Shown here one piece after another: positions 1 to 64,000 of a stretch of DNA of 64,000 nt. The stretch's first letter is position 1. Every line of letters starts with the position of its first letter. Origin of the DNA: Sistotremastrum niveocremeum HHB9708 (lineage: Eukaryota > Basidiomycota > Agaricomycetes > Sistotremastrales > Sistotremastraceae); contig KV419397.1 of assembly GCA_001630475.1 (NCBI GenBank), forward strand, positions 503,758-567,757. Direction: 5' to 3'. Position numbers and translations under genes: made by a program. The notes under the pieces were generated by a model. The model did not search any database. It had not been told where the DNA came from and saw nothing but the letters and a program-made list of their open reading frames with translations.

Positions 1-555
1 AGTCACCTCGAAAAGGGCAGGTAGCCCAATTCCAGCGCTATCAGCCTGAAAGGGGGCGTGAATGCTGACAAGCCTATTACAGCAGCCCATTATTTTGTTC
101 ATGAGGTTGACAAGGTCGTCGTAGTCGTTACTCGACATTCTGGCAGGTCGGGGAACTCGATCGCGCCCAATGACCGAAAGAAGCTGAGTACGCCACGGAG
201 ATCCAGGGAAGTATGTGCTGTGAACGAAGGGGACAATGAACTTGCGGATATGGTTGGAAAGGGCGGGGTTGTCGGTGAGCGTTTGGAGGAGAAGGCGCGA
301 TGCTTTGTTCGAAGTCATCTCTATTGTCCGATAAAGGACTTCGTTCGCTGCTGGCGTCCATGCACGACAGACCAAGGTGGCCGCTCGAAGTGATTTCCTG
401 TTAAAGGAAAGCAGAGACAGATGGCGTAGAATGCGCAGAAGGATTTCCGTCGGCAGATACTGGGCGACGGACTGCTCTCTTCCCATCGTCGATTTTGAAA
501 CCGCCCCCTTCCCTTTCCGACGTCCTCGTGCCAGGACGAGGGATTTGCCAGCCAT
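1..555 (-). CDS. F-box protein, 5' part (runs off left edge)
   Basis: Reading the minus strand from the ATG at 553-555, the frame stays open to base 1, giving about 185 residues without a stop, so the gene continues outside the window. After a basic start of about 30 residues comes an F-box-like segment: QYLPTEILLRILRHLSLLS, then LRAATLVCRAWTPAANEVLYR. A region typical of Agaricomycete F-box/leucine-rich proteins follows (SRLLLQTLTDNPALSNHIRKF). F-box proteins dock substrates onto SCF ubiquitin ligases; that role is family knowledge, and the substrate here cannot be told. No intron is needed in the visible part. It could also be one of the many mushroom F-box-like proteins without proven ligase function. 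Confidence 0.7.
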   Translation of the reverse strand, partial: MAGKSLVLARGRRKGKGAVSKSTMGREQSVAQYLPTEILLRILRHLSLLSFNRKSLRAATLVCRAWTPAANEVLYRTIEMTSNKASRLLLQTLTDNPALSNHIRKFIVPFVHSTYFPGSPWRTQLLSVIGRDRVPRPARMSSNDYDDLVNLMNKIMGCCNRLVSIHAPFQADSAGIGLPALFEVT

Positions 556-2791
556 AATAGCTGCCAGCGCCCATAGGGGTTAGCCTTGTCCATCATTATC
601 ACCATCAGAAGACAGCACTGACCTCAAATTTCGTGAGTAGGGCGATCCGGAGTCAACTGGTAAGTAAAGAGTGTTTAAAAGATTAACGAGTGAGCTGCGG
701 GTGCATCCAAATGTTGCAAGCTGGCTGTGTTGGAATGCAGGCACAAGGGCGCGGTCCGCCTGGATAGGGAGACACTGCCTCGAGGTATGGCTACACCGAG
801 CAGTAGCCAGATAAGCAAGGGCGACAGGCGATAGGGCGCTCCGGTATGAAAAATTGTGCAACCAGACGGTATGAACGAACGAAAAGCCAAAGTCGCTTCT
901 GGTCGCGCGCGGCGGGAGACAGGAACAGACTTGAGCGAATTCTCCGAAGAACATAATAATCCCGCTAATCGTGGGAACTTTGTGTACAACATCTTCTCTT
1001 CACAACCCTCAAACAAGTTCGTATGGTCGTTAACAGCATCGCAATTCATTGACGCAAAATGTGATAGCCTTGTGTTCTGGACATCTCTGCGGTTACTTGT
1101 TGGACATGACAAGGCCGGCTCGCTTCTTTGATGATGGCAGATTTACTGGATCCTGACAATGCTCATCGAAATTCGAAACTGCTGTTGGCTATATTGGTAC
1201 TAGTAATGATTCTTGTCTCCGTACTTAGAGCTTAAACGTGCTGATCTTTTACACAGCCCATTGTGCCGACTTTGAGCGCCTGTGATTTCGCGACCACTGC
1301 TTCGTCTTCGCTATGTCTTCGTTGGAGGCGAGTGCAGTTCCACCAGCTCCGGCAAAACTACATAACATCGTAGCACGCGGTGCTTTAGCCCACCTCACGA
1401 AAGAGAGGTGAATTTAAGTGTCTTATCTGAGCTGGAATTTCTCTTGAGTTGCTGTACAGTCATCATAATAGCAATCGAATGTATATGTAGTACCATGTAC
1501 AGCATTAAGAATAAATCGAATTATATTCGGCTCATTCGCCGATATCTCCGACAACGCGTCACCGGCTGGGCTGATACATCGTTCATTCAGCTCGCTCAAT
1601 TCTGCGGATTGGCGGCTGGAAAGTGACAGGTGGGTAGGTTCACAGGTGTAGAGCATAAATATCTAGTTTATTTGGCGAATGAGGCTGAGGCAGAGGAGCG
1701 GCTGGCAATATGGCCGAGATACACAGATTTCACCTCGAGCACCCCCCTGCACTCCCTTTCCGCCGTTAACCCCGGGATGACGTAAGAGAAGGACGGACAC
1801 TTAAATTCACCTCGCATTCGCTCGGTGAATCACGTGGCAGGGGACGGCTGTAACGTTGCAGTGTCGTTCCAACGGCATCTCTCAATAACCTCACATCATT
1901 TCGTCGGGATTGCAACGGGAAACTCAGGCACGTCAGGCAAATATGGATCCCGCAACCACCACCACCAACTTGGTCCAGGGCCATGATTGCCAGTGCCATT
2001 GGTGTCCAGCGGATCTTGGAGCTCGTCCAAGGCTACACTCGACGTATAATCTGTTTCACGAGATCCTTGGCCCTATTTTCTCCTGCTTTCGTGATGGAAT
2101 CTGACGCGCCAAACAAGAATTGCAAGTCTATCCGGTTCAACTTCAACATAAAGTTCAAGCTTTGCACAGCATGAGTTTTTCACTTTCGCCGTCGTATCAG
2201 GGAGCAGTCTACTTTCATACCACGGACAGGAACTAATATCCGAGAACTCCTCCGGCATACGACTCGATCAACCTCACCCAATTTCACGCTGCCGCTTTGG
2301 AAGTGCTGAATGCGAGTTTGTTGCGCGCACGCTTCGAACAGATGACTTGCCACAAAGCAACGCACATGTCTTTCCTGTCCTCTTCGCTGCTTTCCCGTAC
2401 GAACCCCCCCTGGGCCACCATGATAAGAATTCAAGGAGAAAGCTCAGTGATTTCATCCGCGACCTCCCTCGAGCCCTAGCGGTGCTATGGGCCCACAGGG
2501 GAGTGGCCCCCTCAAGGTCAGGAACGGGGTTGTGCCTCGCACCTGTTGGGCCATCGAACGCCTTTCAGGTTCTGAAGCCTTCTCAATATTATTGTTAATC
2601 AGTCACATTGCATCTACATACCATGTATATCAACATACAGCAGCTTTTTCCGCACATCCCGTTGTTGATAGCGTTAGTGTTAACGAGGTTTGTTTCCTTG
2701 GGTCGAAGGAAGCCTTTCTGAACATGTTGAAATGAAAGAATATTATGATTGCACAGCGCGAGCGGACTACATGTAAATATACAGGCGTGAT
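556..2791. other. gene-poor stretch, no supported gene
   Basis: Several open frames of 60-145 codons lie here on both strands. They overlap each other, show no family motif, and have the mixed, Ser/Cys/Arg-rich composition expected of chance frames. The only structure I can support is the pair of 18-bp inverted repeats at 1405 and 1796, listed separately. The stretch also holds the 5' region of the F-box gene (left) and the 3' flank of cyclin C (right). Confidence 0.5.
1405..1813. mobile_element. possible MITE with 18-bp terminal inverted repeats
   Basis: GAGGTGAATTTAAGTGTC at 1405-1422 is matched perfectly in inverse orientation at 1796-1813, bounding 409 bp with no coding capacity. This size and arrangement fit a miniature inverted-repeat DNA element. 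No clear target-site duplication is visible next to the repeats, and the flanks hold further short inverted motifs (CACCTC...GAGGTG at 1392-1410), so the true ends are uncertain. A chance or regulatory inverted repeat is the alternative. Confidence 0.4.
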
Positions 2792-4147
2792 TTATCCAGC
2801 TGCCTGGGTTCTCTCTAAAACCTTGTTGATGGCAGTTGGCTTCGCCGAAGGTGGATGAGCTACGTCTCGCTCTTTCCTCTCCCGCATCTCAAGTACGAAT
2901 TGAGTGAGCGCGACAGGCGTAACCAAGTCGTCTTGCTTGATTGGACTCGTGTTTGACTTGCCCTTGCGTTGCATGGAACTTTGCGGGGCCCAATCTGCCC
3001 TGCCCTCGCTCATGCGGTTCCACAGGGAATACATGGCGATGATCTCATGGATGATGCTCGCGATGAGTGGCATCGAAACATTCAAGCCTGCAAGAAAAAG
3101 GATCAGTTCGTCCCCAGTGCGGACGACAGTAGACCGTTTCGGCTGCCCATGTGATGCTCGACCACCAGCGTTGGAGGGAGGATGAGAACTGGAGAACGCA
3201 AGGCTTGAATCCACGGCTGATCGAGATGAAGGGTGAAGAGTGAGAGCAAAGAAGATCGAAGCGACAGCTATGAGGTGAGGTGGATACAGCAAGCACAGGT
3301 CTGAGCGATAAGTGTCATTCACAACGAACCTAAATACCGAAGTCAAGAACCACTTTTCAGACAAATAGAGTAAAATGCACGTACCAAGCCATCTGAATAG
3401 CGCCCTCTTCTAAGTCAAGTTTCCCAATACCAGTACCCCAGTACCTTGGGCCGTCGTGCTGCGGTTTTCCCAGCTCTCCTGCTTCAGCGTCGTCTTCTGG
3501 TACCGGAGGATTATCCTTGCCACACATAGCCAGCAACGTGCGATAGGGATGGTAGACCGTGAGGTCGCACTCGAGATCGTCCAGGAGATAGAATTCCATC
3601 TCTGCCAACTTTGAATTATCGGACGGAAATTGCTTGAGGTTGTAATCTTCACCTTCGAGAAGATGACGACAAGCGAGGGATGAAAGGCAAATGGCTAACC
3701 AGTAAAGAGGCTTCGAGCTTCCACAATGGCAGTCTTGAGATGTACAGGAGTCTCTTCGGCCTTGGAAGCAAGATAACAACAAGCGGTTAGAACGAGAAAG
3801 GGATCCGTGTCGCAATAGGAATTCTTTAGATAAAAGCGGCGGAAAAAGACGACAGATGTGGCTATCGCGCGTTGTCGCAGACCAAGTCGTTTCCCTAGCT
3901 TGGAGATGACTGAAGAGCGTCAGTTTGATCTGTAGCTGCTGTGCAAGATTCGTCGGACCTGTGGCGAAGAAAACGCCGAGCAAAGCAAGCTGCTCGTGCG
4001 TGGCATATTCCAGATCCTCAGCGCGCGCATTATTTAGAGTATGTCGATCCACTATCCATCTTCTGCTGCAGAGAACGTTGCATGCTGTGCTGAATACAAG
4101 AAACCCGGAGCTTACTGGTGCGAGGAAGCCCAATAGTCGGTGGCCAT
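2792..4147 (-). CDS. SSN8: cyclin C, Mediator kinase-module cyclin (Ssn8/Srb11-type)
   Basis: This is the cyclin partner of Cdk8 in the kinase module of Mediator, acting in the nucleus on RNA polymerase II transcription. Exon 1 (4147-4116) encodes MATDYWASSHH. A 50-bp intron (4115-4066) leads into RRWIVDRHTL, the cyclin C opening. Further exons carry GLRQRAIATSVVFFRRFY, YLASKAEETPVHLK, then FPSDNSKLAEMEFYLLDDLE and VYHPYRTLLAM, all hallmark cyclin-box segments, and finally RSDLCLLYPPHLIAVASIFF. The C-terminal tail of about 110 residues is long and low in recognisable motifs. The start is fixed by the conserved N-terminus after splicing; several introns are present. It is head-to-head with PRM1. 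Confidence 0.9.
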
Positions 4148-4292
4148 AGCCAAACAACGCCAAACAAAGCGACAAGCTATTGTACTTTGGCGGCGAACAA
4201 GAACAATACGACGTCCGCCATGCCTCATATAGAGCCACCCCGCCTTCTTGTCTTGTCACTTCGTTTCCCTTTCTCTCCCGTCGCCGGTCGAC
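4148..4292. promoter_or_regulatory. divergent promoter, cyclin C / PRM1
   Basis: Only 145 bp separate the two start codons, so the 5' untranslated regions and both promoters must fit in or overlap this stretch. The PRM1 side is pyrimidine-rich (CT-rich around 4250-4290), as is common just upstream of fungal start codons. No individual factor site is claimed. Confidence 0.5.
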
Positions 4293-6995
4293 ATGCAATC
4301 TAATGTTGAGCAGCCACGCTCTCTCCCACCTTACCTCTCCCTGCCCTACATCCTCTCGCTCACTTGGTTGGCCTATCCTATCCTATCTATACTCTTCATA
4401 GTATTCCGCTTGCAGATCTCTTCATCTTCTGCCCAAGTCGCGGTCTCTCATGCCAAAGCGAGCCTTTTGACCAGCTGCAAGGCCGCTGAGCAAGCCGCGA
4501 CGTCTGCAGCGAGTTTACCTCGCTTCATGGCCATTGCCACCAATAACCAGATAGCTGACGCGGTCAACTCGTCATTAAATGGCGCTCGCGAGGCTCTCAT
4601 CCTTGTATTGACGGTGCTCGAGGCGATCGTCAACTTTGTTATTGATATTTATCGCTCGACACTGCTCTGCTTTCTCGAGCTCGTGATACGAGGCGCCCTT
4701 GCAATTCTCATTGGTGCTGTGCAAGAGGTGAGTTAATGATCGTCTTGCGATGCCACATTATTGACGTCGTCTAGATCTCTAACGCCATACAAAGCACTCT
4801 CAGCGCGTTGCGTACCAGCATCCAGAACGACATTAGCTCCGCCAATTCCTTAATCAACTCAACGGTCGATGGCATCAATAAGATCCTTCCTTTCGGAAAG
4901 ACGATTACACCTCCTCAAATCTCGATCCCTTCCCTCGACGCGCTGCAAAACTTCACTCTCCCTACTGATTTTGAAACTGCCCTAACCAACTTGAACAACT
5001 CCATCCCATCATTGGATTCACTGCGCCAGTCTATTGAGTCTGTGTGAGTGGATACGATTTTATATTATCCCTATTCTCTCGTCCTGATGAAAATCTAGTG
5101 TTGATACTCCTTTTGAACTCTTAAAGGCCGACATCAATAATACCTTCGCCACCATCTCATTCAATCAATCAACACTACCGGTACCTCAGCTCAACACACT
5201 CACATTTTGTGACACCCTCGACACCTCTGTCGTCGACAATCTGGGCCACGATCTGACCAAAGTGGCCAAGATTGGGACCGTGATCCTCATTGTACTGGCA
5301 CTTCTTCTACTAGCGGCTAGCTGTGCTGTAGAAATTGTCAAGTGGCGTTCCCTCCGCCAGAACATGTCCCGCGTGCGACAGAATTGGCAATACAGCAGTG
5401 TTTCCACGTCGTTAAATCCCGACGACCGACAGATGTTACATCTGCATTCCATGATGCTTCATCCACTGCTTACTCGGCTCGTCAATTTCCTCACGAAGAT
5501 CTTCCACTTATCTCCCTCGCAATCCACCAACCTCCAATTCTTGGGGAGTTACATCTTTCATGCCCCAGCACTTGCGTGCTTCCTCATCGGCTTTTTAGGC
5601 CTTCTATCGGTTGAACTTCAATTGATAGCTATCGGCCCACTGGAACGAAAGTACACCGCGCAGGTTTCATCTACCATCACGGACTTCACGAACACCATCG
5701 CCACCAATGTCAATGCGTCCATGTACAACCAATCTTCCTCGTATGCCGATGGCATCAACTCTCAGATTAGCACCATCCAAACCACTATCAACAACGGCCT
5801 ATTTGGCTGGGTGGATAATACGACCACGACCTTGAACAATACCCTTGTCAGCTTCTACAACGATGTCCAGAATGCAGTCAACACGGTCTTCGGCGGGACG
5901 ATCTTGGATGCGCCTGCTCAAGATTTCGTCAAATGTTTCATTGGCAGCAAAGTTGATGCTTTTGAGAACGCGTTGACGTTCCTGCATGACAACTTGCATA
6001 TCAATATGCCTACCGTCAATGAGACCCTCCTCGTCCTCAGTCCGGCCGACGTCGACAGCGTGTCGCGCCCTATTTCCGAGGCCGCCGTTGGTGGAGGTCC
6101 CAACAAGGGGGACTCGGGAATTGTACAAGAACTTCTCGACGACTACATTTCTTCGCTTCGGATGGAACGTATTATGTTCCTGGTCTTTATCGGGCTTTGG
6201 ATCATTGTTGTATTGGTGGCTTTGTTGATCATCCTATGGCACTCGTATAGTCGTGATTGGTTCCGAGCAATACGTTCTAAACGTAACGGTGCCGACGACA
6301 ATGGAGACATTGGCCGCTCGTTCCTCTCGGGATCGGGATCCCTGGGATCAAAGGAAGAGTTTGTCGAACAGAAGATTGCGCTGCCAGCGACGGAACTTGC
6401 GGCTGTTAAAGGTGCGAAAGCTCCCAGAAAGCTTCGCGCGTTCGGTCGTAAGGGCATGGGCAGAGAGATCCTCGTTCCTGATGAAGATCAGATGACGGAG
6501 AGTTCTGTTGCTTCCAGACAGCCGTCTCTCCGTGGGTCAAAGCCTTGGTGGTCAAGGAAAGCCCGGGGAACGCAGATGTCAGATGCGCCCGACACCATTG
6601 CAGAGTCAACCGAAGACTACGCATCTCGTCGAACTCCCGCCCTTGAACCTCTACGCATTCCTTCCGACAGAGATCCTAATGCAGATCAGCCACCGCTGCG
6701 CTCCGCATGGTCTGTTTCTCCCAATTTCGAAATCCCTCGCGCTCTCCCTTGGGTTATGCCCCCTCCCTCTCCCAGTCGACAAGCTCCTCATTCGCCTTCA
6801 CCGCATCTTTCGACGACATCTGCGGGTCTTGCGGGTCATTGGCTACAGACACGTCCGTTTGCACCCATGCGACAGTCTCACCAGAGCAATGCTCGTGGTG
6901 AAGCCTATGTCAATCCGTTCATTACGCCCTTCGATGACCATAATCATGACAATGCTGTATCTGCGTCCCATCAGGCCTCTCCTTTTGCATTCTGA
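4293..6995 (+). CDS. PRM1: plasma membrane fusion protein Prm1
   Basis: Prm1 is a multi-pass membrane protein that promotes plasma-membrane fusion of mating cells. Three exons (4293-4727, 4775-5043, 5099-6995) join in frame to 866 residues. The N-terminus SLPPYLSLPYILSLTWLAYP starts the first membrane segment. More hydrophobic helices follow around ALILVLTVLEAIVNFVIDIY, IGTVILIVLALLLLAASCAV, FHAPALACFLIGFLGLLSVE and LVFIGLWIIVVLVALLIILW. Between them lie extracellular loops rich in Asn and Thr with many N-glycosylation sequons (NNTTTTLNNT). The last 240 or so residues are hydrophilic, Ser/Pro-rich and probably cytosolic; this tail is longer than in yeast. The start ATG follows the cyclin C promoter; an in-frame upstream extension is not needed. 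Confidence 0.87.
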
Positions 6996-7804
6996 TCACT
7001 TTGGACCCTAGGTCTCGCTTACTGTATTCTATCGGTGTATAGTCCTGTATATCATGGCTCTCTCTAATAATCATTGTGTATCATTTACCGACCGACGCCT
7101 CCTTATTCTCGCGATGATGTATACCCACTGGGTTTCGCCTTTCATCCTTTGTTTTTCTCGGGAACGTGGACTGTGGCGCCTGCTTGCAGTTCGGCATGTC
7201 AATTTGATTGAAGTTCAAGCGCTTGAGGCTACTCGAGCTCTCACGCTTCGCTCACGCCTTTACTCACTCGGAAGCATTCTGGATCTCTGTATGACGTCTA
7301 TTTCCTCCTCCACCGCGTTGAGAGGGTCTCCCTGGTGAGAGGCTCAGGATGCTAGTACTGTGCAATCTCGGCCACGGAGTGCACGAAGACATGACCGACA
7401 TTCTGCACTATCGCTAAAGGCAAAACCAGACATTGCAGTGCAAAGCTCGCTGCGGAACAAATCCAAACTATTCGTGGTTGGTTGATCGGGGTGTTTAGGA
7501 CCGACGGCTTTCACTGAATCACCATTCCCTGAGGCCCCACCGCGGTGCTCCCATCCTAGCCCACTTCGATCCCATATACGACTTGTAATTACGCTATGAT
7601 ATCAAGATGCTGTCGCAATTTCAAGCTCGCCGCGAGGTTCTATGAACGGCAAGGACAGCATTGGCGTCAGTTTAGTGACCGAGCCGTCGAGGCGTCAGGA
7701 GAATCTGACGAGACGAACGGTGGTCGCTCTCCATATATTTTGAGCCAGGGCGACCATGATCCCACCAACCCCACCGAATCGCCTCGTAGGCCCTCTACAT
7801 CGCA
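6996..7804. other. intergenic, PRM1 3' flank and carboxylesterase promoter
   Basis: No supported gene. Short open frames here lack motifs. The stretch holds the 3' untranslated region of PRM1 and the upstream region of the carboxylesterase. Confidence 0.5.
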
Positions 7805-9862
7805 ATGATGTATCCACACTTGCTTCCAATTGCTACGGTTTGGGCTCTTGCCCATCCTGCTCTTTCAGCTGCCACACCACCCCCAACCGTCTTCGTCGCG
7901 AACGGAACAATAACAGGCGGTTTCTGTGATACGGCCCTGGCTGTATTTTACAGATCCATTCCCTTTGCCTTACCTCCTATTGGAGATCTACGCTTTGCGC
8001 CCCCTCATCCGTATAATCAGAATTTTGGCAATGGCAGCCTGACAGCTATCGAGCAGGCACCTGCTTGCATTCAGTTTGGTAGCGTGTTCGTGGAAAACCT
8101 ACCGAATTCAGAAGACTGGTAAGCATAGTACTCTCTGTCAGTTTAAAGCATTCACATGAACTAAGGATATAGCTTATTTCTCGATATCTGGGCCCCTGCA
8201 AACGCAACAAATACGTCTTCTCTACCCGTCAGAGCCTGGATTTATGGTGGCTCAAACACCGCCGGCGGAATATCAGATCCTCTGTACGATGGTTGCAACG
8301 TTGCCGCTGGCGGAGCTGTCATGGTGTCAATTAGCTACCGTGTTGGTCCGTTGGGATTTTTGGCATTGAAGAGTGCTGGGATCGCTGGGAATCAAGCCGT
8401 TCAGGATATCCTGTTAGGTCTTCAGTGGATCCAAGAGAACATCGCCGCTTTTGGTGGTAATCCGGTGAGTCTGAAGACGTTTGAAGACGAATAAGTATTG
8501 ATTTTGGTCCGCAGAAGCAGGTCGTTCTTCAGGGTCAATCTGCGGGTGCTGGGAATACATTTGTTGTTTCATCGCTGCCACAAGCCCTCTCTCTCATTCA
8601 GGCAGCTATCATGGAGTCCGGAGGTGGCCAAGACTACCCTTCAAACTCGACTGCTCAACTTTTAGGCGCTAGCTACACTTCGGCTTTGAACTGCAGCACA
8701 GCTGATGTTAGTGATCTTCATCCTCGCTTCGACGAAGACTGATGTAGAAATTTCTTAGATCTCGTGTTTGCGGAATGCTTCCGTGATTGAGCTGCGAGCA
8801 GCGTTCAACGACACTCCGGTGTTGGTGACCGACGAACCACTGAATGCAGTTGGCGTTTCAAACATCAGCACGTTTGCTTTCGCCTCGTACGTCGATGAAG
8901 ATATCGTACCGGTTCAGCCATCACAACAAGGTTCCAGAGTGCCAGCAATCTTTGGATCTAGTGTGTATTCACGTAATCTATTCCGTTCCATTCATGCTGA
9001 TGGCTCTCCAGCGTCACAAGATGGGTTTTTGTTCTCGCTTCTCCAGTTCGCCGATCTCCCAAATGGACCTCAAACTGCCAACGCTACGGATTATCAACTC
9101 TTCTTGGACGAAAGTTTCGGGTCAGACGCTGGACTGGTCGAACAATTCTTCCCGCTGTCAGCCTTCAACTCGACGCCTGGCCCTGCGTTCTTCGCAATTT
9201 CGACGGTTCTGACCCTCGCTGCTGAACGGTGTCGGGTGTTCCGTGGCATGAACGCGACGGCTGCTCATGGCGTGCCTGTCTACGCTTACATATTTGGCCA
9301 CAGTCCCACATGTTCGTGGATTCAAGGTCTTCCGGACGAGTCATTGCCTCTCATCGGAGCTACACACACATCGGAAATCCCCTTTGTGATGAACAACACA
9401 AAAAATCTTCCCGCTCCGAATGGGAATTGTAGCATGACAGAACAGGAAGTCGACATCGCGACATTCTTGACGAATGCGTGGACGAGCATGGCCATCAATC
9501 AAAAGCCCACTCTTAATGTCAGTCAATGGCCTGCGTGGGGTCTTGATACTTCGCTTGGTCTTAATATCACCAATACTTCGGTTGCCGGATTCCTGAACTT
9601 CAGCGCGTGTCAGTTGTTTGACAGCATCAATACTATGGCTATTGCCGCTGCTCAGAATGACAGTGCAAATTCCACTAGTGGGAGTTCGAATGGAACCTCG
9701 TCGGGATCAGGTGGTACAGGTAGTAGTTCGAATGGTACTTCGTCTGGAAGTAGCCCTTCGTCGAGCTCTTCCAGTGCCGTCGAACTTCTCGTCACTCCCG
9801 ATTTGATCTCTTTGGCAATGGTCGCGACCATTATTTCCATAGGTTCGTCATGGCTCCTCTAG
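7805..9862 (+). CDS. secreted type-B carboxylesterase, probably GPI-anchored
   Basis: An alpha/beta-hydrolase of the carboxylesterase/lipase type, splitting ester bonds outside the cell; the substrate is unknown. A signal peptide (MMYPHLLPIATVWALAHPALSA) precedes the family opening FYRSIPFALPPIGDLRF. Exon 1 ends at 8118 and exon 2 starts at 8173, giving the disulfide Cys and LFLDIWAP. The oxyanion region is WIYGGSNTAGG and the nucleophile elbow is GQSAGAG (GQSAG instead of the common GESAG). The catalytic His lies in GATHTSEIPFVM. The C-terminus is unusual: a Ser/Gly/Thr spacer followed by a hydrophobic tail ending SLAMVATIISIGSSWLL, typical of a GPI attachment signal. Further introns lie near 8466-8516 and 8706-8759. 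Many Asn-X-Ser/Thr sites fit secretion. Confidence 0.87.
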
Positions 9863-10222
9863 GGAGCCTTCAACTCACTTCCTTTCATATTTCTATCCAT
9901 GCCAAATTTCCGAACATATTCTAGTGTACTAGCGCAACAGGACCCAGACTTTTCACATACACATGAAAAATGAGAAGCTGTAAGAAAAATGACCCATACT
10001 TAATATACAAGTATCGTGCTCTTGCAACAAACTTAACTCCGCTCAAAGATCCTAACAGACTCATTGAACCACTTCACAAAGCTAAACCATCTTTGGCTTA
10101 TTAGGCAAATTGTAGCCGAAGTCAACCTTGAAAACGCCCTCAGCCAGCTGGTGTCAGCTCTGGTGTCATGCATGGGCAAGCGCCGGCATATTCCGTTTCC
10201 GTTGAGGTCATTTCTTTCCGCC
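9863..10222. other. intergenic, upstream of LTN1
   Basis: 360 bp between a carboxylesterase stop and the LTN1 start. AT-rich part near 9960-10030. A continuous frame extends upstream of the chosen LTN1 start, but without conserved sequence. No other feature seen. Confidence 0.5.
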
Positions 10223-13200
10223 ATGCCAAAACCGAACAAATCGTCGGCAACGTCAAGCACCAGGAAGAAACATGCCAAGAAGGCCGCAGGACCCTCTGAA
10301 ACTCACGATGACCCAAAGCCCAAAGATAAGAAATTGAAGGGCAAGGACAAGAAACAGCCCAAAATCAAGTCATATATCCCGCCCACCAAACCGGCTCCGA
10401 TACAACCAGACCCTCTCGACTCGCTGGGACTTGCCAATTCGCTGCCTGCTGATCTTGTCGTCATCCTTCGAAGACTTGCGAAGAAAGACAATGTTACGAA
10501 ACGGCGGGCTCTTGAAGACCTTCAAAGCTTGTGGGTTGACAAAGCCGGTAACGAAGATATACTCGATATCGTGGAGATCATGCTTCCAATCTGGGTGAGA
10601 CATTGCTTCACGTCTTGGATGCAAATAATTGACTGGTGTATAGCTTCATCATCTCCCTATCCTCCTCCTGCACCAGTCACGCAGGCTTCGGCTTCTGGCG
10701 TCAGGGTTACACACGTCTCTTCTAGCCCTGCCGCGGATCAACTCAAGGGTCGTGTCTGCTCTTCGTGATGGTGATTTTGTGGATGGCGTCGAGACCTTCA
10801 TTGGTGCTTGGTGCATGGCCGTACACGATATCGATCGTCAAGTGGCAATCCAGGCCCGCAAATCGTGGAACATGATCTCTATATCCAACGACGACGGGAT
10901 AATCCGACCTTTGTTGGCATTTTTGCGGGAATCTTTCTTCGATCCGGAGGTTGTCTACAATCGTCTCAACCCCCCTCGAGTGCCGGGCACAGTCAACTCC
11001 AGTCGTGCGACCTCCAAAGCTGGCACGCCTATGCCCGATGATGAGCCCTCGTTACGCGCAAAGGGAGAGAACGAAGAGGAAGAGGAAGCAGATAGACATG
11101 CTCGTTTGAGATTTGGCGCCCTTGGTTCATTACGATGGGTACTGGGTGCGGGAATTCGATGTCTGCCTGTTTGCTCTCAACTAAGTAGCTCTGCTAATAG
11201 AATGTCCTTGTGCCACTGTGCTATGGCCTGATCTGAACGTCATCTTTGAGAGCACTGCGTTCTGGTCCGCATTGTCTTGCTCGTCTGAACCTCCATTCTC
11301 CCCCTCAGCCTCTTATGGTCATGGTATTGCTGCCGTTCCTGTGCGCAAAGCAGCATGGTCTCTATTACAGTCGCTTCTGTCCACTTCCGAAGGTATGGCG
11401 ACAATCTACTCTGTGGGGCAAAGATTAAGCCATGATTTTCAGGTCGAATACAGGGTCTCATTGATGTCGTTGGACCGGCAGTTGTGCGTTCGGCGTGGAT
11501 TGAGTCAGACGCCATCGTGCGCTCCGGGATGTGGGAACCTCTGGTTGTGTTTCTCTCCAGTAAGTTTTTCATCTGTTCTTGTTCGCAATCCTATACCATT
11601 TACAGAGTTCCCTCAATCTTGGACCGTGCCGCCGCGCGTCAACGAAGACGCAGACGCTGATGACAGCGAAAGCGATACTGAGCATCATACGGACGTACCC
11701 TCCAAGCACGACCGGCACCCTCATGATGAAAAGGCAGCTTACCGGGAATTCTTGGAATTCCTAGAGCTTGGTTGCGGGGGATCGCCTCTGCAAGGTTATC
11801 CGACGATTATGATTGTCATCTCTACCCTTCCTTCCCGGGTAAGTCGCCAGTTCTCATAGCCTCTGTTAAGCTTAAAGGACGATTAGATTTTACCCTTGCA
11901 AAGCGAAGACCTACGCAGTCTCTTTACTTCGTTCTGGGCAGCCATCGATGGCCGCGCGCTCAACACTCTGAATCGCGTTACCATATCAGCGGCTTTCCTC
12001 TCGGCTTTACTGGAATGCGTTCTCTTCATCGTGGCGAAGATACGAAGACAGGAAGGCTCTCATAATGCTGCATGCACCGAGCTGATTGCCGAACAATTCG
12101 ACCGAATGTGGTCCGAGTTGACGAGCAGAAGATTGAAAGTCAATGCTGACCAAGCCGGCCAAGAAATCGCAAAAGCTTTACTTACCCTACAAGACCTGAA
12201 TGAAGGTACTTATTTCAAATTGTTCATCGACGCAGCCTAATTGTCATCAGGACTCCTACGTTCCGCTTGGAAGCCCCTCGAGTCTTCTTCTCTACAGCTT
12301 TTCGTCTCTTCGGATGATTCGGGTCAAAGCGCTGAATATGCTGTGGAGGCCTTGACGGCACTGTACCACGGCACATCAGGAGATAATAATTTAGGCGCCA
12401 TGGTCGAAGCGCTCATTACTGACAGTTCACGACACGTTCTCTCCGCTTTCGAGGACTCGGTCGTCGATGACGAGGCTCCTTCTGCACTCGAAGTAAACAC
12501 TGAGAAATCGCTGGAACTCCTGTTGGGTAGATTTTCCTTCCTCTCGGAAGAAGGGTCTTCGTTCTTGGAGGTCTGTCTGAATTATATACTCTCAACCATC
12601 TGCTGACCCTGCGTTCCAGCTTCTGGATCAATTGATCCAACAATCCCTCCGACGATTGTTATTGCACCATACTCCTCTGGTCATTAGTTACTTGGGCTTA
12701 CGAGATCACGACGGCATCTGCAGCTCTGTTTGGGCCGACATACTTGGCATCATTGGAGGGCTCGAAAGCAATGATCCCAAACAGATACAAATCCTGGACT
12801 CTCTTTTGAAAGCCCACGAAGCTCAAAACTTGCCTGACTGGCTCAGACCAACTGGTGGCGAGTTAGACTCCGTGGCTTCACGTCTCCTACACCGTGCTCT
12901 TGCTGGGGGATCTAATGGCACTGAACTGACGGTGTTGATTCGACTGCTCAAGATACATTGTGGGTGTTTCTTTTGACCACCATAAACTTGTGCTCATATG
13001 CGTCTATGCAGCTCCCTATATCGTCACGACGGTTGCTCGTTCGATCGTCGATAGCGTATCTTCAGCATGGTCAAGGCAGTTCCTTCAACTCTTGCTCGAT
13101 GCGAGCGTCGACGTCAACAGTCTGTATGCCCCTCTTCGTCTCCTTTCGGAGCTTTTGGGCTCTCAGTCAGAACTGTGCATGTCTGATGCATTTGCAAGAG

Positions 13201-16200
13201 GATTATTACCGGACGTTTACCTGCTTGGTTACTTGATGCCGGCCTCGGAATCGGCATATGCTGGCAATACTGTCGTGGAGTTAGCGCAGGGACTGTGGCT
13301 CTCTTGGAGCGCCGGAGTATCGGAAAGTTTGTTGCACGATGTGACCGCAATGATCGTGTCCTCCATCAGAGACATACTCAGAGACACTCAAGTGAGGCCC
13401 ACGTGAGATTCATTCTATCCGCAATTCCTTTCCGCCATCTAATATCTTTATCCAGGCCCTATGCCGTTCTGGACAGTTTGATCCATGGTCCTACTAGATT
13501 GTCATTCGATCTTTTCACGGATTTAATCCCCGCCGAAAAGGATTTGAATTCATTGTTGAACGCTGGGTCGCCTGTGGTTGTTGACTCTACGGCGTCGGTC
13601 CTCGATCCTTTCTATATTCCGGCGACTGAGCCAGATGAATCGACGCCGCGCAAGCGTAGTCCACAATATGATTCTCTCGGATTCTCGGAATACTCCCGTA
13701 TCGTCATGGCCATCCTCAAATCTCTATCTTCTGATCGTCAGTTAATCAAGGAGAACATTTGGTCCGTGCGACACGTCATGATTCTGGGCAATTATGCCGC
13801 GGATTTGTTGCGATTCCCTCAAGTGAAAAGCCCCCTCTTCGGTACAGACCTTCCGAAAGACGTCGCAGAAGATATTGCGAGCAAAGTGAACCAGATCGTG
13901 GCATATGTCCTTTCGTATATTGGAGAAGATGCCTGGCACATTGAGCTCGCGGCAACACTTACCGCTTCCGCGAGTGACTCCCAGAGTCGCGCAAAGGATC
14001 CGGCTTCCATGCTGTTGCAGACAGTGTACACAGCATCCGTAACCGGCAATAATGCACGGGATGCATTAGTGCTCCTCCAAATAATGCAGCTTGTTCTGTC
14101 AGATGTCTCCAAAGCTTCTGCTGATCTCTGGGTCCAGCTCGCGCGTTCAATAGAGGCCAAAAGTAAGCAACCTTTGACGTGAAGCTGCCATGTCTCAAGA
14201 TTACATTAGGTTCTGAAACTAGTCTTGCCATCACCTATGCCCTCACAAGGGCAGGCCCTGAACCTCCTCGACTCGATCGCCTCCGGAACGAGCTAGCAAG
14301 TACTTTGGCCGGCGTTCCGAATTCGAAAGCCAACAAGGAGGGCCGAAGACTCCTCCGTCGTCTTGCGGCCTCTGCGCCCAATCCCGATGGCGATGTTGTT
14401 TTCCTGCCTCAACAGCGCGCGATTTTCCTCGTTCAGACGTTTCAGAAATGGATTGCTAGCGATGAAGAACTCGACATTGGCGTAGAGAATCTCATGACAT
14501 TGATGTTCTTCTATCTTGCCCCCATCTTACAGAATTTGCCCGGGAGCCACTGGGAGTTGATCTTTGACATCATGGAGAATAATCTGGAGGTACGTGCCTC
14601 CTCGACTTCAAGTCATCAATATTGACAATGTTGTAGAATGCGTCATTTGAGGATGATTCGACGCTGTTTGCGCTATTCTGGACTCTTCGCCTAATCATTT
14701 CTCTCGAAGATCTGACCGCATCCAACAAGGCTCTCAAAGCGGAATGGGTTGAAAGAAGATCGACTATGCTGAGGTTCGTGCGCGATCTGTTGCTCGTCAC
14801 TCCGGGTAAGCTCGATCTTTCTTCGTCAATACGATCATTCATGCGACCGGCTTTAGTGCACGTGTCTTATTCGGAACCGCGCGAGAAATGTCGAGAGCTT
14901 TTGCTGAACGCCGTGCAAGATCTTCCGTCCTCGCTATTAGAACACGACACTCTTCCGAAGGTATCATCAGTCTTATCGGAATACCGGGTCGAACTCAATC
15001 CCTTGCCTATAGATGTGTCATCTCCTCTTAGACCCCTCTGACAACAACCGAAAGCTATCATATCAATTGTTGAAACAAGCGTCTGCAAGATACACCGAAA
15101 GTCTTGTAGTCGAGGCAGGCGTGGATACTCAAAGCTCAACCAAGATACAGCTTCCAAGCGAGTTGATGGTGATTCTCCAAAGTGGCATCAACAGCGAAGA
15201 CAATCACGGAGCAGAACATGTCGTGGTATGCCAATAAATTGTTAAAGTCACTTCGGACATCACTGATGCATGATTCAGGATTCGAGCACTTATCTTCTCG
15301 GCTGGATGATTGCCATGGATCTTTTCATCGATACGGTACGCCGGGCTCCCTATGCTGGGAAGAATAATGTTCTCTTATCATACACAGTCCCTCAAAGTCA
15401 AAATGGCGTATCTGGACGGTCTTCGTGAGGCTGAAGTCATCGGGAACAACCTCTTACCTGTCATATTCGATCTTCTCGGCGTTTCAACACCTCGCAGAAA
15501 ACCATTAAATCTGAGTCCATGGGCCGTGGATGAATACTTCATTGATCGTGGGTTATTCAGTTTCATCATAGGATCTCGATTGACTGGTGTGTAGTGTACG
15601 AGCCAGCTGATCTTCTGAGCAATCAACTACTGGCCTCACATATTTATTATCGAGTCCTCATGACCGTCCCTTCACTCGTTCGATCATGGTGGTTGGAATG
15701 CACGGACCGTCAATTGACTTCCTCCGTATCTTCATTTACATCAGGCTCCTTCTCCCCGGTCATCATCGCCCAGCAACTGAGCCACATCCGACAACCGGAC
15801 GTCCAAGCAGAGCTCAATGACGAGAATATGACGATTAAAGTATCCAGTGGCTTCAATGAAGTCTCCGCGGTGTATTTGATCGACGAACAACAAATGGAGA
15901 TTGGAGTCAAGTTGCCTGGTGAATACCCCCTCAAGCCTGTTGAAGTGCGCGACGTACGGAAGGTAGGGGTTAAAGAGGATCGATGGCGAGCCTGGTTGTT
16001 CGCCGTTCAGCAAGTGATTAGCTCACAGGTACGAAATCCGCTACGTCTTTCAGAAGTCGCATGCTCATGCATGTCCAGAATGGGCGTATATTCGACGCGC
16101 TCAGTTTGTTCAAAAAGAACGTCTCACTCCACTTTGAGGGTCAGGTCGAGTGCGCAATCTGTTATTCGTAAGTTTTTTCATTCAGCTACGAAAGCACATC

Positions 16201-16407
16201 CTAATCCCCCGCCTATCAGAATTATAAGCGTCTCTGACCGCACCCTGCCCGACAAGCCATGCAAAACTTGTAAAAATAGGTTCCACGCCAGTTGCTTATA
16301 CAAGGTACGCTTTCGACTCTATATGCAAGTCATGGGCTAACTCGCCTTTTCAGTGGTTTAATACGAGTCATGCTTCCACGTGTCCTCTCTGTCGTTCAGA
16401 AATGTAG
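10223..16407 (+). CDS. LTN1: E3 ubiquitin-protein ligase listerin (Ltn1)
   Basis: Listerin is the ligase of ribosome-associated quality control: it ubiquitinates nascent chains stuck on 60S subunits. The chosen start gives MPKPNKSSATSSTRKKHAKK, a basic tail, then the conserved N-terminal block LGLANSLPADLVVILRRLAK and VTKRRALEDLQSLW. A very long HEAT/ARM-like helical middle follows, spread over many exons. The C-terminus is a RING-CH finger: VECAICYS, then after a 16169-area intron PCKTCKNRFHASCLYK, and after the last intron WFNTSHASTCPLCRSEM and stop. Cys/His spacing is that of the listerin RING. The total is roughly 1,800 residues, normal for the family. Short in-frame gaps are introns; I saw no break that needs a frameshift, though not every splice site was checked. 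Confidence 0.93.
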
Positions 16408-16579
16408 ACTATCTTTATTGAGGTTAAAGACCATGAGTGCTGTTGTAATGATTCCTGAATGTAAATCGAATTTGTAATCGTGGGTATATCCTCCGTGTTA
16501 GGCAACTCCGTAGAATTTTCTTCGGAGCGCGCGAAAATACTCTCGACTTTTTTGTCGGCAAGTCAAACCTGGGACTGCC

Positions 16580-18919
16580 ATGAACTCTGCCCTTCGTTTG
16601 CGGCTGAGGCTGCTGGGCTATGCAGTTCCACCTGGTTCATGCAAGCGCATGCAGAGATGGCCACTGGCTCGGTCTCTCAGCTCCAGTCCGTTCCTTGCTG
16701 CAAAACCCACACGACCTCTTGCATCTCCCTCTGTATCCCGAACTTCGATAAGCTCGCAGCGATGGGCGTCGACAGCTACGGCCACTAAGCCTCAGGATGA
16801 GCCTACTCACGAGGCCGCTGTGCAACCTGAGGTCCAAGGAGCATCGAAGGCTGGGGGACCTACATTCGACAGTCTCAAAGATGCCGTCCATCCTCTTACC
16901 CTCAAAGCCTTGACGATCAAACCTTTCCAACACAAGCATATGACACCCGTTCAAGCGGAAGTCCTCTCCCTCATGCCTGAACTCTCCCATCCTTATCACC
17001 CAGACACCGTTGCTTCAAGGCCCCCGCGAGACCTCCTTGTCAAGGCAAAGACAGGTACGGGTAAAACCGTGGCTTTCTTGGTCCCCGCTATTGAGGCTCG
17101 GTTGAGTCTCATTGAGCAAAAAGCAAAACAAGCCGTCGCCGATGCAGGTCTTAAATCTGATCCCGCGCTGGAAGCAAGGATCAGAAGGTCGTACCCCAGA
17201 CAGCATTGTGGCACTCTTATCATCAGCCCCACGAGAGAATTAGCTACTCAGATAGCTAACGAAGCACTGCGTGTGGCCTATCATCACGAAGGTTTCGAGG
17301 TTCGGCTTTTCGTTGGTGGGATGAGCAAAAGAACTCAAATGAGGGATTGGATGCGTGGTCGGCGAGATATCGTTGTTGCGACTCCAGGTCGACTTCGTGA
17401 CTTGCTCACGAGCGAGCCAGACATCGTGAATGGTTTGAAAGAAACTCAGACAGTGCGTTTTTTCTCAGTGACCAACGTGTTTCTGTGATCTGACTTGCTC
17501 TAATAGCTTATTCTCGATGAAGCGGACACTCTGCTGGACATGGGTTTCCGAGACGATCTCGAGGCCATCATTGATTATCTTCCTCAGACACCTGTTCGAC
17601 AAACATTCCTTTTCTCGGCCACAGTCTCTCCAGCCATTCGACAAGTTGCCAGAGCATCGCTGGACAAAAAACATCATTTCATCGATGTCACAGATGATTC
17701 CTCGCCTGTTCATGCACACATTCCCCAGTATCACACTGTGCTCCCGTCCGCAGCCGATCAAATTCCCCACGTCCTCCGTCTTCTGATTCACGACCAATTA
17801 ACCAACGCCGGAAAATCGAAGACGATTCTCTTTTTACCAACCACAAAACTCACGCAATTATATGCGTCTGTTTTACGGGAGGTTTCTAGAAGCTTCCTCC
17901 CCGCCGGTCGACAAACACATGTCTACGAAATCCACTCTAAACGCACTCAGGAAGCACGGACTAACACCTCGGATACTTTCCGTCGCGACACATCTGGAGC
18001 TGCTATACTCGTGACGTCAGATGTGTCTGCTCGTGGCGTCGATTATCCCGGAGTTACTAGAGTTATTCAAGTTGGGATTCCGTCGAGCACGGAGCAGTAC
18101 ATCCATCGCGTCGGGCGAACTGGTCGTGCGGGCGGCTCTGGTCGCGGAGACCTCGTGCTTCTGCCTTGGGAAGTGGGCTTCCTCACATGGAAACTTTCCG
18201 ACGTTCCTCTTAAACCTGTCACTACTTCGGAGTTAAATGCCCAAGTTACAGCGCTCTCTCGGAAATACGACACTGATGGACCTAAAGCATTCTTCAAGGA
18301 TGGTACTAGCGGATCATCCAGAAGAAGTGGCTCTGGACCAATCACAAACTATAATGGGCCTCTCCTTCCATTAGCCGAAGAGTTAGATGCCAAGGTCAAG
18401 CAATTCTTGCCTTCACTCGACTCAGAAGCAGTGAGAGAGACTTTCGCTTCCCTTCTTGGCTACTATATCTCCAAGACACCCGAAATGCGAACCACCAAGG
18501 ACGTTATACTTCAAGGTTGCCGAGATTACAGCACAGAGGGTCTTGGTCTTCCAGAACCTCCTTATGTGTCGGACGACTTCCTTCAACGTATCGGATACAG
18601 CGATGGGCGAACAAAGCGATGGGGAGCAAGCAGAAACAGTCGTGATTTCTCAGGCCCTCGGCCTTCCTCACCTTGGTTGCAACGCGGGCGAATGGACCGC
18701 AGATCGGATGATTCTCGCGAGTTCTCGCGCAGCGACGACCGCAGCTTTGGAGGCTCTTCAGATGAATACCGCACTTCGCGCTACGACAAGCCGGCATTCA
18801 AGGGCAGAGACAGCTATGAGCGGGAGCCTCGGAGACAAGAGAGCTTCGGTCCTCGCAGTGGCTTCACAGATGGTGGATTTGTGAAGCGTCGCAGCTTCGA
18901 TAGAAGAGATAGCAGGTAA
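16580..18919 (+). CDS. DEAD-box ATP-dependent RNA helicase, Mss116-like, probably mitochondrial
   Basis: Two exons (16580-17452 and 17507-18919) encode 761 residues. The first 60 or so residues are Arg/Ser-rich with almost no acidic residues, like a mitochondrial presequence. Helicase motifs are in order: AKTGTGKT (I, about residue 155), PTRELATQIA (Ia), TPGRLRDLL (Ib), DEAD in LILDEADTLLDMGF (II), FLFSATVS (III), SDVSARGVDYPGVTRV (V) and HRVGRTGRAG (VI). The tail of about 130 residues is rich in Arg, Ser, Asp and Gly (RGS/RRD repeats), typical of RNA-annealing tails of Mss116 and CYT-19. That family unfolds group I/II introns and other mitochondrial RNAs; mitochondrial location is inferred from the N-terminus. 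Confidence 0.9.
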
Positions 18920-19504
18920 ACTGCTCAGACTACGGTATATCGACTTCAAGTTTGTTTTATGCGTTTGTCACTGCATTACATAACCCCCCTTTTTATCTAT
19001 TGTATCTCTAGCATACTAATCTGACATCCCATGACATCAATAGACTAATTACTAGCAGCAGATGTGTGCGATGCAGTGCCAACTCGAAGTCGAGTAATAT
19101 CTCTAGTACATAGCGAACCCGCGGCGCGAAGGCGGTATCACTTGGTCAACGCTGTCATGTCTGGATCTGCAGCTCCTGGCACGTCAACTTTTGCTGTGAT
19201 ACGACCAGAACAATCAATGCTCAGCTATTCCCAGGTCATTCACAATATGCAGCCGTAGCGAATATTCCGTTGATCCAATCTCCCAGTCTGAGGGTTCCAA
19301 ATCCAGTGCGGCGATCTCTGTCTTCAACGAGGCTCAGTGACATAGATGAAATACCCAGATTGAACTTCCTCCAGATATACACCCACTGCCCGACGACATT
19401 AATGCCTATGTATGATCTCTCCTGATGTGTCCACATCCCATCTTGACGACTCCTAATCGTCGAAACTGCAGTTCGTCTACCCATTCAACCTAGAGCCTCA
19501 TATC
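18920..19504. other. intergenic
   Basis: No supported gene. An 82-codon minus frame (19236-19484) and a 64-codon plus frame show no family motif. The stretch holds the helicase 3' end and the upstream region of the small orphan at 19505. Confidence 0.45.
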
Positions 19505-19870
19505 ATGACTCTGGAATCCTCACGACAATCTACTCTTGCAGCTCATACATCACGAAGAGACGCCTTCCTACGCGCACGAGAGGAAGAGAAAGAAAGACGG
19601 AAGCGAGAGGCCTTGCGACGGGTCGCTCCTGGTTTCGAGCCCTCGAAAGGAGTACTCACACCGACCAGCTTACGAAAAAGCATATCACCTCCACCGCTTG
19701 CTCCAAATGCTACTCTTCCGAGGTCCATCATGGATGATTTAGTCGATCAGCTCGAAGCAATGGATACGGCGGCAACTACTCGTCGATCTATGGATAGTAC
19801 CAGTGCACGACATACCCCATCTTCATCTTTTTCAGGATCACACGATCAACAACATTTCAGCGGTTTATGA
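19505..19870 (+). CDS. small hypothetical protein, charged N-terminal half
   Basis: A single frame of 121 codons. Residues 15-45 are strongly charged and probably helical (RDAFLRAREEEKERRKREAL), followed by a Pro/Ser stretch (SLRKSISPPPLAP) and a short acidic helix (MDDLVDQLEAMDTA). The ordered layout and codon-like composition suggest a real gene. I do not recognise a family. It faces the 3' end of CTP synthase across 156 bp (convergent). It may have an upstream exon that I cannot see. Confidence 0.5.
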   Translation: MTLESSRQSTLAAHTSRRDAFLRAREEEKERRKREALRRVAPGFEPSKGVLTPTSLRKSISPPPLAPNATLPRSIMDDLVDQLEAMDTAATTRRSMDSTSARHTPSSSFSGSHDQQHFSGL

Positions 19871-20026
19871 TTGTTATTGTGTTCCAAGTATGTATGAATT
19901 AGCCTAATCGAAGTCATTAATCAAATGTGCGTTGATCCAAAGCGTGTAAAGCAGAATATGAAATGCGTCATCTATACCCCCAGTCGTCATGAAATCGTGA
20001 AAATCTATGTTGATCGGTGCAGCTGC

Positions 20027-22369
20027 TCATTCGTGTTCAACGATACCATTCACTGCTTTGGTGACAACCCCAGCACCGGACCTAATCTGATCTTCAGATA
20101 CCATCGCACTCTCAGGATGAGGCGGCTTGAAGGTTTCTAGTTGAATTTTGAGCTGTTCTTTCAACGTAGAAACGCCAGCCGCTGCAGCGACGAAGCCAAG
20201 GAAAGGAGGTGAAGGATTGAGAGGACGGGTGCACAGTTCGGGGTGTGCTTGCAAGCCTACGAAGAATATATGATCTAGAAACACCGTCAATCCAGGTCCG
20301 AGGCTAGGAAGAAAGGTAGCACCTTTCAGCTCCATGACTTGCATGCGGTTGCCTTCTTCGTTCTTTCCAACGAAAGACAAGCCAGACTTCTCAATTTGCT
20401 CCACATATTCGGGGTTGATCTCATAACGATGCCTGTGACGCTCCCAAATCTTTTCTTTGCCCCCATAAAGTTTTCGCGCAACGCTCCAGTTTTCAGACCC
20501 TTCCTCAAAGACAGTGGGACGCAGTCCTAATCTCATGGTCCCACCCAGATGCGTTCGTGAAATTTCAGGCATGAAGATGACGACAGGATGAGGAGTAGCT
20601 CCGGTTTCAGTATCGAATTCGGCAGAGTTCGCATCTTTGAGATCAAGTACGTTGCGGCACCATTCGACGACAGCAAGTTGGAAACCCAAGCAGATGCCCA
20701 AGAAAGGGACTTTCTGTTCACGAGCCCATTTTATCGCGAGCATCATACCTTCAGTACCACGCAAGCCAAAGCCACCAGGTACGAGGATGCCTCTAAACGG
20801 GACTCAGGATGAGAATTATCGATCCGAGGCACGAGTGCACGTACCCAGCTCCGACAACCGCACTCCAAGCCTCATGGTATTTAGCCGGATCCGTCTCCTT
20901 ACTTTCGTTCTCAAGATACGAAGATTCGACCCACTGGAAGAGAGGATGTTAGAGGAGATTGAAGAGTCATAACTAATGGCTTGCCTGGAGTTTCAGTTTG
21001 CGCTGGCAGCGGAATGCAGAGTGCTCGAGAGCCTTGATGACACTCATATACGAGTCCTTGAGCGCGGTGTATTTCCCAACGAGTACAATCGAGACCTCGT
21101 CAAAGAGTCTCTCTTGTCTGATGGGAGTCAAGTCAGTCAAAGCAATTCGACAGTGAGTAGGCTCGCACCTTCGCGTCAGCTCCTGCCACCTAGCGCCCAA
21201 TTGTTCGCCCTTAAGAGAGCTAGACTTCGAAATGTGACTTGGAAGGATTTCCAGTCGCCTTTGCAGGAATCCAATGATGCCTTGAGATTTCAATAATAAG
21301 GGCACGTGATAAACTGAAGACACATCATGGACGCCGACGACTTGATCTTGGCCGACATGACAGAACATGGAGATTTTCTCTTTGGTGGAAGGCAAGAGTG
21401 GGCTTGCCGCGGGAAGTCGACATGCAATCTTACTCAAGTCAAGACGCGAACAAGTGATGTCATATAACGCGTACCAAGTCAGGTAGGAGACCCAGACCAC
21501 GAAGTGCTCCCACTGTCGTCTGAGTAGGTTTAGTCTTCTGTTCTCCGTGCATGTCCAAGACCAAAGACACGTGGATTAGGGCGAAATTAGCGTGCCCGAC
21601 GCGGAACTGGAACTGCCTCAGAGCTTCTACAAAGGGCGCGGACTCAATATCGCCAATGGTGCCACCAAGCTATAGAGAAGGTATAAGGAGATGGACGAAT
21701 GAGTGGCAAGAGATGGTGACTTCTATGATGCAGACATCAGGGGCTTCTCCTGTTTCATCTACTGGGATCTTTGACACGCGTTCAATCCAGTCTTGGATGG
21801 CGTTCGTGACGTGAGGCACAATCTATGGGCAGCTGCTTCAGTTTATGACCCGGAATGAGGGTCGTATCGCGTACCTGTACAGTTTTTCCAAGGTAATCTC
21901 CTCGTCGCTAGCGAGCCACCTCAGCCTTCCATCTTTTACGCGCACTGAGAACTGACCTCCTTCTCAATCACCTCTCTATAGATCTTTCCAGTTGTAATGT
22001 TGTTATCACGAGATAGGGTCACGTCCAGATATCGTTCATAATTTCCGAGATCTAGATCAACCTCGCCTCCGTCATTCAAGACGTAGACTTCTCCTGAAAA
22101 CGCGGTGTTACATTTTTCTCAAGGAAAATAAGACATGCTCGTACCGTGTTCCGTTGGAGCCATCGTGCCAGCATCGATGTTCATATAAGGATCGATCTTG
22201 ATCGCCGTTACTTTGAGGCCTGTCGTCTTGAGCAGCAGACCGGTCGAAGAGGCTGTGCGTATGACAGTGCTCAACGAGCTTTTCTGAAAAGCACTTTAAA
22301 GCACAAACCAATTACGCCCTTGCCGATGCCACTGATGACACCACCTGAGACCACAATGTACTTGGTCAT
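20027..22369 (-). CDS. URA7: CTP synthase
   Basis: Converts UTP, ATP and glutamine to CTP in the cytosol, feeding RNA, DNA and phospholipid synthesis. The start ATG (22367-22369) opens [20 protein letters not shown], the family's N-terminal P-loop. Later exons give [51 protein letters not shown] and [18 protein letters not shown] of the synthase domain. The C-terminal glutamine amidotransferase domain has [14 protein letters not shown], the nucleophile Cys in [10 protein letters not shown] (LGFQ where many members have LGMQ) and the His-Glu pair in GLQAHPEL. At least six introns interrupt the gene. It is divergent from the dehydrogenase at 22523. Confidence 0.95.
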
Positions 22370-22522
22370 TGTCGTCAGGAGGAGAATATAGGGTTTGCCT
22401 TAGCTGAGACTCAATACGGCGAAATTTTTTAGTGTCTCCGAGCGCCGGAAGTCTCGGCAGAAGCAGAGTTCTGCGGCCCGTAGATCATCTCCGAAATCCG
22501 ATTATCTATCGTCTTCACCGTG
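22370..22522. promoter_or_regulatory. divergent promoter, CTP synthase / hydroxyacid dehydrogenase
   Basis: 153 bp between two divergent start codons must carry both promoters. No specific site is claimed; the sequence is of mixed composition with no clear TATA box. Confidence 0.4.
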
Positions 22523-23915
22523 ATGTCTGGAAAAAGCAAGGTAGTTGTGATCAGACATATTGGAGATGAAGCTCTGGGTATAATACAAGCGAATCCCAAC
22601 ATTGACGCAAGTCCTCTTTTCTTGAGCTCGGGCTTGGAAAGCTCAATCTCAAACTTACGTTCCAGCTTGTGCTATGGAAAGAAGACACCCAGGCACCAAG
22701 ATCATGGATCCTTGAGAATATCAAGGGCGCCTCTGGGATTCTAGTAGTGATGGGGGAACCAGTCACTCGAGAACTTGTGGATGCAGGTATGGATGTCCGG
22801 ACGACACGGCAAAAATAGGACTAAATTCAGGTGCAGCTGGACCCAGTTTGAAAGTCGTGTCTACGATGTCCGTAGGATACGGTGAGTGACCGATCAAATA
22901 ATACCATATGTATCAATTTAATGTTTGGCAGAGCACGTCGATCAACCTTTGCTCGCTCAACACAAAATCCGCCTAGGATTTACACCCGATGTCCTGACGG
23001 AAGCCGGTGAGACTCTTATTTGGCATGTTGGGAAGCAATTCTGTCTGACCGCTCTTTCTCAAGTTGCTGATATAACAGTCATGTTGGCTTTCATGGCATC
23101 AAGGAATGTGGGCGAAACCCTTGCAATCGTTCAGGAAGGCAAGGTCGGTCGCTTGTGATTCCGCACGGAACGCCGACGTTTACTTGGTTCTGGCAAAAAA
23201 AAAAGTGGTCGACAGTGCCATGGTCTCCATTCTTGTTCACAGGTCCTCAACTATCAATCTCTGGTCCCTCTAATCCTTCCGCCAGGACTAGGCTAACGGC
23301 TGGATTTTTGGGCTTCGGTCGCATCGCACAGGCAACCCTTCATCGACTGATCGCCTTTGGGGTCACCGATGTCCTATTCACAGCAAGAAGCGATTCATCT
23401 AAGGTTTCTCAAGAAATCTTGGACAAATACCCTACTCTTCATTCAGTAAAACAAGCTAGCAACGATGAGCTTGCGGCAGGAAGCGATGTTGTCTTCGTTT
23501 TGACACCTGGAGGGAAAGAAACATATCATCTCGTTGGGGAAGAATTTTTGAAGAAAATGAAATCAAACGCTGTCCTTGTTAACACTGCTCGTGGTACATG
23601 TGTTGATTCGGACGCGTTGGCTAAGGCACTGAAGGAGAAGTGGATATGGGCGGCTGGTCTCGATGTAGTTGAAGGAGAGCCAAATATCTCTGCCGACCAT
23701 CCGCTTGTAAAGGAACCCAGGTAATTTCTCTCATGCAGCTGGTTGATCTCGCTCACTTGCCCATCAGAGCTGTAATTCTACCACATATTGGCAGTGCGAC
23801 TACTGAAACCAGAGTGGGAATGGCCACCCGGGCAGCGCGAAACATCGTTGCAGGAGTTTTAGGAGAAAAAATGGAAGCTGAGGTGGATTTATCCCGGTTC
23901 AAATCGACGGTCTAG
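22523..23915 (+). CDS. D-isomer 2-hydroxyacid dehydrogenase (glyoxylate/hydroxypyruvate reductase type)
   Basis: NAD(P)H-dependent reductase of 2-keto acids such as glyoxylate or hydroxypyruvate. Six exons (22523-22606, 22666-22786, 22831-22881, 22932-23143, 23206-23720, 23768-23915) join to 376 residues. The order is KVVVIRHIGDEALG, LVLWKEDTQAP, VVSTMSVGYEHVD, WSPFLFTGPQL, then the Rossmann fold GFLGFGRIAQATL. The catalytic Arg is in LVNTARGT, the Glu in VVEGEPN, and the His in LPHIGSAT. The frame only closes if intron 1 uses a GC donor (listed separately). An additional 3' untranslated intron may begin right after the TAG. Which 2-keto acid it prefers cannot be read from sequence. Confidence 0.88.
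22607..22665 (+). other. GC-AG intron
   Basis: Exon 1 ends in NPNID at 22606 and exon 2 resumes with LVLWKED at 22666. The 59 bp between begin GCAAGT and end TTCCAG. Every GT donor in the last part of exon 1 is in phase 1, while every AG acceptor here is in phase 0, so no GT-AG intron restores the frame without losing conserved sequence. GCAAGT is the classic strong donor of GC-AG introns. A sequencing error is the alternative. Confidence 0.75.
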
Positions 23916-24533
23916 GTGAGACCTACTGACCATTTTGTCAAACGCCATTCATGCTCACAATTTCAGGGGATCCAAATTATGAACAACGCCAGGCCAGCTC
24001 GTCGGACTGACAAAGATATCGTTGATCGTGGCGCGGTGACGAAACACACCGCGGTTATCGATATAGCTTCGTTACATAAGACGCCATATGCTGATAGGTA
24101 TACAAGAAACAAATCGAGCCTTCTTGTTCCTCTACTGTCGACGGTAGCGATTCAGTCAAAGAGACGTCGGACACAGCGAGCCGACCGGATATCGATGATG
24201 GATACGGATCCGAATCGACAGTGACGGTTTTGTCAAGAATATAATAGTATAGTTGACCCTTTCAATTTGCTATTGTGAGAGATGGGTGCAGCCTGAGCAG
24301 CATGCCAGTGGGAGCCTGGGAGGTATTAGGTTGGATACCGGCGCTCATAAGCCTGGAGAAAAAATAAGAATATTGCGGCTCACCTTTCCGTTCCGTTGAG
24401 ATGTCGCTGATGTTGCTTCAGCAGCCCTCGTGCTAAAAATGGTTCGGGTGCTTCCGTATATGGCTCCCGTATCTCATCCAGTCGCCCTCGACCCACACCT
24501 CAGTCCCTCGTTCTTTCTGTCCTTCGCGCTGAA
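23916..24533. other. intergenic with a likely 3' untranslated intron
   Basis: Immediately after the dehydrogenase TAG stands GTGAGACC, and at about 23967 a TTTCAG, fitting a 53-bp intron in the 3' untranslated region. A 102-codon frame that starts here has no motif. The rest is the upstream region of the MYND gene. Confidence 0.4.
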
Positions 24534-26806
24534 ATGACAAGAAAGACTCTTTTGCATGAGCTCGAACAAGCTACGTCTTGGGATGAAAACGCAGACATAA
24601 TATGTGCGCGTAATGGAATTAGTGAGTACTGATCTCACGAGAAACATTCGGACGACCTAAGACGCGACTGAATCAAAAGATTTGTCTAGCCGACATGGTT
24701 TCAAGCAGCTTCACAAAAACTTTGCTGCTGCATTCTCTCGATTGGATCAGTGCTGGAATAAATATCAGGGGACGTATGGGAGTAAGCATGTTATGGGTGG
24801 CATCGTGACTGTCTACGGGAGAATGGCGACGGACTCGATCTTGCGCAATCAGTTGCATAAGTCAGGTGCGTTACTCCTTCCTTTGCCTTTTCGGAAACAA
24901 TCTCACAATTTTGGATTGTAGGTTTTCTATCGAAAGTTCTGATTGCCATCCAAGATCCCATCACGCGGGTTCAGGGCTTACAAACCCTACATACGGTCAC
25001 TCACCATGGTGGAAGCGAAATTCGCGATGATATAGCTCTCAAAACAACTCCCGTACTCGTCCCAGTCCTCCAAGAGTCACTAGAGGACGATGAGGCAGCA
25101 GAATACTGCATTTCAATCCTTTCCCACACTTTCGCGTCTGTCTTCCTGAAGGACCTCGAAATTCAGGTTCCTGCGGAAACGCTGAGACAACTTCAGGTGT
25201 CAAAAGTCATAGACTTGACTCTGGACCGAATTCAGCGGAAAGGCCTGGATTTGGACACGAGCGAATTAACCCATGGCGTCTCGTTGATCGCTGCCATTCC
25301 ACTCAAGGACCAGAGATCTTTCATGAAGAATCCGAAGGCTCTCAGACTCATGATCGCTTGTCTGCGGAGTCCCTTCCTTGGATTCCGATGCCAAGGAATG
25401 GTGGCCTTATATCGCCTACATACCGTCGATGTCGTAGACGAACGACGCGACATGAGCCCACTTGTCATGATGAAAGCAGCCTCAGGAAATTATCCTCGTC
25501 AGATCAAGGAAGCTCTGACGACCTATGGACTCGAGCGATGCGACATCAACATCATGATGTACATCAACTCTACGATGCACGATGCGATCTTGCAGTGCTC
25601 TAGGGACGGCGATCTCGCAAAATTAGGAAAAGCTCTCGCGCAGAATATCATGGCCACCGAATATTCCATCCCAAGTGGCAATATGTACCTCGATCGTGTG
25701 AAGCCGAGGCCTCCTTTCGTCGATTGGGTAGACGGCTTGCCTTATTGCGCTAAAGCTTTGCGGGCACAGAACGACTTCGACACAGCGGACATCATCGAGC
25801 TCAAATATCTCATCATGAAGAGAAATTGGGATGTTCTAGATCGAGTCGGCAAAGCCGCCATCGCTCGCAACCCCAAAATCCCTTTCTTCTATTATGCGAT
25901 GATGATGAAGTCCGACAAGGATATGATCAAGTGGGCGAAGAAAGGTCTTCAATGCGAACAAATTCCGCCGTATATTCGTTGGGGCCTTCACTACTACGCG
26001 GCATGGCGAGCTATGGACCGGGCTTTTGAGGGCCTCGCAGAAGTCAACATGGATGAACCTGGATGGGAAGAAGGGGTGGCATACCTCAGATGCGCATACC
26101 AAGACCTCAAAGCCTACATTGACGGCGCACCTCCGGACTCCAAAAGCATGCTACCTGCGCTCAACAGGTTCATCCTTGTCAGAATGATCATGGACGGACC
26201 TGCGCTTGGTACAGATCTCAAAGAGATCTCGGTATGACTCTCAAATGAATTTCCCGACTTGATCGTCTGATGTATTTTGTAGGATATTCTGGAGAAGCAA
26301 AGAGGCGCCGAGGAGCTCCACGAGTTCTTCTGGGGTACGGATCCCCCTGCGACTCAGGTGAATCGGACAAGAAAACATATCATGGACAACTTGGCCAAGT
26401 CTACCGAAGAATGGAAGGTTTTCATCGAAAGGACAGCGATTATGACACCCGGAATACTTGGAGCTCAAGACGACAAGCAGGACGAAAACAATCAATCACT
26501 CGAGAAAGCATTAGATGTGATGCAGCTGGATGGGGAGCACATCGAACATAAAGCGTACGGTTCCTACATGTTCTCAGGCATGAACGACAAGAAAATCGAA
26601 CTTTATCGGTGTACACGGTGCCACAATCCCAGTGCCGCTTTGCGGAAATGTTCGCGTTGCGGTAATTCCCGATATTGCGACGCTGAGTGGTGCGTTTCTT
26701 CAGAGCCTCTAAGAAACCGATTTTTATTCATGCACCCTATCCAGCCAAAAACAAGATTGGAAGAATCATAAGAAGGTCTGCAAGTCGGCTGAAATCTCAG
26801 CTTAGC
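24534..26806 (+). CDS. MYND zinc-finger protein with helical-repeat body
   Basis: Exon 1 begins MTRKTLLHELEQATSWDENA; later exons add a body of about 600 residues rich in helices resembling ARM/TPR repeats (DPITRVQGLQTLHTVTHHGG, LGFRCQGMVALYRLH, DNAEAL-like blocks such as LPYCAKALRAQNDFDTADII). The C-terminus is a MYND finger: YRCTRCHNPSAALRKCSRC, YCDAEC and, after an intron (26690-26744), QKQDWKNHKKVCKSAEISA then stop. All metal ligands are present (CTRC, CSRC, CDAEC, HKKVC). MYND fingers bind Pro-rich peptides, so an adaptor role is likely, but the function is unknown. Mushroom genomes hold many proteins of this layout. Introns also lie near 24620-24680, 24866-24921 and 26234-26281. Confidence 0.82.
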
Positions 26807-27087
26807 CGCATTCTCGCGCAGATCGGTGGCCAGAGCCAGAGATTTCTTGAGAGGGAATAACCACAATTTAGTCGTACGACATTCTAGTGAAATTTGATGA
26901 TATAGCATGGCACGGATGCGCAGTTACAGTGAGAACCCTGGAGAGGGGCACAACAACTCGTCAGCTTATGTAATATCGTACGACCTCTGCGGTGATGGTC
27001 GCCGGTATCTCCGGTCAGACCATTCTCCTCGTAGTGGTCTGAGACTCTCCTTTCTTCAAACCGCCAACGCATTTGCTTTCCAGCACT

Positions 27088-29783
27088 ATGAACGACCCCG
27101 CCGACACTCTGTACCCGTCCGATGCCATGGGCAACGATGCTCTGGAATATCTGTCTCCTCTGTCTTTCATTGACTTCCAGAATACCGACTGGCAAGCAAC
27201 AGACGGAATGGATTTTGGCGATTCACAGCTTACATTGGGATCTCAGTGGCCCGAGCCCAACGCAACCTGCAGTCCGTCAGATTTAATTGGAGGCACCAGC
27301 AGCCAAAGCAACTCGAGCTTTGAGTACGACTTCTCTTTCCGAGTAGATGGGCCAATGCCTACCGGGCTTCCATCTCCACCAAGCACGTCCTCGATGCCGT
27401 CACCCAATTCCCAACAAGCACGGTCTCCTTCCTTGGAAGCCTCAAAGCTCATCCCATACCCATCGACCGACCTAACAAAGGTCCCAATTCCACGTTTACC
27501 GCGGCCAGCATTCGCAGATCCTGCGACATCCGCCGTACCCTCTAAGCGTTCCAAAGCAGCCGATTCTGATGCACCTCCAAAGGTTCGCACCAAGACATCG
27601 CATACCACCATCGAGCGTCGATACCGCACCAACCTCAATGCCCGTATCACGGGCTTACGCCAAGCAGTTCCCGCACTTCGTGTTCTCGATAAATCATACG
27701 TCCCCGTCAATGGGATCAAGGACCCAATCGATGATCGAGGCTACGTGGATGGAGTGAAGGCTGCACGGAAAGGAAGCAAAGCGACTGTTCTGGGGAAAGC
27801 AACGGAGTATATCACGTTCGTACACTTCTCACAAATTCGTTATTTTATCTGACCTGGTTTCTAGAGTCCTTAAGAGACGTGAAGCTCGGCTTAGAGGCGA
27901 ACTTGCCGCGATCAAGTCGCTCTTTGTCTCATTAGTACCGGGAGGAGATGCAGTTCTCATGTCTTGGGAGACGGCCTATACCAGCGCTTCTGGTGGAGAG
28001 CGTGCCGACGAAGTGCCCATCGACGAAATCGAAGATGACGAGGATGAGGATGAGGAGGAAGGCGCAGACGAGACTGCCCCCGCACCGCCGAAGAAGAGGG
28101 CGAAAGTAGAAAAGGCGGACGAAAAGCCGAAAGAACAGAAGAAGAAGGTTTCACAGGTTGTCACCATCCATCAAGCACAGCCTGAAAAGCGAAAGAGAGG
28201 TCGCCCGAAGAAGGTTTCCGAGGCTGACTTCAATGTCGTACTTGCTCCCACCCAGCAGCAGGCTCCGATGCAACTGCAATCCCCAGAACAAAGCGTTGTT
28301 CATCCCATGTCCAATATTCCAGACGACATCTCGTCTTTCATCATGCATTCCCCCATGCAGCCCGTCGTCCTTCAGCCGGAACAGCCAGCTCGATATCTAC
28401 TTGCGGCATTCGTTTTCTTCTCCTTCTTCCGAACACCTAGTCAAACTCCCTCGCCGGCAGCCACCCATCATCATCAGGGTGCAGTGCTTAATGCGCTCCC
28501 TACCCCCGTTGCCACGACCGGTTGGACCTTGAACGACTTTGTTCAGGTTGTTCACCTCCTAGTTTCCTTGCTTCTCGTGTTATCACTGGTCGCTCCATAC
28601 TTGCCCACATCAGTGAGAGCTTCCAAGATGTTCAGAACGATGGCTTTCGTCGGACCAAATGTGACCCCAACGATCAAGGAGGATAAGAAAGACGTCAAGA
28701 CGAGTGGACCTCAGCTCTCCGCCATGAGAGATCAGATTCTCGCTTCTCACGTCGTCGGAGTGCTCGGAAGTGTCCGACGATACATAGCTCACCGCGTCGG
28801 CCTTCGTACCCGTGATGAAGACGGACAGGCCTGGTTCAAGGTTGCCGAGTCTTTGATCTTGTCTGGTATGTTTCCTTTGACTTTCCTTAGTCGTATCCGT
28901 TTCTAACTTCCTTGTAGATGAAAAACTGTCTTTCCTTTCGCGTCTTCAGCTCTTCTTCCTCTGCACAACCACCGTCGACAAAGGCACAGAAGCATCATCT
29001 TTCGCAATCTTGTCCATTCTCACACGACCACTATCTGCGTCATATGCAAAACTTCTTTGGTCGAAAGCGCAGGCCCGTGCGGAAGATGACGTCGAAAAGG
29101 TTGCCTTAGACGGCTCCTTGAAAGAGAACATAGCCTGTCTCGGACGCCGAACAGTAGACCTATCGTCAGATGGGAAGCTACTCGATGTGCTTGCAACTCT
29201 CAAAGTCGCCGAATGCCTAGCTAAAGCCACCGAAGAGCTTTTCTTGGAGCGGGTCCTGGGCAGCCCGGATGCGCAAGAAGAGCACGAGGGTAAAGCGTCC
29301 ATGAAGGAGCAAGAACAGTCTTTGAGGGCGGCAGAAAAGAAGCAAAAGTCGATTTTCAGAGTCGGTGAAATCCTCGGCGGGGATTTAAGAGATCTCGTGC
29401 AAGCATACTTTGCTCTCCGCTCTTCCCCGCCCGTGCTTGCGGATGTTCCCCCGTCACTTCTCTCGGTGCCGCCGTCAACGATGTCAAAAGTTCAAGCGGA
29501 TGCGCATACCTTTCTTTCGTCAGTGTATCTCCTGCATCGTCTTTTCCCGTCGCACACCCTTTCGTCGCTTTCCGGAACAACCCCAAGTACAGGTTCCAAA
29601 CCGTCTTCAGTACCTGCCATGCCTCTCTCTCCTCCCCCAAGTCCCTTATCATCGAGGATGAGAAGTAAAGAAGAGGCGAAGTTGTTGGTTTCTCTGCGAT
29701 GTATCTTAGCCACCGACGTATTCGAGCGAGCAGGAGGAAGGCTGGAAGAGGGACGGGACGCAGTCGCGGACTTGATCATTTAG
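27088..29783 (+). CDS. SRE1: SREBP, membrane-anchored bHLH transcription factor (Sre1-like)
   Basis: Sterol/oxygen-responsive factor released from the ER by cleavage to switch on sterol genes. Three exons (27088-27815, 27865-28865, 28918-29783) join in frame to 864 residues. After a Ser/Pro-rich acidic activation region comes the bHLH: HTTIERRYRTNLNARI from residue 172, with the Tyr of ERRY (residue 179) that sets SREBPs apart from other bHLH factors, then a long loop and KATVLGKATEYI TVLKRREARL. Two hydrophobic stretches follow, RYLLAAFVFFSFF (about 420) and VQVVHLLVSLLLVLSLVAPY (about 468-488), with a short hydrophilic loop between, as in the hairpin of SREBPs. The remaining C-terminal domain would be the cytosolic regulatory part. 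An acidic/Lys patch (EDDEDEDEEEGADE) lies between bHLH and membrane. Confidence 0.9.
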
Positions 29784-30280
29784 AGCAAGCTCTTACATAT
29801 ATCTTATTCTTGGGCACGTACTAAGTAACTGTCGTCCGGCAGCGTATACTATTCTTATACACACTTTTGTGATTTAATAATGAATCCGACTTTTAAGCTT
29901 TGTGACTGTCATTCGATCGAGCTCCTGCGCTCAAGGCGACATACATGTACTCTCAAAGGTGGCACCTGCCACGTCCGTGTATCGCGATCGAACTGGAGCG
30001 CAGCTTTCGCTCAGGCCAGTCTGCCGGTACATTGATATAAATGTTGTCGACTTGAGACCATGCGCGATATATTCGAAACCGATAACGTTCAATAATATCA
30101 CTAATTTACGTACATAAATCTCGCAGAGGGCGTTGAGTCGGGTTCCTCCATGATGCTCGAAGAAGAGCAGAAGATTGCAACACAACAAGACTGCTTGACA
30201 AGGGATCGGGGTGCGGCCGTCGCCCGACCGCTGAGTGGTTCGTTTGGACGTACTGGGTGAATATGTATCTAAATAATCCG

Positions 30281-30664
30281 TGAGGCCGTATCTTATATAA
30301 CCTGAGCGCATCTTCTTCGCATGACCGAGTGGGGGCCTCGCCCATCCACGACAGTACACCTGTCGCTGAGTATCAATAACAAGGTTGCCACCAACGCCCA
30401 GTCCTTCCGAAGAAGAGAAAGTTTGATGGCTCCCGGTGTGCGAGGAAGAGGCTCTGAGAGGAGGCCAATGTCGAGAATTGACCATAGTGATGGAACGAGG
30501 GAGAGCATGAAGAACGGCTTTCATAATACAGAAAATCTTATATAGTGTCGTGTTCGGAGTCTGAGGCGCGCTTTGAATTCAATGTCTCGCCAGAATATTC
30601 CGAGACCATCGAGAAATATAAGGGGGTTTCACATTCGACAAAGCTCGAGCTGAACGAGCTGAAA
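30281..30664 (-). repeat. palindrome left arm (core)
   Basis: Left arm of the palindrome. On the minus strand, reading away from the spacer, TATATAAG lies at 30544-30537, followed by an ATG at 30524 opening a long frame (MKAVLHALPRSITMVNSRHW) that continues past the arm. The corresponding frame in the right arm stops early, so conserved coding is not supported. Confidence 0.85.
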
Positions 30665-30812
30665 AGCGGTGAGTTCGGAAGCAAGAACCTGAGGGCCGCC
30701 CTGGAAACGGCTACGTTCGAACTCCGATGCCAGGTTGCAGTCGGGTTGCTGTGTCGGCCAAGTTAAGTACCCGCCTCCGACCCGACATTACCGCCGCCGC
30801 CCTTTTCCAGAG

Positions 30813-31197
30813 TTTCAGCTCGTTCAGCTCGAGCTTTGTCGAATGTGAAACCCCCTTATATTTCTCGATGGTCTCGGAATATTCTGGCGAGACGTTGAAT
30901 TCAAAGCGCGCCTCAGACTCCGAACATGACACTATATAAGATTTTCTGTATTATGAAACCTGTTCTTCATGCTCTTCCCCGTTCCATCACTACGGTCAAT
31001 TCTCGACATTGGCCTCCTCTCAGAGCCTCTTCCTCGCACCCCGGGAGCCATTAAACTTTCACTTCTTCGGAAGGACTGGGCGTTGGTGGCAACCTAGTTA
31101 AGATACTCAGCGACAGGGTTACTGTCGTGGCTGGGCTAGGCCCCCACTCGGTCATGCGAGGAAGATGCGCTCAGGTTATATACATAATAAGGCCTCA
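30813..31197 (+). repeat. palindrome right arm (core)
   Basis: Right arm of the palindrome. TATATAAG lies at 30933-30940 and an ATG at about 30953 opens MKPVLHALPRSITTVNSRHW, which ends after some 30 codons. The matching frame in the left arm stays open, so the two arms do not share a coding frame. Confidence 0.85.
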
Positions 31198-31475
31198 AAG
31201 ATTAGCTTGATACATATCTCTCGGTCTCGGTGGGCCCGCCCTCCAAAGACTACGGAGAATAGACTCACTTTCACTTCGCTCCCAACTCAGATCGTACATT
31301 TTGTGGTCGTGCCGCACTGGACTACTAGTATGGGACATCGAACCCGTCCAGCAGTGCAGTCTTGTTGCTCTGATGTCTTCTACTCGTCTCTGAGCATCAG
31401 GGAAGACTTCAGCTTGACAATCTCTGCGAGATTTATGTGCATACACTATTAGAATTGTCGAAATATATCATTATC

Positions 31476-33433
31476 ACTAGTTAGCACTGTCAAGAATCAG
31501 ACTCAAGATACGTTTTGCACTTCGTCGGAACAGCTTGCGTCGGAGTCACTAATCATCATGACGTCTTGATCATGGCCGCGACGCGATTTACTACATGTAC
31601 TCGTAGCAATGTAGCTATCGCGCCATCTTATCCGCAACCTCATGAAGTTTGAACAGTGACGGTTTACATCCAACTGGTAGCAAGATCGGTCTCATTATCT
31701 GGTCAGAAGTGCGTTTCTGTTCCGCGAGCGTAACTTTCACCAATCACTGACTTTCTCCTGACATTCCTTACAGAGAGCCGCTTCACCTTGAAGCTTGTTA
31801 ACGTTGAGTCATGATCTCCCTCATCAATCTCGTTGATCCGTTGTTGAAATCACGGCATTTTTCAGTGGTTTCATCCCTATGTATACTCAGTTCCGGCTAC
31901 CACAGTCACTTGATCAAGGGGTTTTCGGTCTTCACTTGCAGCACGTCGACGTACTCTTTTCACCCTACCTACCCTAGGACCTACCAATGCCTGTGACCGA
32001 ACTCTCGACACAATATTAGAAATGGCCTGTCAAGACGACCCAGAAGACTCGATTTTCCCACTTTTCACAATATTGAGGTCCCTTTCCACGCTAAAATGAC
32101 CTCACAAAGATGCGCATCCACCCTGACAACGAGTGCGAGTTCCCATCAAGGTCATGCCAGAGTCTCAATTTTCAAAATTAGGCGCCCAGTGTTCATCGCG
32201 AATTTTGAAAGTGGATACGCCGTGCTACCCTAGCCTAGGCACTAAACTCGTGTTGAGACAACGAGAAAACTTGAGAGGTTGAGCAGATTATCCGCATCCT
32301 CCGGATGAAAAGTTCCTGTGAACGTCGCCCGGTGGATTCGTTCACTCAAACTTGTTCTCTCCGTCGAGAAGTTCCGCTCAGCCCGAGGATTGGGTAATGA
32401 ATATGAGGTCAGTGGTAGCGCATCTCTTCCCATTGCCACTTGACGCTCTTGCAATAGTTCGTTCCAGCATCGCCACGCACCTGGTTCGCTTGAAGATGAG
32501 CTGCCTCTATGTCCGTCTACTGGGCTATTGACATGCGTGTCGTGTCCTGTGATGGATTGATATGACACTATTCGCGCATCGCTCATCAAAGAGTACGAGA
32601 CAATGCAACATATATTTGCGCTTCTGTGGTGCCTCGGTTAGAAGATGCGTGAAGCGGATCACTTGCGGAAACTCTGCCACCGCTGGGCGTAGACCTGTAT
32701 GTTGTTACATTGCTATTCTGCTACTTCTATGGCCTGGAGATGACCTTCAAACTGCAGGTTTTCCTTCTTCAATTGTGAATGTTGACTATATGTGGCCACT
32801 GCTACTCCCAACGCTTTGCGTGACTATTCGCCTTTGGAAGCTTGATTTGACCTGCAACCCTATGCGCTGTCGGTTACGGGAGTTTGCATGTAAGTATTCG
32901 GCCTTTTCTGCGGTCAGCGCTCTTCGACTGCTTTTTCTCGTAATAGGCACTGAGTGGCTCCTCGCTACGGGAAAAATCGGTGCGTTCGTTGACTATGCTG
33001 TCGAAACATCATAAAAATATATCGCAGAAGACGAAATGAATCTCTTTGCAAGTACAAGCAATCGTCACCGTAATTGTCCGCATATTCGGTTTTGGCGGGC
33101 CGAACTCTCGGTTGTCTTTGGCCGTGTTTGCGCTGAGGTTGCAGCCACTCGGTAACGTTTCTTTTACGTCCGTGTCATGCTGGAGACTCATAATGCTTGC
33201 AGACACATCATTCTCTTTAACAGTCGTGATATACACACAGACGAAGCGCATATATGCGCCCCTATCGGCCCCATATGAAGAAATGTTAGGCGGGTCACTT
33301 GAAGGTGTCTTGTTGTTGAATCGCATAACTTAGAAATAATATTGCACGAGAAATAAAGTAACCCAAAGGCTAGCTTATTTATATGTAAAGGTCTCGTCTA
33401 TTCACATAAGCACCATTGAACACTTGAAAGCCC
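31476..33433. other. gene-poor stretch
   Basis: Nearly 2 kb without a supported gene. A 115-codon minus frame (32242-32589) and a 150-codon plus frame (32562-33014, with hydrophobic stretches such as YIAILLLLWPG and PLLLPTLCVTI) overlap slightly and show no family I recognise; the second could be a remnant of a membrane protein. No terminal repeats, tRNA or simple repeat were seen. Confidence 0.4.
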
Positions 33434-33481
33434 ATGTATCACAACAAGCACAAACACCCGTCTTTGACCTGCATATTGAAC

Positions 33482-35642
33482 ATGCCTCAGCCTCAGGCTC
33501 ATTCCAAATCAAGCGACGCTACCCTTGCAAGCAACGGACATGTCTGTCCTTTTTGCCTGATCACACACGACAGCGAACACGACAACCGTAAATGGCGCCT
33601 ATTAAAAGAAATCATTACGACCGAACGCTCCAGACGAAGACCGATTCCAGATCCTTCACAATCCGAGTCTCCCGGCTTATCATACGAGCTACATCCTGCG
33701 GAAGAGCCTGACAGCTCATTACTGAGAGCAGGTAATGTGCTTGATACATATTTTTCCACCGTATTGAAGGCCATCCAGGATTGACCGAACAGCACAATCT
33801 ACAAGAAACGAAAGCGGCTCTGCAGGCGCTCTCACGTCTTCTTGGCCCACGATCCTACGCAGGACCCTTAACACACAAGGATAAGATGCGGAAACGGGCA
33901 ATTGAGATGTTACCGCGACGCCCGGATCAGTGGAGGGCCGGCGTCCAGTACCTGCTTCGAGGGACGACTACAGAGGCTGCTGAGCGGCTAATGCTGGAAC
34001 TGATCGTCAGGTGAGTCCCTGTGTTGTATAGCGACGCGTTCTGTCGGATGGCTGACTGTGTACTAGCGATCCGATCTGGTGGGACATCACCACCCATTGT
34101 ATTGATCTCTGGCCACTCGATTTGAGATGGTCGCACGAACGGATCTCTGCCCAACGTGATTTATTCTATGAAGCTCACCGCAGCCGAACATGGTTCTGTC
34201 TTTCGCCCGCCGCGCGGACTTCTCTCTCAGCAGCCTCATCCCCCACTTTTCCTACACATAATTTTACTTCCTTTATCGACAGCGCAAACATCGTATCCTT
34301 TAACTTCACACTATCTGAGCTCGAACGCTTCCGAGCCGCATCACAGAACCTGCCGCCTTCAGCAGCTACCGAAATTAGTGTGGTTGATGATAGGCTGGGC
34401 GAGGGACGAAGCGTCTTCTTCCCCGACCTGAGCTTCTTGCCGAACCTCAGGACGATTAAATTCGAAGCATTCCCGATGCTTGGTCAGCATGACGAGTTCG
34501 AGGCTTTCCGACCCTCCTTCCGACCCTCGCTTAAACACATCTTCATACGGACAAACCAATCCCAGCGAGTCGCCGTGAAATTCATAGTGGATCTTCTCAT
34601 CTACGGCATCGAATTGAAAATTCTTCATCTGTCGTTCTCTCACAAACCACATCCAAACTCATCTCTCGATGCAGACTCGATGCTGCTACATGGTCTTGCG
34701 CCCTTCCCCTCGCCTCAACAACGTCTTGAGCTCGAAGACTTAAAAATTGGCTCCGTGCAACGTTTAGGGATCGATTTTATCATGCAAAATTTTGTTTTCA
34801 ACGAGGAAAAATTTGATTTTGCGGCCATCTTGTGGCAACCCCCCTCCCTGGACATCAAATCCAACACTCGCATCAATCTGCCTATCACACTTCCCAGCGG
34901 GTTGGAGCGATGGATGAAAACCGCGGATCACCTTACCTATATCGTAGACCCCATCTCCGACAACTTCATTATCACTTACGCTTCGCGTGAGCGCAAAGTC
35001 GTACATTCGCTCTACGGCACGAATCTGCTTGGTGATACCGCCAAGGTCGTCGAGGGGGGGAGAGTTTGGCCTTCGCCGGTCTTCAATGACATCAAAAGAT
35101 GCTTCAAAAACGTTACCAAGGCCAGATTCCACGGGGTGCTGGGTACTTACGACCAATGGAAGAGCTTCTTGTCCAAGACCACCAGACTCTGGTACATTGA
35201 AGGCGCCGGCGTTAATGCTCATTTGTTAGCGCGTTCTCTCGTCAACAACGCCACGGCTGGCAAGACCCTTAAAGTGTTGAAGGTGTGGAATATCGGGTTC
35301 GACAATTCGGCTCCTGGGTTCACCGACCCCAACGTCCTTTTGCGGTGGCTCGCCGATCAAGCACGACAACGAAAGGACTCTACGATGAACATCTCGAGTC
35401 AACGGGAGGCATTGGGACATCCTCTTGAGCTCTGCGCGTATCGGTACAACCTCGACGCTGCCCATTATCGTCATCGCGAACATCCTACTAGACCTCTTCG
35501 TATCGGACCTTCAGCTTTAAAAACCGAAGCCCTATTCCGAAGTCATCATGGATTGCCCGCGCCTCCCCCTCGCGCTTGGCCCAGGATCTGCGGCGTATGG
35601 ACGACGGATGATTTGCTCGAGAGTGGTATTTTCTGGTTGTGA
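33482..35642 (+). CDS. orphan leucine-rich protein with a short Cys motif near the N-terminus
   Basis: Three exons. The start at 33482 (context AACATGCC) is preferred over the in-frame ATG at 33434. Near the N-terminus stands CPFCLITHDSEHD, a Cys/His group that might bind metal. Intron 1 (33732-33778) restores AGLTEQHNLQETKAALQALS, and intron 2 (about 34011-34066) leads into SDPIWWDITTHCIDLWPLD. The C-terminal 450 residues have widely spaced leucine-rich lines (FLPNLRTIKFEAF, IELKILHLSFSH, KTLKVLKVWNIGF), as in mushroom F-box/LRR-type proteins, but I see no F-box. The protein ends GVWTTDDLLESGIFWL. Function unknown. Confidence 0.72.
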
Positions 35643-36397
35643 GAGAACGAGTATTTTATTCTGTCTTCGGCTTGTGTGAATGGCGTCTTCCCCTATATTT
35701 TTCTTTGGCTTGCTTCTTCATCGGCTTACATCTATCTTTATTCCTATTCCATTCAGCATTCGACATTGTACTTCCAATCCGGCATCTCGATTTGTATCCC
35801 CTATCCTTGTAGCGCTAGCACTGTTTTCTTCATATCAATGATCATCTGGTTTCGCTCTACACCGTTCCCCATTCGTACGCGAAGATCATCGTCGTATGTA
35901 CTGTATTAAGCGCCGAGGGCCCAATTTCTTGCTATTGCCTTTAGCTTCTTCAAAACATGCGCGGAGCAAAAAGAAATGTAGAAATGTGTACTATAGATCG
36001 TAGCTGTCACGAAGTGATTTCTCGATCCTCCTTACAATTTTTAGAATTGGACATTGAGTAAGTCTTCAAGCTGCAAGTGTCGATATCCCTTTTTATACAA
36101 TTTTTATTGCAATGGTTGTAAACAATGATGAGAGTTAATAGAAACTACAACCAAGATGAGATCCCGGAAGATGAGTGGATGGTATATGCTAGTCTACAAC
36201 CGTCCCCAATATTTTTACGACAGAAGTGAGGTTTATCAGAAGAGACACCGAGGAAGGAGAGATGCACCGGCATCTTCTCCTCTTCGTAATGAGAATGAAG
36301 TGAGAGATAAAAACGAATGAGTTGTACAAGTCGAATGGTGAAGTAATGAATAAGATATGATCAAGAGAGAGAAACATGAAGTGGAAATGCAAGAAGA
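35643..36397. other. convergent 3' flanks
   Basis: 755 bp between the convergent 3' ends of the leucine-rich orphan and the OPT transporter. AT-rich in places (TTTTTATACAATTTTTATTG near 36090). It should hold both polyadenylation regions. No gene seen. Confidence 0.5.
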
Positions 36398-39145
36398 TCA
36401 CGACCACTGCGAAAAAGAAAATGTCAGCCGAACTTCTCGAAGCACGGGCAGGAGAGAACGTACAGTGGTAGGACCGAAGGTCTCGTTGGGCTGGAGAGTA
36501 TAGAAAGGAGCACCCATGGAGTCGAGGGTGTTCTGCCAGACGGTGTTGCCCCACCAGTTAAGGTTGACGCCACCTTTGGGATATTGGAGAGCGAAGAAGA
36601 TAATGATGAGGGCGAGTCCCACGGCAGAGTCCATAGCGGCGCTGAGGATATAGTTGTATCGGATCCACCACTATAAAGCAATAAGCATCGGATTATAAGG
36701 AGTAGGACGAATGAGACTTACGCGGAAGTGCTTTCGGCGCATGTAGTATTGGAAGATAAACCCGGTGAAGAACCACGAGCTGAAGTTGATTCCGGTAGCA
36801 GGAGGCATAGCGCCGACGCCAGTGAAGAACACGGGAAGATTGACATATCGGAAAGGAGAGCGAGGCCATCTTTTAGCGGCGAAGTAGAAAGGAATGGGAG
36901 CGAGGAGGCCGATGAGGAAGAACCATAGAAGAGGGGAATAAAGTTGGCCGACGGAGAAAGTTCGTTGAGGACCGATACCGCCCCAGATCATAGCGGCTGA
37001 GACGAAGACGGAGAGTGATGGGCAGGTGAAACCGTTGGGTTGATCGGGGGTGCAGAAGCCGTCGATGTTCTCGAATTGCCAGGCTTGGACGCCGACGACG
37101 ACGAAGCATGAGACGAGAGTGGAGAGGGTCTGGGCCCAGAACATGGCGCGAGGAGGGATCTTCATGTAATGACCGAGTTCTAAATCGAGTAATTAGTAAG
37201 GATATATTGAAGACGATAGAAAGAACGTACTCATATCAGATATGAAGCCAGTTCCCTGCGACACGGTGAAGAAGCAGTAGGTCTTGAACAACATCATGGC
37301 GATGGGTCGGCCCGGCAAAACATAGCCAACGATGACCTCCGCGAGGATATTGAGCGAGATAGTCTGATTGGTGATAGCCTGAAGCATGCCAGAGGGGATC
37401 ATATAAAGACCCGCGATGAGAATGGCGAAGACAAGACCCCAAACAGGCAGCTTGGTATCCCAAACTTCGACAGTGATGATCGCAAAGATCATCGCGATTC
37501 CTCCGAGAATACCGTACCACCAGCCAGGAACCTCCTTATAGCTCATCATAAGTCTCGCGTGAACATCCTTGTGGTCACGGAGTGAAGAGCGGAATTGACG
37601 GACGATGTCGCGTCTGTACCAGAGGAAGGTGTGGGTGAAGATGGAAGTGAGAGTGGCGAAACCCATTCCGTAGGAAACGGCGAAGGTGGCAGGGATGAAG
37701 ATGGGGGAATAGGCTCTGTATGCATCGACGTCGAACTCGCCATCGACGATGATCTGGAGAGGATCGTATTCGTTGCCGGTGTTGTCGAAAGAGGCGGCGG
37801 CGGAGATGGGCATGAACTTGGAGAAGAAGACGTTCTTATCTGTATATAATATAAGCATCTAGTTACGGAGAAAGCAAAGTGAAACGTACAGTAAATGATA
37901 GGAACGGCGATCCAGTAAACAAGGACGACGGCAGCGAAGATGTTAACTTCAGCCCACCAAGGAGTGACCAATGGACTGCCTATATAAGCAATCATGGCCC
38001 AATCGAAGGTGATGAAACCCATTCCGAGGCCAGTGGAATATCCAAAGACCTGGTTAACGACGATGTTGTTGGGGGCGATCCAACAAACCCAGTTGAAGAT
38101 GCTGAGAGCGGTAAAGAGATAACCGGGGAGGAAGTACCAGACGAATCCTGCACCGAGAGCGCAGAGGAAGAACTTCTCGCGCGACATGTGGCGTTTGTCG
38201 ACTGTGCCCCATGCCTTGTGAAGAGTGGAGAAGAGGGATGCGTTGACGAGGGCACCGGGCCAAAGCATAGAGGCGGGCCAGACAAGGAAACGACGGGTGA
38301 GACCGGCGAATGCGAAGCCGAGCATTTGGGAGGAGATGACGAGGAGAAGTTGGTAGGAAGCGCCCCAGTTTTGGTTGAAGTACATGCGCTGGACGGCGAT
38401 GACATCGGTAGCGTAGGCACCTCCGGCGACGACGTTGGCCATGACGGTGATCAAGACCTGAGACAAATAAGTATCGAGCTATGAAAGTCGCGAAAGAAGA
38501 TTACATGTTCCTTAACGTTGAATGGTCCGGGGTTGAAAGAGAAGGTGACGCCGCCGACGTTGAACACCTTGGTCGGGAGAGCCCATTCCATAAACTTGCC
38601 AGCGGGAAGCGAGACAAGCTGAGCGACGAGACCAGTGATGAAGACCGAAGGATCTAGAGCAGATAAGTAAGACACAGAAAGAGATCGGAAAAAAAGGACG
38701 TACATCTCATGCCGAAGAACTGATTCATGCCAGACAAGAGAATAGTGACGATAGTTCCGAGGAACCAGACGCGGAAGGTATTGACTGGGATGGATGGGTC
38801 GTCGGTGTTGGGGACTGCGGCTCGGACTTCAGGATACGGAGAGTCGTCGTCGAGGTCACTGAAACATGGTTAGCGAAAGTCTGGACAGCGAAGATCAGGA
38901 ACATACTCTTCGGCCTGGAAAGCCATGCGAGACCCGACCTCTCGGGAGCTGGCCATGGAGGTGGCATCGTCATCAGAGTTGTAGGCCTTCTTCTTCTCGC
39001 CGAGCTCGAGGGTGTCGACAGTGGTTCGCGATGAGATGTCCCAGTTGGGATCGTTGAGATGCTGCTCGATCTCATAGTCGACGTCGACTGGGACGTCGGG
39101 GTCAGACTTGCCATGGCGGTATCTGAGAGAGGTGAGGGAATCCAT
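36398..39145 (-). CDS. oligopeptide transporter, OPT family (peptide-transporter clade)
   Basis: Proton-coupled importer of small peptides or glutathione at the plasma membrane. The ATG at 39145 opens [20 protein letters not shown] and a hydrophilic, acidic N-terminal region of about 100 residues. The membrane body follows in about eight exons with the OPT signature [14 protein letters not shown] and long hydrophobic helices ([49 protein letters not shown]-type and [20 protein letters not shown]). The last intron (36407 upward) joins FGPTT to a three-codon exon ending TWS and stop, matching the usual C-terminal end of the family. Length of about 780 residues is normal. It is divergent from HIS5. 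Confidence 0.9.
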
Positions 39146-39461
39146 TGTCAACGACGATGGAGAAGGTGAGCGGGGGATGGGAGAGGGGCTCTGGTGCTTG
39201 AGGAGTGAGACACGAAATGGACGGCCTTATGAAGCGTGGCAGCGTTCGCCTGGACGCATCGGGAGACAATAAAGTGTAGTCCATTATTCTGGACAATTAG
39301 GAGGTCGTTTAGTAACAAGAAATGTCCGCAATTGAAGAGAGGCCGACAATTAGACCGTCCTTATTATCGTTCCCAATTAGGCCGTGAAGGTGAGGGGCGC
39401 TAACAAGGGGGCCCCTAAGCGAGCTCCGCCGCCGTGACTCGAGCTAATTGTCGCTCTCGAA
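39146..39461. promoter_or_regulatory. divergent promoter OPT / HIS5 with a Gcn4-type core
   Basis: The 316 bp hold TGACTC at 39435-39440, the core of the Gcn4/Cpc1 site of general amino-acid control; the base after it is G, so it is not the full palindrome TGACTCA. It lies 22 bp before the HIS5 ATG. CAATTAG-like motifs recur at 39295, 39353 and 39372. The block GGCGCTAACAAGGGGG (39396-39411) equals part of a transposon end found at 52145-52160. Confidence 0.45.
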
Positions 39462-40804
39462 ATGCCCATCCATGGCTTGCCCTCCTCTATTGACCCTCTC
39501 CGGCCAAGCCATTTCAACATCGAAGCCGTTATCCGTCCTAATATCCTTGCACTTCATCCGTACCGGTGTGCACGAGACGATTACCAGTCTGGTATTCTTC
39601 TCGACGCAAACGAAAATTCTTTGGGTCACTCTATAGCCTCTACAAAAGCAAATGGTTCGGCTGCCCACGAGAGCCCTATAGACGCCTTCCTATCCCAGGA
39701 TCTTCATCGGTATCCCGACCCTGCTCAGCTTGAAATCAAGTCTCGCATAGCAGACCTAAGGGGACTTCCAGGAACGGACCATGTATTCTTGGGTGTAGGC
39801 TCTGATGAAGTCATTGACCTGCTCATGCGGATATGTTGTAAACCGGAGCAAGAGTCTGTCCTCTTAACTCCTCCAACGTATGGCATGTATGCCGTCTGCG
39901 CGCAAGTCAACGATGTCAAGGTTGTCAAAGTTCCGCTTGACGTCGAGGCTGGAAAGTTCGCTCTGCGAACCGAAGAGGTGCCTTCTTTGTCTAAGAATTT
40001 CTATGGATTTGATTGTTGATGCCACGACTTTCAAGGTCAAAAAAGCCATCGCGTCTGACCCTTCAATAAAGCTGATCTTCCTCTGCTCTCCTGGAAACCC
40101 AACAGGAACTTTGATCGATTTGGCGGATGTCAAAGCCTTGCTTGATTTCCCCGAGTTCAAAGGCATCGTCATCGTTGATGAAGCATATATCGATTTTGCA
40201 CCCGAAGGATCGAGTGCGGTGTCATTAGTAAAGGACTATGCTAATCTCTGCGTCTTGCAGACTCTCAGTAAAAGCTTTGGCCTCGCCGCCATCCGGTACG
40301 TCGCATCTCACGTAGAGTAATCGTGATGTTTCACTGATAAAAACATTTAGACTGGGCGTAGCAATCGCTCAACCTCCGCTCATCCAAGTCCTAACAAATA
40401 CCAAAGCACCGTACAACATCTCGACTCCAACCGCCTCTCTCGCGCTCTCCGCCCTATCTCCCTCCTCATTATTGATCATGCGTTCCAAAATATCCACAAT
40501 CCAACAATCCCGAAACCACTTGATCTCATCCCTCGCCTCTATCTCATCCTTAGGCCTCGGATCACCCATAGGCTCCAATCACGCCAATTTCGTCATGATA
40601 CCCATCTTAGATCGCGCATGCACGAAGCCGGATAACGAAAGAGCTAAAGCGGCTTACATTAAGATGGCTGAAACAAAAGGAGTGGTAGTTCGCTATCGAG
40701 GCAGTGAACTTGGTTGTGAAGGGTGCTTGAGAATCACCATCGGCACTGATGAGGAGAATAAAGCTGTTGTCGAGAGACTTGCCGAAGTTCTCAAAGAAAC
40801 GTAG
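39462..40804 (+). CDS. HIS5: histidinol-phosphate aminotransferase
   Basis: Seventh step of histidine synthesis: transfers an amino group from glutamate to imidazole-acetol phosphate, PLP-dependent, cytosolic. Three exons (39462-39977, 40036-40295, 40351-40804) join to 409 residues. Family segments in order are FNIEAVIRPNILALHPY, LLDANENSLG, LHRYPDPAQLEIKSRIADLR, FLGVGSDEVIDLLMRI, SPGNPTGTLI and VDEAYIDFAP. The PLP-binding Lys is in QTLSKSFGLAAIR. Near the end stand VVVRYRGSELGCEGCLRITI and the substrate-binding Arg. Two introns, both GT-AG, keep frame. The start is the first ATG after the promoter and gives a normal family length. Confidence 0.95.
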
Positions 40805-41267
40805 ATAAGATTGATCGTCCGCCGTCACGTTCAGCACGCTCGACGTCAGTCTCGCACGGAAAGCAGGGTCGGAGAGCAACGTAGAGATGTATCTTATTGT
40901 TTAACGATACCATGTGGAGATGCTATGCTAGATGGGAAATGAAATGGAAGCAAATGACTCCAACTGGACGAACAAAAGAGCTTCAGCGCCTCGGCCCAGC
41001 TCGGCCCAGCTAAACCCTAATCTGTGCCTGAATTCTCGCCGCACGTGCCGAGAGTCTGTGCCGAGACGGATGATCGGCGGAAGGCTTGATTGCCTCCCGA
41101 GGGCTCCGAGGCTCCGAGAGCTGCTCCGAGCCGACTGTAGCCAAGTTGTAGCCACCAGGTCATTCATAAAATTTAAATTAATAGGGACTTGAGTTATTGA
41201 CTTCAGTCGGAACCAACAATGCATTCCATAAAATACAATGACGCATCCGTTCCGATGGGCTAAACCG
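40805..41267. other. convergent 3' flanks with short GC-rich repeats
   Basis: 463 bp between the convergent ends of HIS5 and the 720-residue orphan. It holds a direct repeat of CTCGGCCCAG at about 40992-41012 and several GGCTCCGAG copies at 41101-41130. No gene seen. Confidence 0.5.
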
Positions 41268-43430
41268 TTAAGCAAGCCACCTAAGAATTTCTGCTTGTAC
41301 AACTTCCGCACCTCCAAGAGTCTCCAATTCTCCCTCATTCTCGCGTGCAACAGACTTTGCGTGGTCCGCGAGAGTCAAACAATCTTCGCAATCAGTCATA
41401 TAACGAGTTCCGACCGCCAATGCAAGCGTACAGTCCAAACCCATCATCCGGTGTATCGCGCAATCCCAACATTCCTGATAATGTATCACATAAACCCGCT
41501 TTCCCAGAGATCCAGCAATGGAAACAAGAGGATCCGTAGGCCCATCATCCGGTCCACATCGAATGATAGACAACCTCTGATGCTCGAAAATTGAGCCATC
41601 CTCAATTAGTCGACTGAGTCGGCGTTTCTGGTCGGACTGAATTTCGTATAACCGGTCTTTCGACTGTTCGCGCGTTTGGATGGGTTGCTCAGCATCCCAT
41701 TGGTATTGTGGTTTGAACGCGTATTTTTGGAGAAGCTTGATATCCGGGTAGCGAACCATACGGAGGACATCGTGGCTCGATATAGAGCATCGGATGGCAT
41801 GACCATGCAGAGTTGTATGTTCGCATGAACGACCTTTATCGACCCATGCACGGTAATAGGTTTCTATAAGGCGGTTTTCGTAGGTGCACATCAGTGCTAT
41901 GGCACAAGGTCGATCATTTTCTTCTTCGCGCCCGTCGGCGGCGACGGACAGAAGAGGAAATCCGCTCTCGTGAGCGAAGTCAGCTTGGACGACGATTTGA
42001 GTTGGATGTTCCAAAGAAATAGTTCTGGGAGATGCATATAGTACAGCATCTAGCGAATGTCGGGCGGGGAAGGTCAAAATTGGTACATCCTGCTCGGATG
42101 CTGAAGGCATACACAACGAGATTAACTTCAACGGTGTTGTTATATGATCGGAGAACCGAAGGTCGCGCGATTGTGTGAGGATAGTCAATCTCCCGTTAAG
42201 GTCTGCAGACTGGCCGGCCAGATCGAACAACCATCCTGATCCGGCAGTAAATATCGCAAACTCCAACGATGAGACTAGTGGAGAAAGAAGCTCAGTATTG
42301 TCGGGGAGCCCCTCCTCGTGGCCAGTCTGGAAATAGGAGATGTAACCGATGCCATCCGAACGAAGTAGGTTCGGGAAGAAAGTACTGTTAGGGGTCAACT
42401 CGAATGCGTCATCTTTCCTGTCGATCATAATGGCAATCATAGCAATCAAACGGAGGAATTCTGAAGTCGGAAGCTCCTCCCAACTGACATCAACGCCGAG
42501 AAAGTTCATCGCGTCAATAATGATTGGGCCCAATCGATGAGGGTACTCAATCGAGAAGATATCGACGGGTGAGATAATTTGATGCATCACAGAATCCAAC
42601 CAATTTTCAGCCCTCTCCCAGAGCGGATCCCACGTTGCTACCAATGCCGAACATCCGGTCTGTTCGGATAGTTTCACGACCTGCGGATACGTGAAACGAT
42701 GCGATCGATGATCCGCTTTGATGCTCGCCTCTGTAGTCGAGCACGAGCCACAGACACATTTGTTCGCATCGAGTAGGGGCAATGAGTTACGTAGCGAGAG
42801 CAGTAAGATAGAGCCGTGTTCGTCAGAGATTTGGCCAAACGGGGACGTCGAATGAGCAGGATCAGCAGGGCAGTATAGCTCTGGCTGGACGAGGAACTCC
42901 ATGATCACCCTTGAAGCCAAGGGCAGCGGAATGAAAGCCTTGCCGGCATGCTTGAGATGAGCAATGTCTGAGAAGATGAGACACATGCATCTCTGTATGT
43001 GGCTAAGCTCTTCGGGGTTCATCGGCCAACTCATGTAGAGCGTATTTGATATCTTCCACAGGGACAGATTCTCGGCGATGAGATATAACGCAATGTCGTT
43101 CCATATATCTTCATTCATACGACGATCCCTGCAGAGCGCGCGCGATAAAGACACGGCCTGGACAAGATCATCGAGAGTTGGAAGGGTGTACGTGCTACAA
43201 AACACCGCAAGGAGAAGAGTGCGCGTGAGTCGGCTGTGGACCCAATGATGAATGGGATACGATCGGCAGAATCGGATATGAATCCAATCATCCACATTCC
43301 ATGCATTCAGAGCATCAGAGTAGTTCTGAGGAGGTGCGACGGATGGTCTTGCTCCTCTGAAGATAGGCGCAAGGATATATGGAAATCCTGCCATGGCTTC
43401 ATCTATGTGATTGAGAAATTCGGTGGCCAT
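41268..43430 (-). CDS. orphan protein of 720 residues, single exon
   Basis: A continuous frame of 720 codons from the ATG at 43430 to the stop at 41268, with no intron, in a region where most genes have several. No family recognised. Cys/His-rich spots include NKCVCGSCSTTEAS and, near the C-terminus, CWDCAIHRMMGLDC and DCEDCLTLADHAK, which may bind metal. The middle is helical with hydrophobic patches (ILLLSLRNSLPLL, FLRLIAMIAIMID), but no signal peptide or clear membrane span. The length makes a chance frame very unlikely. Similar long single-exon proteins of unknown role are common in mushroom genomes. An extra 5' exon upstream of 43430 cannot be excluded. Confidence 0.75.
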   Translation of the reverse strand: MATEFLNHIDEAMAGFPYILAPIFRGARPSVAPPQNYSDALNAWNVDDWIHIRFCRSYPIHHWVHSRLTRTLLLAVFCSTYTLPTLDDLVQAVSLSRALCRDRRMNEDIWNDIALYLIAENLSLWKISNTLYMSWPMNPEELSHIQRCMCLIFSDIAHLKHAGKAFIPLPLASRVIMEFLVQPELYCPADPAHSTSPFGQISDEHGSILLLSLRNSLPLLDANKCVCGSCSTTEASIKADHRSHRFTYPQVVKLSEQTGCSALVATWDPLWERAENWLDSVMHQIISPVDIFSIEYPHRLGPIIIDAMNFLGVDVSWEELPTSEFLRLIAMIAIMIDRKDDAFELTPNSTFFPNLLRSDGIGYISYFQTGHEEGLPDNTELLSPLVSSLEFAIFTAGSGWLFDLAGQSADLNGRLTILTQSRDLRFSDHITTPLKLISLCMPSASEQDVPILTFPARHSLDAVLYASPRTISLEHPTQIVVQADFAHESGFPLLSVAADGREEENDRPCAIALMCTYENRLIETYYRAWVDKGRSCEHTTLHGHAIRCSISSHDVLRMVRYPDIKLLQKYAFKPQYQWDAEQPIQTREQSKDRLYEIQSDQKRRLSRLIEDGSIFEHQRLSIIRCGPDDGPTDPLVSIAGSLGKRVYVIHYQECWDCAIHRMMGLDCTLALAVGTRYMTDCEDCLTLADHAKSVARENEGELETLGGAEVVQAEILRWLA

Positions 43431-44147
43431 TATGATGCCGACTTCGTCTGCAACAGACTCTGGATGCGGGCCAGTGTTCCTTGATCAATCGGTTTCTGCG
43501 AATCAGGCCTCTGCTAATAGACTTTGCTTGACCAAGTTATCATTGAGCCAAGCACCAAATGCTCACCTGTCCGACGTTGTTAATCAGGCCGCCAGGCGTG
43601 TGATGGAACCATTGACGCTCGGCCTGGATCCTGAGTAGTCAAACCTGCCTGGACAATCGGAAAGTGGAAAAATGAGAGTGCATATGACTTGAGCGCATAT
43701 TGAATACCAAGGCCAAACGTTCCGGTCCTTTTCCGATGTGATACTGTGAAGCAGGTCTTGAGTTCCGAGTCTGACAGTCGCAAGAAAAAATAGATAAAAA
43801 CCTTCAAAACATGACGGAAATTCTGCAGAGCAGCCATCGATCTTGGAACTTTATGTCCGATTCTATTGACAATGAGAGAAGCTAACATTAAAAGTGCCGA
43901 TTCTCAGCGGTTTTTAGGAACATGCCTGAGTCTCAAAGCAGGGAAAATGCTAAGAAATAATGGGCCGAGATGTCAGTGTCACGATCGCGACGCGACGCGT
44001 GACGCCACGTGACAACTAATATTGTTAATTCGGCTTTCCTGCTTTTACCTCCGAGACCTGTCTTGCAACTATTCACCATCACCTTGTATCTGCTCTGCTC
44101 ATTTGATCCAGAGCTAGCACACAATTCCGATGCTCTCAGTATCGACA
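43431..44147. promoter_or_regulatory. intergenic, promoter of two divergent genes, with MluI box and E-box
   Basis: 717 bp between divergent starts. ACGCGT (43996-44001), the MCB element bound by MBF in fungal G1/S control, sits beside CACGTG (44007-44012) about 150 bp before the small acidic gene. A 102-codon minus frame (43580-43888) has no motif. The sites are short and may be chance. Confidence 0.35.
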
Positions 44148-44954
44148 ATGTCCTCACCCTATACACCAACCCCGACTCATTACACACCACAACCTTCCTC
44201 TCCACTTGCCCCATCAGCCTCAAATTCATCACCGATTGCCTCTGCTCAGGCGCGCAGACGCGGATTGTATAAATCAATAACGCCTTCAGCATGCAAGAGG
44301 ATCTTTTCTACCCCCCGTCTAGAGCCCACCGATCCTCAGAAAGCCTTTCTGCGGGAAAAGTTCAGGGCAAAATGCGCCGCCAGGGCGGACCGAGATAGGA
44401 AGAGGAGTGTGGGGAGTAAAAGGGCAATGTGGAGTGATACGAGCAGTGATGGCTTTGACATCGATATGGACGCCGAAGTTGATGAAGAAGAAGAAGAACG
44501 CGATTTCGAGGAAGAGGTAAGGTCTTACATCATCTGAGGCACGCCCTGTTTTTAACAGTATTCATCAGTTTGTGAAACGTGTCCTATCAAATGAAGAACG
44601 AAAACGAAAACATGCCTATCGCCTATCGTACGACATCGATGTAGGCTCTTCGATCGATCCTAATATGTACGACATCGAAGCTATGGAGCGTGAAACACTC
44701 GATGAAGTCCCGGAAACCGATGGTAAGCTCACCTACATGACTTTCTTTTCCCAAATCAACTCAATGTGAAATTCTCAGAGCCATATGACGAGGAAGCAGA
44801 GTTTGAACTTTTTGTTCAAGAGCAATTGGAAGCTATGAACAACGCCCAAGCTCAAACGACCCAGCAAACCGACATGAAAATGGAAGACGACGACGACGAA
44901 GATGAACAATACTGGGATGATAGCATCGACATGGATATCTCTGATATCCCTTGA
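44148..44954 (+). CDS. small acidic hypothetical protein
   Basis: Three exons (44148-44516, 44569-44722, 44779-44954) join in frame to 232 residues. The N-terminus is Ser/Thr/Pro-rich (MSSPYTPTPTHYTPQPSS) and followed by a basic block (FLREKFRAKCAARADRDRKR). Then come acidic runs (DAEVDEEEEERDFEEE), a conserved-looking middle (MYDIEAMERETLDEVPETDE, PYDEEAEFELFVQEQLEAMN), and an acidic C-terminus ending WDDSIDMDISDIP. The ATG at 44148 (A at -3) is preferred over 44130. The two clean introns argue for a real gene. The composition fits a nuclear protein; family unknown. Confidence 0.72.
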
Positions 44955-45322
44955 TGGGCATTCGTTCGACTTTTCTTGCTGCGTATTTTCACCACCTTCG
45001 ATACAGCTCGACATTGTATTTCTAGCATATTTGCCGCCCTTCGCCTTTCATTGATGGCGCTGGCCTGTCCCTATATTCCTCCTTTTTTGTATTGTAAATA
45101 ATGACTCAGAAGCCTTGCGTTAGGCAGTCTTCGCTGTACATCTAATGTGAACAGAACAATATAATAAAGATAGCTGCAGTGAGATATACTGATACATCAG
45201 TGTGATATATAGACAGGAAGAGATGATGGAAGCCAGCCGGCCGAAACAAATGTGAAAGCAAGAAAGCAAGAAAACAGAGTATATGACACCGAGAGGAACA
45301 AGGGAGACGCCGGATGAATATA

Positions 45323-48315
45323 CTAAGTAACATGGCGACTCCTTCTTGAGCCCCTTCCTCTGATGGTTCCGGATCTTTCTTTCTTGTAGGATTTCTGCAA
45401 ATTAGTAATACACTGGACAATGTCCTCTGCACGAGATATTTGAGTGTTTTTCTTCGAGGCCGAAACATATGTTCATACCAGCTGCCCTTGTATTTTCGGC
45501 TTCAAAGTCGTATCTTTTATTCGCACCATCTCGCAAGACGACAAGTTTGAATGCCGCGGTTTTTCCGGATTGCACGCAGTTGATCAAGCTCTTCACATGA
45601 TATGAAGCGGTTTTGGCACTATCTAAGAAACCAACTTTCGATCCTGATGGCATGATCTTCGCAAGTCTCAATGAGCGTACGCTTTATATCTAGATGACGA
45701 GAAACTCACATGCATGTAATCCCCATCGATAGCTAATATTCGATCATGGTGTCCAAGCATAGGTAATTTGCGAGATACATTGAATTTCTGTCGACGATAG
45801 TGGATGAGAATCGGAAAAGAGGCTTGGATCACCACGCACCTTGTAAGCAGTGAAATCAGCGAGACCAGCTTGCTCAGGAACTTCCGAATTCCGCTTGAAG
45901 ATACTCGCTGGAGGTCATATTGAGTTATTGAGCTGTGCCAAACACTGACTTGACGTACCATTTGGATCTGTACTACGATTATTTCTCTTTTCACTGAATC
46001 CATAATTCCCGAGCATATTTCTCTTAACGAGGATGAGCTCATTTTTGCCCTGCAAACTCGCAACAGTCCGATCCAGGAAAATGAGGGCGGGAGGTTTATC
46101 CAGGATCAGGGCCCATTCTTTAGGATTATCAAGTTTGCGTCTTCGGCAGACCATATCCAACGCTTCGGCCATATACATGTTCGCAAACCTACTTCATGTC
46201 AGAACATCCCCAACAGCGATGAAATATGAGACGTACACTTGAACGGTCGTGCGATAATGCACGACGTCCATCGTCTCTGCAACTTTGATGCGCAGAAATA
46301 TAGGAGGACCATGACTCGATGACGGCATCATCGAGGGAAGCCCTATGGATGTCCCACCAGTCATGGCCGAAGATGCCACATCTGCTACGTTTGAAGGAGC
46401 AAGGTTTTCGTTCTTCCTTTTAGCGATACGTATACGAGATGGACGGCGGACCAGTTTGGCTTCGTCTTCTTTGTTCTTTGCAACTGTACGGAAGCAGTGT
46501 CAGAACTGTTGATCTGAGGAGAGAGACCAGGAGGGAGCTACTTTGAGACGGCGAGGTTTCTGGCACAACGGCATACGCATCCAAATTAAAGGTGGAGATC
46601 CTTTTAGCCCGGTCAAGTGCTGAATGAACCAGTCAGTACAGAATAAACCGATATCAGGAGGAATACGGACGCGGGAAATCTTCGTCAACTTCTCCGTCGT
46701 CTTCCGCGATCCTAAGACTCCAACCAACGGCCGAAAGCCGGACTTTGCGCTCATCTTCGCTCCGCCCAGCCCCATCCTCTAGACTGGGCAATCTACCTTC
46801 ATCCCAATAAGACCATAATGCGAAGCCGATCACTTCTTCGACAGTTGCATCCTTCCTGACATTAAGATCCATAGCTTGATCTGGCTTCGACGAATGTGGA
46901 AAGAAAACAGTAATTGGGAAGGCATCTTGCCTGCCTGCGATTGCTGAGTACAACTCGGAGAAAGGGTTGTCCGACGGAGACCCTTGAGCGCTGATCATTT
47001 CTGATAGCAATGATTTATGCACGACGGGCTTGGGGTTGATACGATTGAAGGTCAACTCTGGGACAGGCGGCGGTCTGATATCTGTGTATGCCCTAGGCCG
47101 TGTTGTGACAATGGGCGGCGTTTCCACTTGTGAGCCATCCGAGGTCGTACTTGTGTTGGCGAAGTAGAGAGCGTCTCGTCTACGGCGAGAAGGAGATTGA
47201 TCGGCACGCTTGCTTACACGGACTTCAGAGACAGGGCTGAGTCGACTACGTGTTCTTGAAGCTGCTGGTGCTTGGAAAGATGCGGTCCCTGAATTGAATG
47301 CTGAAGTGGAAGCTGAAATGCCAGACATCATTGACATTTCGTCTGAGGCAGATGAAGCCGTAATTCGGGGAACGAAATCACTGGTTTGAATTTGTTGTTT
47401 GGTGAAATGACAATGCATGGTAGGTAGAATACTCACGTCTCGAACTCGTCTTCATCCTGATCCGCAGGGAAATCACTGTCTTCCTCCTGGTCACTCTCGT
47501 CAGACGAGTCGCTCTCCAGTGGCATCGGCGCCGGAGCAGCTCCAGTAACAGGAGCAGTACGCGCTCTGGCTCTCATACGAGCACGCCGTCGAGCCTCCAT
47601 CTCATCTGCTCGAGCGAAGGGCGGCTTGAACGCTTCAGGAGCTGGGGGAGCTTGCATGATAGGAACTTGGTTTGTTTCAAGAGCCTCGGTCAACGATGAA
47701 GCACCAACACTGCGCCGCTTGTTGGCGGCTGCCACCCCTTCGTCACCAGTGTTCGTAGGTGCAGACGTTCCAACGACGGGCGTAGGTTCGCTGTCTGACC
47801 GTATTCTGCGGCCTGCATCTCCTTGTCGTCCAAGAGAGGATTCCCTAGTATGTGCAGTCCTCCGTCCGCTCACTCTGTAGCCCAAGCCACCTGTCCTTTT
47901 GCCCATGATAGTCTGTGTATATTTCAGACCAGTAGCGCCGGGCCATCCAGAACCAGTGTATGAGTTTCGCCTCGACGATTCGTTGCCCTCGTCATCATCT
48001 GGGACAGGCGTCGTGGGTATGTTCAATTCCGGCCATTTCTCTGGATCAGCGAGTCCTGATGCTGTGATATATGCATTGGACTTATAGCGAGGATTCAAGG
48101 TGTTGATTCGAGGGCCATATGGATTGTCGACATGTCGAAGATACGCAAGTCTGATGGTATGTATGAAATAGCTATAGATAATTAAATCAGATGAGAAATG
48201 TGGCATAGAATGAAGCGTACTCTGGATCAGATATCAGCGACATACGAGGTCGGTCTCCAGGTTTGGCAGTTGGCACTGAACGTCGCGCCGTTCGGCTCGG
48301 CTGTGGCTGTGCCAT
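45323..48315 (-). CDS. SIN1: SIN1/Avo1, TORC2 subunit
   Basis: Essential adaptor of TOR complex 2 that presents AGC kinases to Tor; acts at the plasma membrane. Exon 1 from the ATG at 48315 encodes MAQPQPSRTARRSVPTAKPG and ends SLISDP; an intron leads into DYFIHTIRLAYLRHVDNPYG, the conserved SIN1 N-terminus. A Ser/Arg-rich linker and an acidic stretch (SDSSDESDQEEDSD) follow. The CRIM domain is ITVFFPHSSKPDQAMDLNVR, FALWSYWDEGRLP and VGWSLRIAEDDGEVDEDFPA, then a short exon RISTFNLDAYAVVPETSPSQ. The C-terminal PH domain includes FKLVVLRDGANKRYDFEAEN and, after the last intron (donor just below 45478), DIVQCITNLQKSYKKERSG. Many short introns. Divergent from the desaturase by 56 bp. Confidence 0.9.
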
Positions 48316-48371
48316 TTAGGAACGTGCTTATTCGAGCTATCGCCTAGATTCCCTCATCGTCGTCCTCCGCG
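48316..48371. promoter_or_regulatory. 56-bp divergent intergenic region SIN1 / DES1
   Basis: Both start codons flank only 56 bp, so the promoters and 5' leaders must overlap or reach into the neighbouring gene. Contains CTCATCGTCGTCCTCCGCG next to the desaturase start. No TATA box is visible. Confidence 0.6.
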
Positions 48372-49773
48372 ATGACCTCCACTCTTTTGGATGAAAAACA
48401 AATAGGTATGTTCCTTTCCATGCTTGTATCAGAGGACTCATTTCAGTCAGACTTCAGTTTGTTCGGCGGCGCCGAAACTCTGCAACCGGAAAAATATCAG
48501 AAAATCACTGACTTCCCAAGACGCACCGTGCTCATCAATCCTATTTCTGAGGCCGAACACTATGGCAAACCACCTCAAGATCCATCAGATTTCCTATGGT
48601 TAATGACTGAAGAGCCACATCGAACACGACGAATGGCGATCATGAAAGCACATCCAGAAGTTGGGCTTCCATCCGCGCAATTGTAGTGCGCTTGCTAATT
48701 CTATATTTCAGGTTACGAAGCTTATGGGTTACGAGCCATTAACAAAATACATTGTTCTAGGCGTTGTTGCGCTTCAAATATTGACTGCATATCTTTTACG
48801 TCGAACCAGTCCTTTTTCCGCAGTGTTCATCATCACCGCATACATCGTTGGTGGTACCGCGAACCACAATCTTTTCCTCGCCATCCATGAAATTACACAC
48901 AATCTCGCCTTTCGTGGTATCATCAGCAACAAGCTTCTGGCTATGTTCGCCAACCTTCCCATAGGCATTCCATATGCCGTAACCTTCAAGGTCTGCTTCA
49001 TCCCTGACGCCGATAGCAATCGCTTACCACTTCGTTTCAGGGCTATCACCTGGAGCATCACAAGAGAATGGGAGAGGATGGAATTGATACTGATCTTCCG
49101 ACGCGTTTGGAGATGCTATGCTTGCGCAACGTCCTTGGCAAAGCGTTTTTCTGGTACGTGCATTTTGTTCCCCGAACCTAAAGCTCTGCTGACCATGGTT
49201 ATAGCACATTCCAAATCCTATTCTACGCCCTTCGACCAGGCATCGTTCGCAGCCAACGACCAACACCATGGCACTTCATGAATATTGCTACCCAGCTGCT
49301 TTTCGACTACATCTTCTTCCGTTTATTCGGGCCAAGAGTCCTGATATATCTGGTCCTTTCGAGTTTCTTCGCTGGGAGCTTACACCCATGTGCTGGTCAC
49401 TTCATTGCCGAACATTATCTCTGGGACGGCCTAGAACAGGAGACATACTCTTATTACGGCCCCTTGAACGTCCTCGCTTATAATGTAAGTCGTCTTTTAA
49501 TGTGTCTGTTCAATCACCCTCACAAGATTTGTCCAGGTGGGATATCACAATGAGCACCACGACTTCCCCTCCGTTCCTTGGACTCGACTCCCTGCTCTCA
49601 AAGCTCTGGCTCCCGAATTCTACGACGTCATTCCCAGTCACCCAAGTTGGCCAATGGTGATCTTCAATTTCATCTTTGATGATAATGTGGGACTTTATTC
49701 TCGTGCTAAGAGGTTGGGCAAGCCCTCGAAGATTGTGGTGGAAGAGGATGCTGAGTCCGATAAGGCGGAATGA
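48372..49773 (+). CDS. DES1: sphingolipid delta-4 desaturase
   Basis: Introduces the trans-4 double bond of ceramides and glucosylceramides in the ER membrane. Exon 1 gives MTSTLLDEKQI; the next exon begins DFSLFGGAETLQPEKYQKIT, with DFLWLMTEEPHRTRRMAIMK typical of the family's lipid-desaturase N-terminal domain. Histidine boxes are HEITHN, then HLEHHK in an exon read in another frame from 49038, and HNEHHDFP near the C-terminus. Hydrophobic helices include YIVLGVVALQILTAYLL and FRLFGPRVLIYLVLSSFFAG. The conserved stretch VPWTRLPALKALAPEFYD closes the protein. About five introns. It reads away from SIN1. Confidence 0.92.
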
Positions 49774-49993
49774 AGGACTTCTATCGTGGACTGATGAGTT
49801 TCTTGACTGATCGAGTACATATGTATAAGGGATTTGTAGAATACGACTTAATGCAGGTGACGTGAGTCGCCCGCTGCCCCGCGCAATCATGACGCTGAGG
49901 AGTGGTCGTTAAGATCGTATCTCTTGACGATTGCAATTTTCAATGAAACGGTGTCTAGGGTGGTACAAAATGGATCCGCGGGTAACGAAACCA

Positions 49994-51283
49994 TCACTCG
50001 TCTTTGTCTATCTGGCTTAAATTCTTGTTGAACTCCGTCAGTCCGTATAGTGACGAGAACATATACTCCTTTAAAATGAAGGTGGATGATCAGTTATCGT
50101 GAATACACAGTCCCAAGGGGAACTCACTGATACCCATCGAGGAAGCACAAAGTGTGTCATCCACGCTACCCAAACGAAACTACCCGACCATACCCAGGCA
50201 GAAGGGCTGTTCAAGGTTTTGGCAACTACGTCGCGAGCGAAAACATCCGCAGGCATTGCTTGTACTGCAAAGGAATTGGTTCCGCAACCAAAAATCCCGT
50301 GGAAAGAACTCACGTTCAAAATTGAGATGTTCTGCTCTGTCGAAATATCCTCTCATCAACTCGTAGAGCGTCGTGCTGGGGAGTTTGCATTCCGATTTGG
50401 CGAATATTTTAGTCTTGACAGCACCGGCTATGATCTGCGCATGATATGTCATGGTATCATGTAGAAGAAATCGAGGGCATCCGTACAGTGATCACGTCAA
50501 TGCTATGCGACATCATTGACATGGAGAAGGACGAAGGGGATACGCGATGACTTACTTGAATGGCTGAAGCTCGAGGCGCAGGGTGTTCCCGAAAGCATTC
50601 AGAGCCGCTTTCGTGGCGTTGTATGCAGCAGAGAAGGGTTGGGGAATGATGCTGGCGATGCTACTCATGTTGATGATTTTACCATTCCCTGAGGCGGCCA
50701 GTAACGGCGTGAATTCCGTACACATGGCGATAACTGCGACGAAGTTGGTATCGACAAGCCTCTGAACGGCGTCCATATCGTAGTCTGCAGTTGGCATGCT
50801 GTATCCTGAAGACGCATTTTAATGTTCATGGGATGGTTTGGGAGTAATCGGTGAGCTACCTTGGCCGCTGTAGACTCCATTTGGTCAGAGAACAAGATTG
50901 AAAGCGCAAGAGAGCATTACTCACGCATTGTTCACCAGGATATCGAGTCTTCCGCCCGTCAGTCCGCTGATTTTTGTCTTCACTGCTTGAATGGACTCCT
51001 TATTCGTCACGTCCAGGGAAAAGGTTTCAATTCCCAGTTCAGCGAGTTTAATCATTGCATCTAGCCTACGGGCAGTTGCAAAGACGCGAATGCCTATCTC
51101 AGAGACAGTCAGAGGATTATAAATAGAACTTCATTGAGCCTAACCTCGAGCATGATATGCTATAGCAAGCTCATAACCAATACCGCCTTCACTACATCTG
51201 CGCATCCAAGTCAGAGCTCAGTACGACATAAGCCTGGCGACGATATTGGAGCAATACCCAGTAATCAGGCAAGTTTGTGTCAT
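49994..51283 (-). CDS. short-chain dehydrogenase, 1-acyl-DHAP reductase (Ayr1)-like, copy 1
   Basis: SDR family oxidoreductase; closest in feel to Ayr1, which reduces 1-acyl-dihydroxyacetone phosphate in lipid synthesis. Exon 1 (51283-51258) MTQTCLITG joins after an intron to CSEGGIGYELAIAYHARG, giving the TGCSEGGIG cofactor site. Then RVFATARRLDAMIKLAELGI, GGRLDILVNNA, the catalytic Ser in IINMSSIASII and the catalytic pair in SAAYNATKAALNAFG. The C-terminal part is AGAVKTKIFAKSECKLP, AMPADVFARDVVAKTL and a hydrophobic tail (WVWSGSFVWVAWMTHFVLP). The last exon, proposed by comparison with copy 2, would end LTEFNKNLSQIDKDE at 49994; its splice site is the weakest call. About seven exons. Confidence 0.78.
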
Positions 51284-51349
51284 CGCAGATAATGGATAGG
51301 AAATCAACGAGACCCTGGACTTCGGATATCATCCTCATGTAGCAGAATG

Positions 51350-52166
51350 AGCGCTTTAGCGCCCAAGGGGGTAGCGGTCCGTTAACTCCGGATACCACGT
51401 CGTATTTTCCCTGGCTGGCCCCTCGGTGACCCCTCCCTCCCTCTTTCTCCGCCGCTACCGCCGAGTACATTACCAGATTAGGTATCTCCGACATCCGAAA
51501 TTCAAACTCCGCTGGACAGATCGTTTTCATGCGTGGCGCGCTGTGACCGTGACATCACATAATGACCGCGATCACGGCGAGGCTCAACAAAGAGTGTTGA
51601 GACGGGGTTCGCGGGGTTGGAGATCTTGAAGTCAATAGGAATGTAGTGAGGTGATTCACTGAGTTGTAGACACACATGCAGGGTGTATATAGTATACGAG
51701 AAACATTAGAAAATACCATTGATCCAAAATTCCAAATCCGTTCCAGTCATATCATTTTGCCAGCACGAATCTCCATGAACTCTTGACATGTCAGTATATC
51801 TTGTATCAAACATCACAGTGAGCTCGATATGCTGCCATCGGTTGAGTATGGGTGAGGGCACGAGCGACAAGAATGGATTGACCGAATCATTGACGGACGA
51901 AGCGAGCTGGACATTGATGACTAAGCGTGCGCTTGAGGGAAGAGTTCTATATTAGGCATTGCATGTCGCGTCGCTCTCAGAACATCGTGAAAGCTCGATT
52001 GAGTTGACTCTATGGCCAAAAGGCGTCCATCAAGCCCGTTCTGAGGTCCCAGGAGCATGGGCTAAGGCATGTCGGATTTTCCTTGGACGGCCTCTCGCTG
52101 ACCCTCCCTCCCTATACCCGGTATCCGGAGTTAACGGACCGCTACCCCCTTGTTAGCGCCAGCGCT
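51350..52166. mobile_element. non-autonomous DNA transposon / MITE-like element with TIRs of at least 32 bp
   Basis: Bases 51365-51396 are perfectly inverted at 52120-52151 (32 bp, core GGTCCGTTAACTCCGGATAC). The repeat continues imperfectly outward with GCGCT and GCGC blocks, so the ends are about 51350 and 52166. Inside each end lies a similar block (CCTCGGTGACCCCTCCCTCC at 51420 and a relative at 52092) in the same orientation. The interior of about 0.75 kb has no long frame. It lies between the two SDR paralogues and ends 67 bp from the copy 1 start codon. A target-site duplication is not clear. Family not assigned. Confidence 0.7.
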
Positions 52167-52410
52167 GGTGGGGTACCTTTTCTGGTGCTCTCAATTCAGA
52201 GTCATTCTGTCCAACAACAGCCATGCTATATCTCCAAATATTGTCTCGTGGCTACGATGAAATGTAATCTATAGGTTTACTACACTAGGACTGGAAAGGA
52301 AGATACATGTAATATATACTGATCCGAGCTATTCACCAAGAAATCGAGTAGACTTAGACAGCTTAAAATATGGAGCAACAGCACCATCTGAGGCTGAATA
52401 GTGGGGGAGT

Positions 52411-53706
52411 TCACGCTTGTTTCTTGTCGGCTCTCAATTGCTTAGCAAAAGTAGGTAGGCCTGCGCCTAGTCCCAATATTTTGGCCTGAAACAACAATTT
52501 AGCTGGGCGGCTAAGTAGAAGAGCGACACTGAGAGACGAACCAGCAACCACGACGGTAAGAACGTCGACACAATCCACGCAGGCGTCGTGAAAGCACCAG
52601 CCCAAAGAGTCTTGGGGGGACTTGATTTCAGCGTTCGAGCCACGACTGAGCGAGCAAAGACATCTGCCGGCATGGCTTGTTCTGTAAGGCACTTTAAAAA
52701 TTGTTCTGTAGCTTCAGTGAACCAATAGCTGACTTTCCACTGCAAAGTGTTCTTTGTTGTCAAAGTATGCTCTCATACCGGCATAGGCGGAATTTTCCGG
52801 GAGCTTGTAGTCTGCGTTGTTGAAGATGTTGGACTTGATAATTCCAGCCATAATCTAGCATAGGTTAGCGACCTGCTGAAGAGACAAATTACCGAACCTA
52901 CGGTGATCACGTCGATGCTAAGATGAAGACGGTCAGAGTTCATTCGAAAAAGGCGATTAGTGGAACACGGACTTGAAAGGCTTCAATTCAACCCTCAGTG
53001 AGTCTCCATACGCATTCAAAGCAGCTTTCGTGGCACAATATGCAGCGGCAAACGGAAGTGGGAGGAAGCTTAGGATGCTGCTCATGTTGACGATCTTTCC
53101 ATGACCAGAGGCAATCAAGAGAGGAGTGAAAGCCTTGCACATCGCAATGATAGACACAACGTTGGTGTTGAAAAGCTCGGACACCTGGTTCATGTCATAA
53201 TCGGAGTTTGGCAGACTATATGCTTCAGAGGCGTTCAGGACTCCATATAGAGCCGCAAGTGCTTTATGTTCTCACCTTTGCCACTGGGAGCGGATTTTGA
53301 GGTCAGTTCATGGGACAAAGAGGGATCGAACGATAACGCACGCATTGTTGAAAAGAATGTCGAGTCTGCCGCCATTGATTTCGGTGATTTTTTGCTTTAC
53401 CGCCTCGATCGATTCAGCTTTGTTGACGTCCAAAGCAAAAGTCTCAATTCCCAACGAAGCCAGTTCGTTCATCGATTCGAGCCTTCGGGCGGTCGCGAAT
53501 ACTCTGACGCCTAGTGAGAGAGTTTCAGACCTTCACCTTCGACAAACGTGTTCTGGGTACTCGTACCTTTCGCAAAATACACCTTTGCCAATTCATGGCC
53601 AATTCCTCCAGCGCTGCAGCTGAAAGCATCACGAAGCTGGTGTAAACATTGTGCGTTTGAAATAAATGAAAAGAACCAACCCGGTAATCAACACGGTTTG
53701 AGGCAT
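52411..53706 (-). CDS. short-chain dehydrogenase, Ayr1-like, copy 2
   Basis: Paralogue of the SDR at 49994-51283, same strand. Exon 1 (53706-53681) MPQTVLITG is followed by an intron at the same position and phase as in copy 1, then CSAGGIGHELAKVYFAKG. Next are RVFATARRLESMNELASLGI, GGRLDILFNNA, NTNVVSIIAMCKAFTPLLIA, the catalytic Ser in IVNMSSILSFLP and the pair in AAAYCATKAALNAYG. The tail has AMPADVFARSVVARTLKSSP, then FTTPAWIVSTFLPSWLL, an intron, and AKILGLGAGLPTFAKQLRAD ending KKQA and stop at 52411. A Tyr-x3-Lys site and a Gly-rich site are intact, so the enzyme looks active. Confidence 0.82.
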
Positions 53707-54113
53707 TCTGAGTGGGAGAAACGAGGACAGGAGGCAAAGGCGGCGAGCTGGCCATCATTGCTTTATACCACATCGAGTCTGTAGGTTTCTATGGTCCCTT
53801 TTACCAGTTGTACGGCATTCATTGAATCGTGAAATTTCAAAGTCCGCTACAAGGCTCGAAAAGGGCTCGAGGAGAGGTAACGCACCCAACCGCCTAACTG
53901 TCGCGTGCACTGTCAAAGCTTCATCTTCGTTACAATCACCATTCCTGGATTGTACTGTCAGGCTTATACTGTGGTGCGGCGTGTTGCATCTAGCATCGCA
54001 GAAACCTAGGAATATATTCGCTACCTCCGACCCTGCGGCTCGACCTGCACATTTATTCAGAAAAGTCAGAATCAAGGGTCCGACGTGTAGTTTCTCAACA
54101 GAAACCTGCTGCC
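53707..54113. promoter_or_regulatory. divergent promoter, SDR copy 2 / snurportin
   Basis: 407 bp between divergent start codons. Mixed composition, no gene and no clear TATA box. Open frames crossing it on both strands have no motif. Confidence 0.45.
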
Positions 54114-55556
54114 ATGTCTACCATGCATCCACCATCACGCCGCGAATCATTCAAAACACCACCGATTTCTGGGGAGCAGTCTCAGCAATCCCGGAGGCAA
54201 AAGGTACTAACTGTCATCTATCATTACTTGTGGCGTTTTTCTGATGCCTTGAATTCCAGGCACTCGAAGAACAGAAACGTGTCAGTACGTTGACCCTTTG
54301 TATTGTAAAATTGATCTGATGTCAGACTTGGTAGAAACGAGAAAGACGCGTCGAAGGCAGTCGCCACCATATCGACCTCTTCAGCAAGCTCTCATTAGGT
54401 CCTGATCCACTCTCTGAAGATGAGGATGGAGAAGTAGAGATCGTCAGGGAAGGGGTGGCTGGCATGGCGTCAATGCTGCCACCGGCCGTTCCTGAAGCAT
54501 CCATGGAAGTCGAGACAACAGATGCACAGAGCGTCGGCTCAACCTCAACCAAACGAAAGAAGAACAGGAAGAAGAAGAAAAGTAACCAATATGCTGATCG
54601 ATGCATGTACGCCGAGCTGTTGGAGATGAACGGAATGGATCTGCAGACGATGAGCGATAACGGCATTCCAGATGACCTGCAAGTCAACTGGATTGCACTG
54701 GCCCCTGTGCCACGGGGAAAGCGATGTCTCGCGTTGACGCACTCGTCAGCGGGGAATCCAGGAACAGGTATGCTCTGCATCTGTTCATTCCGAAGCTGTC
54801 ATGACCATGATGTAGTGCCAACCACTCTACACTCCCGTGTGCGAGGCTCCACGTTCCTCACCTTTCCTTCTCCTCTTCCTCCTGATTCCATCTTGGACTG
54901 CATCCTGGATGTTTGCTGGCACGACAATGGCATCCTGCACATCTTGGATGTCATACGGTGGCACGGACAAGACATAGGCGACAGTGAAGCTAACTTCAGG
55001 TGAGGACCTTGGCTGCCTTGAATTCGATGCATCTCCTTATCTGCTCTCCCCTTCTTTGTAGATTCTGGTGGCGAGATGCTCGCCTACAAGAAATGAAGTC
55101 TGTCATCCCTCCGGCCCCTTCCCAGCCGTCCGACAATAAATTCACTTACCCAACTAACTTTCTCCCGATCCCCTACTACATTCCTCTGCCCTTCCAGGAT
55201 TTCCTTCAGAGAGTGATCCCGCTCGCGAGAGCGTCACGTGTAGTCAACATTCGTGTCCCAAATGTTGTTCCAACACCCGGCGACGATGGCGCCGATATGG
55301 ATCTCGATCTTCCGCGAGATCGCCTCGATGAAATGTCTTGCGAGTCGGACGGGCTTTTACTTTACGACGCACAAGCATCCTATGAATCCGGTACGACACC
55401 GCTGAGTCTTTGGGTACCCGCTAAACCCCTGGACGGCGAATATGAGAGCAGATTGGATATTCTTGAAAGGTATGACGTCTTCTTGTGATTATCTCACATC
55501 GTCTGATACTGGACTGCAGGATATTGATCGCGGCGCAGACTCCCACAGCGGTTTAA
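54114..55556 (+). CDS. SNUPN: snurportin-1, m3G-cap-binding snRNP import adaptor
   Basis: Binds the trimethylguanosine cap of snRNAs and carries snRNPs into the nucleus with importin-beta. Exon 1 (54114-54203) starts MSTMHPPSRRESFKTPPISG and continues over two short introns into ALEEQKR and KRERRVEGSRHHIDLF, the basic importin-beta-binding region. After an acidic linker and a Lys/Arg run (KRKKNRKKKKSNQYADRCMY) comes the cap-binding domain: DLQVNWIALAPVPRGKRCLA, TTLHSRVRGSTFLTFPSPLP, DSILDCILDVCWHDNGILHI, VIRWHGQDIGDSEANFRFWW. The C-terminal region (FLPIPYYIPLPFQDFLQR) follows. The last exon is short (ILIAAQTPTAV). Six or so exons; all joins checked keep frame. Confidence 0.88.
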
Positions 55557-55746
55557 CGTATTGGCAGAGCTTTGATGTGCACATTGGTTAGTAGCGATTG
55601 GAAACTATATTGGCAGACTAGAATGTCATCTTGTCTACAGTATCATTAACAGCCAGAATGTTCGTTTTCAGCAATTATGCGCACCGCCCTTGCGATGCAT
55701 TCTCGAAGTTAACAGCATTCCCTTCCCTAAGGCTTTCAAGTCTGAG

Positions 55747-55873
55747 CTGCGGGATTATAAGTAATCGGTCCGCATGCCCTGCTGTTCTCGGAGTTAAGCA
55801 AGACCCGATCAGCGCCTTGAAAATGGCCGCACTTTCATCACGATGTCACCGCCTGTGGGAATGCCCTCGACCA
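55747..55873 (+). pseudogene. 5S rRNA-like remnant
   Basis: The stretch TTCTCGGAGTTAAGCAAGAC (55785-55804) and, further on, CACCGCCTGTGGGAATGCCC (55848-55867) lie in the order and about the spacing of the internal region and the 3' part of eukaryotic 5S rRNA (CTCGGAAGCTAAGC... and GACCGCCTGGGAATACC). The 5' part (GGATTATAAGTAATCGGTCC) is a weaker match, and about 15 extra bases sit between the two. A similar motif (TCTCGAAGTTAACAGCA) stands at 55701, perhaps a second, more decayed copy. The degree of change suggests a pseudogene or a 5S-derived repeat. Comparison is from memory of 5S sequences. Confidence 0.45.
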
Positions 55874-56366
55874 GAATAGCCCAAAACGCACAGTCTCGGC
55901 TACTAAAAAAATCACCGGATGCGATAGACGCCGAAAACATCCCTGAAGACTCTTTTCGGAATGACCTCGAGGCGATCTTGGGCATGAACCAGAGAACGCT
56001 CCTTTACTATTGGCCACATCCAATTCATTTGATTTTGTTTAAAATCTTTCATTTTGGTGGCCTCGATTGTTCGCCGTTGGGCACATTGAGAGTCCAGGAT
56101 CACTTGATGAAGAATCTCGCATTAATGGATCTTTGCCTGGGCCGGTATTTACCCACTCCCTTACTGTGGTTGATCAACCGGCTTCCGTAATCTGTTGATG
56201 ATGGCAAAGAAGTAAATGCCGGCGCCTCCTGTGAGACTATAAGACTATGCCACCTGGCTTATCGCCTTCCCTCGATTACCTCCAGGAGTCTTACTCAGAA
56301 TCAAGCCTCTGAATACTCCTCCCCCCAAAACCCATCCGCTGACTCACATCTGCGGGACAGAGGACC
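55874..56366. other. intergenic
   Basis: 493 bp between the 5S-like remnant and the DUF6535 gene. A 115-codon frame (55843-56190) overlaps the 5S-like remnant and has no recognised motif. The last 80 bp are C-rich, presumably promoter. Confidence 0.4.
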
Positions 56367-59300
56367 ATGAAGAATCAAGCACGTCCTGTGCACGACGCTG
56401 CTGGTAATCCATTTATGATTTTCTTCGTATGCGAGCGGTGATTAATGAGTGATGGGCAGATTTTCATGATAAGATGCTTCAACATATGCAAGAACAAGGC
56501 GAAGTGTTGAGACGCATATCAAGTTCTCTTGATAGGATTGACGCCTTCAAGTCCGTACCTCCGCCAGCAGCAGCATCTGGGCCGTCTACACGAGAACCTC
56601 TCAAGCACCAGGAAGGATCGCTCCTGCGTCGTACTTTAGACGATGATCTCGGATGGTCCGCTGTGATGAAAGTTGCCTTAGAGAAGCTGCATAGCTTGTT
56701 GGCCTCTTGGAAGGAAAGCTTGGATACAATACTACTCTTTGTACGTTTTCGAATTGGTCCCTGTACTGTCCAGTCACTCATATCTTGAACTCCCCAGATT
56801 GCTCTATTCTCCGCCATTGTGACTGCATTCCTAGTCCCCACTATTGGCAACCTGACTCCGCAGCCAGGCCAAGACACAGACGTCTTGATATCCTCTTTGA
56901 TTGACGTCGTGGTGCAAATAGCTTCTTTGAATGGTCTGACTGTCCCCTCTGTCACTACTCCTGAACCGTTCCAGGCCAATCCCAAGGATGAAGTGGCTGC
57001 GTCATTCTGGTTCACTTCCCTCATTGTCAGCGTAAGTTCTCTCATTATAAATTCTATAATCAAGGAGCATCTAACCTCAGGATGATATCAGATACTGTGT
57101 GCTGGTCTCGCCGCATTTGCGCGCTTCCAGATGCTCGATATCGCAGCAGTGCCTAACGGCCCTCGTTTTATCAATAAAGTTGCTCGGCTGAAGGAACGAG
57201 AGTTCCTCGCAAAATGGCTCGTATCGCCGATCCTCGATGCTCTGCATTGGTGCTTAGTCGTTGCCATCGGTCTATTCATCGCAGGTCTCTTGTATCAGCT
57301 GTGGGGCCTGCATTCCGACATCCCAGGCAGGTCACTCTTAGCCACGGGCGTGGTTGGCACTCTCTTGTCGGTCATCGTGATTGTGTTCATGTTATTCGTC
57401 ACGATACATGCCATCGTGATACCCGAATCGCCGTTCGACACAAGCCTTTCAAGAGCCATCCGAATTGGGCTCTGCACCGAAAGAATTAGCCGTCTCCTAT
57501 CGAAGCCAATCGTCCGCAAAGTATGGGAATGGATACCATACCGCCACCTTATACTAGGTTTAATCGACCGTCTCAAGGCTCGAGGCGTGCAGCTTGAGCT
57601 TGAGGTGGCGGCTAACCAATTCTGCGAACTGGTCTCCGAATGTCATGCCCCGACTACCCTTGACAGGGCAGCCCCAGTACTGGTCGAGTGCTTCGAACAT
57701 ATAGGTTGCGAGGCTCGGGAACTACTCGAACCTGCAATAATGCAAGTTCTGGATCCCGAAACGAGGGACGAGACCAAACTGACTGTACTCCGTAACATCC
57801 CAAGGCTAGGGGCCATCTTGCTCAGCACCCCCAGTAGCCAGGTAGGAGATTCGTTTATATAATGACTTGTCCGACTAACATGCCTTAAAGCCTTCGCGGC
57901 TTTTAGCGAATGTGTTACTTCGCATTCAAGAGGAGAACGTCGACCGGAAGCACGCAGATATCAGATCCTCTGCCTTCTGTGCCTTGATACATTTTGTTCA
58001 ACAGTCCGGGCAAGCATCGCCAACCTGTAAAAAGCAATCTATAATTCCGGAACACATACCCCCAGCTTCCCTCGATGCTCACATTCTGCTTGGGCTACAA
58101 TCTTGGAACCCCGCCTGCGGAAACGAGATTGATGTATCCGAAGATTCCTGCAGTAAGGGGGTGTCAGAAGCATTCTTGGGATCACTCCTCGAATGGGACC
58201 ACCTATCGGAAGAAAGTCAGAAGGCTTTATTGGCGTGTCTCCCTTTGGACTCATTCCTTTGTTCCTACGTCGTGGCGATTTATTGGGCAAATGAAGAACT
58301 CGGGCAATGGGACCATCGAGGTCGCTATCGACGCATCCTCACGGACAAGGTTCGAACTCAGCTCGACGATGTCATCGGGCGATATCCAGATAACGACCTT
58401 CTCGCGAATCTAGCCTCGTTTATAGGGAGACTTGACAAAGAGATTCCCAAGAAACGCAAACGACCTGAGCAATCCAGACGAGCATGCGCAGCAGTTATGG
58501 GAATTTTGAGGCGCATTCGTTTGAACAAAAAGCTGCCGGCTGACTCCAAAATGCTTTCACTGGGACCGTTGGCCGACCTTTTCCCTCCCGTTGAAACTCA
58601 CATTCCCCGACCATCTGGGTCGCTGATTGGCCCGAGTCTTCTTCTCCCATCCGATGTTGCGACATCACATCACGACATTTCGGGCCATCCAGTTCCGAAA
58701 CCTATCTCAAAGCTTGCAGACCTCGTCGCTCTACGCCACCGTGAAGCCTTGGTATTCTACATCGAAAGATTTGGGTGCACAGATTGGCGCAAAGACCACA
58801 GGGTTCTCCAATTTCTTGCAGATTGCAAGAAGTTGTCAGACTTCCATGGGCCTCAAAGAGTCCCGCTATCTAAAACTTCACGAAAGAACAAAATCTATGG
58901 CCACGATCTTAACATCAAACTCACGCGAGATAATTTGCAGGAGAAATTGACCAAGGAACAGGAGAAGGAAGTTTCCAAACTATTCGAAAGGATGGGCTGT
59001 GCACTCGAATCGCTTTTCAATGAAGCAAGGAGTAAGTCGACTCAGTGTCTCAGAAGACATCCATTAAACAGCTTGTCTACAGATTCAGACGGAACAGCGA
59101 TAGTGCTACCGCCAGCTTCATGGGAAACGGAGACTGTGGAAGCAAAATCCGCAGCCGTCCCCGAACCTCTGCCTGACTACGTCCCACAATATCCGACAGA
59201 AATGAGCATGTCCCGTAACGGTATTTGAGTTTCATGATACACAGAATATTCTCTGAATGGTGCCTCCAGATTCGTCGGGTGACTCCGTGGGCAAGGACCT

Positions 59301-59412
59301 TGATGAGACTGAGGACCCGCGCGAACCCGAATTGGCGACTTCGAATATTCTCTTGTGGCCTTTCCGTAGGGCTGGACGGAGGACACACAGCGATCCCGAG
59401 AAAGGAGATTGA
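56367..59412 (+). CDS. DUF6535-type multi-pass membrane protein
   Basis: Exon 1 (56367-56403) MKNQARPVHDAA splices to DFHDKMLQHMQEQGEVLRRI. The diagnostic block is LHSLLASWKESLDTILLF and, after an intron, IALFSAIVTAFLVPTIGNL, the opening of the DUF6535 family seen in mushroom genomes. Membrane helices follow at SFWFTSLIVSILCAGLAAFA, LHWCLVVAIGLFIAGLLYQL and GVVGTLLSVIVIVFMLFVTI. The long C-terminal half (from about 57440) is soluble, helical and shows no known domain; it resembles armadillo-like solenoids. The last exon is a proposal: a 47-bp intron after MSMSRN and about 45 residues ending RTHSDPEKGD. Function unknown; DUF6535 genes are expanded in Agaricomycetes. Confidence 0.75.
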
Positions 59413-59723
59413 TTGGTAGTGCCTTGCCGAATTCATAGGATGCCCTCTTCTTACATACAAGATGTTGCTTTTGCGATACGTGAATGCTATCTCGACTGGT
59501 GCAAGAGCAGTATTTCGACTCCCGAGTCTCTCACACATATCAAACGAAAATCTAGGACAACTGGTACCAAAATAAGAAAAGAGTTAAATATGCGCGCCGC
59601 AACAAATCCACAGGGGTCCGCAGTCTCACAAACCTATGAGCCGCCTCGGAATATTTACGCCAAACATTGAGAATAGTCTACAGCATTGAATAAGTTTGAG
59701 TCATTCGGTGTGACGTGCGAAAT
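59413..59723. other. convergent 3' flanks
   Basis: 311 bp between the convergent ends of the DUF6535 gene and the GH44 gene. An 85-codon plus frame (59413-59670) has no motif. No gene called. Confidence 0.4.
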
Positions 59724-62700
59724 TCACGTACATGGGTTGTTCGTCTGGGGCACGCATTTGTACGGGGAAACGCAGCATTTGGCGCCTGTCCAGCCTATTC
59801 CGCCACACTGGTAGTACTGTGCAGCGCATGAGGCTGTAACGCAGTAACAGTTAGCATGAGCTGTATCAAGAGCGTGGACAGATCTTACGAGTGGGGGTTG
59901 ACGTAGACTTGGTGGAAGTAGACTTGGTGCTGGTTGAAGTAGACTTGGTGGAAGTCGATGTCGACTTAGTCGAAGATGAAGTCTTGGTCGAGCTCGAGCT
60001 GGTGGACTTGGTAGACGAGCTTGTGGTTGAGGTACTCTTAGACGTCGACGAGGTCGTCGTAGAGCTCGTGGACTTTGTAGTCGTGATGATGGTCGTAGTC
60101 GTCGTGGTTGTCGTAGAGCTAGTACTACTCGTTGTAGGAGTTGTGCTGGTAGTTGTTGTTGTGCTGGTGGTGGTGGTAGTGGGGCTAGTGGTAGTCGTGC
60201 TCGTGGTCGACGTCGTGCTGGAGATTGAAGAGGTGGTGGTGATACTGTGCATAGCGTAAGCACTAGACATGGCCGTCGAAGGAATCATACATACCCAGTT
60301 CCTCCCGTTCGCTGTTGTAAAAAGACAGCGGTATATGCAGGAATAACAATGTAGCTCGAAGAAGTGATGGAAATAGTAGTCTGTAGGTAAATTAGAAACC
60401 GCAATAGAGCGTGAGGAAATATCACAAACCTGGTACTTCGCAACACCAGCCTCACCACCGAAATGACGCAAGAAGTAAGTTCCAGCAGGCACTCCGCCGA
60501 GATTGAGGGAAACGGGGCCACTGGGGTCCTTGTTGACGACGACAAGAGTGAGGTTGCTTCCACCGTTGGTGCCAGCGTAGACGCCCAGAACATCGGGATC
60601 GAATCCTGGGATACTGACTTGGGCGCTGGAGCTGCCGAAGAAGGTTCCGAAGCTGTAGAAAGATCAGCATTGGGTTCGAGTGATTTTATCTATTCGTACC
60701 CTCTGTAGAGCCAGTAAGCCAGACCGACGGGGCCATTCTCATCCGGGTCCGACCAGTAGGTGGCAGCATCGAGTTTGTATCGGCCGTAGATACCAAGGGC
60801 GTCAACAGTCAACAAACCACCAGTGAGATCGGTGTCATCGGTTGAGCTCCATTCACTCAAGGAGAACTTGGTGTTGGGATAATGTTGATCGATCAAGGTA
60901 TGAATTCTCGGAATGAGTTGGATGATGCTGGAGTTCGGTTGATGATTGGCAGTGCTAGTCGCAACCCAGGATTCGTCGACGTATGTAGGATCCCAGAGTG
61001 ATCGGGTCATTCTCAATCGAAGTGCTTTGGCAGCAGCATCATTGGCGCTCGTGTCGGGCTGGTAATAGTAATGAAGATCGATGATGTCGACGGGCTTCAC
61101 GCCGGTGGCAGTCGCTTGCGCTTGAAGTTGATCGAGGAACCAGGGGAGGAAGTCGGTGTTGTTGTGTGCTTCCTGATCAGAGGCACCAACTTGACTGATC
61201 CAATCTTCATAATCACTCGTTCAGTATGACGTCCGTGAACTAAAGGGCATAATGGACTCACAATACCACCAAGAACAAGTAGAAGGAGCAGCGACGAGCA
61301 CATCGGGGAGTACAGCCTTAGCCATAGCGGAAACATTAAGAACGCGAGCAAGTTCTTCGTCATAGCCCATAGGACTGGGACGAAAAATAATTAGCATATA
61401 CACGTGTGCAAGGGACGGGTGAAATCTTACATAGGATGCATATCCTGATGGGTGTTGCTGGCAATTTCAATCTCGTTGTCGACAGTGATGATGGTAGGCT
61501 TGTTTGCGAGGCCGCTCAGCCATTGGCTTGCAGCGCTCATGTTCCACGGGACGTATACATGGTTTTGGTCGGGAACAGGGGTGACGTAAGAGCCATTAGG
61601 GAACAAGCCACTTCCCGCATCTGAGTTATAAGGATCGAAGGCAGTTTGATCTGGAGTGTATTGAGTCACTTGATCTCTAACAAAGGTAAAGAGTTATGCG
61701 TACTGGGATAAACCGAAGCCGGATAAGAATACGATGTCGCATCTTTAGCGACCCAGTCCAGTCTGATCATCGTCATTAGACAAGATTGGCTTTAAAGAAT
61801 AATAGTGAGACTCACGCAGGAACAGTCACAATAGATTGCGATCCGGCTCCTCCGACCCAGCCGATCCAGTCATCGGCGCTAGGAGGATCAGCCACCCGGT
61901 TCTCGAAGTACCAATCGTTTCCAGCGTTCGTGAACTGGCCGAAAGGGTTATAGGCAGTCACTGCGTTACCACCCCAACGAGACAGCGTGACTCCGAGATC
62001 TTGAATGTACGATGCAGACGTCGGGAAGTTCACTCCGTAGATGAGAGGAGAGATGGGGTAATTGGTAGATTGATCGACACTTTGGAAGGAAGTCGTGTGT
62101 CAGAAGGCTGCATGTGCGCAACGTTGCAGGTACTTACGTTCCAGACAGCGATGACGGTAAAGTGTAACTGAAAGTGCCATTGGCAGTCGTGATAGTCAAA
62201 TTACCGGGAGCAAAAGACGACGCGAGGGTCAAGTAACTGATTGAGCTTGAAGGTGCACCGATTGGTGACATAGTCGAAGTTCCGACGACAGAAACAGCCT
62301 GTAAGCATGTCTTCAGTATTTTGATGGCAACGAAGTACTTGATGCTCTCACCTGTCCATTGAGCGCGACCTGGATGGTACTAACGTCGGCGCCTCCAGCT
62401 GTTGTAACGGCGATGACGTTAGTCCCGATAGGCTCTGCACTCAAAATATCGGGGTTGACGAAGATTTCCTAATGATCACCCTGAGCCCATGATTCATAGC
62501 GAAGCATAAAGACTTACGTCAAGAAGGATTATGTTGTCAAGATGATACTATCGTCGATCAATGAGTAAAGAAACGTAGAGGAACGGTTGACTGACTTACG
62601 ATTGCTCCATTCCCTCCGGCTTGGAAGGTTATACGGTCCCAAGTGTCGCTGGCCTATTGAATATAAGAGACGTGAGTTAGTTGATGAATCAACGCTAAGG

Positions 62701-63201
62701 ACTGGCTTACCAATACGGCACCATTCCCTGGCGGAAGGTTGTTGAAATTGAGGAGGAGAGTAGTGAAGTTATCCGCAGTAATAGTGGCGCCAAATTCAGA
62801 GAGAGCCCAACTGGCTGAGCTGTCGCTGTCTGCACTCGACGAAAGCGACACCGACACGTCAGGATTGGCACCCTAGAGAGACAGGGTTCGCTTCGGCTAG
62901 TTTAAAGAATCGTAAAGGGAAAGAGACTTACCGAAACGTCAAACTTCAAACCGGCATATGACACAATGGTTGAAGGTCCATCTTTTACTGAGAAAGCAGA
63001 CCATGCTTCGGAGTTGATTGAAATACTGCTGGTTCCCTCAAAGATGTCAGTGGCATCGTAGTTGATGACACTTTGCCAACTCCAGTCTTGCCAGTTGGAG
63101 TTCAGGGCGCCGTCTGCGTAGATGATCTCGTCGGCCTTGACAGTAGCCCAGTACACCGCCAATGTTGCTAGGCGCAACAGCGAGAGCTTGGATTGCATCA
63201 T
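59724..63201 (-). CDS. secreted GH44 glycosidase with C-terminal CBM1
   Basis: GH44 enzymes are endo-acting beta-1,4-glucanases/xyloglucanases, degrading plant cell walls. A signal peptide (MMQSKLSLLRLATLAVYW...) starts at 63201. A beta-rich N-terminal region (IYADGALNSNWQDWSWQSV) follows. The catalytic core is ISPLIYGVNFPTSASYIQDL, LSRWGGNAVTAYNPFGQF, and the acid/base Glu in TVDNEIEIASNTHQDMHP, where GH44 has DNEP..W..TH...HP. Then DIIDLHYYYQPD and the nucleophile Glu in FSLSEWSST. A Thr/Ser-rich linker of about 125 residues (low-complexity DNA 59885-60260) leads, after an intron, to a CBM1: AAQYYQCGGIGWTGAKCC with Cys and aromatic residues in place, ending TNNPCT. About ten introns. Confidence 0.88.
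59885..60260 (-). repeat. low-complexity Thr/Ser linker repeats in GH44 gene
   Basis: Runs of ACC/TCT/ACT-type codons encode short tandem SKSTST / TTTT units between catalytic domain and CBM1. The opposite strand therefore reads as Val/Asp-rich frame. Such DNA changes length readily; it is the part of the gene most likely to vary between strains. Confidence 0.8.
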
Positions 63202-63744
63202 CAAGATGATGCTTGGCTAAAGGAATCGCCAGTCGTCGTAGGACTTCTTATACCTCATCGGGTCGAATTCGGGCAAGCAAGTGAATGGAACGACGAGCGA
63301 ACATGATGAAATTCTCTGTCAATCTGCTTGCAAGGCACACAACCGTGACACAAGGCTCCGATGTGCTGACCCTGACCCAGCGCATTTTAGACCCATAAAG
63401 CAACTGAATAGAGCTCAAAATGAAAGAAGACTCTCGAGCAGAAATCTCGGTGACTGAAAGACGCAAGAGCATGGTGGTAGAGTCCAAAGACGTGGCTGTC
63501 GAGATTGAGCCGTCTTTTAGGACGATCTTCGTTCGAACTTCTTGGTCACATTTGCCGAGTGCCATGTGAGGCGGGCGGCAAGGCCCGGCACGGCCGTCGG
63601 CTCGGGCCTTCCGGCGTTCTGAGATTGATGCTTTCGCGGTCTACTATCGGCTACAGTTTCTTACTCCTGAATTTCGACTGGATGCCATCGGACTCGAGCC
63701 CTTTTTTCGTCGGCAGCAACTCTCGGGAGAATGAATATTCCGAG
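63202..63744. other. intergenic, GH44 upstream region
   Basis: 543 bp upstream of the GH44 signal peptide. A GC-rich patch (GGCGGGCGGCAAGGCCCGGC) lies at about 63572-63591. No gene supported. Confidence 0.45.
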
Positions 63745-64000
63745 TCAATCGCGTCCAATGTCTTCCCTGTGTTCTGCTCCGCGTGCCATACCCGAACAAG
63801 CAGCTTCCGTCAACCCCTGGCAGGCTTGCACCAACTTGGCAGTATCATCTCGCATTTGAAAATTACCAAGCATTAGCCATGGGCCAGCCAAATCTTGAAA
63901 GATGTCGAAAGCCTGGGCCTCTGTTACGCTTGTCCATCTTTTATCAGGACTTCGAGGGAAATATGTCGAGCGGCCGGCAACGATTGCTTCCCGGTTCCAA
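63745..64000 (-). CDS. possible 3' end of a gene entering from the right
   Basis: On the minus strand a frame is open from the window end to a TGA at 63745, 85 codons with a protein-like look (STYFPRSPDKRWTSVTEAQA, FDIFQDLAGPWLMLGNFQ). A GT-AG pair inside (GTAATTTT ... TGCCAG) could instead shift reading into another frame. No family recognised, and most of the gene would lie outside the window. Confidence 0.35.
   Translation of the reverse strand, partial: WNREAIVAGRSTYFPRSPDKRWTSVTEAQAFDIFQDLAGPWLMLGNFQMRDDTAKLVQACQGLTEAACSGMARGAEHREDIGRD

Follow-up and report, generated by a model that had tools for sequence, protein, structure and literature searches.

The palindrome in the window, that is, the whole stretch of 64,000 nucleotides analysed here (C4:503758-567757 of the 34.7-Mb, 111-contig genome of Sistotremastrum niveocremeum HHB9708), is most probably made up of two head-to-head copies of a structured noncoding RNA gene that recurs many times in this genome, with a shared promoter region at its centre. 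This confidence applies to the identity of the element and not to its function, and it overlaps with that given to the alternatives weighed below, so that the odds do not sum to one, since under some of these, a structured leader or a once-mobile element, it would be a structured RNA too. Each arm holds an element of approximately 200 nt (Table 1) belonging to a family of about 56 units in this genome, and fifteen pairs of units have a common head-to-head layout with similar spacing.

Self-comparison of the window places the inverted arms at 30294-30664 and 30813-31182, approximately 95% alike and with a 148-bp spacer between them, in agreement with the arms of about 385 bp reported in the initial annotation. 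They incorporate pieces of 288 nt (30377-30664/30813-31100; 96%, 148 nt between) and 81 nt (30294-30374/31102-31182; 94%), accompanied by a further piece of 39 nt (30261-30299/31179-31217; 77%) and an additional outer inverted pair recovered by BLAST (83 bp, 73%). Chance is excluded for the palindrome core because the arm-to-arm BLAST match has an E-value of 1.2e-170, and the seventeen ungapped differences that separate the aligned arms (30813 to 31182) make a simple assembly mirror unlikely. Aligning the arms, as the annotation had proposed, thus confirmed that the palindrome is real. From the centre outward, arm identity is 98% (30813-30929), 93% up to the start of the structured core and 94% within it, followed by 82% over the next 46 bp and by 41%, 66% and 58% thereafter, in line with the weaker outer symmetry, to about 1.4 kb, that had been described. 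The highest identity is found in the centre-proximal promoter region and not in the structured core. Gene conversion between the arms and selection on the core had both been put forward for this pattern; the gradient would fit duplication or gene conversion proceeding outward from the centre better than selection on the core alone, and the arms may have stayed alike either through recent duplication or because conversion has spread from the centre. The left arm has an altered hairpin 2 loop and one mismatch in helix P2, and may therefore be decaying.

Table 1. Positions of the palindrome features and of the frame representing the linked protein family, in window coordinates
Feature	Position	Strand	Basis and remarks
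Left outer weakly symmetric zone	30065..30290	-	BLAST, arm identity; possibly the downstream part of the left transcript
Left structured RNA core	30291..30492	-	140 bits with model R1; also a model training sequence
Hairpin 2, left unit (loop differs: GTGTA)	30349..30365	-	RNAalifold, pattern search, sequence
Hairpin 1, left unit	30463..30483	-	RNAalifold, family pairing test, sequence
TATA-like box, left unit (TATATAAG)	30537..30544	-	Sequence; placed as in other members
Spacer between arms	30665..30812	.	148 bp; centre of the putative bidirectional promoter
TATA-like box, right unit (TATATAAG)	30933..30940	+	Sequence; placed as in other members
Pyrimidine-rich stretch	30961..30988	+	Possible transcription start region
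Right structured RNA core	30985..31185	+	137.2 bits with model R1; also in the model-building alignment
Hairpin 1, right unit (GGTCAAT / ATTGGCC)	30994..31014	+	RNAalifold, arm fold, family pairing test
P2 5' strand, long-range closing helix (TCTTCCTCGCA)	31028..31038	+	By eye and arm fold; weaker across the family
P3 5' strand (CCGGG; partner CTCGG at 31147-31151)	31041..31045	+	By eye; model helix; absent from the lowest-energy fold of the arm
Hairpin 2, right unit (CGACAG / CTGTCG, loop GGTTA)	31111..31127	+	RNAalifold, arm fold, pattern, family pairing
P2 3' strand (TGCGAGGAAGA)	31155..31165	+	Alignment, arm fold; TGCGCT follows at 31166-31171
Right outer weakly symmetric zone	31186..31475	+	BLAST, arm identity; possibly the downstream part of the right transcript
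528-aa stop-free frame	34056..35642	+	No Pfam or PDB match; RNA units near most places of its family

In the surrounding interval, first described as gene-poor, two stop-free frames of at least 150 aa are listed between 29784 and 34055, at 29931-30578 (-) and 32553-33014 (+), the latter of which has no Pfam match. The former, of 215 codons, spans most of the left arm, and no frame of that length occurs in the right arm among the listed stop-free frames. The earlier statement that there is no coding conservation between the arms therefore holds, and coding arms were rejected as an explanation. Across the family, no single sense frame runs open across the core in more than 7/33 members, and two tandem units on C14 have nearly identical cores with differing gaps downstream; the RNA family thus appears to have no conserved protein-coding frame. 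No tRNA was found in the window. Elsewhere in it, a bHLH-domain frame is located at 27043-27852, and the frame at 60690-61220 (-) presumably encodes a GH44 enzyme. Its PDB matches are cellulase/xyloglucanase entries, led by 3fw6 (E 2.1e-28) and with others named Cel44C, and the frames adjoining it are Ser/Thr-rich and cellulose-binding-like in look when inspected by eye.

A MAFFT alignment of seventeen units, not fitted to any structure, contains a core of approximately 200 nt with two hairpins in which the two sides of each stem vary together, and RNAalifold predicted 22 base pairs from this alignment, eight of them with compensatory change. A covariance model (R1) comprises hairpins 1 and 2 and the long-range helices P2 and P3, both of which were drawn partly by eye. 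When thirty members (28 distinct) were aligned to R1 and compared with 500 shuffles, pair-keeping changes on both sides were observed in 18/28 base pairs (shuffle mean 11.9), 88.0% of the cells were paired (79.6% shuffled) and 79 cells were changed on both sides (28.7 shuffled; 2-15 when partners were slid by 1-3 columns), in an alignment that leans to its own structure and in which related copies count repeatedly. The number of further pair types among these thirty members was not beyond the shuffles (38 versus 34.9, reached by 44/500). Thirteen members that were not used to build R1, most of them found via the hairpin 2 pattern and some via R1 or a DNA search, were all likewise aligned by R1, seven being close copies of one subtype. 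Among these thirteen, hairpin 1 is paired in 81/89 cells (slid controls 10-53%), hairpin 2 in 72/72 cells and its outer pairs in 30/36, and P3 in 47/52, while P2 is weak, with 75/103 cells paired (73%; slid controls 32-65%). Across the family, compensatory changes preserve hairpins 1 and 2, and P2 only weakly, with conservation measured among copies in one genome, many of which are close and non-independent. Of four sequences folded singly, three have unremarkable energies (z -1.66, 0.33 and -1.26), and the fourth has z -3.48.

Over all helices there are 82 G-U against 19 A-C cells, and in the two hairpins 37 against 5. The RNA strand is therefore the strand that reads outward from the palindrome centre. 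This strand-specific asymmetry also argues against the hairpins being DNA dyads, that is, symmetric protein-binding sites of a bidirectional promoter and not RNA, as does their location downstream of the TATA-like box. Although hairpin 2 does form a dyad, which is repeated as a module in some members, it is extremely unlikely that the hairpins function in this manner.

Membership of the RNA family was determined from the genome itself. A BLAST search of the genome with the palindrome as query identified a 68% relative on contig C26, which, used as query in turn, gave sixteen matches on C26, C11 and C4, several in inverted pairs. Patterns designed after the first members had been seen gave 38 genome-wide matches for hairpin 2 and 29 for hairpin 1 (up to two mismatches; reversed controls 0 for both), and thirteen for hairpin 2 with a four-base loop (up to one mismatch; one match, on C16, doubtful; reversed control 0). 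For 19/29 hairpin 1 matches, a hairpin 2 match follows in the same orientation at 80-180 nt. The union of the matches to the hairpin 1 and hairpin 2 patterns (29 and 38) and of 35 model matches comprises 56 units on C4, C11, C13, C14, C23 and C26, two of which are weak, namely C26:317007 (22.9 bits) and C26:133636 (12.1 bits with R1). A second model, R2, built from the thirty members, recovered 35 distinct members with E below 1e-8 in the loci around the units, the thirty included, and no members in 23 kb of STE3 loci used as control. A second hairpin 2 module with an additional compensated stem is present in loci L056 (1660-1681, +; AATGC/GCGTT) and L034 (4029-4050, -; AACGC/GCGTT), 159 and 113 nt downstream of the first, respectively, and the repeated module is also found in L057, L058 and L060.

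Thirty of the 56 units form fifteen head-to-head pairs with 5' ends 424-553 bp apart, these ends being estimates for units known through hairpin 2 alone, and one of the pairs (C26:133.8/134.3 kb) includes a weak arm (12.1 bits with R1, 18 with R2). The window palindrome is one of the fifteen, with 5' ends separated by 505 bp on this estimate, or by 493 bp if the ends of the model matches are taken. Among neighbours up to 1.4 kb apart, four share a strand and none are tail to tail, the closest arrangement of that kind being at 1.5 kb. Partner-core identity in nine pairs is 0.46, 0.56, 0.65, 0.66, 0.93, 0.94, 0.95, 0.98 and 1.00, so that among these nine some pairs are palindromes and others join two different subtypes; a third unit is found between the arms of the C11 pair at 0.98. 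The two subtypes paired on C11 at 80.8/81.3 kb, for example, are most similar to units at 433 and 428 kb on C26 (0.56 and 0.91 alike), and those units do not lie head to head. Since subtypes with diverged cores are paired, the head-to-head layout can outlive the palindrome. Another palindrome of the same family, at C26:354.7-356.0 kb (L030:8301-8870 and 9056-9625), has 570-bp arms that are 99.8% identical, perhaps through very recent conversion or duplication.

The leading interpretation in the initial annotation was a long-hairpin RNA locus, in which read-through of the palindrome yields a hairpin of several hundred base pairs that serves as a Dicer substrate and feeds RNA interference. Arms that are approximately 95% alike over about 370 bp would suit such a locus, as would the 570-bp arms at 99.8% on C26. 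However, the promoter-like blocks are located inside the arms and face outward, and their transcripts would therefore not cross the centre; four of the nine pairs compared, with partner cores 0.46-0.66 alike, are still head to head; and the helices kept by compensatory change lie within one arm. A hairpin locus is thus very unlikely, while the second interpretation offered at the time, a duplicated divergent promoter, stands, with the promoter-like blocks of both arms facing outward and the matching TATA-like motifs recovered in the two units (Table 1). This suggests that a fungal palindrome may be a pair of RNA genes with arms kept alike, instead of a silencing trigger.

The dozens of copies across six contigs and their inverted-repeat form could also be expected of a non-autonomous mobile element (foldback, MITE or SINE-like), the copies of which spread and then decayed, and in some subtypes part of hairpin 1 looks, by eye, like a polymerase III B box, which would favour this origin. 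The copies are, however, concentrated on C26, C11 and near one gene family, pair spacing is similar even where the arms have diverged, and the structure is conserved with a promoter-like spacing. Many copies with transposon ends had been expected of an ordinary repeat; copies there are, but neither common ends nor a target-site duplication were seen in an inspection by eye confined to the window locus. A mobile origin is considered quite unlikely.

Promoter-like motifs, which were chosen after inspection of the sequences, include an AGACTC-type box located 67-72 nt upstream of the core in 14/33 members and a TATA-like box 43-55 nt upstream in 19/33 and 65-73 nt upstream in 7/33. The 5' splice-site-like motif GTAAG is present within 100 nt around or after the core end in 21/33 members, with close copies counted singly, compared to 6% of random stretches, and in this 100-nt stretch of neither window arm. 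In a pair of RNA genes, transcription would proceed outward from the shared promoter region, probably by RNA polymerase II from a TATA-like promoter, and the first exon would end at a GTAAG-type 5' splice site, although neither window arm has one. The same splice-like signal, together with the homology of the C26 copies up to approximately 1.1 kb downstream, might instead indicate that the elements are structured 5' leaders, or first exons, of a fast-evolving protein-coding gene family that has gone unrecognised. This is unlikely, however, given the frame-breaking gaps seen by eye in the downstream alignments, and given that the only frames shared across contigs are those of the linked protein family and those overlying the units or the flanks of units.

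The family of the 528-aa frame is the only protein family common to contigs in the loci compared, the other cross-contig frame matches listed covering RNA units and their flanks; these loci were centred on units and thus form a biased sample, whereas the genome searches are unbiased. With three protein queries (E up to 0.001), the latter gave fourteen places, all on C4, C11, C14, C23 and C26, each of which carries RNA units. Relative to 58 units (the 56 and two from the four-base-loop pattern), 6/14 places are within 1.6 kb, 11/14 within 5.1 kb and 12/14 within 7 kb. When places were put at random on the same contigs, with the length of C23 assumed, the averages were 1.35, 2.64 and 3.15, respectively, and the observed proximity was reached in 2, 0 and 0 of 5000 trials, with at most nine places within 7 kb. 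Of the two farther places, a fragment at C26:419087 is approximately 8.6 kb from a unit and the one on C23 approximately 36 kb, and C13 has two RNA units and no protein-family match. The RNA family is associated with one protein family; as both are clustered on C26 and C11, a common duplication history may explain part of this association. Five members of the protein family matched no Pfam family at E up to 1, so that an F-box/LRR identity was not upheld, a PDB search of the linked protein gave nothing usable, and its single-sequence AlphaFold model (mean pLDDT 37.4) was unusable. The protein is LRR-like in look, by eye only, and its family appears to be fast-evolving and to lack recognised domains.

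A mating-pheromone gene pair was rejected as the identity of the palindrome, as all 25 STE3 matches listed are on C13 and C35. C13 is the only unit contig with STE3, where the nearest listed places are approximately 177 kb from units. The 25 pheromone-receptor segments among the matches listed on C35 and C13 amount to several receptors' worth.

In all six protein places within 1.6 kb of a unit, the unit lies 3' of the matched stretch, and this position together with the association suggests that the RNA could control the neighbouring protein by antisense or form a complex with it. The likeliest function, proposed only tentatively and less probable than not, is that of a nuclear regulatory RNA, in which hairpin 2 (loop GGNTA) would dock a protein and which would act on or with the neighbouring protein genes via antisense transcription or an RNA-protein complex. 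Rather doubtful is the notion of a two-part cassette without known counterpart, in which the fast-evolving protein family and a dedicated structured RNA, often as head-to-head pairs beside it, would form one RNA-protein complex (self/non-self, silencing or selfish element). If true, an RNA family of dozens of copies outside Rfam and tied to a protein family would represent a new class of eukaryotic RNA gene, and this is directly testable.

Rfam families are likewise structured RNAs described by covariance models, and a known RNA family was rejected because the window and five related loci matched no family of Rfam release 15 at gathering score; relaxed thresholds gave weak matches only, far below the gathering scores and none credible. 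Fifteen candidate structured ncRNA motifs have been described from fungi (Li and Breaker 2017; PMC5640933), and according to the accessible text of that study these were, like the present family, found by compensatory change, and G-U versus A-C decided the strand assigned to the SART-1 motif, the same sign used here. The ies6 and SART-1 motifs are proposed there to occur in antisense RNA of a neighbouring gene, while the main text does not contain the words Basidiomycota and Agaricomycetes. The motifs are named after other genes or classes and, going by the descriptions given in that text, do not seem to cover the present family, which is multi-copy and arranged in head-to-head pairs. An inventory for Pleurotus (PMC5040776) lists snRNAs, snoRNAs, tRNAs and miRNAs in its accessible text. 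A literature search, slight on subscription journals, found no description of the RNA family, and the exact hairpin 2 pattern was absent from the viral and prokaryote sequence collections.

In telomerase RNA with spliceosomal 3'-end processing, a structured RNA is followed by a 5' splice site. The present family likewise has a structured RNA followed by a 5' splice-site-like signal, but occurs in dozens of diverged copies, and no template repeat was recognised in it by eye. Inverted arms of several hundred base pairs are a feature of the long inverted-repeat loci that yield hairpin RNA for RNA interference. The arms of the palindrome are similar to these, but the promoter-like blocks inside them face outward, and elsewhere in the family the arms have diverged while the helices within each arm have been kept.
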